A stretch of 39,829 nucleotides of DNA from assembly GCA_028712885.1 (NCBI GenBank), contig JAQTPK010000025.1:1-39829 (forward strand), in the 5' to 3' direction. Source of the DNA: Syntrophales bacterium. GTDB taxonomy: Bacteria > Desulfobacterota > Syntrophia > Syntrophales > UBA4778. Shown piece after piece: positions 1 to 39,829 of the stretch (position 1 is the first letter of the stretch; every line of letters starts with the position of its first letter). The position numbers and the translations under genes were made by a program. The notes under the pieces were generated by a model. The model saw nothing but the letters and a program-made list of their open reading frames with translations. It ran no database searches and was not told the DNA's origin.

Positions 1-21
1 TTTGCCTTTTATTGAGAATAT

Positions 22-1197
22 ATGCTTCCACTGACAGGTTATAAAATTCTTGACCTCTCTCTCAGGCTCCCGGGATCCTTGTGCACCCAGATCCTGGCCG
101 ACCTCGGAGCGGACGTGGTCAAGGTGGAAGACCCCGGGGGAGGAGACCCGTTCCGGCAAACGCCTCCGCTTGCGGGATCGACCGGGAGTTTCTTTCAGAT
201 CACCAACAGAAACAAACGGGGACTGGCCCTCGATCTGAAAATTCAGCGAGGCCGTGAAGTTTTCCTCCGGCTGGCCGAAAAGGCGGATATCCTCTTCGAA
301 AATTTCCGGGCCGGAGCCCTGGACGGGATGGGTCTCGGCTACGAGCAGATAAGGAAAGTGAACCCGCAAATTATCTACTGCTCTCTGACCGGGTTCGGTC
401 CGGGCGGCCCTTACCGGGACAGGCCGGCCCACGATCTGGATTTCATGGCGCTCTCGGGCCTGCTCCATATTCTGAAGAGGGACGGGCAGCTCCCTCCGGT
501 GCCGGAATCCCAGATTGCGGGCGCGGGCGGCGGGATCTCGGCCGCCCTCGGGATCCTGGCTGCAGTCGTCCGCCGCGAGCGGACGGGTGAAGGAGGCAGG
601 GTGGATGCCGCCGTTTTTGACGGTCTCGTCCCTTTTCTCGGCCTGGTGATGGCCCAGCGGATGACGGGAGGGGGGGACAACCGAGAAAGTCTCGTGGGGG
701 GCGCATATGCCTGCTACAACGTCTATGAGACCGGCGACGGGAAATACCTGACCCTGGGCTGCCTGGAAGAGAAATTCTGGAAGGCCTTCTGCCGGGCCGT
801 GGGACGGGACGATCTCGCGCCGGACCAGTTTGCGCCGGAGCCCCGGCGCAGCGCCCTTCTCGACGAAGTCCGCGCGCTGATCCGGCAGAGAAATCAGAGG
901 GAGTGGATGGAGCTCTTCGAAAGCCACGGGGTCTGCTTCGCCCCCGTAAACTCGCCCGAAGAGGCCCTGCAGGACAGACATGCGATCCATACCGGACTGT
1001 GGTTCCGCGGGAAGCATCCGAGGGACGGGGAAGTCCCCCAGCAGGGTCTTCCGGTGCGGCTGTCCGGAGTCCGGCCGGGCTGGAGAAGCCACCCTCCCGC
1101 CCTGGGCGAGCACACCCGGGAAATTCTCGCTGAGATCGGATTTGATGGGGCGGAAATCGATGATCTCATCACGCTGGGAATCATCCGCTGTGGGTAA
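22..1197 (+). CDS. CaiB/BaiF family CoA-transferase (family III), atypical active site
   Basis: The 391-residue protein has the length and motifs of family III CoA-transferases, which move CoA between organic acids, or alpha-methylacyl-CoA racemases. Family features seen are an N-terminal Rossmann-like segment (LADLGADVVKVEDP), the ENFRAG motif, and AHDLDF, which carries the conserved His of the racemase branch. In the next conserved block, where the catalytic Asp normally lies (D in the P-x-x-L-x-x-D-x-x-G-G pattern, Asp169 in formyl-CoA transferase), this protein reads QIAGAGGG with Gly167. The loss of the Asp makes ordinary acyl transfer doubtful. The ATG at 22 has only a weak GAGA upstream, so the start is moderately certain. 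It is followed by an inverted repeat and then rpsT. Family is sure; activity and substrate are not. Confidence 0.85.
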   Translation: MLPLTGYKILDLSLRLPGSLCTQILADLGADVVKVEDPGGGDPFRQTPPLAGSTGSFFQITNRNKRGLALDLKIQRGREVFLRLAEKADILFENFRAGALDGMGLGYEQIRKVNPQIIYCSLTGFGPGGPYRDRPAHDLDFMALSGLLHILKRDGQLPPVPESQIAGAGGGISAALGILAAVVRRERTGEGGRVDAAVFDGLVPFLGLVMAQRMTGGGDNRESLVGGAYACYNVYETGDGKYLTLGCLEEKFWKAFCRAVGRDDLAPDQFAPEPRRSALLDEVRALIRQRNQREWMELFESHGVCFAPVNSPEEALQDRHAIHTGLWFRGKHPRDGEVPQQGLPVRLSGVRPGWRSHPPALGEHTREILAEIGFDGAEIDDLITLGIIRCG

Positions 1198-1203
1198 GGT
1201 AAA

Positions 1204-1264
1204 GGGCTAAAGGCTAAAGGGGCTCCTTTGCCTTTGCTTTGCCTTAGCCTTTCGCCTTTAGCCC
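1204..1264. repeat. Inverted pair of AAAGGCT-type degenerate heptamer repeats
   Basis: The arm GGGCTAAAGGCTAAAGG (1204-1220) faces CCTTTCGCCTTTAGCCC (1248-1264), its reverse complement with one mismatch. The arms are built from a roughly 7-nt word repeated in tandem. The hairpin lies between the CoA-transferase stop and the rpsT leader and could end transcription, but there is no clean T tract. Confidence 0.75.
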
Positions 1265-1274
1265 ATTTAAATAC

Positions 1275-1303
1275 TTGACAGTTAATGAGATCTGAGCTAA
1301 GAG
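1275..1303 (+). promoter_or_regulatory. Candidate sigma-70 promoter of rpsT
   Basis: A perfect TTGACA at 1275-1280 is followed after 17 nt by TAAGAG (1298-1303), a poor -10 box. The position just upstream of the rpsT ribosome site suits a dedicated promoter. Confidence 0.4.
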
Positions 1304-1333
1304 ATTTAGTTCATTAAATCAGGAGGTTCGATT

Positions 1334-1594
1334 TTGGCGACCCACAAATCGGCGGAAAAGAGAAACAGGCAGAGCAAGAAGCGGAGAGAGCGGAACGTCT
1401 CCATAAAATCAAAGGTGAAAACGAGCGTCAAGAAGGTCCTGGCCGCCGTTGAAAAGAAAGACGCCGAAGCCAAAAACATTCTCAAATCAACAATCTCGAC
1501 CATAACAAAGGCCGCTTCGAAAGGCGTCCTGCACAAGAACACGGCCTCCCGGAAGGTCTCCCGCCTTACTAAAAAGATTAATAAACTGGGATAA
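1334..1594 (+). CDS. rpsT: 30S ribosomal protein S20
   Basis: S20 binds 16S rRNA in the small subunit body. The 86-residue lysine- and arginine-rich protein begins MATHKSAEKRNRQSKKRRERN-like, the standard S20 opening, and carries the helical repeat A-x-K-G-V-L-H-K-N-T-A-S-R-K-x-S-R-L near its end. The start is a TTG codon, set by a perfect AGGAGG at 1321-1326 seven bases upstream; the rare start may tune expression, as S20 is often translationally autoregulated. It stands alone as a single-gene unit with its own terminator. Confidence 0.97.
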   Translation: MATHKSAEKRNRQSKKRRERNVSIKSKVKTSVKKVLAAVEKKDAEAKNILKSTISTITKAASKGVLHKNTASRKVSRLTKKINKLG

Positions 1595-1598
1595 TAGT

Positions 1599-1715
1599 AG
1601 TTCAGAGTCCGGAGTTCAGAGTTAAAAGACAGATAAGCCCCGGTTTAAAGCCGGGGCTTTTATTTTAGTCTCAAGTTTCAAGAAAGAAAGTTCAAGTTCG
1701 GAGTTCAGGGTTCAG
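1599..1715. repeat. GTTCAGAGT-type degenerate repeat flanking the rpsT terminator
   Basis: Short words such as AGTTCAGAG, AGTTCGGAG and GGTTCAGAG recur at 1599-1622 and 1670-1715 on both sides of the rpsT terminator. The 24-nt block 1599-1622 is identical to 3912-3935 at the end of the next gene. Confidence 0.7.
1635..1666 (+). terminator. Rho-independent terminator of rpsT
   Basis: A perfect 9-bp stem AAGCCCCGG / CCGGGGCTT (1635-1643 and 1651-1659) with a 7-nt loop is followed by TTATTTT. It lies about 40 nt after the rpsT stop. Confidence 0.92.
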
Positions 1716-1874
1716 AGCTGGTTTCCTAAGTCCTCCCGTCAAAATTAAATTGAAAATACTTAGCCTTTGCCTTCCTGTAGGATATTTTCTTACATACAAT
1801 TACAATTGCTAATTACGTTATTTTTTGTTCTATATGACAAACTTCATAGATGGACTTCTCCCAGGAGGACAGTG

Positions 1875-3953
1875 ATGCCGGTCAAATCTCTGGAGCTGCA
1901 CACGGAAGAAGCCCTTTCAAAAGAGCCCAGGACTGCTCAATCCATCGGCAATGAAGAAGTCATCTTGTCAACGCCGGTTGACATCACCGCCCAAAAGCAG
2001 ACGGAAGAGGTCCTGCGCAAGAGCGCCGAGCGCCGGAGAGTTGCGGAGGCCGTCGGGGAAGAAAGGCAACGGCTTTTTGACGTTCTGGAAGCGTTACCGG
2101 CAATGATTTGTCTGCTGACCCCGGATCATCACGTGGCGTACGCAAATCGGAGTTTCCGCGAGAAATTCGGCGAGGCTGATGGTCGGCGCTGCTACGAATA
2201 CTGTTTCGGACGCAGCAAACCCTGCAATTTTTGCGAGAGCCACCGGGTGTTGAAAACCGGAAAATCGCATCGATGGGAAATGAAGTGGCCGAACGGCAGC
2301 GTTATTGACGTGTATGGCATCCCCTTTACCGACGTGGACGGCTCTCCGATGATCCTGGAAATGAATACCGACATCACCGCCTTCAGACGGACGGAAGAAG
2401 CCTTGATGGCGGAGCGGCAGCGGTTCCACGATGTTTTGGACATTCTGCCCGCTTATGTCGTACTGTTGACGCCGGATTACCATGTGCCTTTCGCGAATCG
2501 CTTTTTTGAAACTCGTTTCGGAAAAGCCGAAGGCCGCCGTTGCTTCGAGTATCTTTTCGGACGAACCGAGCCCTGTGAGATATGCGAAACTTACTCCGTT
2601 CTGAAGACCAGGCAGAGCCACGAGTGGGAGTGGACGGGCCCGGATGGACGCAATTACTACATTTTCGATTTCCCCTTCACCGACGTCAATGGCGCCGATT
2701 CCATCCTTGAGGTGGGTCTGGACATTACCGAAAAAAAGCGAACGGAAGAGGAACTGCGTCAGGCCCACGCTGAGCTTGAGGCAAAGGTCAAGGAAAGAAC
2801 GGCGGCCCTTGAAGGGGAAATAAGAGAGCGCAAGCGGGCGGAAGAAGCGTTGCGCAAGAACGAGACGCTCCTTCGCGCCGTCACTGATAATAATCCTGAC
2901 CCTATTTTCATGAAAGACAGCAGAGGCCGTCTTGTGTATGCGAACCCGGCGACCCTGCGAATGATCGGCAAGACAATCGATGATGTCATAGGCAAAACGG
3001 ACGAAGACTTCTATGTCAATACAGCCGATGGCCGCGCTATAATGGAGAACGACCGGAGGATCATGGATTCCCGCCAGAGTGAAATTGTCGAAGAATCCTT
3101 GTCTAATCCCGACGGATCGAAGCGCTTCTACATTTCCAGTAAAGCCCCGTTTTACGACGCCCGGGGACAGATCCTCGGTCTCATCGGAGTAGGCCACGAA
3201 ATCACCGATCGCAAGCTGGCCGAGGAGGCTTTGCGCGATCGGGAATCGCGGTACAGGCAATTGGCCCTCAGGCTCGAACAGGTCAGAGAGGAAGAGCGGG
3301 CCGCCCTGGCGCGGGAGCTCCATGACGATCTGGGCCAGGTCCTCGCCGGCCTGGGATTCGACCTCGCATGGATTAATAAACGGATGTCCAATCATGACGG
3401 GGAAGTCAAACGCAAAGTGGAAAACATACGGAAATATGTCCGGACGGCCCTGCAGCGGCTGAGAATGGTATACACGCAGCTCCGTCCGGGTCTGCTGGAT
3501 GAAATGGGACTCTCGGCGGCGATCGAATCCCACATTTCAAGCTTCCAGGAAAAATCCGGCATTCTCACGATACTTGAGACTCATATTGATGAGAGGATAT
3601 TGAACACCGACCAGATCACGACTCTGTTCCGCATCATCCAGGAGAGCCTGACAAATGTATTCAAGCACGCCAAAGCGTCGGAAGTGAATGTGAGTCTTTC
3701 CCAAAAAAATGGAGATTTGGTCCTGATGGTGGCCGATAACGGAAAAGGCATACGTAAATCAGATCTGAAAAAGCAGCACTCTTTCGGGCTGGTCGGAATC
3801 GAGGAACGGATCAAAAAGCTGGGCGGGGAATTCGATATTCAGGGAAAGGCGGGCAAAGGCACGGTACTGACTGTCTCTATTCCGGTTTTACTAAAGTCTC
3901 AAGAAAAGGAAAGTTCAGAGTCCGGAGTTCAGAGTCCAGAGTTGCCCGAATAG
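1875..3953 (+). CDS. Orphan PAS-PAS-PAS histidine kinase (HisKA_3/NarL-LuxR type)
   Basis: A 692-residue soluble sensor kinase. The start is set by a perfect AGGAGG at 1863-1868, six bases before ATG 1875; the frame stays open further upstream (from TTG 1767) without a comparable site. Two related PAS domains (about 62-170 and 180-287) each carry C-x10-C-x2-C (C106/C117/C120 and C223/C234/C237), then a coiled coil (290-330), a third PAS (about 332-447) and a HisKA_3 dimerisation domain with phospho-acceptor His483 in ARELHDDLGQ. The HATPase domain has an N box near 590-597 (QESLTNVFKHA) and DNGKG (621-625). No transmembrane helix is seen, so it senses inside the cell. This kinase class normally pairs with LuxR-type regulators, but none is nearby. 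The last 15 or so codons are made of an intergenic repeat. Confidence 0.93.
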   Translation: MPVKSLELHTEEALSKEPRTAQSIGNEEVILSTPVDITAQKQTEEVLRKSAERRRVAEAVGEERQRLFDVLEALPAMICLLTPDHHVAYANRSFREKFGEADGRRCYEYCFGRSKPCNFCESHRVLKTGKSHRWEMKWPNGSVIDVYGIPFTDVDGSPMILEMNTDITAFRRTEEALMAERQRFHDVLDILPAYVVLLTPDYHVPFANRFFETRFGKAEGRRCFEYLFGRTEPCEICETYSVLKTRQSHEWEWTGPDGRNYYIFDFPFTDVNGADSILEVGLDITEKKRTEEELRQAHAELEAKVKERTAALEGEIRERKRAEEALRKNETLLRAVTDNNPDPIFMKDSRGRLVYANPATLRMIGKTIDDVIGKTDEDFYVNTADGRAIMENDRRIMDSRQSEIVEESLSNPDGSKRFYISSKAPFYDARGQILGLIGVGHEITDRKLAEEALRDRESRYRQLALRLEQVREEERAALARELHDDLGQVLAGLGFDLAWINKRMSNHDGEVKRKVENIRKYVRTALQRLRMVYTQLRPGLLDEMGLSAAIESHISSFQEKSGILTILETHIDERILNTDQITTLFRIIQESLTNVFKHAKASEVNVSLSQKNGDLVLMVADNGKGIRKSDLKKQHSFGLVGIEERIKKLGGEFDIQGKAGKGTVLTVSIPVLLKSQEKESSESGVQSPELPE
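3912..3945. repeat. GTTCAGAGT repeat read through as coding sequence
   Basis: Positions 3912-3935 are identical over 24 nt to 1599-1622. Here the repeat lies in frame in the kinase gene and encodes the tail SSESGVQSPELPE, so the repeat has extended the protein or captured its stop codon. Confidence 0.85.
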
Positions 3954-3988
3954 TTAAAATTGCTAGATTTTGCGTACCTCTTGTCCGA

Positions 3989-4089
3989 ATTTTCAGGCAG
4001 GCTGTTCAGAATGCCCGGCTGCAAGGCGCCCTTCGACAAGCTCAGGACAGGCTCCGCAGACGGGCGTTTATCAACAGCCTGCCTAAAAT
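3989..4089. repeat. REP-like palindromic element, copy 1
   Basis: The left arm ATTTTCAGGCAGGCTGTT (3989-4006) pairs with the right arm AACAGCCTGCCTAAAAT (4073-4089) with one indel, and inner ATGCCCG / CGGGCGT pairs extend the stem. The core contains TTCGACAAGCTCAGGACAGG, a word shared with the copy at 20443-20585. It lies between convergent genes and overlaps the lptE stop codon. Confidence 0.85.
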
Positions 4090-4631
4090 CCCGACATGAG
4101 AGCGCGGAACGCCCTCTGCGCCATATCCTCCGCCAGCAGCTGGAGGGCGGCTCGGCGGTTCTGATCCGTTACGAAGGGGTTGCCCTGGCTCACCCGGTAA
4201 TCCCTGTAGCCGCTGAATCCCGGATCCTTCCAGATGATGACGGGTTTCCCTCTTTCCACAAGCTCCGGGTTGGCCTCGAAGCTGACGTCCATCACAACGG
4301 TCAGGCGCTCTTCGGTGGCGATATCCGCCCTCGTATAAGAAAGGTGGCCGGTGGAAACGCTGTTCATTCCGCCCCGCAGGACGGCATCGGCCTGATCGCG
4401 GCTTTCCGCCAGCCGGAACCGGGTGCTCCTGCGGAACTGGTCGAGGAACGCATTCCTGAAGATCACTTCCAGCTCGGCTTCGCTCGTCCGGTTGGAGAAA
4501 TTGTCCACATATACCCTCTTGATCACGGGATCGATGTGTTCCCCGCCGGGTGAAAACCTGTACCCGCAGGAGCTCCCGAGCAGAACCAGAAACGACATAA
4601 CGCCAAAAACCAGAACTTTTCTTCTCAGCAT
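4083..4631 (-). CDS. lptE: LPS-assembly lipoprotein LptE
   Basis: LptE plugs the LptD barrel and helps place lipopolysaccharide in the outer membrane. The 182-residue protein begins with a lysine/arginine-rich N-region and hydrophobic stretch ending GSSCGYRF; Cys22 followed by GY is typical of LptE lipoproteins, although the -3 residue is Gly rather than Leu. The body has the family pattern IKRVYVDNFSNRT followed by E-x-x-F-R-N-A-F-x-D-Q-F. It follows leuS by about 100 nt on the same strand, the conserved leuS-lptE order, but holA, which usually follows, is missing. The TAG stop lies inside the REP-like element at 3989-4089, so the native C-terminus may have been altered. An outer-membrane LPS system implies a Gram-negative cell. 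Confidence 0.9.
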   Translation of the reverse strand: MLRRKVLVFGVMSFLVLLGSSCGYRFSPGGEHIDPVIKRVYVDNFSNRTSEAELEVIFRNAFLDQFRRSTRFRLAESRDQADAVLRGGMNSVSTGHLSYTRADIATEERLTVVMDVSFEANPELVERGKPVIIWKDPGFSGYRDYRVSQGNPFVTDQNRRAALQLLAEDMAQRAFRALMSGF

Positions 4632-4649
4632 TTTTTCCGCCCATCCTGA

Positions 4650-4667
4650 CGCAGGCTGAAGCCTGCG
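4650..4667. repeat. Short palindrome CGCAGGC-TGAA-GCCTGCG
   Basis: A perfect 7-bp stem with a 4-nt loop between leuS and lptE. It resembles small dispersed REP-type palindromes; there is no T tract on either side. Confidence 0.6.
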
Positions 4668-4733
4668 ACTGCCGTTTTAAGGGATCTTTTCGCGCCCTAA
4701 ATCCGCTGCGCGGCAATGTCCAATGTCTAACGT

Positions 4734-7319
4734 CTATTTTATTACTATATTAACCAGTTTCTTCGGCACATAGATCACTTTGACGACCTGCTTCCCCTCG
4801 ATCATCTTCGAGACCTTCTCTTCGGCGAGCGCTTCTTTCTTGATGTTCTCTTCCGTCTCGCCCACTCCGACGACCACCCTTCCCCTGACTTTTCCGTTCA
4901 CCTGGATGACAATGGTGATCTCCTCTTCGGAGGCAACCGCCGGGTCGAAGGCCGGCCAGGGCACGTCCAGGAGCAGCTTCTTTTCTCCGAGCATTCCCCA
5001 CAGTTCATCCGTCACGTGCGGTACAACCGGGGAGAGGAGGATGATCACCGCTTCGACGGCTTCCCGCACCACGGAAAGCGAAAGCGAGTCCTCTTTCGGC
5101 GGGCGCTTCAACTGATAAAGCGCATTGACCAGCTCCATCACCGCGCTGATCGCCGTATTGAAATGAAAGCGGTCCTCGATATCGGAGGTAACCTTTTTGA
5201 TTGTCTGGTGGGTCTTCTTTCTCAGGTCCTTCAGGTCCCCTTCCAGCTGCTTCTTCCCGTCGAAGGCCTTTATCCCCCGGATGTCTTCCAGATAGTCGTC
5301 AACAAGCCGCCAGACCCTGCCGATAAAACGGAACGAGCCTTCTACGCCCTGATCGCTCCATTCCAGATCCTTTTCCGGGGGCGCGGCGAAAAGGCAGAAC
5401 ATACGGGCGGTATCAGCCCCGTATTTCCGGATCAGGTAGTCGGGGTCGACGACGTTCTTGAGCGACTTTGACATCTTCTCCGTTTTTCCGACGGCGACAG
5501 GCTTGTCGCACTGCGTGCAGAGCCCTTCGCGGACCTCTTCCGGATATAGATAGCCGTGCGTCGGGCATTTGACGGATTCCTTGCAGACCATCCCCTGCGT
5601 AAGGAGGTTTGCGAAAGGCTCGTCGATCCCCAGGACGCCGAAATCGCGCAGGACCCGCGTATAAAACCGTGAATACAGGAGGTGCAGAATGGCGTGCTCG
5701 ATCCCGCCGATATACTGGTCGACCGGCAGCCAGTAATCCATTCTTGCCCGGTCAAGCCCCGGTTTTCTGTCGAAGTCGGGAGAGCAGAAGCGGTCGAAGT
5801 ACCAGGAAGACTCGACAAAGGTATCCATCGTGTCGGTTTCCCTCCGGGCCGGGCCTTTGCACCGGGGGCAGTCCGTCTTTGCAAACCTGTCCAGACGTGC
5901 GAGCGGCGATTCGCCCTTGCCGGTTATCTCCACGTCCAGGGGCAAAACGACGGGCAGATCGGATTCCGGCACCGGTACCGTTCCGCACTTATCGCAATAG
6001 ATGATCGGAATCGGAGCTCCCCAGTAACGCTGCCGCGAAATGCCCCAGTCGCGCAGCCGGTACTGCACCACCCTTTTTCCCCGTCCGATCTTCTCGAAGT
6101 GATCCGCAATGGCATCGAGCGCTGCCAGGTTCCTCATCCCGTTGAACGGCCCGGAATTGACGAGGATGCCTTCGTCCACGTAAGCCCCGGTCATCGTCTC
6201 GGCGTCGATCGGGTTATCCGGGTTCTGGATCACGACGATCAGGGGGAGATTGTATTTTTCGGCGAACTCGAAATCGCGCTGGTCATGGGTGGGGACGGCC
6301 ATGACGCAGCCCGTGCCGTAGTCGGCGAGGACAAAATTGGCGGCGTAGATCGGCATCCTCTTGCCCGTCACCGGGTTGAGGCACCAGGCATTGAGAAAGA
6401 TTCCCTCCTTCTCGTAGTACTCCGAGGTGCGTATCATGCGGTCCTGCTTCTTGATCTTCTCCACAAAGGCCAGAACGTCCCGTTCGATGCCTTTTCCCCT
6501 GACGAGCTTGAGGACCAGCTCGTGCTCCGCCGCGATCAGCATGAAGGTCGCGCCGTAGATGGTGTCCTGACGCGTCGTGAACACCCGGATCGGTTCGTCC
6601 GAGTTCTCCATCGGGAAGCTTATTTCCAGTCCGTGGCTCTTGCCGATCCAGTTCCTCTGCATGGTGAGAACCCGTTCCGGCCAGCCCTCGCTCAGGCCGT
6701 CCGCGCCGCTCAGCAGTTCCTCCACGTAGTCCGTGATGCGGAAGAACCACTGGTCCAGGAATTTTTCCTGCACGTCCGTTCCGCAGCGCCAGCAGAGGCC
6801 GGCTTCCACCTGCTCGTTTGCCAGAACCGTCATGCACCTGTCGCACCAGTTCACGGAAGAGGTTTTCTTGTACGCCAGGCCCTTCTCGTACATCCAGACG
6901 AAAAAGAGCTGCTCCCACTTATAATACTTCGGCTCGCAGGTGGAAATCTCCCGGTCCCAGTCGTAGCTGAAACCCATCCTGCGGAGCTGTTTCTTCATGG
7001 TTTCTATGTTTTCGTTGGTCCAGACGGCGGGATGGACCCCCTTGGCGATGGCGGCGTTTTCCGCCGGCATCCCGAAAGAGTCCCAGCCCATGGGATGCAA
7101 GACATTGAACCCGCGCATCCGTTTGAAGCGAGCGACGACGTCTCCGATAGTGTAATTGCGGACGTGCCCCATGTGGATTTTCCCGGAGGGATAGGGGAAC
7201 ATTTCAAGAAGGTAGTACTTCTTCCTCTGCGGGTCCTCACCGACATTGAAGACCTTTTTCTCCTCCCAGATCTTCTGCCACTTCTCCTCGATGCGCCCCG
7301 GTTCGTATCGCTTACTCAT
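4734..7319 (-). CDS. leuS: Leucyl-tRNA synthetase
   Basis: Class I synthetase that charges tRNA-Leu in the cytoplasm. The 861-residue product has bacterial LeuRS length. The HIGH box is HMGH (49-52) in [18 protein letters not shown], the CP1 editing domain follows with [15 protein letters not shown], zinc-type Cys pairs [10 protein letters not shown] and CPRCKG are visible, the second signature is KMSKS, and a C-terminal VQVNGKVRG domain closes the protein. The start at 7319 has GGAG seven bases upstream; an ATG four codons earlier has no ribosome site. It is followed by lptE. No T-box or leucine leader was seen upstream, only an inverted repeat. Confidence 0.98.
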
Positions 7320-7340
7320 TTTTTTCTCCATAAGTTCAGG

Positions 7341-7395
7341 GGTAATGGGTTATAGGTATTGGGTATTGGGCCACAGAATCCTATAACCCATTACC
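7341..7395. repeat. Perfect 16-bp inverted repeat of the degenerate heptamer family
   Basis: GGTAATGGGTTATAGG (7341-7356) and CCTATAACCCATTACC (7380-7395) are exact reverse complements, with GGTATTGGGTATTGGG words in the loop. It sits between the M17 N-domain gene and leuS and could fold in the transcript; no T tract follows. Confidence 0.85.
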
Positions 7396-7418
7396 AATTA
7401 CCTATAACCCCGTTCTTT

Positions 7419-8000
7419 TCAGAAAAGTGTGAGCGGTCCCACTTCCTTCCTTAAAGCGTCTATATCCATGCTGTCTTTCGTATTCTTTATAAAGCGCTCC
7501 AGTCCTCCGAGGATCTCCTCGATTTGTCCCCGGTCCCCGATCAGCACCAGCCTGATCCGGTCCCATTTTCCTGCTTTGCGCTCGTAGTAATCGTACAGGC
7601 CCGTCATGAACGCCTCGGTCATGACGGGCAGCTCGAGACCGCACCGGCCCGCCGCCGGGATCTCGAAAGCGTAAGCGTCCCAGTCCAGACCGGAAGTGGT
7701 TTCCGCAAGCGCGTATCCTCCGGAATAAAGAACGTCGTAATCAAGGTCGGCGATGTTGCCCAGACCGATCAGCATGATCTGACCGGAGGGTACCCTTCGG
7801 GGGGGAGAGAGAAGCACTTTTTCCAGGCGGGCGCCGGATATTCTGCCCTGCACGATCTGTCTGGAGATCAACCCATTCAGCCTCCAATCGAGGAAACCGC
7901 AGTACCCCCGGGGAGGCCTCTCGTCGGCAAAACATCCGAGGGCGAGGCGTTCACTGTCAAGACTGTCCAGCTTCGCCGTTTCGATCCTGAGTGGGGCCAT
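7419..8000 (-). CDS. Stand-alone leucyl-aminopeptidase N-terminal-domain protein (M17_N-like)
   Basis: 193 residues with the fold signature of the non-catalytic N-terminal domain of M17 leucyl aminopeptidases: an early segment ALGCFADERPPRG, the block ARLEKVLLSPPRRVPSGQIMLIGLG, and a Rossmann-like end RIRLVLIGD. The catalytic metal-binding domain is absent, so it should not be a peptidase; this is a complete small protein rather than a fragment, as the frame has proper ends. It overlaps nusB by 44 nt and so is translated with it. Such genes recur beside nusB in deltaproteobacteria as far as I recall; function is unknown. Confidence 0.72.
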   Translation of the reverse strand: MAPLRIETAKLDSLDSERLALGCFADERPPRGYCGFLDWRLNGLISRQIVQGRISGARLEKVLLSPPRRVPSGQIMLIGLGNIADLDYDVLYSGGYALAETTSGLDWDAYAFEIPAAGRCGLELPVMTEAFMTGLYDYYERKAGKWDRIRLVLIGDRGQIEEILGGLERFIKNTKDSMDIDALRKEVGPLTLF

Positions 8001-8409
8001 CTTCCTTCTTCAGCTTTGAGTGGAGGGCATCGAGAATGCCGTTGATGAATGAGCCGGAATTCTCGGATCCGTAAGATTTGCCGAGATCGATCGCCTCGTT
8101 GAGAGCCACCTTCGGCGGGATATCGGAACAATACAGGAGCTCGTACACGGCAAGCCGCAGAATATTCCTGTCCACCCTGGACATCCTCTGGATCGACCAG
8201 TTTTCGGAACAGCTGACGATCAGGCTGTCTATCTCTCCAACGTGGTCCCGTGTGCCGTTCACCAGTTTTGAAGAAAAATCCTTCACGTCATCCGGCGCTT
8301 CGAAATTATTCCAGAAGAGATCGATCGCGGCTTTCGCATCAATCTCCAAAGCGTCAATCTCAAAGAGAACCTGGAGGGCTATTTCTCTTGCTTTTCTTCT
8401 GCGGCCCAT
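7957..8409 (-). CDS. nusB: Transcription antitermination factor NusB
   Basis: NusB with NusE (S10) binds boxA RNA and supports rRNA antitermination. The 150-residue all-helical protein starts MGRRRKAREIALQVLFEIDA and ends with the conserved P-x-x-V-A-L-N-E-A-I-D-L-G-K-x-Y-G and F-I-N-G-I-L-D motifs. The ribH-nusB order is conserved across many bacteria, and here nusB starts 15 nt after the ribH stop. The C-terminal 15 residues beyond the NusB core overlap the next gene. Confidence 0.96.
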   Translation of the reverse strand: MGRRRKAREIALQVLFEIDALEIDAKAAIDLFWNNFEAPDDVKDFSSKLVNGTRDHVGEIDSLIVSCSENWSIQRMSRVDRNILRLAVYELLYCSDIPPKVALNEAIDLGKSYGSENSGSFINGILDALHSKLKKEDGPTQDRNGEAGQS

Positions 8410-8424
8410 GAAAAGAGAACAAGA

Positions 8425-8889
8425 CTAAATTTTTCTGAAAAGATCCACCATTTCGATCGCGGCCAGGGCGGCGTCCCATCCCTTGTTGCCGGACTTCGAG
8501 CCGGCCCGCTCGATCGCCTGCTCGATGCTGTCGGTCGTTATCACTCCGAAGATAACCGGGATTTCGGTTTCCAGGCCGACGGCTGCAATGCCTTTCGATA
8601 CCTCCGCGCTGATGTACTCAAAATGCGGAGTAGCGCCCCGGATCACCGTTCCCAGGCAGATAACGGCGTCATACTTGCCGGACTTCGCCAGCCTCTTGGC
8701 TGCAAGCGGAATCTCGAAAGCCCCCGGCACTTTGACCACCTCGATTTCCTTCGCATCGGCCCCCGAGCGGGTGAGGGCATCGAGCGCCCCTTCGATCAGG
8801 CGACCGCTGATGAAGTCGTTGAACCTGCTGGCCACGATGCCGAACCGCATCCCCTTCGCGCTTATTTTACCTTCAATGAACTTCGGCAT
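8425..8889 (-). CDS. ribH: 6,7-dimethyl-8-ribityllumazine synthase
   Basis: Condenses 5-amino-6-ribitylaminouracil with 3,4-dihydroxy-2-butanone 4-phosphate in riboflavin synthesis. The 154-residue protein has the core [20 protein letters not shown], and [16 protein letters not shown], with His at the catalytic place, followed by F-G-V-I-T-T-D and [14 protein letters not shown]. The ATG at 8889 is preceded by GGGGGA four bases away; an in-frame start eleven codons upstream lacks support. It follows ribBA in the same direction. In its natural form it makes icosahedral or pentameric shells. Confidence 0.96.
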
Positions 8890-8954
8890 TTTTCCCCCAT
8901 TCAATACAGTTTCTGCTCTCAACGCAACCCGTCGTCCAAGTCTTCTGCTATTAT

Positions 8955-9012
8955 ACCTTATGCTGGATGCCTTACGTTCCGGCCTGAAGCCTGAAAGCCG
9001 GAAGCCCGATGC
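8955..9012. repeat. Short degenerate repeat between ribBA and ribH
   Basis: Words of the type GGCCTGAAGCCTGAAAGCCGGAAGCCC form a run with partial internal symmetry. The copy belongs to the same text-like intergenic repeats seen elsewhere in the window. Confidence 0.5.
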
Positions 9013-10212
9013 CTACTTATCCAGCATATGTCCCATTTTCTTCCGCTTCGTCTCGAGGTAGTGAATGTTGCTTTCGTTCGGCTCGATGATGATGGGAACG
9101 CGGTCGGTGATGGCGATTCCGTATCCCGACAGGCCCACTATTTTTTTCGGATTGTTGGTCATGAGTCTCATCTTGCGGACTCCGAGATTGACGAGAATCT
9201 GGGCGCCGATCCCGTAATCCCTGAGGTCCGGCTTGAAACCCAGCTCCAGATTCGCCTCGACCGTATCCCGTCCCTGCTCCTGAAGGGCATATGCCTTAAT
9301 CTTGTTTACCAGGCCGATGCCGCGCCCCTCCTGGTGCATGTAAACGATCACTCCCTTGCCTTCCTCCTCCACCATCTTCATCGCCTGATGAAGCTGGTCG
9401 CCGCAGTCGCAGCGCTCGGAACCGAAGACGTCTCCGGTAAGGCATTCGGAGTGCACGCGGACAAGGACTTCGTCCTCGGGCTTGATCTCGCCCTTCACAA
9501 GGGCCACATGTCTCGATTTGTCGACCTCATTCTCGTAGACGATGATTTTGAACTCGCCGCCGAACCTGCTGGGGATCGTTGCGGTCGCCGCCCTGTGCAC
9601 CAGGCATTCCGTTTTCATGCGGAACTGTATGAGATCGGCGATAGTGACTATTTTCAATCCGTGTTCGCGGGAAAATATCTCCAGGTCCGGCATTCTCGCC
9701 ATTGTTCCGTCGTCCTTCATGATCTCGCAGATGACTCCGGCGGGCTTGAGGCCCGCAAGACGAGCCAGATCCACGGAACCTTCCGTCTGGCCGGTCCGGA
9801 CGAGGACGCCGCCTTTTCGCGCCCGGATCGGAAACACGTGGCCGGGGCTTACGATATCGTCCGGGGTCGCTTTATCGTCCACGGCCGTCCGGATCGTGGT
9901 CGCCCGGTCCTGGGCCGAGATGCCGGTGGTGACTCCTTTTCTTGCTTCAATGGAGACCGTAAACGCGGTCCCGAACCGCGAGCGGTTGTCGCGGACCATC
10001 AGCGGAAGGTCCAGGCGGTCCGCCGTCGCATCGTCCAGGGTCAGACATATCAATCCCCTGCCGAATCTGGCCATGAAATTTATATCATCGGCGGTGACAT
10101 GCTCCGCCGCCATGAAGAGATCGCCCTCGTTTTCGCGGTCCTCATCGTCCACGAGAATGATCATTTTCCCTTTTTTTATGTCGTCAATAGCTTCCTGTAT
10201 TGAACTAACCAT
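9013..10212 (-). CDS. ribBA: Bifunctional DHBP synthase / GTP cyclohydrolase II
   Basis: Supplies both starting branches of riboflavin synthesis. The N-terminal RibB domain (about 1-200) has [11 protein letters not shown] for metal and substrate binding and GHVFPIRA. The C-terminal RibA domain (about 205-399) keeps the zinc ligands in [20 protein letters not shown] (C-x10-C-x-C) and the HQEGRGIGL loop, so both halves look active. The ATG at 10212 follows AAGGTGAG. The gene lies between ribE and ribH in a riboflavin block. No FMN riboswitch is visible ahead of it. Confidence 0.97.
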
Positions 10213-10230
10213 ATCTCACCTTCGGTTCGA

Positions 10231-10353
10231 AAATCCCAAATTCGAATTTCTAAATCCTAAACAAATCCAAAATCCCAAACTCAAATCTCAAAAACAGGAA
10301 CCCGGCCCTTAACTTTTGAATTTTTAGGATTTAGGATTTAGTGCTTAGGATTT
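10231..10353. repeat. AAATCCT / AGGATTT degenerate inverted repeat
   Basis: The left part holds AAATCCC, AAATCCT, AAATCCA and AAATCCC words (10231-10280); the right part holds AGGATTTAGGATTTA and TTAGGATTT (10325-10352). The two parts face each other as imperfect complements. The right part overlaps the ribE stop by only a few bases. Confidence 0.7.
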
Positions 10354-10987
10354 ACTTTATAAAACCATATTCCGCCAGAAATTTGCGGTCTATTTTTCCC
10401 TTTCCTTCCATGAAACGGGCGACATATTTGCCGATGATGTCCGTCTCTATGTTAACAGGGTCGGAAACCTTTTTCATGTCCAGCGTCGTGGCTCCGGCCG
10501 TGTGCGGGATAATCTGCACGAAAAACCGGTTCTTCTCCACCCGATTGACTGTCAGGCTGATGCCGTCGACCGCTATGGATCCTTTTTCCACGACGAAGCG
10601 GGAGACCTGCGCGTCGGTTTCTATGCCGACCAGAATCGACCCGGAAGACGCCTCCTTTTTTATTATCCTGCCTACGCCGTCCACATGTCCCAGGACGATA
10701 TGCCCGCCCAGAAAACCGTCAGCCCGCAGGGCCTTCTCCAGATTCACCCGGTTCCCCGGTTTCAATCCCCTGAGCGTCGTGCGCGAAAGCGTCTCCACGG
10801 AAACATCCGCCGCGAAGCTTTTGTCCGCCACCTCTACCGCGGTCAGGCAGGCGCCGTCAACCGAGATGCTGTCCCCCGTCCTGACATCCGCCAGGCCCAT
10901 CTCCGTTTCGATTTCGAGACGGGCGGAATCCCCGCGGACCGTCAGTTTCCGCACTCTTCCGACGCTCTCTATGATCCCGGTAAACAT
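10352..10987 (-). CDS. ribE: Riboflavin synthase alpha subunit
   Basis: Dismutates two lumazine molecules to riboflavin. The 211-residue protein shows the two tandem barrels of the family: MFTGIIESVGRV at the start, then GDSISVDGACLTAV in the first half and KGSIAVDGISLTVN in the second, and GGHIVLGHVDGVG between them. AAGGACG lies eight bases ahead of ATG 10987. The gap to nrdR is only 19 nt; ribD, which often lies exactly here, is absent. The C-terminal ends FLAEYGF. Confidence 0.97.
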   Translation of the reverse strand: MFTGIIESVGRVRKLTVRGDSARLEIETEMGLADVRTGDSISVDGACLTAVEVADKSFAADVSVETLSRTTLRGLKPGNRVNLEKALRADGFLGGHIVLGHVDGVGRIIKKEASSGSILVGIETDAQVSRFVVEKGSIAVDGISLTVNRVEKNRFFVQIIPHTAGATTLDMKKVSDPVNIETDIIGKYVARFMEGKGKIDRKFLAEYGFIK

Positions 10988-11006
10988 TCTCGAACGTCCT
11001 TGACTA

Positions 11007-11477
11007 TTATGTGCTGTGAGTTCGCCGCTTCCGTTTCAGATCCTCCAGTTCTTCGAGAAATTCGTTCACATCCCGGAACTGGCGGTATACCGACGCGAAA
11101 CGGACATAGGCGACCTCGTCCAGCGAATGGAGCTCGGACATGACCCTCTCCCCGACGAAAGCCGAGGGGACTTCCCGGGCCTGGACTTCCTGGCAGGCGC
11201 GCTCGATCCGGTCCACCACCGCTTCGATGCTGTCCATGCTGACGGGGCGTTTTTCGCAGGCCTTCTTTATGCCGGCCAGGATCTTTCCCCTGTCGAAGAG
11301 CTCCCGGCGTCCGTCCTTTTTGACCACCATCGGAAGCACTTCCTCGACGGATTCATAAGTCGTGAACCGTTTCCCGCATGCATTGCATTCACGCCTTCTG
11401 CGGATCGCAAAACCGTCCTTGCTTATCCTTGAATCTATGACTTTGTTTTCAACGCTGGCACAGAAGGGGCACTTCAT
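11007..11477 (-). CDS. nrdR: Transcriptional repressor NrdR
   Basis: NrdR represses ribonucleotide reductase genes in response to dATP/ATP. The 156-residue protein has the N-terminal zinc ribbon MKCPFC...[12 protein letters not shown], then an ATP-cone domain beginning at [11 protein letters not shown] and including [14 protein letters not shown]. Both match the family in length and order. It overlaps comEB by four bases (ATGA), so the two are translationally coupled. No NrdR boxes were recognised in this window. Confidence 0.97.
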
Positions 11478-11941
11478 ATCGCCGCAACCTCGACCCCGGC
11501 TTCCGAGAACATTTCCCGCGCCATATTATCACGATAACCGTCGCGGTACAACACGCGCACGATTCCGGCATTTATTATCATTTTCGCGCAGATGACGCAC
11601 GGATGGTTGCTGCAGTAGAGCGTTGCCCCCTTGATGCTGACCCCGTGCAGCGCGGACTGGATGATCGCGTTCTGCTCCGCATGCAGGCCCCGGCAGAGCT
11701 CGTGCCGCTCCCCGGAAGCCACCTGGAGGCGCTCCCGCAGGCAGCCCGTGTCCAGGCAATGCCTGATGCCGCTCGGCGCCCCATTGTACCCCGTGGCGAG
11801 AATGCGCTTATCGGTGACAATCACCGCACCGACGCTGCGCCGCAGGCAGGTAGACCGCTTCGAGACGAGGTCGACGATTCCCATGAAGTATTCATCCCAC
11901 GAGGGTCTGTCGTACGCGCGCTTTTCTTTTTCCTCTTCCAT
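11474..11941 (-). CDS. comEB: dCMP deaminase family protein (ComEB type)
   Basis: Zinc deaminase of deoxycytidylate, feeding dUMP and thus dTMP synthesis. The 155-residue protein has the zinc motif HAEQNAII with a catalytic Glu and the paired Cys motif HPCVICAK, plus GVR/GAVIV-type core strands and the R-P-S-W-D-E-Y-F opening typical of the ComEB branch. The gene order glyA-comEB-nrdR is conserved in deltaproteobacteria, in line with one-carbon and nucleotide supply. RibD also has a deaminase domain, but here there is no reductase half, so this is not ribD. Confidence 0.93.
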
Positions 11942-11979
11942 TCAGATCGGCTCTGCTGTTGCGCCGGAAATTTAAATGC

Positions 11980-12080
11980 CGTAAGTCGTAAAGCGTGAGG
12001 TGTAAGGTGTTTCCGGTAAAATTACCTTACGCCTTACCCTTCACCTGCGGTTAACCGGACCGGAAACCGGAAACCAGAAA
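11980..12080. repeat. Degenerate GTAAGGTGT-type facing repeats plus CGGAAAC run
   Basis: GTAAAGCGTGAGGTGTAAGGTG (split over 11988-12009) faces ACCTTACGCCTTACCC-type words (12024-12040). Then comes a short tandem run of CCGGAAACC words up to the glyA stop. It is the same repeat style as at 13914-13993. Confidence 0.7.
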
Positions 12081-12081
12081 C

Positions 12082-13335
12082 CTATCCTCTTTTGATCCGA
12101 TCGGCATACAGAGGGAATTTTTCGCAGAGCGTCCTCACCTCTTTCCTGACCTCCGTGATGCGGCTCTCGTCCTTTATATTCTTGAGAATGTGCGAAATCA
12201 TCCGCCCGATCGTTTTCATCTCGTTTTCCTTCATGCCGCGCGTGGTCACGGCGGGCGTGCCGAGACGGATACCGCTGGTGATCATCGGGCTTCTGGTGTC
12301 GAACGGGATCATGTTCTTATTGGTGGTGAGGCCGGCCCGGTCCAGGGCTTCTCCCGCTTCCGCTCCCGTTATCCCCTTGTCCGTAAGATCGATGAGCATC
12401 AGGTGATTGTCCGTCCCGCCGGAAACGAGCCGGAAACCTTCCGCCATCAGCTCCGTCGCCAGCGCCTTCGCGTTTGCGACGATCTGCCGCTGGTATGCCC
12501 TGAATTCTTCCGAGAGGGCCTCTTTCAGGGCGACCGCCTTGGCCGCGATCACGTGCATCAGCGGTCCGCCCTGGCTTCCTGGAAAGACGCGGCTGTCGAG
12601 CGTCTTGGCGAAATCCCGCCTGCACATTATAATGCCGCCGCGGGGCCCGCGCAGCGTCTTGTGCGTCGTTGTGGTGACGAACTCGCAGACGGGAACCGGG
12701 GAGGGATGGACGCCTGCGGCGACCATTCCGGCGATATGGGCGATATCGGCCATGACGACCGCGCCAACTGAGTCCGCCACTTCCCGGAATTTTCCGAAAT
12801 CGATCGTCCGGGGATACGCGCTGGCCCCGACGACGATGATCTTCGGCCGGTGCTTTTCCGCCTGGGCCGCGACCTCCTCGAAATCGATGGTTTCCGTTTT
12901 GCGGTCCACCCCGTAAGCGACTATTTTATAGAGCTTGCCCGAAAAATTGGCCGGGCTCCCGTGCGAGAGGTGTCCGCCGTGCGCCAGGTTCATGCCGAGG
13001 ATCGTATCCCCGGGCTGAAGCAGGGCGAAATACACGGCCATGTTCGCCTGCGTCCCGGAGTGCGGCTGGACATTGGCGTGGTCGGCCCCGAAGAGTTTTT
13101 TCGTCCGCTCGATCGCCAGGGCCTCGACGATGTCTACGTACTCGCAGCCGTAGTAGTATCTCTTTCCGGGATACCCCTCGGCGTACTTGTTGGTCATGAC
13201 GCTGCCCTGCGCCTCCAGGACCGCTTCGTCCACGAAATTTTCCGACGGGATCAGCTCCAGCTTTCCCGCTTCCCGCTTTGTTTCCCTCAGGATAGCGTCA
13301 TAGATCTCGGGGTCAACCTTCTTCAGCAACGACAT
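12082..13335 (-). CDS. glyA: Serine hydroxymethyltransferase
   Basis: PLP enzyme interconverting serine and glycine with tetrahydrofolate, the main entry of one-carbon units. The 417 residues match the family. The PLP lysine is K226 in [14 protein letters not shown]; other motifs are ELIPSENF at the start, the tyrosine-rich [14 protein letters not shown] and [16 protein letters not shown] lies a few bases ahead of ATG 13335. It is followed by comEB and nrdR, so one transcript couples one-carbon and deoxynucleotide metabolism. Confidence 0.98.
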
Positions 13336-13349
13336 GATTTCCTCCTCAT

Positions 13350-13446
13350 TGGGCGCACGGCAAAAGGCAAAGGGCCAAAGGTAAAGAGAGGAGTGACCTC
13401 TTCCAGTTCTTTGCGCCTTTAGCCATTAGCCTCTTGCCCTTAGCCT
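13350..13446. repeat. AAAGGCA / GCCTTT-type facing degenerate repeats
   Basis: The left group GGCAAAAGGCAAAGGGCCAAAGG (within 13360-13381) faces the right group of GCCTTTAGCC, TTAGCCTC, CTTAGCCTTT words (13412-13446). The right group directly abuts the rpiB stop. Confidence 0.7.
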
Positions 13447-13902
13447 TTACTTACACAACTTCTTTTCCAGCTCGCGTATTTTATCCAGCCGCCGCGCGTG
13501 CCGGCCCCCTTCAAAATCCGCGGCCAGCCATGCATCCATTATAATCTTCGCCTCCGCACCGCTCAGGCGCCTTCCGGCCAGGACAAGGATATTGGAATCG
13601 TTATGAAGCCTGCTCAGCCGCGCCGTCTCTTCATCCGCACAGAGCGCCGCCCTGACGCCGGGGAACCTGTTCGCCACAATGGACATTCCGATGCCGGACC
13701 CGCAGACCAGGATTCCCCTGTCGTAGCGCCCCGAGGAGACGCCTTCTGCAACCGGCACGCCGAAATCCGGGTAGTCAACGGAGTCCCCGCAGAAAGCTCC
13801 CGCATCTGTTACTACCAGCCCTCTCGCGGCCAGCAGCTGTTTCAGCTCCTCTTTCAGCTCAAATCCCGCATGGTCGGAACCGATAATTATTTCCTTCATC
13901 AT
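13447..13902 (-). CDS. rpiB: Ribose-5-phosphate isomerase B
   Basis: Interconverts ribose 5-phosphate and ribulose 5-phosphate. The 151-residue protein opens with the family motif IIIGSDHAGFELK and keeps D-Y-P-D-F and the CGSGIGMSIVANR loop with the catalytic-type Cys, then R-L-S-R-L-H-N-D-S-N-I. It precedes glyA, a widespread rpiB-glyA pairing. Its product ribulose 5-phosphate is also the RibB substrate used by the downstream ribBA. Confidence 0.96.
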   Translation of the reverse strand: MMKEIIIGSDHAGFELKEELKQLLAARGLVVTDAGAFCGDSVDYPDFGVPVAEGVSSGRYDRGILVCGSGIGMSIVANRFPGVRAALCADEETARLSRLHNDSNILVLAGRRLSGAEAKIIMDAWLAADFEGGRHARRLDKIRELEKKLCK

Positions 13903-13913
13903 TTTCTCGTTCC

Positions 13914-13993
13914 GTCGTAAAGCGTGAGAAGTAAGGAGTGAGGTGATTTTCTTTTAAGGAACACCTTACGCCTCACGATTTACTCTTTACGAT
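13914..13993. repeat. Long facing pair of GTCGTAAAGCGTGAG-type repeats
   Basis: The left arm 13914-13945 and the right arm 13962-13993 are imperfect reverse complements over 32 nt, built from words such as CGTAAAG, GTAAGGAG and GTGAGGTG. The right arm runs into the fabF stop codon. The transcript could form a long hairpin between fabF and rpiB. Confidence 0.8.
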
Positions 13994-15243
13994 CATTCAA
14001 ATTTCCGAAAGGCCAGTACGACATTAACCCCTCCGAACCCGAAACTGTTGGACAGTGCCGCTCTGATGTCCCTTGCCCTGGCCTTCCCGGGAACATAATC
14101 CAGATCGCATTCGGGATCGGGATTGTCCAGATTGATCGTCGGCGGCATTGTTCCCTTCTCCACCGCCATCGCGGTTATTATAGTCTCCAGCCCGCCGGCA
14201 GCGCCGAGCAGATGGCCGGTCATGGATTTGGTGGAGCTCACGGCCACCCGGGTATCCTTTCCGAAAACCGCCTTGATCGCCTGCGTTTCATATATGTCGT
14301 TCGGCGGCGTCGACGTCCCGTGCGCGTTTATGTAGTCGATCTGCGAAGGCTCCCACCCCGCGTCCTCAAGGGCCAGCCTCATGCACCTGGCCGCCCCTTC
14401 ATGCCCGGGCGGAGGTATGGCGACGTGGTAAGCGTCGCTCGACATGCCGATCCCGGAAATCTCCGCATAAACATGGGCGCCCCTGTCGAGCGCCGACGAA
14501 AGCTCCTCCAGGATTACTATCCCGGAGCCCTCTCCGATGACAAAACCGTCGCGGTCGCGGTCGAAAGGCCTGCTCGCCGCCTCCGGCCGGTCGTTGCGGA
14601 CGGAAAGCGCCCGCATTGCGTTGAAGCCCGCAAATGCCAGCGGAGTGACGACCGCTTCGGATCCTCCCGCGATCATCGCGTCGGCATAGCCTTCCCGGAT
14701 CAGCCGGAACGCGTCTCCGATGGCGCCGGCGCCGGAAGCGCACGCCGTTACCGTGCAGTTTATCGGTCCTTTTGCCCCGGACCTTATTGCAATCTGTCCC
14801 GCCGCCAGGTTGGCGAGCACCGCCGGGATCATGAACGGCGACAGCGCCTGCGGACCCCGCTCCATCAGCAGAATCTTGGCCTTTTCAACAGTGGCAAGGC
14901 CGCCGATGCCCGACCCGATAATCGTTCCTGTCCTCTCCGCGTTGTCCTTTCCGATCTTCAGACCGGCGTCTTCCAGCGCCATTTCGGCGGCCGCCAGCGC
15001 GTAGATGATAAATTCATCCGTCCGCCGCTGCTCCTTCGCCGAAACGAATCGCAGGGGATCGAACCCCTTCAGCTCGCCCCCTATTTTTGTCTTGCACTTG
15101 GATGTATCGAACCGGGTAACCGCGGCTATTCCGGATTTACCCGCGCAGAGACCCTCCCAGGTCTCCCGAGCGGTGTTTCCCACGGGGTTCACCGTTCCCA
15201 TCCCGGTTACGACCACCCGTCTTCTTGATATATGAGAAACCAT
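13993..15243 (-). CDS. fabF: Beta-ketoacyl-ACP synthase II
   Basis: Elongating condensing enzyme of type II fatty acid synthesis. The 416-residue protein carries the Cys-His-His triad: Cys168 in TACASGAGAIGDA, His308 in NAHGTSTPPND and His344 in KSMTGHLLGAAG. RRVVVTGMGTVNPVG opens the thiolase fold. It begins six bases after the acpP stop and is coupled to it, the common acpP-fabF order. The two catalytic His exclude a FabH-type enzyme (Cys-His-Asn). Confidence 0.98.
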   Translation of the reverse strand: MVSHISRRRVVVTGMGTVNPVGNTARETWEGLCAGKSGIAAVTRFDTSKCKTKIGGELKGFDPLRFVSAKEQRRTDEFIIYALAAAEMALEDAGLKIGKDNAERTGTIIGSGIGGLATVEKAKILLMERGPQALSPFMIPAVLANLAAGQIAIRSGAKGPINCTVTACASGAGAIGDAFRLIREGYADAMIAGGSEAVVTPLAFAGFNAMRALSVRNDRPEAASRPFDRDRDGFVIGEGSGIVILEELSSALDRGAHVYAEISGIGMSSDAYHVAIPPPGHEGAARCMRLALEDAGWEPSQIDYINAHGTSTPPNDIYETQAIKAVFGKDTRVAVSSTKSMTGHLLGAAGGLETIITAMAVEKGTMPPTINLDNPDPECDLDYVPGKARARDIRAALSNSFGFGGVNVVLAFRKFE

Positions 15244-15249
15244 TGTAAA

Positions 15250-15492
15250 TCAGTTTACCATTCCCCTCTTTTTCTTGATAAAGTCGATCGCATCCTGGAT
15301 GGTTCGAATCTTCATCAGCTCTTCATCAGAAATCTCAACGCCGAAGTTTTCCTCCATGGCCATAATGAGCTCAACTATGTCCAGGGAATCCGCCCCGAGA
15401 TCGTCCATGAAAGACGCTTCCGGGACGCATTCCTCTTTCGTAACTCCCAGCTGTTCGGTGATGATTTCGATGACCCGTTCTTCAATCGACAT
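15250..15492 (-). CDS. acpP: Acyl carrier protein
   Basis: Small acidic carrier of growing acyl chains. The 80-residue protein has the phosphopantetheine serine Ser36 in [15 protein letters not shown] and the typical helix-rich acidic composition. AGGAGG-like bases (CCTCC on the plus strand at about 15500) lie before ATG 15492. It sits between fabG and fabF as usual. Confidence 0.98.
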
Positions 15493-15546
15493 TATCTTTC
15501 CTCCTTTTTCCGGCCTTATTACCGCCGGCCGCAGATGCTATTGTTT

Positions 15547-15579
15547 CCCCCGTCCCTCTCGAAGGCGGGGGTATTTTTT
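15547..15579 (+). terminator. Terminator-like hairpin on the plus strand between fabG and acpP
   Basis: CCCCCG (15547-15552) pairs with CGGGGG (15566-15571) and is followed on the plus strand by TATTTTTT. The flanking genes are on the minus strand, where the same hairpin has no T tract on its 3' side. It would stop antisense transcription, or act as an RNA processing or attenuation hairpin ahead of acpP. Confidence 0.6.
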
Positions 15580-15700
15580 CCAACTCATCGGAATTACAAT
15601 CCTGAATTCGAACCCGGATTCAGGTGTTTTGCTTAGATTCAAGCCTCCTATCTTCTCAACTTGTCAGCTTCTCAACTTCGATTTTCTCCGAAGTCGAAAA
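15580..15700. repeat. TCTCAACTT-type degenerate repeat between fabG and acpP
   Basis: Words TTCTCAACTTGTCAGCTTCTCAACTTCG occur near 15653-15680, close to the fabG stop. They match the style of other intergenic repeats here; nothing else is recognised in the stretch. Confidence 0.45.
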
Positions 15701-15701
15701 T

Positions 15702-16442
15702 TCACATATACAGCCCGCCGTCCACGCGGATGACCTGGCCGGTTATATAATCCGACTCCGGGGACACCAGGAACAGGACCGCTCCGGCCACGTCGTCCGG
15801 ATTTCCCAGCCGCAGCAGGGGAATGCTGTCCCTGATCTCCTCTTTTCTCTCCTCCAGCGACGCCGTCATGTCCGTTTCAATCAATCCCGGAGAGACAGCG
15901 TTCACGCGGATGTTCCTGGAGGCGAGCTCCCGCGCCAGCGCCTTTGTAAGACCTATTACTCCCGCCTTGGAAGCGCAGTAATTAACCTGTCCGGGGTTCC
16001 CGGCCTCCGCTACGACCGAAGCGACATTGACGATTCTTCCCCAGCGCTGCCGGATCATCTGCCTGGCCGCGACCCGGCAGCAGTTGAACGCGCCTTTCAG
16101 GTTCGTATCGATCGTCCGGTCCCAGTCTTGCTCTTTCATCCGGACAATAAGGCCGTCCCTGCTGATTCCCGCGTTGTTCACCAGAATGTCCAGCCGCCCC
16201 TTTTCCTTTATAATCCGGCCCATCTCCTCCGCAGCCGCCGCGGCGTCGGCGACGTCGAACGGCGCAACCTCGCCGTCTCCCCCCCGCTCGCGGATCAGGC
16301 GCAGGGTCTCGCGGGCTGCTTCCCGGCAGTTCATGTAATTCACTATTGTATAAGCGCCCTCTCCGGCCAGCTTGAGGGAGACCGCCCTTCCAATCCCCCT
16401 CGAACCGCCCGTCACCAGGGCTACTCTGCCGCTGAGCGCCAT
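15702..16442 (-). CDS. fabG: 3-oxoacyl-ACP reductase
   Basis: NADPH-dependent reductase of the elongation cycle. The 246-residue classical short-chain dehydrogenase has the cofactor motif TGGSRGIG (11-18), NNAG (89-92), and the catalytic triad Ser142, Tyr155, Lys159. The C-terminus DGGLYM is typical of FabG. It overlaps the end of fabD by 22 nt, so it is translated with it, and acpP follows after about 210 nt. Confidence 0.97.
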   Translation of the reverse strand: MALSGRVALVTGGSRGIGRAVSLKLAGEGAYTIVNYMNCREAARETLRLIRERGGDGEVAPFDVADAAAAAEEMGRIIKEKGRLDILVNNAGISRDGLIVRMKEQDWDRTIDTNLKGAFNCCRVAARQMIRQRWGRIVNVASVVAEAGNPGQVNYCASKAGVIGLTKALARELASRNIRVNAVSPGLIETDMTASLEERKEEIRDSIPLLRLGNPDDVAGAVLFLVSPESDYITGQVIRVDGGLYM

Positions 16443-17389
16443 TCTTTTCCGTGTCCCTTAAGAAATGCGGCGGTCTTCTCCAGGGATCCCGCGTCTTCGA
16501 CGCTGTGCGTCCGGACGCCGGGATTGATCCGCCGGATCAGGCCGGATAGGGTTCGCCGGGGGCCGAGCTCCACAAACGTATCCGCCCCCTGAGCGATCAT
16601 TTTGAGGATGGTCTCCCGCCAATATACGGCGGTGCGGATCTGCCGGTAAAGAAGTCCCCTGGCGTTCTCCTTTGAATAAAGGAGATCGGGGTCCGCGTTG
16701 GGAATGACCGGAAACCGGAAATCCCCGAATTCGAACCCGTCCAGAAAGGACCGGAAGCGATCGGCTGCAGGATTCATCATGCTGCAATGGCACGGAACGC
16801 TGATCGGCAATTCTTTCGCCCTGGCGCCCCTGTCTTTTGCGGCTGCAACGGCCGTTGCGACGGCTCGGGCCGAGCCCGAGACGACAATCTGCTCATCGGT
16901 GTTGACGATGGACGTCTCCACGGTACCGTCCATCTCTCGCACGCGGGCGCAGATTTCTTCCACCGCCGCCCGACCGAGGCCGATGATCGCCGCCATCGCC
17001 CCCGATCCGGCCGGGGCCGCTTCCTGCTGAAAGACCCCTCTTGCATGTACCAGCCGCAGGGCCTCTCCGAAGCCGAGCGCACCTGCCGCGAGGAGCGCAT
17101 TGTACTCCCCGAGGCTGTGTCCGGCCGCAATTACGGGCCGGATTCCTATTTCCTGTTCGTATACCCTGTATATCGCAAAATTTACGGTAAGGACGGAAAC
17201 CTGGGTATTTACCGTCCGATCCAGCTCCTCCTGCGGGCCCCCGAAGCAGAGCCCGGCAAGATCACAATCGAGCAGATCGCCGGCTGTCTCGAACGCCTCC
17301 CTTGCAACACTGTATGCGTTATACAGCTCCCGGCCCATCCCGACGTACTGCGTTCCCTGGCCGGGGAAAACGAGGCCCAGCTTCCGCAC
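16421..17389 (-). CDS. fabD: Malonyl-CoA:ACP transacylase
   Basis: Loads malonate onto ACP. The 322-residue protein opens LGLVFPGQGTQYVGMG and has the active-site Ser92 in AAGHSLGEYNAL and the partner His in VPCHCSMMNPAADRF. The start is GTG at 17389 with TGAGGT in front, which overlaps the rpmF stop. The distance from rpmF is only eight bases: plsX and fabH, usually found between rpmF and fabD, are not here. Confidence 0.97.
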   Translation of the reverse strand: MRKLGLVFPGQGTQYVGMGRELYNAYSVAREAFETAGDLLDCDLAGLCFGGPQEELDRTVNTQVSVLTVNFAIYRVYEQEIGIRPVIAAGHSLGEYNALLAAGALGFGEALRLVHARGVFQQEAAPAGSGAMAAIIGLGRAAVEEICARVREMDGTVETSIVNTDEQIVVSGSARAVATAVAAAKDRGARAKELPISVPCHCSMMNPAADRFRSFLDGFEFGDFRFPVIPNADPDLLYSKENARGLLYRQIRTAVYWRETILKMIAQGADTFVELGPRRTLSGLIRRINPGVRTHSVEDAGSLEKTAAFLKGHGKEWRSAAE

Positions 17390-17397
17390 GGCTTACC

Positions 17398-17583
17398 TCA
17401 GGATTCCTTGTGTAAACTGCGGACCTCTCTGCCTTTATACGTGCCGCAATGAGGGCACGCGCGATGCGGCAGCTTCGGCTCGTTGCACTGGGGGCAGACC
17501 GAAGAGGCCGGAGACGTCAGGGCGTCATGAGCCCTGCGGCTGTCTCTTCGCGATTTTGAATGTCGTTTTACGGGATTTGGCAT
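17398..17583 (-). CDS. rpmF: 50S ribosomal protein L32
   Basis: A 61-residue basic protein with the L32 opening [22 protein letters not shown] and the four-cysteine zinc ribbon C-P-Q-C ... C-P-H-C, so this is the zinc-binding form. GAGGAGAAG precedes the ATG. The yceD-rpmF pairing is near universal. The spacing to fabD implies translational coupling of a ribosomal protein with fatty acid synthesis. Confidence 0.97.
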
Positions 17584-17589
17584 GGATCT

Positions 17590-17680
17590 TCTCCTCTATT
17601 TTCAAGTCTTCAAGTTTCGGGCCTCTGGTCCAGACCTTCAGACTGCTCCTGATACCCGATACCTGAGACCGGACACCAGA
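17590..17680. repeat. TTCAAGTCT / CTGATACCC-type degenerate repeats between yceD and rpmF
   Basis: Short near-repeated words (TTCAAGTC, TTCAAGTTTC; GATACCCGATACCTGAGACC) fill the gap between the two genes. They have the same character as the other intergenic repeats. No promoter stands out. Confidence 0.5.
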
Positions 17681-18211
17681 TCATTTCCGTTTTACTTTGA
17701 AATTCTTCAAGGGGCCGAACCCGGGGTGTCCCGCGGGCCTTTCGCACCGGCACTGCTCCTCGTTGAGATTCGCTCCGCATTGGGGACACAGCCCCCTGCA
17801 GGCCTCGTCGCATACGGCCCTGACCGGTATCCGCAGAATAAGCTGTTCCAGGATGATCGGGTCGATTTCTATCTCCTCATCCTGGTACCGGCCGAAATAG
17901 AGCTCATCCTCGCTGTCGGGATCTTCATCTTCGCCGGGCTCATAAGGGACGAGGACGTAGCGGAATTCGGCCCGGATCGGCTTTTCCACCTCTTTGAGGC
18001 ACCGGCCGCATTCCAGGATGATATCGGCGTCCATGCTGATATCGAGCGTCACCGTTTCCCCGATCCTGACGGCGCTGCCGGTCGCGCTCAGCCGCTTGAG
18101 AGAAAACTCCGCTTCCGCCAGTTCCGGAAAGATTCCGGCAAGCCACTTGGCGTCGGCTGTAAAGTGGAAAACCGAACTTTCTTCCCCGATCTGCTGGACC
18201 TTGATTTTCAA
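17681..18211 (-). CDS. yceD: YceD/DUF177 family protein
   Basis: The 176-residue protein has the family features: C-x-R-C-L (CGRCLKEV) in the middle and a C-terminal CDEACRGLCPQCGANLN-x-x-x-C-x-C cluster that is likely zinc-binding. It is always next to rpmF and in plants and bacteria is linked to 23S rRNA accumulation; the exact role is not settled. The start is TTG at 18211, set by AGGAGG five bases before it. It heads the minus-strand block, with a candidate promoter 40-70 nt upstream. Confidence 0.93.
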   Translation of the reverse strand: MKIKVQQIGEESSVFHFTADAKWLAGIFPELAEAEFSLKRLSATGSAVRIGETVTLDISMDADIILECGRCLKEVEKPIRAEFRYVLVPYEPGEDEDPDSEDELYFGRYQDEEIEIDPIILEQLILRIPVRAVCDEACRGLCPQCGANLNEEQCRCERPAGHPGFGPLKNFKVKRK

Positions 18212-18253
18212 AGAGACCTCCTCGGACCGCGAGAGGGCCCAAAGAAATTGTTA

Positions 18254-18283
18254 TTGTTAATGAAAATGCAGTAATAATGTCAA
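18254..18283 (-). promoter_or_regulatory. Candidate promoter of the yceD-rpmF-fab block
   Basis: On the minus strand TTGACA (18283-18278) is followed by 17-18 nt and TTAACA/TAACAA as the -10. It lies in the divergent yceD-gltX space and points at yceD. The -10 is weak. Confidence 0.5.
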
Positions 18284-18375
18284 GCTCTTTTTGCCCGGCG
18301 AAAAAAGACCCTGAAATTGAATCCTTGTGACCTCAGGGAACCGACGGGGAAGCGGCCCGCACCGAAAATGCAGGC

Positions 18376-18405
18376 TTGAGATTGACAATCAGAACGTATT
18401 ATAAC
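18376..18405 (+). promoter_or_regulatory. Candidate promoter of gltX
   Basis: TTGAGA (18376-18381), an 18-nt spacer and TATAAC (18400-18405) lie 45 nt ahead of the gltX start. A TTGACA at 18382-18387 is also present but is too near the -10. Confidence 0.5.
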
Positions 18406-18449
18406 ATGATAGATTTTTGTTAAAAACATCCGCAGGATGAAAGGAAAGC

Positions 18450-19859
18450 ATGAGCGAGCAGAGGATCGTCAGGACGAGGTTTGCGCCTTCCCCCACGGGG
18501 GCGCTCCATATCGGCGGGGTCAGGACGGCCCTTTTCAACTGGCTCTACGCCAGGCATGCGGGAGGTAAATTCATTCTGCGCATTGAGGATACCGACCAGC
18601 TGCGGTCCACGGACGAATCCACCCGTGGGATACTCGATTCCATGAGCTGGCTGGGCCTTAACTGGGACGAAGGACCCTTATTCCAGACGGAAAGGGCCGG
18701 GATTTACCGCGACGCCGTCCGGAAACTTATTGATGAAGGAAAGGCCTACCGCTGCGCGTGCCCTCCGGAAGAGCTTGAACGCAAAAGGAAAAAGGCCCTT
18801 GCCGAGCGCCGGAAACCTAAATACGACGGCACCTGCCGGCACAGGAACATAGGCCCCAATCCCAATACGGTCGTCCGGTTCAGGTGCCCCGATAGGGGGA
18901 CGACCGCTTTCGAAGACCTTGTCAAAGGCAGAATTTCCTTTGAAAACGATGAATTGGACGATCTGGTAATAGAACGGAGCGACGGCTTCCCCACATACAA
19001 CTTCGCCGTTGTAGTGGATGACGCCCTGATGGGAATAACCCACGTGATCCGCGGCGACGACCACGTGAACAATACCCCCCGCCAGATCCTTCTTTACAAG
19101 GCCCTCGGTCATGACGTACCGGCATTCGGCCATGTCCCCATGATTCTCGGATCGGACAAGGCGCGGCTGAGCAAGCGACATGGGGCCACCTCCGTCACCG
19201 CTTACAGGGACATGGGCTATCTGCCCGAGGCCCTGGTCAACTATCTCGTCCGCCTCGGCTGGTCGCACGGCGACCAGGAAATATTCTCGCTGGACGACCT
19301 GATCCGGCTGTTCACGCTGGAGGCGGTCGGGAAGTCGGCTGCCGTCTTCAACCCGGACAAGCTCCTCTGGCTGAACCAGCATTATATCAAGGGCGCCGCC
19401 CCGGACCGGCTGGCGCGGGAGCTCGCGCCTTTCCTGGAGGATCTCGGCATCACGAACCCGGACCCCGACTTTCTCGCCAGGGTGGCCGCGGACCTGCAGA
19501 CCAGGTCGAAGACTCTCGTGGAAATGGCTGAATCCGCCCGGTTCTATTTCAATGAGATCCGGGACTACGATCTTCAGCTGGCGGAGAAATATTTCGATTC
19601 CACGGGGGCCATATACATCCAGAGCGTCCGGGAGGCGCTCCCCGGACTTGGGGAATATAAAAAGGAGGGAATTGAAAACCTCCTGCGCAAGATTGCCGAA
19701 GAGAACGGAACCAAACTCAAAAACGTCGTCCAGCCGATACGGGTCGCCCTGACGGGAAAGACCGTAAGCCCGGGTATAGACGAGGTAATGGTCACTCTCG
19801 GGAAGGAAGGCGTCATGCGGCGGCTCGACAACGCCTTGGAATTCATCCGTTCCGGATGA
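18450..19859 (+). CDS. gltX: Glutamyl-tRNA synthetase
   Basis: Class I synthetase that charges tRNA-Glu, and in species lacking GlnRS also tRNA-Gln. The 469-residue protein has [14 protein letters not shown] (HIGH box His20-Gly23), the RFRCPDRG and [23 protein letters not shown] blocks, and the second signature LSKRHGATS. Length and the C-terminal helical anticodon-binding cage fit the bacterial enzyme. AAAGGAAAG precedes the ATG. The gene is followed by tRNA-Gln and tRNA-Glu, which suggests a non-discriminating enzyme, but I cannot read that property from sequence alone. Confidence 0.97.
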
Positions 19860-19911
19860 ATTCCGGCATTAGGCATTGGGTATTGGGCCTGTGAAAAACA
19901 TATCCTTTATT

Positions 19912-19993
19912 CTCCCTCTCCCTTGACGGGAGAGGGTCGGGGTGAGGTGAAGAAGCGGGAAAGGCGGGGAAAGGCGCGAAATGCGGGAAAAAT
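19912..19993. repeat. CCCTCTCCC hairpin repeat and GCGGGAAA tandem run
   Basis: CCCTCTCCC (19914-19922) and GGGAGAGGG (19928-19936) form a perfect 9-bp stem followed by TCGGGGTGAGG, a dispersed element I recognise from many bacterial genomes. It is followed by four diverged GCGGGAAAG units (about 19955-19990). The rest of the 19860-20104 gap holds degenerate GGCATTGGG and CCTTACG words and no gene. Confidence 0.7.
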
Positions 19994-20104
19994 CTTTTGG
20001 TCTGTCAGGAATAGTACTCCTTACACCTTACGATTCACGCTTTACGCCCTTTTTTATTGACATCGCGGAATCGTTCGTTTAAATTTCCGCTTCCCAAAGA
20101 ATTT

Positions 20105-20179
20105 TGGGGGATCGTCTAACCGGCAGGACGCAAGATTCTGGATCTTGCAATCTAGGTTCGAAGCCTAGTCCCCCAGCCA
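20105..20179 (+). tRNA. tRNA-Gln (CTG)
   Basis: A 75-nt cloverleaf: acceptor TGGGGGA pairs with TCCCCCA, discriminator G and encoded CCA. The anticodon loop TTCTGGA carries CTG, and the T arm has GGTTCGAAG. The U1-A72 start pair is typical of tRNA-Gln. Confidence 0.97.
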
Positions 20180-20251
20180 ATATCGGCGTTGTATATAAAT
20201 TTAGGTCGAGGATCTCTCGGCAGTAGGATAAAAAGCAAATTTAAAGGTTAC

Positions 20252-20326
20252 GGTCCCATCGTCTAGTGGTTAGGACGCTGGCCTCTCACGCCGGAAACCG
20301 GAGTTCAACTCTCCGTGGGACTACCA
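20252..20326 (+). tRNA. tRNA-Glu (CTC)
   Basis: A 75-nt cloverleaf with acceptor GGTCCCA / TGGGACT, discriminator A and encoded CCA. The D arm is GTCTAGTGGTTAGGAC, the anticodon loop CTCTCAC (anticodon CTC), and the T arm CGGAGTTCAACTCTCCG. The 3' half from 20281 on is duplicated perfectly 2.5 kb downstream, which marks it as an integration site. Confidence 0.97.
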
Positions 20327-20335
20327 AAATAAAAA
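20281..20335 (+). repeat. Left attachment-like repeat (inside tRNA-Glu)
   Basis: A 55-bp block, from the anticodon loop of tRNA-Glu through CCA into the terminator stem, is identical to 22818-22872. It has the position and size expected of a tRNA attachment core. Confidence 0.88.
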
Positions 20336-20364
20336 GGGCCGCTTCATGCGGCTCTTTTTATTTT
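20326..20364 (+). terminator. Terminator of the tRNA-Gln/tRNA-Glu unit
   Basis: AAAATAAAAAGGGCCGC pairs with GCGGCTCTTTTTATTTT around a short TTCAT loop, starting at the tRNA 3' end. The stem is nearly perfect and has its own T-rich 3' side. Confidence 0.93.
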
Positions 20365-20442
20365 GGGGTTTCTAGTTTCGAGTTTCTGGTTTCTAGTTAC
20401 TTCCAGGTAGTGTTGGACCAGAAATAAGGAAGACCTTTCACT

Positions 20443-20585
20443 CAGGCTGTCCAAAATTGCTCAGATACGAGGCCCATCCTTCGACTGCGCTCAGGACAGG
20501 CTCCGGCCCGAGGCGCGCAGCGTACTTTTTACGTACGTGAGCACCGAGGGCCAAGGGAAACGAAGTAGATGAGTGATTTTGGGCA
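20443..20585. repeat. REP-like palindromic element, copy 2
   Basis: The left arm CAGGCTGTCCAAAATTGCTC (20443-20462) faces GAGTGATTTTGGGCA (20571-20585), with the outer GCCTG missing on the right. The core has TCGACTGCGCTCAGGACAGG, shared with copy 1, and an inner palindrome GTACTTTTTACGTAC. Its right end is fused directly to a degenerate tRNA. Confidence 0.8.
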
Positions 20586-20657
20586 TCCGCGTCTAGTGGT
20601 CAGGACGCCGGCCGACCCCCGCCGGAAACCTGGGTCCAAATCCCGGAGGGATCACCA
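20582..20657 (+). pseudogene. Degenerate tRNA, tRNA-Glu-like
   Basis: The D arm GTCTAGTGGTCAGGAC, the anticodon stem CCGGC / GCCGG and a T stem CTGGG / CCCGG are kept and CCA is present. The acceptor arms GGCATCC and AGGGATC do not pair, position 33 is G instead of T, and the loop would read ACC. The 5' end is replaced by the REP-like element. It is a tRNA relic, most like tRNA-Glu. Confidence 0.8.
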
Positions 20658-20709
20658 AAGAATTACTGTGAGTTGCGAACTTTATATTATTTTTCACTGT
20701 ATGGTAATA

Positions 20710-20727
20710 TTTCAGCAATCGTTGAAA
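20710..20727. promoter_or_regulatory. Upstream operator-like palindrome O1
   Basis: TTTCAGCAATCGTTGAAA is an inverted repeat with one mismatch (TTTCAGC / GTTGAAA) around a 4-nt spacer. It is the same design as O2 and lies 76 bp away centre to centre. Confidence 0.7.
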
Positions 20728-20752
20728 ACAGCATAAATGGTGATAATTGGTC

Positions 20753-20781
20753 TTGACATTTGTAATATTTCACCCTATTGT
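20753..20781 (+). promoter_or_regulatory. Sigma-70 promoter of the AbiE-like pair
   Basis: TTGACA (20753-20758), a 17-nt spacer and TATTGT (20776-20781) form a near-consensus promoter. Transcription would begin near 20788, inside operator O2 and about 28 nt before the chosen start codon. Confidence 0.8.
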
Positions 20782-20785
20782 CAAT

Positions 20786-20803
20786 TTTCAGCGAATGCTG
20801 AAA
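20786..20803. promoter_or_regulatory. Downstream operator-like palindrome O2
   Basis: TTTCAGCGAATGCTGAAA has perfect 7-bp arms around GAAT and covers the expected transcription start. A repressor here would block initiation. Together with O1 it fits autoregulation by the winged-helix protein encoded next. Confidence 0.8.
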
Positions 20804-20815
20804 GGTTTATTTTTA

Positions 20816-21874
20816 ATGAAAAAACTTGGCAATGAAATAGAGATCCAAGCATTGGAGGCTCTCAAGACCTGCCTGAAGCGGGTTCCTTTTTTGACGGTGG
20901 AATCTGTAGAGCAAGAGCCTCGTACTAATGATGCACAGTTCGATATCCTGGCAAGAGTGCGTATCGCCCAAGAATGGCAGAATATTGCTGTGGAAGTGAA
21001 AGGGAATGGCCAGCCCAGGATAGTTCGTTCAGCCATTTTCCAGCTCCTGCGATATCGCGAAAAAAATCCCGATGCGTACTGCGTGGTTATCGCGCCTTAC
21101 ATTTCTCCACAATCAGCGGCGATATGTGCAAAGGAGGATATCGGATACATAGACCTCGCCGGCAACTGCCGGCTAACCTTTGACAAGGTATATATAGAAC
21201 AGGAAGGGAAGGCTAATCCCTTTGCCGTAAAGAGGGATTTGCGATCCCTTTATTCCCCAAAGGGCGAGCGGGTACTTCGCGTACTTCTGAACGATCCCAA
21301 AAAAGCATGGCGGGTCCAGTCTCTATCAGCAGAGGCCGTTGTAAGCCTCGGACAGGTTTCCAATGTAAAGCGCTTGCTTGAAAACCGTGAATGGCTCATA
21401 AGTACTGACGCTGGCCTGGTGCTCAACGCCCCTGATCAACTTTTGACCGAATGGTCGGAAAACTACAACTTTAGCAGGAACATAACGCGGAATTACTACA
21501 CCCTGAAAACCATGGCAGAGATCGAGGCCGATCTGGCTGAGTGCTGCATGAAAAAGGGAATCAGCTACGCCCTGACCGGTTTTTCTGCGGCGGCAAGATA
21601 CGCACCTGCTGTGCGCTACCAGCGGGCAATGGCCTATGTCGGGGAAAAAGCTGACAAGGTGACCGAGTCTCTTTCACTGAAAGAAGTTTCCAGCGGGGCC
21701 AATATGACACTCCTTTACCCTTATGACGAAGGCGTCATATACGGTTCACGATTGATTGATAGAATACAGGTGGCAATGCCGGTCCAAGTGTATCTTGATC
21801 TCTTATCGATGAAAGGCAGAGGGGAAGAAGCAGCCGCAATTTTGCTGGACGAGGTGATTAAGAAGCAATGGTAA
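20816..21874 (+). CDS. AbiEi-like antitoxin/regulator with a PD-(D/E)XK-like N-terminal domain
   Basis: 352 residues. I place the start at ATG 20816 (GAAAGG about ten bases upstream); the frame is open further up, but that region contains the promoter and O2. Residues 1-135 look like a restriction-nuclease-like fold: Asp43 in QFDILARV, Glu60-x-Lys62 in VEVKGNG and Gln76 in the next helix. After GYIDLAGN (110-117) comes a winged helix (about 148-195, GERVLRVLL...VSNVKRLLENREWL) and an AbiEi-like C-terminal domain. AbiEi antitoxins repress their own operon through operator repeats, which matches O1/O2. It overlaps the toxin gene by 7 nt. The family call is inferred from layout and partner; nuclease activity is only suggested. 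Confidence 0.75.
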   Translation: MKKLGNEIEIQALEALKTCLKRVPFLTVESVEQEPRTNDAQFDILARVRIAQEWQNIAVEVKGNGQPRIVRSAIFQLLRYREKNPDAYCVVIAPYISPQSAAICAKEDIGYIDLAGNCRLTFDKVYIEQEGKANPFAVKRDLRSLYSPKGERVLRVLLNDPKKAWRVQSLSAEAVVSLGQVSNVKRLLENREWLISTDAGLVLNAPDQLLTEWSENYNFSRNITRNYYTLKTMAEIEADLAECCMKKGISYALTGFSAAARYAPAVRYQRAMAYVGEKADKVTESLSLKEVSSGANMTLLYPYDEGVIYGSRLIDRIQVAMPVQVYLDLLSMKGRGEEAAAILLDEVIKKQW

Positions 21875-22692
21875 CCCGAAGGGATTATACTGCCGACGCG
21901 GTACAGGCAGCCAAATCCGTCCTGATTGAGCTGATGCATCTGCTTGGTGAGTACAGAGACGATATCGTCGTGATTGGAGGGTGGGTGCCGGAATTGTTAT
22001 TACCGCAGGAACCCTACCCCCATGTAGGAAGCATGGATATTGACCTTGCCCTGAACCACTTGAAGATTCAGGACGGATACAAGATGATTGAAGAACTTCT
22101 CATCTCCCGTGGGTACTATCAGGAAGAAGGCAAGCAGCCTTTCATCTTCTTCAGGGATCTTCCTGTTAAAGGACAGACCATCAAGGTGCAGGTGGATCTT
22201 TTATCAGGAGAGTATGAGGGAACTGGAAAAGGCCGCCGGCATCAGGTTGTACAAGGAATGAAAGCCCGTAAAGTACGCGGTTGTGACATTGCCTTTGACA
22301 TGGCTGAAGAGATTTCTATTGATGGAGAAATCCCTGGGGGCGGTCAAGACCGCGTTACTGTCAGGGTTGCTTCGATCGTCCCATTCATAATAATGAAAGG
22401 GATGGCATTAGACGATCGGCTGAAAGAAAAAGATGCTTGGGACATCTATTTCTGCATCCGTTCCTATCCCGGCGGGGTTGATACTTTGGCTGAGGAATTC
22501 CGTCCTCACTTATCGCACGGCTTGATTCAGGAAGGCCTTACAAAAATCGGAAAACACTTCGCCGGAATCACATCAATCGGCCCCAAATTCGTTGCAGATT
22601 TTGAGATGCCGGAAGACGCTGAAGATAGGGAACGGATTATCCGTGATGCATTTGAGCGGATAACTGCGCTTTTGGAAAAGCTGAAGGTTTGA
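21868..22692 (+). CDS. AbiEii-like nucleotidyltransferase (putative toxin)
   Basis: 274 residues with the nucleotidyltransferase signature: Gly37-Gly38 in VVIGGWVPELL, the metal pair Asp57-x-Asp59 in GSMDIDLAL, and a third acidic residue Asp110 in VQVDLL. A helical part follows with MKGMAL (176-181) and EKDAWDIY (187-194), the K-x-x-D-x-x-D motif of AbiEii/AbiGii proteins. AbiEii enzymes are toxins thought to modify RNA with nucleotides, causing growth arrest and phage resistance. The start ATG overlaps the antitoxin stop (ATGGTAA), so the pair is coupled. No other gene lies in the island. Confidence 0.82.
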   Translation: MVTRRDYTADAVQAAKSVLIELMHLLGEYRDDIVVIGGWVPELLLPQEPYPHVGSMDIDLALNHLKIQDGYKMIEELLISRGYYQEEGKQPFIFFRDLPVKGQTIKVQVDLLSGEYEGTGKGRRHQVVQGMKARKVRGCDIAFDMAEEISIDGEIPGGGQDRVTVRVASIVPFIIMKGMALDDRLKEKDAWDIYFCIRSYPGGVDTLAEEFRPHLSHGLIQEGLTKIGKHFAGITSIGPKFVADFEMPEDAEDRERIIRDAFERITALLEKLKV

Positions 22693-22695
22693 AAA

Positions 22696-22759
22696 GTGTG
22701 TGTCCTTTTCTCCAAAATCGGGGTAAAATGATTGCACAACTACCCGGGAGGACACACAC
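22696..22759. repeat. 11-bp inverted repeat after the toxin gene
   Basis: GTGTGTGTCCT (22696-22706) and AGGACACACAC (22749-22759) are exact reverse complements 42 nt apart. It starts 3 nt after the toxin stop. No T tract follows, so it may be a solo inverted-repeat element or the ends of a lost insertion rather than a terminator. Confidence 0.65.
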
Positions 22760-22817
22760 GCTTCAATAAAATAAAAAACTTACAATAAAACAGGTGACTT
22801 AGATATCTTTCCGGTTA

Positions 22818-22863
22818 GCCTCTCACGCCGGAAACCGGAGTTCAACTCTCCGTGGGACTACCA
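22818..22863 (+). pseudogene. tRNA-Glu 3' fragment
   Basis: The fragment begins at the anticodon loop, contains the T arm, 3' acceptor strand and CCA, and lacks the 5' half. It is the displaced end of the tRNA-Glu target after integration. It has no upstream tRNA part and cannot function. Confidence 0.9.
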
Positions 22864-22872
22864 AAATAAAAA
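22818..22872 (+). repeat. Right attachment-like repeat
   Basis: Identical over 55 bp to 20281-20335. The matching ends on both sides at unrelated sequence (CTG versus TTA upstream), which defines the repeat borders. Confidence 0.88.
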
Positions 22873-22901
22873 AGGCTGCTTTCGGCAGCCTTTTCTATTT
22901 T
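22863..22901 (+). terminator. Terminator at the displaced tRNA-Glu end
   Basis: AAGGCTGC TTT CGGCAGCCTT with A-rich and T-rich flanks. Its stem differs from the terminator at 20326-20364, although the first bases are shared; one of them came with the island. A degenerate GAGTTTCGAG repeat follows both terminators (20366-20400 and 22903-22937); 22938-23020 holds nothing I recognise. Confidence 0.85.
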
Positions 22902-23020
22902 GGAGTTCCGAGTTTCGAGTCTCGGGTTTCGAGTTGCCCCAGGAAAGAGAACAGGAGTCTCAGACCAGAAAGTCAAAAATAGCGACTGCCTCCCTTGAAT
23001 GTTCTTTGTAGTCGCACGTT

Positions 23021-23731
23021 TCAGTTCGGCTTTTGCACGGCGGCGCCTTTGGGCCTGAGCGGGGTTTTAAGACCCCGGACCCGCGACTTGAGGTCGCTCT
23101 TCTGCAAAGGCGCCGGCTGCACCCACTGGATCTGGTCGAAGTTGCGCGCATTCTGGCTCCGGATGTAATTCTTCCAGGACGCGTCTATTCTGGCGTTCTG
23201 AAGGTCGGCATTGGCGAATTTTGCGCCATTCAGCTTCGCCCCGGTCAGGTCCGCGCGGAAAAGCATGCCGCCCGTCAGGTCGGCGCCGCGCAGGTCGGCC
23301 TGATTAAATTTGCAGACATGCAGCCCGGCCGAGAGCAGTTTCGCTCCCGAGAGATCCGCCCCTGAGAAATCGGCGCCTCCGACCATCGCGCTGGACAAAT
23401 CGGCATTGCGCAGGGAGGCACCCTGGAAATTCGCATTGTGGAAGTGCGCGTTGAAGAAATGGCCGCTGTCGAGCTTTGCGCCCACCAGCCTGGCATCGTT
23501 GAATTGAAGGCCCCGCATGCGGCTCCCCCGGAAATCCGCTCCGCTGAAATCGACGTGGTCGTACTTCTGCTGTATCAGGTTGATCTGAACTATGCCGCTC
23601 AGATCCGCATTCTGCATGTTCTTGTCCCCGGCCAGCATCCGGTCAACATCGGCTTGATTGAAAGCCCCCGCCGTTGTCGGCCCGATCGCCAAGAGTAATA
23701 TCGCCAGGATCATCAGCCCGAATCGTTTCAT
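23021..23731 (-). CDS. Secreted pentapeptide-repeat protein
   Basis: 236 residues beginning MKRFGLMILAILLLAIGPTTAGA, a clear signal peptide, followed by about 25 tandem A(D/N)LxX units (for example NADLSSAMVGGADFSGADLSGAK) that would fold into a right-handed quadrilateral beta helix. The tail (last 50 residues) is basic and proline-rich and leaves the repeat. The start at 23731 is favoured by GGGAGGG just upstream and by the signal peptide; an ATG nine codons earlier is possible. It is 50 nt behind a lipoprotein gene on the same strand and probably co-transcribed. Function is unknown; the export signal argues against a gyrase-protecting Qnr-type role. Confidence 0.85.
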   Translation of the reverse strand: MKRFGLMILAILLLAIGPTTAGAFNQADVDRMLAGDKNMQNADLSGIVQINLIQQKYDHVDFSGADFRGSRMRGLQFNDARLVGAKLDSGHFFNAHFHNANFQGASLRNADLSSAMVGGADFSGADLSGAKLLSAGLHVCKFNQADLRGADLTGGMLFRADLTGAKLNGAKFANADLQNARIDASWKNYIRSQNARNFDQIQWVQPAPLQKSDLKSRVRGLKTPLRPKGAAVQKPN

Positions 23732-23781
23732 TCTCAGCCCTCCCCAATGGAAATTCATTAATTATCCCCCGCAGGGGAATT

Positions 23782-24420
23782 TCACTTACTATCCGCGCCG
23801 GGTAAATTGATCTTCATGCCCTTCGGCATTCCCGGCACGGCAACTCTCTTGTAGCCTGAAGGAATTTCGAAAAGGCTGTCCGGCTGGCTGCCGAGCCTGA
23901 CATCCCGGTATTCCATTACCCAGCTTCCGTCCGCAGCCGCCGTTCTGACCGGCAAGTTGACGTCCGTCGCCCACCACTGGTAGATTTGTACCGCCTTGCC
24001 GTCGACCTTGGCGGTCACTTCATATTTGGCCGAAGGATGGCCTCCGACGGTTTCGCTGCCGATTTTTTTCCGGCTTACCTCTCCCTTGACCTTGTCTCCG
24101 GCCGCGCTGATCTGTTCATCCGCCGCCTCCGGCGTTTCCATATAAGTATTCTGCGACTTCATAATCATCCAGACCTTGCCGAGATCCTTCCTGGCAACGA
24201 CGGATGTTCCCGCCGCTTCGTTATCCGTCCGGAATTTGCCCGGTTTCATGTAGACCTTACTTGTAAAGGACTGCCCGGCGGAGGTGCTTACGACCGTAGC
24301 CGAGAATTCCTGCGCCTCGGCCTTCTTCTCCGTCTTCCCTCCGCTCTCCCCCGTGCCGCATCCCGCCGCAAAAAAGAGCGTTGACAATAAAACCGCAGCC
24401 GCAACCCATGATCTTTTCAT
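23782..24420 (-). CDS. DUF4412-type lipoprotein
   Basis: 212 residues. MKRSWVAAAVLLSTLFFAAGCG is a lipoprotein signal with Cys21 as the lipidation site. The rest is a beta-rich domain with F-S-A-T-V-V, M-K-P-G-K-F-R-T, the DLGKVWMI...NTYMETP segment and W-W-A-T-D-V-N-L-P-V, close to the DUF4412 / outer-membrane lipoprotein carrier style of fold. GGAGGG lies about six bases before ATG 24420; the frame extends upstream but without signal. It is followed by the pentapeptide gene. Function not known. Confidence 0.82.
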   Translation of the reverse strand: MKRSWVAAAVLLSTLFFAAGCGTGESGGKTEKKAEAQEFSATVVSTSAGQSFTSKVYMKPGKFRTDNEAAGTSVVARKDLGKVWMIMKSQNTYMETPEAADEQISAAGDKVKGEVSRKKIGSETVGGHPSAKYEVTAKVDGKAVQIYQWWATDVNLPVRTAAADGSWVMEYRDVRLGSQPDSLFEIPSGYKRVAVPGMPKGMKINLPGADSK

Positions 24421-24849
24421 CCCATTCCCTCCGGCATGCAACTCGATTTTCGCTCCAGCGGGCCGCCGTCTGAGTCTCTGCGGCGCGAGCGGGAGCAATC
24501 CTGTTCAGGGTTATATATATATCGCATCTCTCCTTTCAGAAATGCGGTCGGACAAACGTGGAAAGTATCCTCGGCTTTCATTGCATTGGCGTGATGGAAA
24601 GAGCGACTGTGAGGATTATTCGCAGGTAATGCTCTCGGCGGCTCTCCTCAGGGCTTGGCAGGTTGCCGTATCCTATATGGAAAAGAAGCCCCTGAGCGGT
24701 GGGACTATATAGGGGAATGCAGCGTGAGTCAAGAGAATCAGGATCGCAGCCTCAGCTCGGACGGGCGCTCTTGAGCGCGGATTTCTCCTGTCCGGCATCC
24801 GGTGGTCCTTCCCCTTTCTCCGCCATCGATTCAAGAGTAACCCGCAGGC
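24421..24849. other. Intergenic region, no gene recognised
   Basis: It holds TATATATATAT near 24513, which could be part of a promoter for the lipoprotein, and a GCGCTC-TT-GAGCGC palindrome at 24767-24780 flanked by CGGAC/GTCCG, 70 nt after the stop of the FMN protein and perhaps its transcript end. No riboswitch or convincing ORF was recognised. Confidence 0.5.
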
Positions 24850-26433
24850 TCAGGTGTCGAGGATCCGGGCCGCCTCCTCATTATCGACGTCCATGATATA
24901 TGAGATTCCGCTGATGCGCGCCGCTTCGGGGGTGAGGGCGGCTATATCGCTCCGGCTTATATGCCCGAGAGAAAACTTCCTGCTTCCGGCCATGATCTGG
25001 CGCAATCCCTGAGTCAGGCGCTCGTAATAGGTGTAGAGTCCCAGAGCCCCGGTGGGCAGTTTGTCAAACGTCTCCCGTCCCAGTTCCCGCCGCAGCTCTG
25101 CGGCGGTGACGAAGATCTCGTCCTTGGAGTTTCCGAAGCGCTCGATATATACGGGGACCTGCATGGCTTCTATGGTCCGCCCGATGGTTTTCCCGACCAT
25201 TGCGGCGGCGATGGGGCCGCGGGCCATCCCGATGAGCCTGACAAAAGGCGCGCCCATGGCAAGGCCCTTGAATATCTGGTCCTCAAAGGCGAACCCTCCG
25301 GCCAGGGCCAGGGCCGGCACATGCGCGCCTTTGGCGGAAAGCCGGGATGCAAACTGATGCAGCAGGGAATGCAGTTCGACGGGAGGCACCCCCCATTCGT
25401 TCATCATCCGCCAGGGGCTCATCCCGGTTCCTCCCCCCGCGCCGTCGACAGTAAGGAGGTCCAGCCGGTATTTCGACGCAAAGGCAAGCGCCCTGGCGAG
25501 GTCGGCGGGCCGGTAGGCGCCGGTTTTGAGGAAAATGTACCTGGCGCCCGCGGCGCGGAGTTCCTCGATCCTCCCGGCGAAGGACTCTTCGGTCACCATA
25601 CCCACCCGGGAATGGCGCTCGAATTCCTTGAAGGCGCCCCGCTCAAAGGCCTTGATCACATCCTGGTCAAAGGGATCGGGCATCACGATATAGCCTCGCT
25701 TCGAGAGCATCTGGGCCTTTATCAGGTCGGGTATCTTGACTTCGCCTCCTATGTCCTTCGCGCCCTGCCCCCATTTCAACTCGACGCATTCAACCCCGAG
25801 TTTCTCGATGGCGTATTCCTGGGCTCCCAGGCGGGTGTCTTCGATATTAGCCTGGACGATCACGGCGCCGTACCCCTCGCGCTGATACCTCCTGTACAGC
25901 TCCACCCGCCGCTTGAGGTCCACGGTATCCCTCACGCGCCCGTCATTCAACACGGTCTCAGGGTCCATGCCGACTACGTTTTCGCCGATGGTAAGCCCGG
26001 TTCCCATCAGAGCGGACCCGATCGCCAGCCCTTCCCAGTTGTTCTTGGCGATGGCGGTAGAGCCGATACCCGGGATGATCCAGGGGCGGCGGAACCTGAT
26101 TTTTTTATCCCCCCCGAATGCTACGGTAAGATCCACGTTCGGAAAAATGGCCTTGTCGCTGTCGGCCTCGATCCCGTGCGCTCCCGTGCATGTCCCCATG
26201 ATGTTGAAATGTGAGTAGTCGACGGGATAGCGCTTCTCGGCCGCGGTGGTAATCACGCCGAAAGGCTGAGGATAGATAACCTCGTGGCCCCGGTATGCGG
26301 ATTTGCCGATTTCGCACATACCGATGCACCCGTCCACGCAGGTCACGCACATGCCCGAGGTGGGCACGATCGAGCCTTCGGTCCTGTTCTTGGTCAGTGT
26401 GGCGGCCGACGCGTTAACCTTGGAAATGATCAT
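24850..26433 (-). CDS. Glutamate-synthase-like FMN-binding oxidoreductase
   Basis: 527 residues related to the FMN domain of glutamate synthase large subunits: VELKWGQGAKDIGG (217-230) matches the K-x-x-Q-G-A-K-P-G-x-G-G loop and VDGAGGGTGMSPW (329-341) the FMN/oxo-acid loop, followed by ALAGGF (376-381). It has no amidotransferase domain, and the segment after the barrel (LIGMARGP) lacks the [3Fe-4S] cysteines of GltB. Instead the N-terminus has C29-x2-C-x3-C-x3-C40, a likely Fe-S site. AAGGAG precedes the ATG. It ends an operon of NuoE-, NuoF- and NuoG-like subunits, so it probably exchanges electrons with NADH through them; the substrate is unknown. Calling it a glutamate synthase would be unsafe. 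Confidence 0.82.
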   Translation of the reverse strand: MIISKVNASAATLTKNRTEGSIVPTSGMCVTCVDGCIGMCEIGKSAYRGHEVIYPQPFGVITTAAEKRYPVDYSHFNIMGTCTGAHGIEADSDKAIFPNVDLTVAFGGDKKIRFRRPWIIPGIGSTAIAKNNWEGLAIGSALMGTGLTIGENVVGMDPETVLNDGRVRDTVDLKRRVELYRRYQREGYGAVIVQANIEDTRLGAQEYAIEKLGVECVELKWGQGAKDIGGEVKIPDLIKAQMLSKRGYIVMPDPFDQDVIKAFERGAFKEFERHSRVGMVTEESFAGRIEELRAAGARYIFLKTGAYRPADLARALAFASKYRLDLLTVDGAGGGTGMSPWRMMNEWGVPPVELHSLLHQFASRLSAKGAHVPALALAGGFAFEDQIFKGLAMGAPFVRLIGMARGPIAAAMVGKTIGRTIEAMQVPVYIERFGNSKDEIFVTAAELRRELGRETFDKLPTGALGLYTYYERLTQGLRQIMAGSRKFSLGHISRSDIAALTPEAARISGISYIMDVDNEEAARILDT

Positions 26434-26459
26434 TTATCGCACTCCTTGTCATAGGGTTC

Positions 26460-27131
26460 TCATTTTATTTCACAGGCGACACACGGTTCCATGTAGCACA
26501 TCATGTCGTCAAATTTTTCCTTGCCGATGCAGGGCGGGCTCAGATTGGCGCAAGCGTTGCACACCGCTTTTTCCGGCTCGTTGAAGGTGCACCTGAGCCG
26601 GCATGCCGGACAGATGTACATGCAGGCGCCGCAGAGCCGGCACACGTCGGACTGAACGTCGAACGGCGCTCCCACGCTGCGCTCCTCACCCCGGCCCCGG
26701 AAGCCCACGGCCCCGGCCATCATCTGCTCTTTGCAGATCCGTACGCACAGGCCGCACAGGATGCAGTTCTCGTACTCCTGCCTGAACCGCTGCCGGGTAA
26801 CGCCGTACGCGGAGGCCAGGTCCTGGATGACCTTGGACTGCGGACAGGACCCCAGCAGGAGCTCGATCATCATCCGGCGGGCGCGCACCACCCGCTTTGA
26901 GGAGGTTCTTACGCGAAGACCCTCCTCCGCCGGATAGGTGCACGATGATACCAGCCTGGCCCGCGGCCCCTCCCCGATCTCCACTACACAGAGCCGGCAG
27001 GCGCCGTAAGGAGAGAGCCCGTCGTGATGGCACAGCGTCGGAATGGGGAAACCCAGAAAGCGGGCCGCTTCCAGAATCGTCATACCCTCTTCCACGCCCG
27101 CTTCCAGACCGTTAATCGTAATTTTAATCAT
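26460..27131 (-). CDS. NuoG N-terminal/HoxU-like iron-sulfur subunit
   Basis: 223 residues. Residues 1-75 form a [2Fe-2S] ferredoxin domain (C34, C45, C48, C64). Two [4Fe-4S] motifs follow: C123-x2-C-x2-C-x3-C133 and C164-x2-C-x2-C-x3-C174. The usual H-x3-C-x2-C-x5-C site of NuoG/HoxU is degenerate (LLLGSCPQS). A Cys-rich tail (C181, C191, C194, C201, C212, C217, C220) is unusual and may bind another cluster. GAGG lies before ATG 27131. It would wire the NuoF-like flavoprotein to the FMN protein encoded next. Confidence 0.87.
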   Translation of the reverse strand: MIKITINGLEAGVEEGMTILEAARFLGFPIPTLCHHDGLSPYGACRLCVVEIGEGPRARLVSSCTYPAEEGLRVRTSSKRVVRARRMMIELLLGSCPQSKVIQDLASAYGVTRQRFRQEYENCILCGLCVRICKEQMMAGAVGFRGRGEERSVGAPFDVQSDVCRLCGACMYICPACRLRCTFNEPEKAVCNACANLSPPCIGKEKFDDMMCYMEPCVACEIK

Positions 27132-27152
27132 CTCATTGCCTCGTGCATACGT

Positions 27153-28997
27153 TTACCGCACATCGATCGCTTCGAATTTGCACGCCTCCCTGCAGGCCCC
27201 GCACCGGCTGCAGCGTTCCCGGTTTATCTCGTGGCGCGATTTCTTTTCTCCCGTAATCGCCTCTTCCGGGCAGGCCTTGAGGCAGGCCCCGCACCCGGTG
27301 CAGCGCTCGTTGATCGTAAAACTGATGAGCGCCTTGCACACGCCGGCGGAACAGCGCTTCTTCTCGATGTGCTCCATGTACTCTTCCCGGAAGTGCTTGA
27401 GAGTGGAAAGGACGGGATTGGATGCCGTCTGCCCCAGGCCGCACATCGCCACATCCTTGAGCACGAGAGCGAGCTCTTCGAGCAGGTCGAGATGCCCCGG
27501 CCCCGCCTTCCCGGCCGATATGTCATCAAGCAGTTCGTGCATCCGCTGCGTGCCCTTGCGGCAGGAAAAGCACTTGCCGCATGATTCGCTCTTGAGGAAT
27601 TTCATGAAATAGCGTGCGACATCGATCATGCAGGTCTTTTCGTCCATCACGATCATGCCGCCCGATCCCATGATGGACCCGGCCCGCGAAAGGCTTGCGT
27701 ATCCGATCGGCAGATCGAACATCCGGGCCGGAATGCAGCCGCCCGAGGGGCCGCCCGTCTGCACGGCCTTCACGGCCGCCGTTCCCGAGGGGCCTCCGCC
27801 GATTTCGTCAACGATTTTTCGAACGGTAACGCCCATCGGCACTTCCACGAGTCCCGTGTTCCTGATCTTGCCGACGAGGCTGAATATCTTGGTGCCGGCG
27901 TCGTCGGCCCCTACGACGGCGTACTTTTCCGGTCCCATTTCGAAAATCACGGGAATGTTGGCCCACGTCTCTACATTGTTGATAAGGGTCGGCCGGCCGT
28001 TGATCCCGCTCCGCACCGGGAAAGGCGGCCGCTGGCGGGGCTCGCCCATCCGGCCTTCGATGGAGCGCATGAGCGCCGTCTCTTCACCGCACACGAAGGC
28101 GCCCGCGCCTTTGACCAGAGAGATCTCGAAATCCATGCCGGAACCGAGGATGTCTTTGCCCAGAAGACCCATCCGCCGGGCCTGCCTGAGGGCATTGTCC
28201 AGATGCTTGATCGCCAGGGGATATTCGGTGCGCACGTAAATAACTCCCTGGCCGGCGCCGGTGGCAAAAGCCCCGATAAGCATCCCCTCGATAATGCTGT
28301 GGGGGTTGCCTTCAAGGATGCTGCGGTCCATGTATGCGCCGGGGTCTCCTTCGTCTCCGTTGCACACGATGAATTTGCCGTTTTCTTCCCGGCGCGCAGC
28401 GAGAAACTCCCATTTGGTCCCGGTGGGAAAACCGGCGCCGCCCCTGCCTTTCAACCCGGACGCCTTTACCGCTTCGATAACCGCGCGGGGATCTCCCCGC
28501 GAAATAACGGAAATCAGAGATGTGTAACCGCCGTTCCCGATATAGTCTTCGACATCGAGCGGGTCGACCGCCTCGTTGCGGGAAAGGAGAAGCCTTTTCT
28601 GGCCCCGGAAAAAAGGGATGTCTTTCTGCCTTTCGATCCTGTTTCCTTTTTCATCCGTGAAAAGAAGCTCTGCGGCCGTCCGGCCGGCCAGCAGGGCGTC
28701 GATTATCGCGCGCATGTTCTCAGGCCGGACTTTGGGGTAAAATGTACCCGCCGGATTTACCAGCACCGAGGGCTCCATCTGGCAAAAGCCGTGGCATCCC
28801 GTGGCCTTCAGGCAAACCGCGCCCTGGAGCCTCCGCGTGAGGATCTCATGCTCGGCCGCCCTGACGAGGTCGAGCGCCCCGCTTGCCCGGCCGCAGGTGC
28901 CGGACGGTATGACGATCGCCGGGACATCGGAGCGGCGTTCATGCTCGATCCGCTCCCGCAGCGACTTGAATTCTTTCACGGTCAGGATTTTTTCCAT
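27153..28997 (-). CDS. NuoF/HydB-like NADH-binding flavoprotein subunit
   Basis: 614 residues with the HydB layout. A thioredoxin-like [2Fe-2S] domain (about 1-105; C35, C68, C72 and nearby C62) precedes the NuoF core with GRGGAGFPTGTKW (185-197) for NADH/FMN, GAGAFVCGEETAL, PSGGCIP (418-423) and the N3-type [4Fe-4S] site C473/C476/C479/C519. Two C-terminal [4Fe-4S] ferredoxin motifs follow (C566-C576 and C596-C606). This domain order is that of bifurcating HydB-type subunits, not complex I NuoF. The frame also runs upstream to a TTG overlapping the NuoE stop; I prefer ATG 28997 where the conserved protein begins. It would oxidise or reduce NADH in the cytoplasm. Confidence 0.9.
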   Translation of the reverse strand: MEKILTVKEFKSLRERIEHERRSDVPAIVIPSGTCGRASGALDLVRAAEHEILTRRLQGAVCLKATGCHGFCQMEPSVLVNPAGTFYPKVRPENMRAIIDALLAGRTAAELLFTDEKGNRIERQKDIPFFRGQKRLLLSRNEAVDPLDVEDYIGNGGYTSLISVISRGDPRAVIEAVKASGLKGRGGAGFPTGTKWEFLAARREENGKFIVCNGDEGDPGAYMDRSILEGNPHSIIEGMLIGAFATGAGQGVIYVRTEYPLAIKHLDNALRQARRMGLLGKDILGSGMDFEISLVKGAGAFVCGEETALMRSIEGRMGEPRQRPPFPVRSGINGRPTLINNVETWANIPVIFEMGPEKYAVVGADDAGTKIFSLVGKIRNTGLVEVPMGVTVRKIVDEIGGGPSGTAAVKAVQTGGPSGGCIPARMFDLPIGYASLSRAGSIMGSGGMIVMDEKTCMIDVARYFMKFLKSESCGKCFSCRKGTQRMHELLDDISAGKAGPGHLDLLEELALVLKDVAMCGLGQTASNPVLSTLKHFREEYMEHIEKKRCSAGVCKALISFTINERCTGCGACLKACPEEAITGEKKSRHEINRERCSRCGACREACKFEAIDVR

Positions 28998-29050
28998 TTT
29001 ATGATCCAGTGAGATGGTCCGAAACTGTTCCGGCGGGAGGTCTCCGGCCC

Positions 29051-29932
29051 TCAACCCGTCACCCTTTTTCTATCCGGTCCCGCCGGAGCGGCAGGCACGT
29101 TCAGCCGGACCATGCAGTTCGCGCAGCCCCAGCACGAACAGATGAGGAGCGATCCCCCTCCTTCGAAAGCGAGGGACGCCATTTCGGCGCCGCACTCCGG
29201 ACACAATGCCGCCCCGTCCAGGCCGGCCCTGCAGTTCGGACAGGAGTAGCGCACACGGGTATCCGGCTGAAAATCATTCCCCGAGCGGCTCATCCCCGCC
29301 CCGAGCACGCCGGATATCCGCACCTGAGCCCGCTTGCCGCCGCCGGAAGCTTCGAGCAGCAGGGAGGCCTCTCTTCCGGCGCCCTTTTCCGGGACAGTCA
29401 GGGAAACGCCGCAATGGGGACAGACGACTTTTGCGGGCAGCCCTGCCCGCTCCTCCGGAGATCTGTCTTCCATGAAGTCCGCCTTTGCGGCGCGGATGAT
29501 TTTTGTGACGTCTTTCCGGCCGACCTTGGAAAAATATCGGCCGTCGACGGCCACGATGGGACCAAGAGCGCACGTTCCCAGGCAGTTGACCGTTTCGAGC
29601 GTGAATTCCCCGTCCCGGCTCGTTTCGCCGGGTTCCAGCCCCAGTTGCCGCTTGAATTCATCGACGATGTCCGGCGCCGAACGGACATGGCAGGCCGTGC
29701 CCAGACACACGGAAACCAGGTGCCTGCCGCGCGGTTTAAGACTGAAGGCCTTGTAGAACGTGGCTACGCCGTAAACATCGACCAGGCTCCTCCCCGTAAG
29801 GCTGGCCACGGTTCTTAATGCATCTTCCGACAGATAGCGGCACCTGTCCTGGATGTCTTCCAGGATGGAGATGAGGGACCCCTGGTTTCCCGCATGCACC
29901 GCAATGATTTTTTCAATGGCTTCCGGCGTCAT
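29051..29932 (-). CDS. NuoE-like [2Fe-2S] subunit with zinc-ribbon extension
   Basis: 293 residues. The first 150 form a NuoE/HydC thioredoxin-like domain with all four ligands: C76-x4-C81 and C117-x3-C121. Residues 165-275 are an extension rarely seen in NuoE: CPHC (171-174), CPNC (231-234), CPEC (244-247) and C-x-C-x2-C-x2-C (265-273), which suggest two zinc ribbons or an added metal cluster. AAAGGA seven bases before ATG 29932 decides the start. It follows the small Cys-rich gene and is first of the three Nuo-like subunits. Confidence 0.87.
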   Translation of the reverse strand: MTPEAIEKIIAVHAGNQGSLISILEDIQDRCRYLSEDALRTVASLTGRSLVDVYGVATFYKAFSLKPRGRHLVSVCLGTACHVRSAPDIVDEFKRQLGLEPGETSRDGEFTLETVNCLGTCALGPIVAVDGRYFSKVGRKDVTKIIRAAKADFMEDRSPEERAGLPAKVVCPHCGVSLTVPEKGAGREASLLLEASGGGKRAQVRISGVLGAGMSRSGNDFQPDTRVRYSCPNCRAGLDGAALCPECGAEMASLAFEGGGSLLICSCWGCANCMVRLNVPAAPAGPDRKRVTG

Positions 29933-29979
29933 TTCTGTTCCTTTCACGGCAAAGAATTCCCTTTAAATACCTCTTTCGC

Positions 29980-30267
29980 CTAGCGGTATTCTTCGCAATG
30001 CCAGACGCCCGCCTCCGGCTTGGGGAAGCTGCACGTCGGATAATTGTCGCAGTTGCTGCAAAGCCCCAGAACCCTGACAGGGGGCCGCTCAACCCGCCGC
30101 CTGAAAGGGTTGGCGGGGGGCGGCGGCGGGGCCGCAGGGCGATTCTCGACTTCGTATTCTTCGCAGAACTGCACGCCGTGAGAAGAATTTCTCCTGAGAG
30201 CGCAATTTCCGGAATACACGCAAGTCGAACACAAGCCGATCGATTTTGTCATGACGTCCCTCTGCAT
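29980..30267 (-). CDS. Small duplicated Cys-motif protein (GLCxxC...CEEY)
   Basis: 95 residues made of two copies of one motif, G-L-C-x2-C-x5-C-x11/12-C-E-E-Y (C13/C16/C22/C35 and C70/C73/C79/C91), joined by a proline-rich linker. Each half could bind one zinc or an Fe-S cluster. It is the first gene after the sigma-54 promoter and 47 nt ahead of the NuoE-like gene. AGGTG lies four bases before ATG 30267; an ATG five codons later has GAGGG and is also possible. I do not recognise a characterised family; a maturation or electron-carrier role for the complex is a guess. Confidence 0.75.
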   Translation of the reverse strand: MQRDVMTKSIGLCSTCVYSGNCALRRNSSHGVQFCEEYEVENRPAAPPPPPANPFRRRVERPPVRVLGLCSNCDNYPTCSFPKPEAGVWHCEEYR

Positions 30268-30298
30268 TTTTCACCTGCCCGCTTCACTGCGGGATAAG

Positions 30299-30314
30299 GG
30301 CAAAGGGCATGCCA
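30299..30314 (-). promoter_or_regulatory. Sigma-54 (-24/-12) promoter of the redox operon
   Basis: On the minus strand TGGCATGCCCTTTGCC matches TGGCAC-N5-TTGC in nine of ten defined positions. Transcription would begin near 30288, about 21 nt before the first gene. A sigma-54 activator gene ends 210 bp upstream. Confidence 0.82.
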
Positions 30315-30422
30315 CGGCGCCCGGCGGGGAGAGCCGGACGGTATCACGTCAAAAAACCTCATGGTTTCATGCTCTTTAATCAGGAAAGGCGAATCAGGGG
30401 AGCGTTGAGAGAGGACTTTCAC

Positions 30423-30481
30423 TCCGGGGAAAGGGCAAACAGGCGGGGAGAAATTCCTCAACCGGAGAGATATTCCCCGGA
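30423..30481. promoter_or_regulatory. Candidate activator binding half-sites upstream of the sigma-54 promoter
   Basis: TCCGGGGAA (30423-30431) and TTCCCCGGA (30473-30481) are exact inverted copies. They lie 110-165 bp upstream of the -24 element, the usual distance for NtrC-type enhancer sites. They could instead be a loose hairpin after the regulator gene. Confidence 0.45.
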
Positions 30482-30524
30482 TCGGCAAAGGGGCCAAGAT
30501 TCAGGGGGAGGGTTTATAGGCTGT

Positions 30525-31880
30525 TCAGACAGTCTCGCCGTCAACCGGTTTGAGCTTATCACGGAGGGTCTTGCGGTCTATGCGCAGGATTTCCGCCGCG
30601 CGCGATTTGTTGCCGCCCACACTGGCCAGGACCTTCCGGATATAGGCGGTCTCCTCCTCCGCCAGGGAACGGAACGGCAACGATCCGGCCGCCGATGGAA
30701 CGGTAAAGCGCATGGCTGCGGGCAGCTCGGAAATTTCGATCTTTTCGTCATCCGTCATGATTACGAGGCGCTGGACGGCATTTTCGAGCTCCCGCACATT
30801 GCCGGGCCACGCGTAATTCATGAACGCCCGCACGGTCTCGTCGGAAAACCGCGGGGGAGTTTTCCCGAGCTCGGCGGCGAATTTCCGCGAGAAATGCGCG
30901 ATCAGGTCGGCTATATCCGCTTTTCTTTCCCTGAGCGTGGGCACCGTTATGGTAACGACATTCAACCTGAAAAAAAGGTCCTCGCGGAAGCCCCCTTTGG
31001 CGACCAGCGCTCCCAGATCCTTATTGCTCGATGCGATGATGCGGATATCGATCTTCTGGGCCTTTCTGGCGCCGACCATGCATACCTGCTTGTCCTGCAG
31101 CACCCTCAGGAGCTTCACCTGCATGGCGGGGCTCATCTCGTTGACCTCGTCCAGCAGAATGGTCCCGCCGTCGGCCGTCTGGAAAAATCCCGCGCGCGAC
31201 TCATTCGCGCCGGTGAAGGCTCCTTTGACATAGCCGAACAGCTCGCTTTCCAGGAGCTTCTCCGGAATGGCGCCGCAATTCACTGGAACAAACGGAGCCG
31301 CCGCCCGGCTGCTGCCGTAATGAACGGCGCGCGCGACAAGTTCCTTGCCCGTGCCGCTCTCGCCGAGAATAAGCACCGTCGCGGCGGATCGGGAAGCTCT
31401 TTCGATCTGGGCGAGCATATTTCGGACGGGTTTCGACCGGCCGATAATGCCGTAAGTGTCGGGCTTCCGGCGCGGCCTTTCGTCCTGCACAATCCTGCGC
31501 AGTTCCCGCTTTTTGAGCGCCCTTTCCACGGCGGAGAATAACTCCTCGTCGGTGAAGGGTTTGGGAAGGTATTCATCCGCCCCCATCTTTACGGCCTCGA
31601 CGGCGCCCCTCACCGAGGCGTAGCCGGTGATCATGATCACCTCGGTGCCGAAATAGTTCTCCCGTACGTGCCGGATCAGGTCGAGGCCGCTGATTCTGGG
31701 CATCTTGTAATCCGTGATGACGAGGTCGACGGGCGAGACTTCCAGGACCTTTACGGCATCCTCCACGTTGGAAGCCGCAACGACCCGGTATTCTTTCGAA
31801 GCGAGGTTGCGCTGCAGGATATCCAGAGCGGAAGGCGCGTCATCCACGACGAGAATGACACTGTTTCGGGCGGCTTTCAT
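30525..31880 (-). CDS. Sigma-54-dependent response regulator (NtrC family)
   Basis: 451 residues: receiver domain (1-125) with phospho-acceptor Asp57 and Lys107; AAA+ domain (about 143-375) with Walker A GESGTGKE (173-180), the sigma-54-contacting GAFTGA loop (220-225), Walker B GTILLDEV and the arginine-finger region REDLFFRL; and a C-terminal Fis-type helix-turn-helix (AEILRIDRKTLRDKL). The start at 31880 has AGGAGG upstream; the longer frame has no support. It overlaps the kinase gene by 41 nt. The promoter it most likely drives is at 30299-30314. Confidence 0.95.
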   Translation of the reverse strand: MKAARNSVILVVDDAPSALDILQRNLASKEYRVVAASNVEDAVKVLEVSPVDLVITDYKMPRISGLDLIRHVRENYFGTEVIMITGYASVRGAVEAVKMGADEYLPKPFTDEELFSAVERALKKRELRRIVQDERPRRKPDTYGIIGRSKPVRNMLAQIERASRSAATVLILGESGTGKELVARAVHYGSSRAAAPFVPVNCGAIPEKLLESELFGYVKGAFTGANESRAGFFQTADGGTILLDEVNEMSPAMQVKLLRVLQDKQVCMVGARKAQKIDIRIIASSNKDLGALVAKGGFREDLFFRLNVVTITVPTLRERKADIADLIAHFSRKFAAELGKTPPRFSDETVRAFMNYAWPGNVRELENAVQRLVIMTDDEKIEISELPAAMRFTVPSAAGSLPFRSLAEEETAYIRKVLASVGGNKSRAAEILRIDRKTLRDKLKPVDGETV

Positions 31881-33054
31881 CGACGCACTCCTCCTGGTTG
31901 TTTTTCCGCCTGACAGGGAAGGCCACGGAGAAGCACGTTCCCTTCCCCATCTCGCTCCTGACGCGTATTTCCCCTCCATGCGAGGTCACGATGCCGTGCA
32001 CGACGGGAAGACCCAGCCCCGTACCCTGGTCGACATCCTTCGTTGTAAAAAAAGGCAGGAATAACCTCTCTCTGACCTCCTCGCTCATGCCGGCCCCGGT
32101 GTCCTCAACCTCGAGAAAAACCGATGATGCGTCGAACGAAGTCGTGAGCGTGAGTAATCCCCCGTCGGGCATTGCCTGCAGGGCGTTGACGATCAGGTTG
32201 GAGACCACCTGCAGGATCTGCGATCTGTCGGCGGTGATCTCGGGCAGGTCAGGATCGATCACGCGCCTGAGTTCCACGCAGGATTTGGCGCACAGGGCAT
32301 CAAACAGGCTCAGTTCGTCCATGACGACCCGGTTGATATTCACCGGGGCGCTGCCGGGCTTGCCCTTCCGGGCGAAAATCAGCAGTTCCCGGATGATGTT
32401 GCGGGCGTGCAGGGAGGCTTCCTCAATTTTTTTGATATCGTTGTACGCCTGCGCGGGCAAGCCCGGCGTTTTCCGGGCGAGTTGGGAGAAGCCGAGAATC
32501 GTGTTAAGCGGCTCATTGAGCTCATGGGCCACACCGGCGGCAAGCTGGCCGATGGCGGCCAGGCGGTCGGCCCTGATAAGCTGCTTCCGGAGCTCGGATT
32601 TCGCCGCTTCGGCCTCCTCATTCTCGATCATAAGCGCGACCTGTCCTGCGATATTTTCGATCAGGCTCCTTTCTTCCTCGAGAAAGGGGTGTCCCGGCGG
32701 CAGACCGCATCCGCTGCGGTAATGAATCTCCACCGCTCCCCGGCTCCTGCCCCCGATGCATATCGGGGCGGTCTGCCGGTGCGCGCCTTCCCTGAATCCG
32801 GGGGTTTCGAATACCTGTTCGCCAATCACGATCCTGGCGCATGCCCGGCCGGGGTACTGCCATGCCGGGGGGAGAAGCCGCACAATAGCGGCGAGCTTGC
32901 GCTCCAGCGGCAGGTCCGGATCAGAGGCCGCCTGCGAAATCCCATACAGGCAGGTGAGTTCTTTCACCCGCTCCCGCAGCTTGGCCCGCGATACATCCGC
33001 CCGCCCGGATGAAGGCCCGCGGCCCGTTACCCCTTCTGTTTTCTTTCCCGGCAT
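31840..33054 (-). CDS. GAF-domain sensor histidine kinase
   Basis: 404 residues. An N-terminal coiled segment leads to a GAF-like domain (about 30-145), then a HisKA domain with phospho-acceptor His177 in AAGVAHELNEPLNTILGF, and an HATPase domain with N box NLIVNALQA, DTGAGM, FFTTKDVDQGTGLGL. No membrane segment, so the signal is cytoplasmic, perhaps redox or a metabolite bound by the GAF domain. It overlaps and precedes the response regulator gene, so the two form a cognate pair. The ATG at 33054 is reasonable, but no strong ribosome site is visible. Confidence 0.92.
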   Translation of the reverse strand: MPGKKTEGVTGRGPSSGRADVSRAKLRERVKELTCLYGISQAASDPDLPLERKLAAIVRLLPPAWQYPGRACARIVIGEQVFETPGFREGAHRQTAPICIGGRSRGAVEIHYRSGCGLPPGHPFLEEERSLIENIAGQVALMIENEEAEAAKSELRKQLIRADRLAAIGQLAAGVAHELNEPLNTILGFSQLARKTPGLPAQAYNDIKKIEEASLHARNIIRELLIFARKGKPGSAPVNINRVVMDELSLFDALCAKSCVELRRVIDPDLPEITADRSQILQVVSNLIVNALQAMPDGGLLTLTTSFDASSVFLEVEDTGAGMSEEVRERLFLPFFTTKDVDQGTGLGLPVVHGIVTSHGGEIRVRSEMGKGTCFSVAFPVRRKNNQEECVDESRPKQCHSRRG

Positions 33055-33170
33055 GTGTTGACCGCTTCCGGCTCCGGTTCTCCCGCCCCCGCGAGGACAA
33101 ACGTGCTATTCATACCACAAGGCATGCATCGGTTCAAATAATCTAACCGGGCGCGGGAGACGGAAAACAC

Positions 33171-33209
33171 AAAAAGGAGGGCTCCCGTGAAGCGGCGCCC
33201 CCCTTTTTT
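33171..33209 (-). terminator. Bidirectional terminator after the DUF2267 gene
   Basis: AAAAAGGAGGGC faces GCGCCCCCCTTTTTT across a CTCCCGTGAAGCG loop. Either strand gives a GC stem with a T-rich tail. It ends the DUF2267 transcript before the kinase gene. Confidence 0.75.
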
Positions 33210-33231
33210 GCGCTGCAGGCAAAAACGCTGT

Positions 33232-33624
33232 CTATACCTTGGCCGATTGCGTCCGGCTCTTCTGAAAGAATTTCCTGTAGTCGTCCGTCAGGGAGGAGAG
33301 CATGTCCTCCATATCCTGTTCGTCTGCATCCTCCTGCAATACGGTAACGACCGTTCCCGCATAATGTTCCGCCTCCTGGAGAGATATTCCCTCGCGCTCG
33401 GCGACAAACTTCAGAAACTTTTCGAGCCCGAAATTTTCCGTCTTCTTTTCCTCGAAAAACGAGGAGATCGTGGCGGGGAGAGGGTAACGTATATACTTTT
33501 TCCCCGTCTGCCCGAGCCTGCGGCCGAGCGTTTCCAGGGTCGCCCGCGCGGCGCTTTCGGCTGTCTTCCTCGATCCGAACCGCCCTCGCTGTTTGATCTG
33601 ATCTATGAATTCTCCGTATTTCAT
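33232..33624 (-). CDS. DUF2267 family protein
   Basis: 130 residues, all helical, with the family opening M-K-Y-G-E-F-I-D-Q-I-K-Q-R-G and the A-A-R-A-T-L-E-T-L-G-R-R-L block, followed by a second related helical unit (F-L-K-F-V-A-E-R-E-G ... A-E-H-Y-A-G-T-V-V-T-V-L-Q-E). GGAGGG lies upstream of ATG 33624. DUF2267 proteins are often stress-linked, but no function is established. It is a single-gene unit here. Confidence 0.8.
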   Translation of the reverse strand: MKYGEFIDQIKQRGRFGSRKTAESAARATLETLGRRLGQTGKKYIRYPLPATISSFFEEKKTENFGLEKFLKFVAEREGISLQEAEHYAGTVVTVLQEDADEQDMEDMLSSLTDDYRKFFQKSRTQSAKV

Positions 33625-34089
33625 GCCTGTTTGCCCTCCGGTTTTATTCCCGGGCATATCGATCCCGGGATGTTTGAGCTTCTCCCAAGCTTATGCCTGC
33701 CGGATCATCCCCTTTGTACGGGTTTATACCGTAAAGGCGCGGAGGTTCCCATCGGGACAAACAGTATTATCCAGGCGTAAAATATTCAAAACTGTATGAA
33801 CCAAAAGCACCTGGTACCTTGGGGCTGCGGTGCAGTCCAACGTGCGTTATAGGGGAGTTCCTTAAGTTTCCAGGTTAATCCGGCAAACTTGGAATCGAAC
33901 TGAAAATACTTGAGCACGGGACCATGCGAAGGGAAAGAACCGGGCCGGGAACTGAAAACTGTGAACTTTTAATCCATCGGCTCACGAGTATTGACTTATC
34001 AACAATAATCTATAAGGTTTTACCGTCGAACCGGTTATGCTGAGGACATCCATCTCTCTCCGGTCGAAAACATACAAAGGAAGCGAAGA
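33625..34089. other. Intergenic region between DUF2267 and the CDF gene
   Basis: No gene is recognised. GAACTGAAAA occurs twice (near 33898 and 33951) in the usual degenerate-repeat style. TTGACT at 33991-33996 followed by TCTATAAG is a weak promoter candidate for the zinc exporter, with a short spacer. Confidence 0.45.
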
Positions 34090-35058
34090 TTGAGCCATCA
34101 TCATTTCCATGAACACGGCCCCGATAATCAGGAGAAACGCGGCTATTCTCTCAAAGCCCGATTTATATTCACAATAATCTTCAACGTAATCATCACTGTA
34201 ACCGAGTACATAGGCGGTTTTCTCTCGGGAAGCCTCGCGCTTTTGTCGGATGCCACCCACAACCTTTCGGATGTGGTCTCCCTGATCTTCGGGTATGTCG
34301 GAGAAAAGGTCTCGGAGAAAAAGGCGGACCTCGAATACTCGTTCGGCCTGAGGCGATTCGAGGTCGTTACCGCGGTCGTCAATGCGGTCGCGTTGTGGGG
34401 GATCGGCATTTTTATAATCTACGAAGCTTTCCTGCGGTGGCGGAACCCGGTAGAGATCAATCTCTCGATCATGCTGCCCATCGCCGCGACAGGGCTCATC
34501 GGAAACACCCTTTCAATTTTCGTCCTGGGCAGGCACCAGAAAAGCATGAACGCCCGGGCGGCTTTTCTGCATCTGCTCTATGATGCGATCACTTCCGCTG
34601 CGGTCATCGCGGCCGGTCTGGCGATTTATTTTACCGGGGCGCTCTGGCTGGACCTCTTCATCAGCATTGCGATATCCGTCATGATGATCGTCAGTTCCAG
34701 CAGCATTCTTTCGGAAGCTCTCAGGATCTTCCTGCAGATGGCGCCGCGGAGCATCGATGCCGACCGCGTCCAGCGGTGCATTCAGGAAACGGCGGGGGCC
34801 GATGGGGTCCATGGGCTGCATATATGGTCCGTCAACTCGTCGGAAATTTTTCTTTCCTGCCATGTGTGCATGGACCCGGGGCGCAGGCAGTATGACAACA
34901 ATGAAATCATCGGCCGTCTTAATTCCATGCTGAGGCAGAAATTCGGCATTTCCCATACAGCCATTCAGGTCGAGAAGGGAAACGCCTGCGCGTCCGGGAT
35001 CAACGGATGCTGCGAAATGGTTCAGTCCGGCCGGGGCTCTAAGGCGGCGGCCTCATAA
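34090..35058 (+). CDS. Cation diffusion facilitator (zinc exporter, CzcD/ZitB type)
   Basis: 322 residues: a His-rich N-terminus (MSHHHFHEHG), six transmembrane helices, and a cytoplasmic C-terminal domain. The transport-site ligands are His57-x3-Asp61 in DATHNLSD (helix 2) and His161-x3-Asp165 in HLLYDA (helix 5), the pattern of zinc-selective members exchanging metal for protons. The C-terminal tail has extra cysteines (NACASGINGCC) that may sense or bind metal. The start is TTG at 34090, supported by AAAGGAAG and the His-rich opening. It is convergent with the next operon. Confidence 0.94.
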   Translation: MSHHHFHEHGPDNQEKRGYSLKARFIFTIIFNVIITVTEYIGGFLSGSLALLSDATHNLSDVVSLIFGYVGEKVSEKKADLEYSFGLRRFEVVTAVVNAVALWGIGIFIIYEAFLRWRNPVEINLSIMLPIAATGLIGNTLSIFVLGRHQKSMNARAAFLHLLYDAITSAAVIAAGLAIYFTGALWLDLFISIAISVMMIVSSSSILSEALRIFLQMAPRSIDADRVQRCIQETAGADGVHGLHIWSVNSSEIFLSCHVCMDPGRRQYDNNEIIGRLNSMLRQKFGISHTAIQVEKGNACASGINGCCEMVQSGRGSKAAAS

Positions 35059-35101
35059 TCCCCCGCGGCAAGGACATGAGGAGTTGCAGTCCGGCCCGGG
35101 T

Positions 35102-36061
35102 TCAAGCGGAAAAAGTAAGTTTCGTCCCCGACATGTTGAGGATAAATCTCTCCGGCATCTCCCGTTCCATGTGCATGATCGCTTTCCTGCCGGTGCAGTG
35201 GGTCGGAACGATATAGGCGGGCTTTAATTTTTTCAGCTCCTCGGTCGTCCTGCCGATAATGGGTTCGAAAGCCGGGCCGGAAAGGTGGAACCCTCCCATA
35301 ATTACATGTACCTGATCGACTCCCGTCACTTCGCGGGCATACTGGACGGTATTGACTATTCCCGAATGCGCGCAGCCCGACAGCACCAGAAGGCCTTTCC
35401 CTTTCAGGTTCATCACGATCGAGGTGTCGTCCTCGATGGGATCCCATTTCTCCACGCCGTCCTCCTGGAAATGAGCAATGGGGAATCCCCGCTCAAAGTC
35501 CGTCCGGCGTGAAACTTCGCCCAGGAAAAGGGCCGCGCCGTCCAGAAGGAGCCGGGGCGTCCTGGATTCGATTACGTTTACACCTTCCCGTTCCGCCATG
35601 GCCCTGGTGAACGGGAGAAAACAGATCTTTCGCTCCCCGCCCACTTTTAAATATCTGGGAGTCTTATAGACGGCGGGGTGAAGATACATTTCCACGCCCT
35701 TCCGGCCTATCATCGCGACGAGCTTTCCAAATCCCCCCAGGTGATCCGTATGCCCATGGGAAAGGGCAAGCGCCTCCACCCCGCTTAAATCTTCTCCCAG
35801 CGCCTTCGCATTGTATGCCGCCCCGAACTCCGAGAACCCGAAGTCGAACAGCAGCGACCTGGTCCGGCCGCCAAGGGTGATTTTGACAACGGCGGAATAC
35901 CCGTGTTCCGCGATAATGGAATTCCGAAATTCCCGGTTCTTCAGCGGCAGGGCCCGGGATATGATCGCGCTGTTGTCCGTGGCCGTCACATCGATGAGAT
36001 TATCCTGAAGCGTCAGGATTTCGACCTTCTCCGCCTCCTGAAGGCGAATGCCGTTTTTCAT
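35102..36061 (-). CDS. Metallo-beta-lactamase-fold hydrolase (COG1237 type)
   Basis: 319 residues. The binuclear metal motif is His102-x-His104-x-Asp106-His107 in SHGHTDHLGG; LSGCAHSGIVNT and the late THCTG histidine complete the site. This branch includes archaeal enzymes of methanopterin synthesis (dihydropterin / ribofuranosylaminobenzene phosphate formation) by similarity, but most bacterial members are uncharacterised. AAAGGAG lies seven bases before ATG 36061, 12 nt after the shortened radical SAM gene. It is last in the MinD/MrpORP operon. Confidence 0.88.
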   Translation of the reverse strand: MKNGIRLQEAEKVEILTLQDNLIDVTATDNSAIISRALPLKNREFRNSIIAEHGYSAVVKITLGGRTRSLLFDFGFSEFGAAYNAKALGEDLSGVEALALSHGHTDHLGGFGKLVAMIGRKGVEMYLHPAVYKTPRYLKVGGERKICFLPFTRAMAEREGVNVIESRTPRLLLDGAALFLGEVSRRTDFERGFPIAHFQEDGVEKWDPIEDDTSIVMNLKGKGLLVLSGCAHSGIVNTVQYAREVTGVDQVHVIMGGFHLSGPAFEPIIGRTTEELKKLKPAYIVPTHCTGRKAIMHMEREMPERFILNMSGTKLTFSA

Positions 36062-36073
36062 TGTGAGCTCCTT

Positions 36074-36562
36074 TTATTTGATTTGCCCTTCCAGAACATC
36101 CCTGTACGCGATCCCCGGCGCAGGCCGGTTGATCTCCTCGAACGAGTCCGGGGAACAGGCGTCCAGCTTGGCGATGACGTAATTCGCGGAGAGGAGATCC
36201 TCTCTTACGTCTTCCCGGAACATAAGAGAGGCATTCGTCAGGACGGCGACCGGCCTGCGCCGGATGCGTCGAACGGCGCTTATCGCTTCCCCCAGGTTCC
36301 GCGCCAGGGTAGGCTCGCCTATTCCGGAAAATGTAATGTGATCCTCCTCGACTTCCGGCAGGCCCGCCATTTCTTCCAGGATCTCTTCAGTGGAAACATA
36401 GAGCCTTCTCTCCGTCGTGTAAGCGGGCGTCCTGCCGAGTTGGCAATAGCTGCAATCGAAAGTGCAGACCTTCGCATCCTGCGACAGAAGGTCAATGCCC
36501 AGGGAGACGCCGAGCCGCCATGAATCCACGGGGCCGTAAACGTATTTGAAATCTCTTTTCAT
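36074..36562 (-). CDS. Radical SAM protein, C-terminally shortened
   Basis: 162 residues with the [4Fe-4S]/SAM motif C33-x3-C37-x2-C40 (KVCTFDCSYCQLG), the GGE-like TFSGIGEPTLA segment and TNASL. It resembles the COG0731-type family, whose members are longer, commonly 250 residues or more. This one stops after GIAYRDVLEGQIK, about two thirds through the barrel, and the stop is followed at once by the ribosome site of the next gene. It may be a deletion product that is no longer active, or a partial barrel that works with another protein. The ATG at 36562 follows GAGG by four bases. Confidence 0.8.
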   Translation of the reverse strand: MKRDFKYVYGPVDSWRLGVSLGIDLLSQDAKVCTFDCSYCQLGRTPAYTTERRLYVSTEEILEEMAGLPEVEEDHITFSGIGEPTLARNLGEAISAVRRIRRRPVAVLTNASLMFREDVREDLLSANYVIAKLDACSPDSFEEINRPAPGIAYRDVLEGQIK

Positions 36563-36576
36563 CAAGCCTCTAAATA

Positions 36577-37125
36577 TTACAGGATGAAAACAGCCGCCGC
36601 CAGGACGGTCGTGTCTCCCGAATTTTTCGCGATGCTGGATTGAGTGATGTTTCTCGTTCTTACTATTTTTCCGCTGATCCGGAATATCTCTTTTTTTTCG
36701 TCCCAGCTTTCATCCACGTTGAAATCTATCCCGAGCGTGGATGCAAGCATGGCCGCCGCCAGATCTTCGGCGTAGTCCCCGGCCTGCTTCTCGGTCTGTC
36801 CGTACGCATGGTGCTCGCTGATGTAGCCGTAAGCCTTTTTGTCGGCCGGGATCGCGCACCCGACGGAGGCCGCCAGGAGCCTCCGCGGTTCGTTGCTGCA
36901 GCATCGGCTCATGACGCAATAAGTTACGGCGCCGGACTCGAGACTTTTCATCCCGTGCGCCCTTGAAACCATCCTGCACCCCGGCGGCAGAATACTCGAT
37001 ACCTGTACGAGATTGCACTTCTCTATGCCGGCATCACGGAGGGCCAGTTCGAAAGAGTGAAGCTCCTCCTTATGAACGCCGACGCCTTTGGTCAGAAAAA
37101 ATTCCCGCGGAACCGATACTTTCAC
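36577..37125 (-). CDS. Pyruvoyl-dependent arginine decarboxylase
   Basis: Makes agmatine for polyamine synthesis; the proenzyme cleaves itself to form a pyruvoyl group. 182 residues if GTG 37125 is the start, chosen because GAGGGCG lies just before it and it follows the MrpORP stop by seven bases; a longer frame would overlap that gene. The self-processing site is Ser43-Ser44 in NLVQVSSILPPGC, and the family motif A-Y-G-Y-I-S-E-H-H-A-Y-G with the C-terminal G-D-T-T-V-L-A-A-A-V-F is present. Its place inside a metal-cluster operon is unusual. Confidence 0.9.
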   Translation of the reverse strand: MKVSVPREFFLTKGVGVHKEELHSFELALRDAGIEKCNLVQVSSILPPGCRMVSRAHGMKSLESGAVTYCVMSRCCSNEPRRLLAASVGCAIPADKKAYGYISEHHAYGQTEKQAGDYAEDLAAAMLASTLGIDFNVDESWDEKKEIFRISGKIVRTRNITQSSIAKNSGDTTVLAAAVFIL

Positions 37126-37132
37126 GGCGCCC

Positions 37133-38365
37133 TCAATGGTCGCAAACGTTCTCGCCCTGCACAAGGGTTCCATCCAGCCAGGCATGCACCACTTTTTCGG
37201 GCGTGTCCGCAGGGGCTCCGGTCATAACGCGGATCCCGCGCTCGGCGAAGAGGCCCTGCGCGCGGGATCCCATTCCACCCGCTATGATCAGCTCGGCCCC
37301 CCGCTCCCCGAGCCACCGGGGCAGCAGGCCGGGCTCATGGGGCGGCGCATTGACGTCTTCGCGCATCAATATCTTTTTCCCCTTCACGTCCACATCGATT
37401 ATGGCGAACCGTTCGCAATGGCCGAAATGCATTGCCAGCCTGCCGTCCGCCAGGGGAATGGCGACTCGCATCTTCCCGTCCTCCTTTGCCGTTTTCTCTC
37501 CCTCCACCGGGGATCCCCCGCCTCCGTCCGCGGCCTCAACACGGCTGATGATCTCCCGCATCGACTCCGCAGCGGGGGCGTCCGCAAACGCGTCGATAAA
37601 CGCCAAACCCCTGTCGCCGGATTCCACAATCTTCGGGTCCATCGGTATTGCGCCGAGAAAAGGCACCTTCATGTCCCTGGCAATCTCGCGCCCGCCGCCG
37701 GAAGACAGGACCGGCGTAACCTTGCCGCAGTGCGGACAGGCGAAACCGCTCATGTTCTCGATGACCCCGATCACCGGGACCCCGAGCCGCCTGCAGAACG
37801 AAATCGACTTGCGCACATCCACCGCCGCCACTTTTTGCGGCGTCGTCACGATGACTGCGCCATCCACCTTGCCCAGCAATTGGATGACCGACAGCGGCTC
37901 ATCGCCTGTTCCGGGAGGGGAATCGACTATCAGGTAATCCAGATCTCCCCAGGCGACATCTTTCAGAAACTGCTTGATTACCCCCATTTTCATCGGTCCC
38001 CGCCAGATGACGGCATCGTCCCGGTCGGCCAGGAAGAAACCCATGGACAGTATCTTGAGATTCCCCAGAGCGACCGGGAAGATCTCGCCCTCGGAGCCCT
38101 GAACGGATTCCTGCTCCAGGCCGAGCATGGTCGGAATGCTGGGGCCGTGTATGTCGACGTCCAGAAGACCTACCCTCTTGCCCGATTTCATCAGGGCTAC
38201 CGCAAGGTTCACGGCGACCGTGCTCTTGCCCACGCCCCCTTTTCCCGACAGCACCACTATCTTCCGGCGGATCCGCGACAGGCGCTGTTCGAGTTTTCTT
38301 TCTTCTTCCAGCTCTTCCTCAGACCGGCACGAAAAGGTCTTTTCAGCCGATTCTTTTTCTTTCAT
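37133..38365 (-). CDS. Mrp/NBP35 P-loop ATPase fused to a NifX/orange-protein domain (MrpORP type)
   Basis: 410 residues. The ATPase (about 30-290) has the deviant Walker A GKGGVGKS (41-48), DVDIHGPS, DSPPGTGDEPL and the cluster-bridging CPHC. Residues 299-410 form a NifX/NifB-type cofactor domain (MRVAIPLADGRLAMHFGHC...). This fusion is the MrpORP design known from Desulfovibrio, linked to the orange protein complex and metal-sulfur cluster assembly. The N-terminal four-Cys ferredoxin motif of NBP35 is reduced to one Cys (C13). GGAGG five bases before ATG 38365 decides the start. It overlaps the upstream MinD gene by 23 nt. Confidence 0.9.
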   Translation of the reverse strand: MKEKESAEKTFSCRSEEELEEERKLEQRLSRIRRKIVVLSGKGGVGKSTVAVNLAVALMKSGKRVGLLDVDIHGPSIPTMLGLEQESVQGSEGEIFPVALGNLKILSMGFFLADRDDAVIWRGPMKMGVIKQFLKDVAWGDLDYLIVDSPPGTGDEPLSVIQLLGKVDGAVIVTTPQKVAAVDVRKSISFCRRLGVPVIGVIENMSGFACPHCGKVTPVLSSGGGREIARDMKVPFLGAIPMDPKIVESGDRGLAFIDAFADAPAAESMREIISRVEAADGGGGSPVEGEKTAKEDGKMRVAIPLADGRLAMHFGHCERFAIIDVDVKGKKILMREDVNAPPHEPGLLPRWLGERGAELIIAGGMGSRAQGLFAERGIRVMTGAPADTPEKVVHAWLDGTLVQGENVCDH

Positions 38366-39251
38366 TGATTCCTCCATCTTCCATCATTTTTTTCCAGATC
38401 CTGCGGATATCTTCCGCAGAGGGCGCATCCGTTTCGACTGCCGCTTTTTCCTGCATCTGAGCCAGGGTGACCGACCGGTCGTAGCGGATACGGCCGGCCA
38501 TGAACGCGCCTTCTTTCCGGACCCCCTCTTCAATGCGGTCGGCCGCTTCCGGGTTCAGGTCCCATTTGTTGATGCAGACATGGGCGGGGATCCCGAAATG
38601 CCGGGCCAGGGCAAGAACCCGTTTGAGGTCGTGCTCGCCCGCGACCGTGGGTTCGGTGACGACCACTACAAACGATGCGCCCGTTACCGAGGCGATCACC
38701 GGGCATCCTATCCCGGGAGGGCCGTCCACGATTATCAGCGAGCGATTCCCCTCTTCCGCAAGGCGGCGGGCCTCAGTGCGTACGGTAGAAACCAGTTTTC
38801 CCGAGTTCTCGGCGGCCGCCGCCAGCCGCGCGTGGACCATCGGCCCGCAGCGCGTATCCGAAATCATCCATTCGCCGCAGATCCTTTCGGGAAAATCGAT
38901 CGCCTCGACCGGGCAGAACCTGACGCATACCCCGCATCCTTCGCAGGCGACCGGATCGATGACGAACAGCGCCGGATCATCGGCGCTTCGGGCTACAGCC
39001 CCGAAACGGCAGTAGTCCAGGCATGCGCCGCAGCCGATGCAGTCTTCCCGCCGTATGACCGCCTCGTTGCCGCACCGGAATTCGCGGCGCTCCCTGATGC
39101 GGGGCTTCAGGATAAGATGGAGGTCAGCCGCGTCCACGTCGCAGTCGGCGATTACAGGCCTGTCCGCAAGCACGGCGAAAGACGCGGCCAGGCTGGTCTT
39201 TCCGGTCCCTCCCTTTCCGCTGATAACGACAACCTCTTTCACTTCTCTCAT
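38343..39251 (-). CDS. MinD-family ATPase with inserted 2x[4Fe-4S] ferredoxin domain
   Basis: 302 residues. Deviant Walker A at GKGGTGKTS (12-20), then an inserted ferredoxin domain with two clusters, C71-x2-C-x2-C-x3-C81 and C103-x2-C-x2-C-x3-C113, and Walker B-type DGPPGIGCP. These are Orp3/Orp4-like proteins of the orange protein complex, not the cell-division MinD. ATGA overlap with the gene upstream and 23-nt overlap with the gene downstream indicate strict co-translation. Confidence 0.92.
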   Translation of the reverse strand: MREVKEVVVISGKGGTGKTSLAASFAVLADRPVIADCDVDAADLHLILKPRIRERREFRCGNEAVIRREDCIGCGACLDYCRFGAVARSADDPALFVIDPVACEGCGVCVRFCPVEAIDFPERICGEWMISDTRCGPMVHARLAAAAENSGKLVSTVRTEARRLAEEGNRSLIIVDGPPGIGCPVIASVTGASFVVVVTEPTVAGEHDLKRVLALARHFGIPAHVCINKWDLNPEAADRIEEGVRKEGAFMAGRIRYDRSVTLAQMQEKAAVETDAPSAEDIRRIWKKMMEDGGINERKRIG

Positions 39252-39829
39252 GTCCGGGTCCCTTTTTTCCGATCGAGGGCCTGGACGTTGCGAAGCAGCC
39301 GCTCGAAATGCTTCCTGTACTCCGGGAGGGCCTCGACGATCATCTCCCCCCTTGAATAGGCCTCGGCGATCCTTCTGTCATCGGGGATCTCCAGCAGGAC
39401 AGGTATTTCTTCCCTTGCGCAGAAAGCCTGGACCCTGTCGTCCCCGATCCCGGACCGGTTTACTACAACCCCGAAAGGAACGGCGATCTCGCGGACGACC
39501 TCCACCGCGAGCTTCAGATCGTGGAGCCCGAACGGTGTCGGCTCGGTAACCAGAATCGCAAGGTCCGCGCCCCGGAGCGTCGTTATTACCGGACATGACG
39601 TGCCGGGGGGAGCGTCCAGGATAGCATCCGTTCCGTTGCGGAGGCGCGACTTTACCGCACGGATAAGGGGGGGAGCCATAGCGGCCCCTATATTCAGCCG
39701 CCCGTGGATAAGAGTTACATTCCCGGACTGAAACGTCTCTACCACGCCGATCGGCCTGCCGATCTCGCGAATGGCTCCGAGGGGGCACACAAGGGTGCAC
39801 CCGCCGCAGCCGTGGCACATGTCGGGAAA
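39248..39829 (-). CDS. Second MinD-family ferredoxin ATPase (5' end beyond the window)
   Basis: The visible C-terminal part (about 190 residues) begins within a [4Fe-4S] motif (M-C-H-G-C-G-G-C-T-L-V-C-P) and continues with DAPPGTSCP and the same domain end as its neighbour, so the two ATPases are paralogues. The P-loop lies outside the window. It overlaps the next gene by ATGA. Paired MinD proteins of this kind usually act together as a heterodimer in the orange protein complex; further orp genes may lie upstream. Confidence 0.88.
   Translation of the reverse strand, partial: FPDMCHGCGGCTLVCPLGAIREIGRPIGVVETFQSGNVTLIHGRLNIGAAMAPPLIRAVKSRLRNGTDAILDAPPGTSCPVITTLRGADLAILVTEPTPFGLHDLKLAVEVVREIAVPFGVVVNRSGIGDDRVQAFCAREEIPVLLEIPDDRRIAEAYSRGEMIVEALPEYRKHFERLLRNVQALDRKKGTRT

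Follow-up and report, generated by a model that had tools for sequence, protein, structure and literature searches.

A palindromic repeat, to all appearances non-coding, is dispersed through the genomes of Syntrophales bacteria, and we consider it reasonably probable (roughly 0.6) that it represents a mobile, or formerly mobile, intergenic family similar in size and build to ERIC and other MITE-like elements. The family is polar: about half of the copies examined have their right end at the stop codon of a frame directed towards it. Smaller predicted hairpin modules, constant in their loop (TCGACARGCTC) and variable in their stems, are nested in the core of the repeat or replace it, as in the first of the two copies described below.

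Two copies in one contig

The window analysed here, a stretch of 39,829 nucleotides, is one contig of a 2.93 Mb source genome (G000) assembled at 99.2% completeness in 97 contigs. By comparison of leucyl-tRNA synthetase, the closest named relative is the Syntrophaceae genome UBA4054 (77%), which we take to be our genome G001, the lptE regions of the two reading alike. An earlier note on this DNA had described two copies of a repeat with facing GGCTGT-type arms and a CAGGACAGGC core, and direct reading and searches recovered both. Copy 1 lies between convergent genes, lptE (4083..4631, minus strand; Pfam PF04390, E 4.1e-16) and a PAS/HisKA_3/HATPase sensor kinase (1767..3953, plus strand; the open frame as listed, with a putative start). 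Its left arm (3999..4029, plus strand; model R1, E 1.9e-6 in its own genome) and its right arm (4051..4080, minus strand; model R2, E 2.1e-5) were found with models that include the copy 1 arms themselves, and the outer end of the right arm is 2 nt behind the lptE stop. The core has been swapped for a smaller hairpin module (CTTCGACAAGCTCAGG...); this putative REP-like hairpin (CCTTCGACAAGCTCAGGACAGGC; 4030..4052, plus strand) follows the pattern CTTCGACARGCTCAGGNC, a constant loop with different stems. Pairing runs outward past the arms to 3990 and 4088, and the whole hairpin with its copy-specific extension (TTTT-C-AGGC ... GCCT-AAAA) occupies 3990..4088 on the plus strand. Folded as single-stranded DNA, copy 1 has a z-score of -6.16, and none of 200 shuffles was as good.

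Copy 2 (20444..20585, plus strand) is located downstream of a tRNA-Glu gene. It keeps the canonical core, carries an inner module (CCTTCGACTGCGCTCAGGACAGGCTCC; 20478..20504, plus strand, approximate limits read directly) between left arm and core, and is truncated at its right end: the left arm (20444-20475, plus strand) faces a shortened, weak right arm (20560-20585, minus strand; E 0.12). Behind it (20590-20645) is a degenerate tRNA-Glu-like remnant, 81% identical over 57 nt and not called by ARAGORN.

Other repeats were seen in the same contig. A segment of 118 nt that includes the 3' half of tRNA-Glu (20281-20398) recurs at 22818-22935 with 87% identity, 46 nt of the tRNA being 100% identical. 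Between these tRNA-Glu repeats (20252-22935) lie an AbiEi-type gene (20747-21874; Pfam E 6e-18) and a frame of 274 aa that matches AbiEii weakly (E 0.0027), an arrangement that resembles a toxin-antitoxin cassette which has entered at a tRNA gene. Short repeated words of the AGTTCAGAGTCCGGAGTTCAGAGT type occur at 1599-1718, 3912-3949 and 22897-22934, in intergenic sequence and in the 3' end of the kinase gene, and a further dispersed repeat of the ACACCTTACGCCTCACGATTTAC type is found in both orientations at 11980-12011, 13960-13991 and 20016-20052.

Size and architecture of the family

The earlier note would have been contradicted had these been the only two copies in the genome; the genome-wide arm search found 33 distinct paired copies in G000, some with one weak arm. 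The arm models gave 48 left-arm and 43 right-arm matches at E<=1, of which pairing took in 45 and 41 respectively; the 36 resulting pairings include three alternative pairings of one right arm, hence 33 copies. Beyond the source genome, the left arm was present in 82 of 149 sampled Syntrophales genomes (E<=0.01), with 76 matches in G001. Three sets of copies were compared. The source genome's own set holds 28 copies (29 of the 36 pairings were read and one composite was dropped), with five remaining copies read later and counted apart; the G001 set holds 60 copies from 74 loci, 13 further left arms being unpaired; and the set from other genomes holds 60 copies from 70 loci, the other 10 having no detectable right arm. 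Loci in this last set were picked from the best-scoring matches and include several orthologous pairs (among them L297/L299, L296/L298, L201/L203 and L287/L316), and since copies are related the counts given below are not independent. By a crude longest-frame caller, indicative only, three of the 28 own copies fell inside an open frame and eight of the 28 lay between convergent genes. No Rfam family matched five repeat loci at E<=1, one canonical copy had no match in phage and plasmid records at E<=1e-5, and one exact left-arm form was absent from viral contigs.

The canonical unit is an imperfect palindrome of about 120 bp (113-124 nt, and mostly 118-122 bp where the canonical core is present). 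It consists of a left arm AGGCTGTTCAAAAATGCCCAGATGCAAGGC, a central hairpin around GTAC...GTAC and a right arm GCAGATGGGCGTTTTTCAACAGCCT; the two arms are distinct, the right not being an exact complement of the left, and the unit has terminal inverted repeats, as expected of a MITE. In an alignment of 27 canonical copies, both sides had changed in 14 of 29 pairs and 97.2% of cells were paired, values reached by none of 500 shuffles; further pair types, one of five covariation measures, stood at shuffle level (163/500). Because the structure comes from that very alignment, slid controls are bound to favour it, and relatedness among the sequences can lift values above such shuffles. Read within these bounds, the alignment indicates that the repeat keeps its predicted hairpin by paired changes. 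In some relatives the left end seems to lie about 26 nt further out, near stop codons again. Loci of G001 (L227, L232 and others) were seen with the left end extended by a conserved piece of about 25 nt, GGTGTTGAAAAACACNCTTTTCATC, which is a small hairpin followed by T-rich sequence, and other genomes (L282-L291, L308, L309, L316) have TGTTGAAAAAGTC variants in its place.

Many copies, both of those in the window included, carry the smaller hairpin modules. The loop is constant in the sites searched for; the stems differ and mostly pair (TGGT/ACCA, CCCT/AGGG, TCCT/AGGA, CAGT/ACTG, TGCT/AGCA), and in each of the three sets stem complementarity was above all 200 shuffled pairings. The pattern shared with copy 1 has 16 matches in the source genome and occurs in 29 of the 149 Syntrophales genomes; the backward control gave 0 matches in the former and was found in none of the latter. 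One relative (G124) has 59 exact matches of an inner word, CTTCGACARGCTCAGG, which there forms dense arrays with a spacing of about 21-23 bp (contig C39, 34504-34868).

The two strands of the repeat are not equivalent. The arms alone paired more strongly on the left-to-right strand in 27/28 own copies, 56/60 copies of G001 and 54/60 of other genomes, and in four of the five own copies read later. In mirror geometry (column i with 127-i, columns 1-25) there were 514 Watson-Crick, 57 G-U, 5 A-C and 78 other cells. The left-to-right arm strand is thus predicted to pair more stably. A consensus structure can also be derived for the opposite strand, although it is weaker (-24.2 vs -30.4); in that structure its own-strand G-U pairs outnumber the others 55 to 20, which counts against the preference. 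In copy 1 the extended hairpin, taken whole, is nearly as stable on one strand as on the other, with a slight advantage for the opposite one (-53.5 vs -51.5). In the mRNA of a docked gene it is the weaker strand that is present, an argument against simple mRNA protection.

Stop codons and gene ends

An end was counted as docked when it had, within -2 to +6 nt, the stop of a reading frame no shorter than 300 nt. By this rule the right end was docked in 16/28 own copies, 30/60 copies of G001 and 24/60 of other genomes (70/148 in total), and the left end in 0/28, 1/60 and 2/60 (3/148), against a background in the same loci of 1.5-1.6% of positions, coding positions included. Under a stricter control, which took in only ends with such a stop no more than 150 nt away, 70 of 106 right ends and 3 of 78 left ends were docked. 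Distances from right end to stop peak at 1 and 2 nt, with an uncertainty of about 1 nt, the anchor varying among copies. Of the five own copies read later, two were docked (at 2 and 3 nt), one had its stop at 8 nt and two were undocked. Some stop triplet was present at the right end of 29 of the 78 undocked copies (2/12 own, 12/30 in G001 and 15/36 in other genomes) where the background is 20-22%. In the source genome the stop therefore appears to go with the gene; in the other genomes part of the stops may be borne by the element or come from short genes. The docked counts leave out frames that enter the right arm and terminate at the TGA there (9/60 in other genomes, 7/60 in G001); three such copies, in two genes, were compared with homologues, and others may be spurious frames.

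For lptE, the earlier note had claimed that the arm word TTTTAGGCAGG supplies the stop codon. The word is present on the minus strand (4088-4078), and the TAG within it (4085-4083) terminates the reading frame of the Pfam LptE protein. Judged against other copies, however, the family boundary is AGGCTG at 4080 and the TAG is 2 nt outside the shared sequence, within the copy-specific extension of the hairpin. Comparison of homologues leads to the same view: LptE ends at the same place in relatives without the arms, and the claim was rejected. Thirty LptE proteins were compared, our own and those of 29 relatives out of the 57 that gave a match. In 29 of them the alignment runs through to the final residue and no sequence follows it; the thirtieth has the same ending, and all 30 end in SGF or SDF. 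Arms directly behind the lptE stop were found only in the source genome and G001 among these 30, three other relatives having an arm-like match 257-661 nt away. Identical lptE ends in relatives lacking the element, which the earlier note itself had named as contrary evidence, are therefore what we observe, and the TAG at 4083..4085 (minus strand) is native and does not derive from the element. In a wider set of 80 named loci, 67 had an LptE match, and more distant groups end differently. At one of these loci (L107, a distant proteobacterial genome with a C-terminus unlike the others), a short GGCTGTTT...AAACAGCC palindrome lies directly behind the lptE stop; this GGCTGTTTtcaaatctgGAAACAGCC palindrome could be an ordinary terminator. 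The element of G001 is in the same place and orientation as that of the source genome, 2 nt behind the stop, and has been enlarged to about 520 bp by further sequence, with homologous frames flanking both sides of the insertion in the two genomes. Because the nearest relative has a copy in the same place and orientation, the element at lptE is probably old.

The more general proposal, that the element can rewrite gene ends, does not hold for lptE and finds its examples elsewhere. A protein which we take to be QueF-like, in two relatives (G005 and G024), ends ...AEYRASGC*, and its SGC together with the TGA is right-arm sequence. Among the 28 other homologues read, no arm is present at the gene end: 13 end two residues after AEY/AEH/AEF/TEY (e.g. 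AEYKK*) and 15 have other tails, so that the C-terminus is variable in any case. In a third relative (G012), a presumably YggS-like protein ends ...IFGERPCC* inside the arm, and none of 29 other homologues, with endings GERPSR, GERPAR and others, has an arm there. The family thus offers clear cases both of rewriting a protein end and of leaving it as it was.

Beyond the family boundary, the two flanks of a single copy tend to be complementary to each other. The mean flank score was 2.66 in own copies (shuffles -0.15, sd 0.43), 1.08 in G001 (0.43, sd 0.20) and 0.53 in other genomes (-0.39, sd 0.24), and in each set 0/200 shuffles reached the mean. The highest score belongs to the lptE copy, both among own copies and within G001. 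At this one locus the flank of the hairpin and the end of the gene show matching differences between two genera, the far flank ATTTTC facing gene sequence ATTTTAG in the source genome and ATTCTTC facing ATTCTAA in G001; this parallel difference is a single case. Because the gene side is constrained by coding, it is presumably the far flank that followed, through selection or hairpin-templated copying.

Mobility and relation to known repeats

If the repeat is a mobile or formerly mobile intergenic family, a trans-acting factor would insert or copy it near the 3' ends of genes; alternatively, the copies docked behind stops may be those that survive. The docked hairpin would then be a putative 3'-end structure of convergent transcripts, and its far flank would drift, or be copied, into complementarity with the end of the gene. 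Comparison of 38 own loci with 74 loci of G001 bears on this. About five own loci (lptE, L007, L009, L146 and L199) share homologous flanking frames with element-bearing loci of G001, placement and orientation having been checked for lptE only; a few further matches look like paralogues. Most own loci are without homologous neighbours in G001, which points to turnover. No pair of filled and empty sites was seen that would mark a recent insertion.

A first alternative is that the repeat is a classical MITE, descended by internal deletion from a DDE insertion sequence whose terminal repeats are of the AGGCTGTTGAAAAA type. Its terminal inverted repeats, size and copy number fit, and in some relatives another TGTTGAAAAA-like word occurs some 26 nt outward of the left arm. 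Target-site duplication, however, was not detected in any of the three sets, direct repeats being not clearly longer than in shuffles under either of two definitions of the left end in each set, and the arm spacing of at most about 520 bp (in pairing limited to 320-700 bp) is too short for a transposase gene. We regard this origin as unlikely, at perhaps one chance in five.

Marginally less probable again is a hairpin that does not move, a bidirectional terminator at the 3' ends of genes which is kept by selection and shared by recombination between copies. The docking at stops would be expected of such a hairpin, as would the convergent contexts of the eight own copies called by the crude method, the copy-specific matching of flank to flank and the roughly five positions that have homologous neighbours in both genomes. 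Set against this, the arm sequence is common to dozens of unrelated sites and most loci are without homologous neighbours between the two genera. Nor was there a terminator-like site at the lptE locus: the search of 3700-4700 returned 0 (shuffles mean 1.6), and a GC-rich hairpin followed by a U-tract, the signature of an intrinsic terminator, was absent at copy 1.

The least probable of the three, and in our judgement doubtful, is a REP/BIME family moved by a RAYT (Y1 transposase), since the palindromic, intergenic build near 3' ends with small REP-like hairpins inside, the occurrence of some Y1 gene in 106/149 Syntrophales genomes (three in G001) and a stronger pairing of one strand that would suit a single-stranded DNA mechanism are outweighed by the lack of a Y1 gene in the nearly complete source genome, by 21 Y1 loci in seven relatives with neither arms nor inner hairpin nearby, and by a unit and ends unlike those of REPs. 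The REP-associated transposase that the earlier note proposed to look for was thus not found: the Y1 profile (PF01797) matched nothing in G000 and, as a control, matched 5/14 genomes; the match-rich genomes G012, G005, G024 and G015 show no Y1 gene either; and at the Y1 loci of the relatives the arms were absent from the stretch examined and no inner hairpin occurred within about 700 bp.

A more elaborate version of the preferred reading, that of a mobile or formerly mobile intergenic family, may also be entertained. The mobile palindrome, probably single-stranded, would be steered to stop codons with fixed polarity and would then grow outward by copying the last codons of the gene into its far flank, the stop codon becoming part of the stem, while its inner loops (TCGACARGCTC) would serve as docking sites for further hairpins and so give rise to nested elements. 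We hold this whole sequence of events to be speculative and rather improbable.

REPs are described, in the part of the account by Di Nocera et al. (2013; PMC3733652) drawn on here, as units of 20-40 bp with a GTAG or CGTC tag that fall into super-families. The Syntrophales repeat resembles the REP elements and REPtrons of that account in being palindromic, dispersed, mainly intergenic and close to 3' ends, and with its 33 paired copies it is a high-copy, dispersed, extragenic palindrome. It differs from them in its length of about 120 bp, in its outer ends, which by eye are AGGCTG and not GTAG/CGTC, and in having no Y1 partner that we could find, so that in the strict sense the membership of the REP family suggested by the earlier note is not borne out. 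According to the section concerned of a 2025 survey (PMC12306157), ribosomes can be stalled by REPs of E. coli that lie no more than 15 nt from a stop, and the hairpin directly behind the stop codon is a likeness to them; unlike those REPs, compared by description from that section, it is one defined end of an asymmetric element that docks here, mostly at 1-2 nt.

ERIC/RU-1, RUP and NEMIS are bacterial MITE-like repeats of 100-170 bp, most of which have no known mobiliser according to the portion of Delihas (2007; PMC2229807) used here, and they share with the present family its size and long palindrome. ERIC itself is a 127-bp palindrome of enterobacterial consensus, to which the Syntrophales repeat is likened by size only. 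Unlike the ERIC-type repeats, compared by description in the same portion of that source, ours shows no duplication of flanking bases and has nested, exchangeable hairpin modules. Another delta-proteobacterium, Geobacter metallireducens, has several multicopy intergenic families, some of them palindromic, and one of its repeat sets reportedly resembles sequences from many genomes (in the extract of PMC2700814 considered); our repeat is like these multicopy intergenic sequences in forming palindromic repeat families, a comparison made by description and not by alignment. No published description of the Syntrophales repeat was found among the papers listed by the literature searches, which covered main texts outside subscription journals; this is no proof of absence.

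REP-type repeats touching stop codons are already in print, mostly as proximity. The present family adds an asymmetric element with strong one-sided docking, mostly at 1-2 nt, across many species. With it, two old questions can be put to the test by sequence alone: are such repeats directed to the ends of genes or do they simply persist there, and on which of the two strands does the selected hairpin act? Contact with the stop is a known habit of palindromic repeats, then, and what sets the present family apart is the larger asymmetric unit, the docking by one side and the nesting of modules.

What the first reader, a model, noticed from the sequence alone, without database searches (positions are those of the whole stretch)
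20816..21874. PD-(D/E)XK-like signature in the AbiEi-like partner
Asp43, Glu60-x-Lys62 and Gln76 are spaced as in restriction-like nucleases, ahead of a winged helix. A regulator with a possible nuclease domain, paired with a nucleotidyltransferase, would be a different kind of defence unit from the classical AbiE system.
Basis: inference. Interest (0 to 1): 0.62.

Follow-up and report, generated by a model that had tools for sequence, protein, structure and literature searches.

The report
Toxin's repressor with nuclease-like domain
A bacterial gene pair that looks like a self-controlled toxin and antidote has an antidote protein carrying an extra front domain shaped like a DNA-cutting enzyme, its cutting residues kept in most relatives; I found no paper in the library I could search that describes this domain, and whether it cuts anything has not been tested.

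Summary
P0001 (window 20816-21874, 352 aa) has D43, E60-x-K62 and Q76 where stated. They are more than chance: D43, E60 and K62 rank 4th to 6th of 123 nuclease-domain columns in 67 diverse homologues, and 42 of 67 keep the full triad. Single N-domains match PD-(D/E)XK Pfam models (HSDR_N 3e-5, NucS_C 6e-4, Mrr_cat 2e-3), while reversed sequences do not. An AlphaFold2 model (pLDDT 89) puts residues 1-126 on PD-(D/E)XK nucleases (PaqCI, NucS, EndoMS, Can2/Cdn1; Z 8-11), 133-216 on winged helices and 231-352 on nucleotidyltransferases without the catalytic DxD. The partner P0002 is a MenT/AbiEii-type nucleotidyltransferase with its catalytic residues intact. Two palindromes (TTTCARC-N4-GYTGAAA) bracket the promoter. 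They occur nowhere else in the 2.9-Mb genome and are kept as a pair in 17 of 20 relatives. The best reading is a known toxin-antitoxin pair (COG4861-COG4849, AbiE/MenAT-like) whose autorepressing antitoxin carries a nuclease-fold domain, probably catalytic in most lineages and dispensable in some. I found no paper in the held library describing that domain. It is a new variant of a known kind. Nuclease activity, defence and toxicity are untested.

The parts
20816..21874 (+). Antitoxin/repressor-like protein P0001 (COG4861/PF09952), 352 aa plus stop, ATG start (ORF listing also offers an upstream TTG at 20747)
   Evidence: the ATG is preferred because the operator lies 30 bp upstream of it in most close relatives
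20816..21193 (+). N-terminal PD-(D/E)XK nuclease-fold domain (residues 1-126); D43, E60, K62, Q76, plus the D113-xx-G116-N117 motif
   Evidence: AlphaFold2 model plus VIA-align Z 8-11 to nucleases; Pfam scan of homologue N-domains with reversed control; conservation
21212..21463 (+). Winged-helix domain (about residues 133-216)
   Evidence: MarR_2 in 13 of 32 homologues, best 9e-10; structural matches to CAP, MarR and ArsR types
21506..21871 (+). C-terminal nucleotidyltransferase-fold domain without DxD (residues 231-352); PF09952 covers 203-348
   Evidence: MenT1 Z 11.9, TM1012 10.5, ANT(2'')-Ia 10.4; AbiEi_2 E 5e-18; DxD absent in 67 homologues, D/E328 and R335 conserved
21868..22692 (+). 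Partner P0002: MenT/AbiEii-type nucleotidyltransferase, predicted toxin, 274 aa; overlaps P0001 by 7 nt (ATGGTAA)
   Evidence: G37G38, S55-x-D57-x-D59, D110, K177, R184, K188-D189, D192 conserved; model matches MenT1 Z 13.9, JHP933 12.2, MenT3 11.9, MenT4 11.1
20710..20727 (.). Distal operator palindrome TTTCAGCAATCGTTGAAA
20786..20803 (.). Proximal operator palindrome TTTCAGCGAATGCTGAAA, between promoter and start codon
20753..20781 (+). Sigma70-like promoter TTGACA-17-TATTGT between the two operators
   Evidence: consensus match only; the number found in the region is no more than chance, but the position fits
20252..20326 (+). tRNA-Glu(CTC), apparent integration site on the left
   Evidence: ARAGORN
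22818..22935 (+). 118-bp direct repeat of the tRNA-Glu 3' half plus terminator (87%; tRNA part identical), right end of a 2.5-kb insert holding only this gene pair
   Evidence: the same right-end sequence next to a tRNA-Glu 3' fragment in L004

Best explanation
The pair is an AbiE/MenAT-like toxin-antitoxin operon of the COG4861-COG4849 type. P0002 is a nucleotidyltransferase toxin (shown: intact catalytic residues and fold; inferred: that it modifies tRNA or another RNA, as MenT toxins do). P0001 is its antitoxin and autorepressor. Its winged helix binds the two palindromes that bracket the promoter (inferred; the paired sites are shown). Its C-terminal domain, a nucleotidyltransferase fold without the catalytic DxD, silences the toxin (inferred from AbiEi, where this domain alone suffices), perhaps by promoting phosphorylation of S55. 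At its N-terminus it carries a PD-(D/E)XK-fold domain with an intact metal-binding and catalytic site (shown by sequence, conservation and model). This domain probably is, or recently was, a metal-dependent nuclease. The most likely role is to act on invading DNA while tethered to a DNA-binding antitoxin, so that the engaged antitoxin frees the toxin as a back-up (inferred, the weakest step). The domain's catalysis is not required for toxin control, because some lineages lost the site and kept the toxin. The unit is carried on a small tRNA-Glu-targeted island.
For: Fold. Sequence-level PD-(D/E)XK matches with reversed control. Conservation across Desulfobacterota, Chloroflexi and proteobacterial plasmids. 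Toxin identity. Operators: 17 of 20 loci with both sites against 0.005 expected, only two sites in the 2.93-Mb genome. Antitoxin kept where the toxin gene is broken (G365, G140, G210, G122). AbiEi C-terminal domain sufficient for antitoxicity and winged-helix autorepression: PMC3985639; AbiEi C-terminal domain known to match nucleotidyltransferases 5KQJ and 5UVD: PMC7319586, the same structures matched here. Mobility.
Against: No biochemical or phage data. The triad is lost or changed in 25 of 67 homologues sampled, some with intact toxins (the K62V group L024, L025, L027). A nuclease fused to a repressor sitting on its own promoter must be silent or gated there; no gating element was found. 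No cognate methylase lies in the 2.5-kb unit. The most conserved residues of the domain (D113, G116, N117) are not the classical catalytic ones and are unexplained.
Confidence: 0.7

Rival explanations
1. The nuclease-fold domain is non-catalytic: it serves as a DNA-binding, dimerisation or sensing module of an ordinary toxin-antitoxin repressor.
For: The triad is degenerate in several lineages that keep the fold, the D113-xx-GN motif and often the toxin. Dedicated operators exist, so DNA binding matters. No gating of a nuclease on the cell's own promoter is visible.
Against: D43, E60 and K62 are the most conserved residues of the domain after D113/G116/N117, with conservative changes (E to D, K to R) in several. 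A purely structural domain has no reason to keep exactly the catalytic set across phyla.
Confidence: 0.35
2. The unit is a stand-alone defence nuclease (restriction-like), with the nucleotidyltransferase as a second effector and no toxin-antitoxin relation.
For: Nuclease fold and motif; presence on mobile islands and beside defence genes such as DUF4297-HerA on one plasmid, near a DEAD-type helicase on others and an ATPase with a DUF4143-like region in L004 (by eye).
Against: AbiEi-like C-terminal domain, overlapping-gene operon order, autoregulatory operators, and loss of the toxin with retention of the antitoxin all fit a toxin-antitoxin pair. No modification enzyme protects the genome.
Confidence: 0.12
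3. The motif is a chance likeness and the N-terminus is some other fold.
For: P0001 alone scores no PD-(D/E)XK Pfam family above threshold.
Against: Homologues do, reversed controls do not; the high-confidence model matches several separate nuclease families at Z 8-11.
Confidence: 0.03

Closest known systems
COG4861-COG4849 (DUF1814) pairs, PF09952 AbiEi_2, including M. tuberculosis Rv0837c-Rv0836c (MenAT2)
   Same: Same family: PF09952 hit, gene order regulator then nucleotidyltransferase, reported as a widespread linked pair (PMC3985639, PMC3968373)
   Different: The held literature calls COG4861 only a putative transcriptional regulator; the PD-(D/E)XK domain and the paired operators were not found described
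Classical AbiE: AbiEi (COG5340) - AbiEii (COG2253)
   Same: Winged helix plus nucleotidyltransferase-like C-terminal antitoxin domain, two inverted repeats at the promoter, overlapping nucleotidyltransferase toxin gene
   Different: AbiEi starts with its winged helix and has no nuclease-fold domain; operator sequence and spacing differ; sequence similarity not detected
MenAT1/MenAT3/MenAT4 of M. tuberculosis
   Same: P0002 model matches MenT1, MenT3, MenT4; Ser/Thr before the DxD is kept as in phosphorylated MenT
   Different: MenA1, MenA3 and MenA4 antitoxins have no nuclease-fold domain that I know of
NucS/EndoMS, PaqCI, Can2/Cdn1 PD-(D/E)XK nucleases
   Same: Fold and D...ExK...Q arrangement of residues 1-126
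   Different: Different partner domains (no nucleotidyltransferase-like domain, no toxin partner); those are proven nucleases, this is not

Membership tests
PF09952 / COG4861 antitoxin family | Profile match above curated cut-off | tested here: met
   66.2 bits against cut-off 21; 30 of 32 close homologues match
PF09952 / COG4861 antitoxin family | Linked downstream nucleotidyltransferase gene | tested here: met
   7-nt overlap; partner found in most homologous loci
AbiE-type toxin-antitoxin system | Winged-helix repressor with inverted-repeat operators at its own promoter | tested here: met
   Sequence and model only; binding not tested
AbiE-type toxin-antitoxin system | Toxicity of the nucleotidyltransferase and neutralisation by the antitoxin | not testable with these tools
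   Supported only indirectly by retention of the antitoxin where the toxin is broken
AbiE-type toxin-antitoxin system | AbiEi protein is COG5340: winged helix at the N-terminus followed directly by the antitoxin domain | tested here: not met
   P0001 has an added N-terminal nuclease-fold domain and matches COG4861/PF09952 instead
AbiEii/MenT (DUF1814) nucleotidyltransferase | GG/G-S-x-D-x-D, K and R...KD motifs in a polymerase-beta-type fold | tested here: met
   Pfam AbiEii itself below cut-off (17.1 against 22.5 bits)
PD-(D/E)XK nuclease superfamily | Alpha-beta core with D and (D/E)xK on the central strands | tested here: met
PD-(D/E)XK nuclease superfamily | Nuclease activity | not testable with these tools
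   needs purified protein
PADLOC AbiEi defence model | Profile match of the regulator | tested here: not met
   P0001 matches no PADLOC model; P0002 only weakly AbiEii, E 0.0027

The most novel reading that the evidence does not exclude
The antitoxin itself is a working nuclease: one protein that represses its operon, holds a nucleotidyltransferase toxin silent and cuts invading nucleic acid, so that sensing, first-line attack and release of the abortive toxin are joined in a two-gene unit found across several phyla.
Probability: 0.3. Interest if true: 0.78.

Novelty: new variant of a known kind. Interest (0 to 1): 0.52.

Why it matters
COG4861 antitoxins are widespread and one is in M. tuberculosis, yet they are labelled only as transcriptional regulators. 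A conserved nuclease-fold domain would change how they are tested: it offers three point mutants that could separate repression, toxin control and nucleic-acid cleavage. It may also explain how such a system senses phage or plasmid DNA, which is open for AbiE-like systems. The exact operator sequence makes the autoregulation testable at once.

Tried and rejected
Chance motif: rejected by conservation rank, fold and reversed-sequence control. Direct sequence search of P0001 against the PDB, NCBIfam and PADLOC gave nothing. No homologue in annotated phage records; seven IMG/VR contigs carry relatives, some degenerate. Profile comparison of the C-terminal domain with P0002 gave no sequence-level relation, so a common origin of antitoxin domain and toxin rests on fold alone. 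I looked for lone intact toxins: the apparent cases G128 and G125 lie at contig ends, and G094 is a shortened toxin-like frame. Literature searches for AbiEi with nuclease, restriction-fold or PDDEXK terms found no description; two key surveys (PD-(D/E)XK 2012, nucleotidyltransferases 2009) were not held, so an earlier mention cannot be excluded.

Full report
What was claimed and what is there. Translation confirms each residue. The downstream gene, 21868-22692, overlaps by seven bases. Pfam finds AbiEi_2 (PF09952) at residues 203-348 only (E 5e-18), leaving the first 200 residues unlabelled; the partner scores AbiEii below cut-off. NCBIfam and PADLOC do not recognise P0001.

Is the signature more than chance? 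Homologues were gathered from the phylum (42 of 395 genomes), from relatives, from plasmids (88 records), from IMG/VR contigs and from a Chloroflexi genome. In a 67-sequence alignment the most conserved N-domain columns are N117, G116 and D113, then D43 (82%), E60 (78%) and K62 (73%); Q76 is 51%. 42 of 67 keep D, E or D, and K together. Eleven of twelve plasmid copies keep it. Losses are lineage-wise: three of four members of one group have K62V and the fourth has lost the triad, and some distant members have lost everything.

Fold. Scanning homologue N-domains singly against Pfam gave 17 families up to E 10, of which 10 are PD-(D/E)XK types: HSDR_N 3e-5, NucS_C 6e-4 in 7 of 21, Mrr_cat 2e-3, PDDEXK_9, Hjc and others. 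The same sequences reversed gave one chance family. A profile of the N-domain aligned weakly with EndoMS (E 0.2) and NucS (E 0.3), placing E60/K62 on EndoMS E179/K181, which I recall as catalytic residues of that enzyme. An AlphaFold2 model of P0001 from ten sequences has mean pLDDT 88.9 (pTM 0.66, so domain placement is uncertain). Residues 1-126 align with PaqCI (Z 10.7), NucS (10.6), AF1548 (10.2), EndoMS (10.1) and Cdn1/Can2 (8.3-9.9); 133-216 with winged-helix regulators; 231-352 with MenT1 (11.9), TM1012 (10.5) and ANT(2'')-Ia (10.4). Foldseek's best hits are EndoMS and NucS, E 4e-4 to 8e-4. Middling Z values are common, so weight is put on the agreement of several separate nuclease families with the sequence evidence.

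The C-terminal domain. It has the nucleotidyltransferase fold but no DxD in any of 67 homologues; an acidic residue at 328 and R335 are kept. [quoted passage not shown] Sequence profiles of this domain and of P0002 do not detectably match.

The partner. P0002 keeps G37G38, S/T55, D57, D59, D110, K177, R184, K188-D189 and D192 in essentially all relatives. Its model (pLDDT 88) matches MenT1 (13.9), JHP933 (12.2), MenT3 (11.9) and MenT4 (11.1). S55 lies two residues before D57 of the DxD, as does the phosphoacceptor S78 of MenT3/TglT (PMC7205606); conservation of that Ser/Thr in COG4849 was noted before (PMC11375011).

Control elements. Two palindromes, TTTCAGCAATCGTTGAAA (20710-20727) and TTTCAGCGAATGCTGAAA (20786-20803), bracket a TTGACA-17-TATTGT promoter-like site. 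The degenerate pattern occurs nowhere else in the 2.93-Mb genome. Both sites are present in 17 of 20 related loci, from Desulfobacterota and proteobacterial plasmids (the Chloroflexi locus has one), against 0.005 expected from shuffles. More distant subfamilies have their own palindromes just upstream of the start. This resembles the two inverted repeats bound by AbiEi (PMC3985639).

Toxin-antitoxin behaviour in evolution. In four of the closest Desulfobacterota loci the antitoxin is intact while the toxin gene is missing, truncated or frameshifted (G365, G140, G210, G122). Assembly error cannot be excluded for the frameshifts. No clear case of the reverse was found.

Mobility. The pair fills a 2.5-kb stretch between tRNA-Glu and a 118-bp repeat of its 3' half and terminator. 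In a related genome (L004, Syntrophaceae UBA4054, 92% identical P0001) the pair lies in a larger island that ends in a tRNA-Glu 3' fragment preceded by the same sequence. No integrase is present in the window's insert.

Mechanism and doubt. The best-supported account is an AbiE/MenAT-like toxin-antitoxin operon with an autorepressing antitoxin. What is new is the N-terminal nuclease fold. Its selective conservation argues for catalysis in most lineages; its loss in some that keep the toxin shows it is not needed for toxin control. How a nuclease could sit on its own promoter without harm is not explained. The statement that the domain guards against foreign DNA and frees the toxin is inference.

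Known or new. The pair COG4861-COG4849 was named in 2014 (PMC3985639), and Rv0837c-Rv0836c is its M. tuberculosis member (PMC3968373). I found no held paper describing the PD-(D/E)XK domain, but two surveys that might mention it were not available. I file it as a new variant of a known kind.

Noticed in passing
window 20252-22935: The two-gene unit is the only content of a 2.5-kb insert between tRNA-Glu and a 118-bp repeat of its 3' half; it has no integrase, and the same right end recurs in L004 next to a larger island.
   Followed up: partly
window 20590-20659: A second, degenerate tRNA-Glu-like copy (pieces 78-92% alike) not called by ARAGORN, perhaps a remnant of an older integration.
   Followed up: partly
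window 22689-22766: Inverted repeat GTGTGTCC...GGACACAC right after the predicted toxin gene; nature unknown.
   Followed up: no
window 20816-21871, residues 113-117: D113-xx-G116-N117 is kept in 66 of 67 homologues, even where the nuclease triad is lost; its role is unexplained.
   Followed up: partly
L055:2971-4182: The homologue on this IMG/VR contig has a 44-residue insertion in the C-terminal domain that its near-identical relatives L052 and L054 lack.
   Followed up: no
L096:6932-8035: Cupriavidus plasmid copy with D43 changed to N and no partner toxin detected by profile.
   Followed up: no
L011:1414-1932: A 173-aa frame matches the end of P0001 and the start of P0002, as if the two genes were fused by a deletion.
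   Followed up: no
L094, L098: On two plasmids the pair lies a few kilobases from partition or replication genes (parAB, repABC), fitting a plasmid-maintenance role.
   Followed up: no
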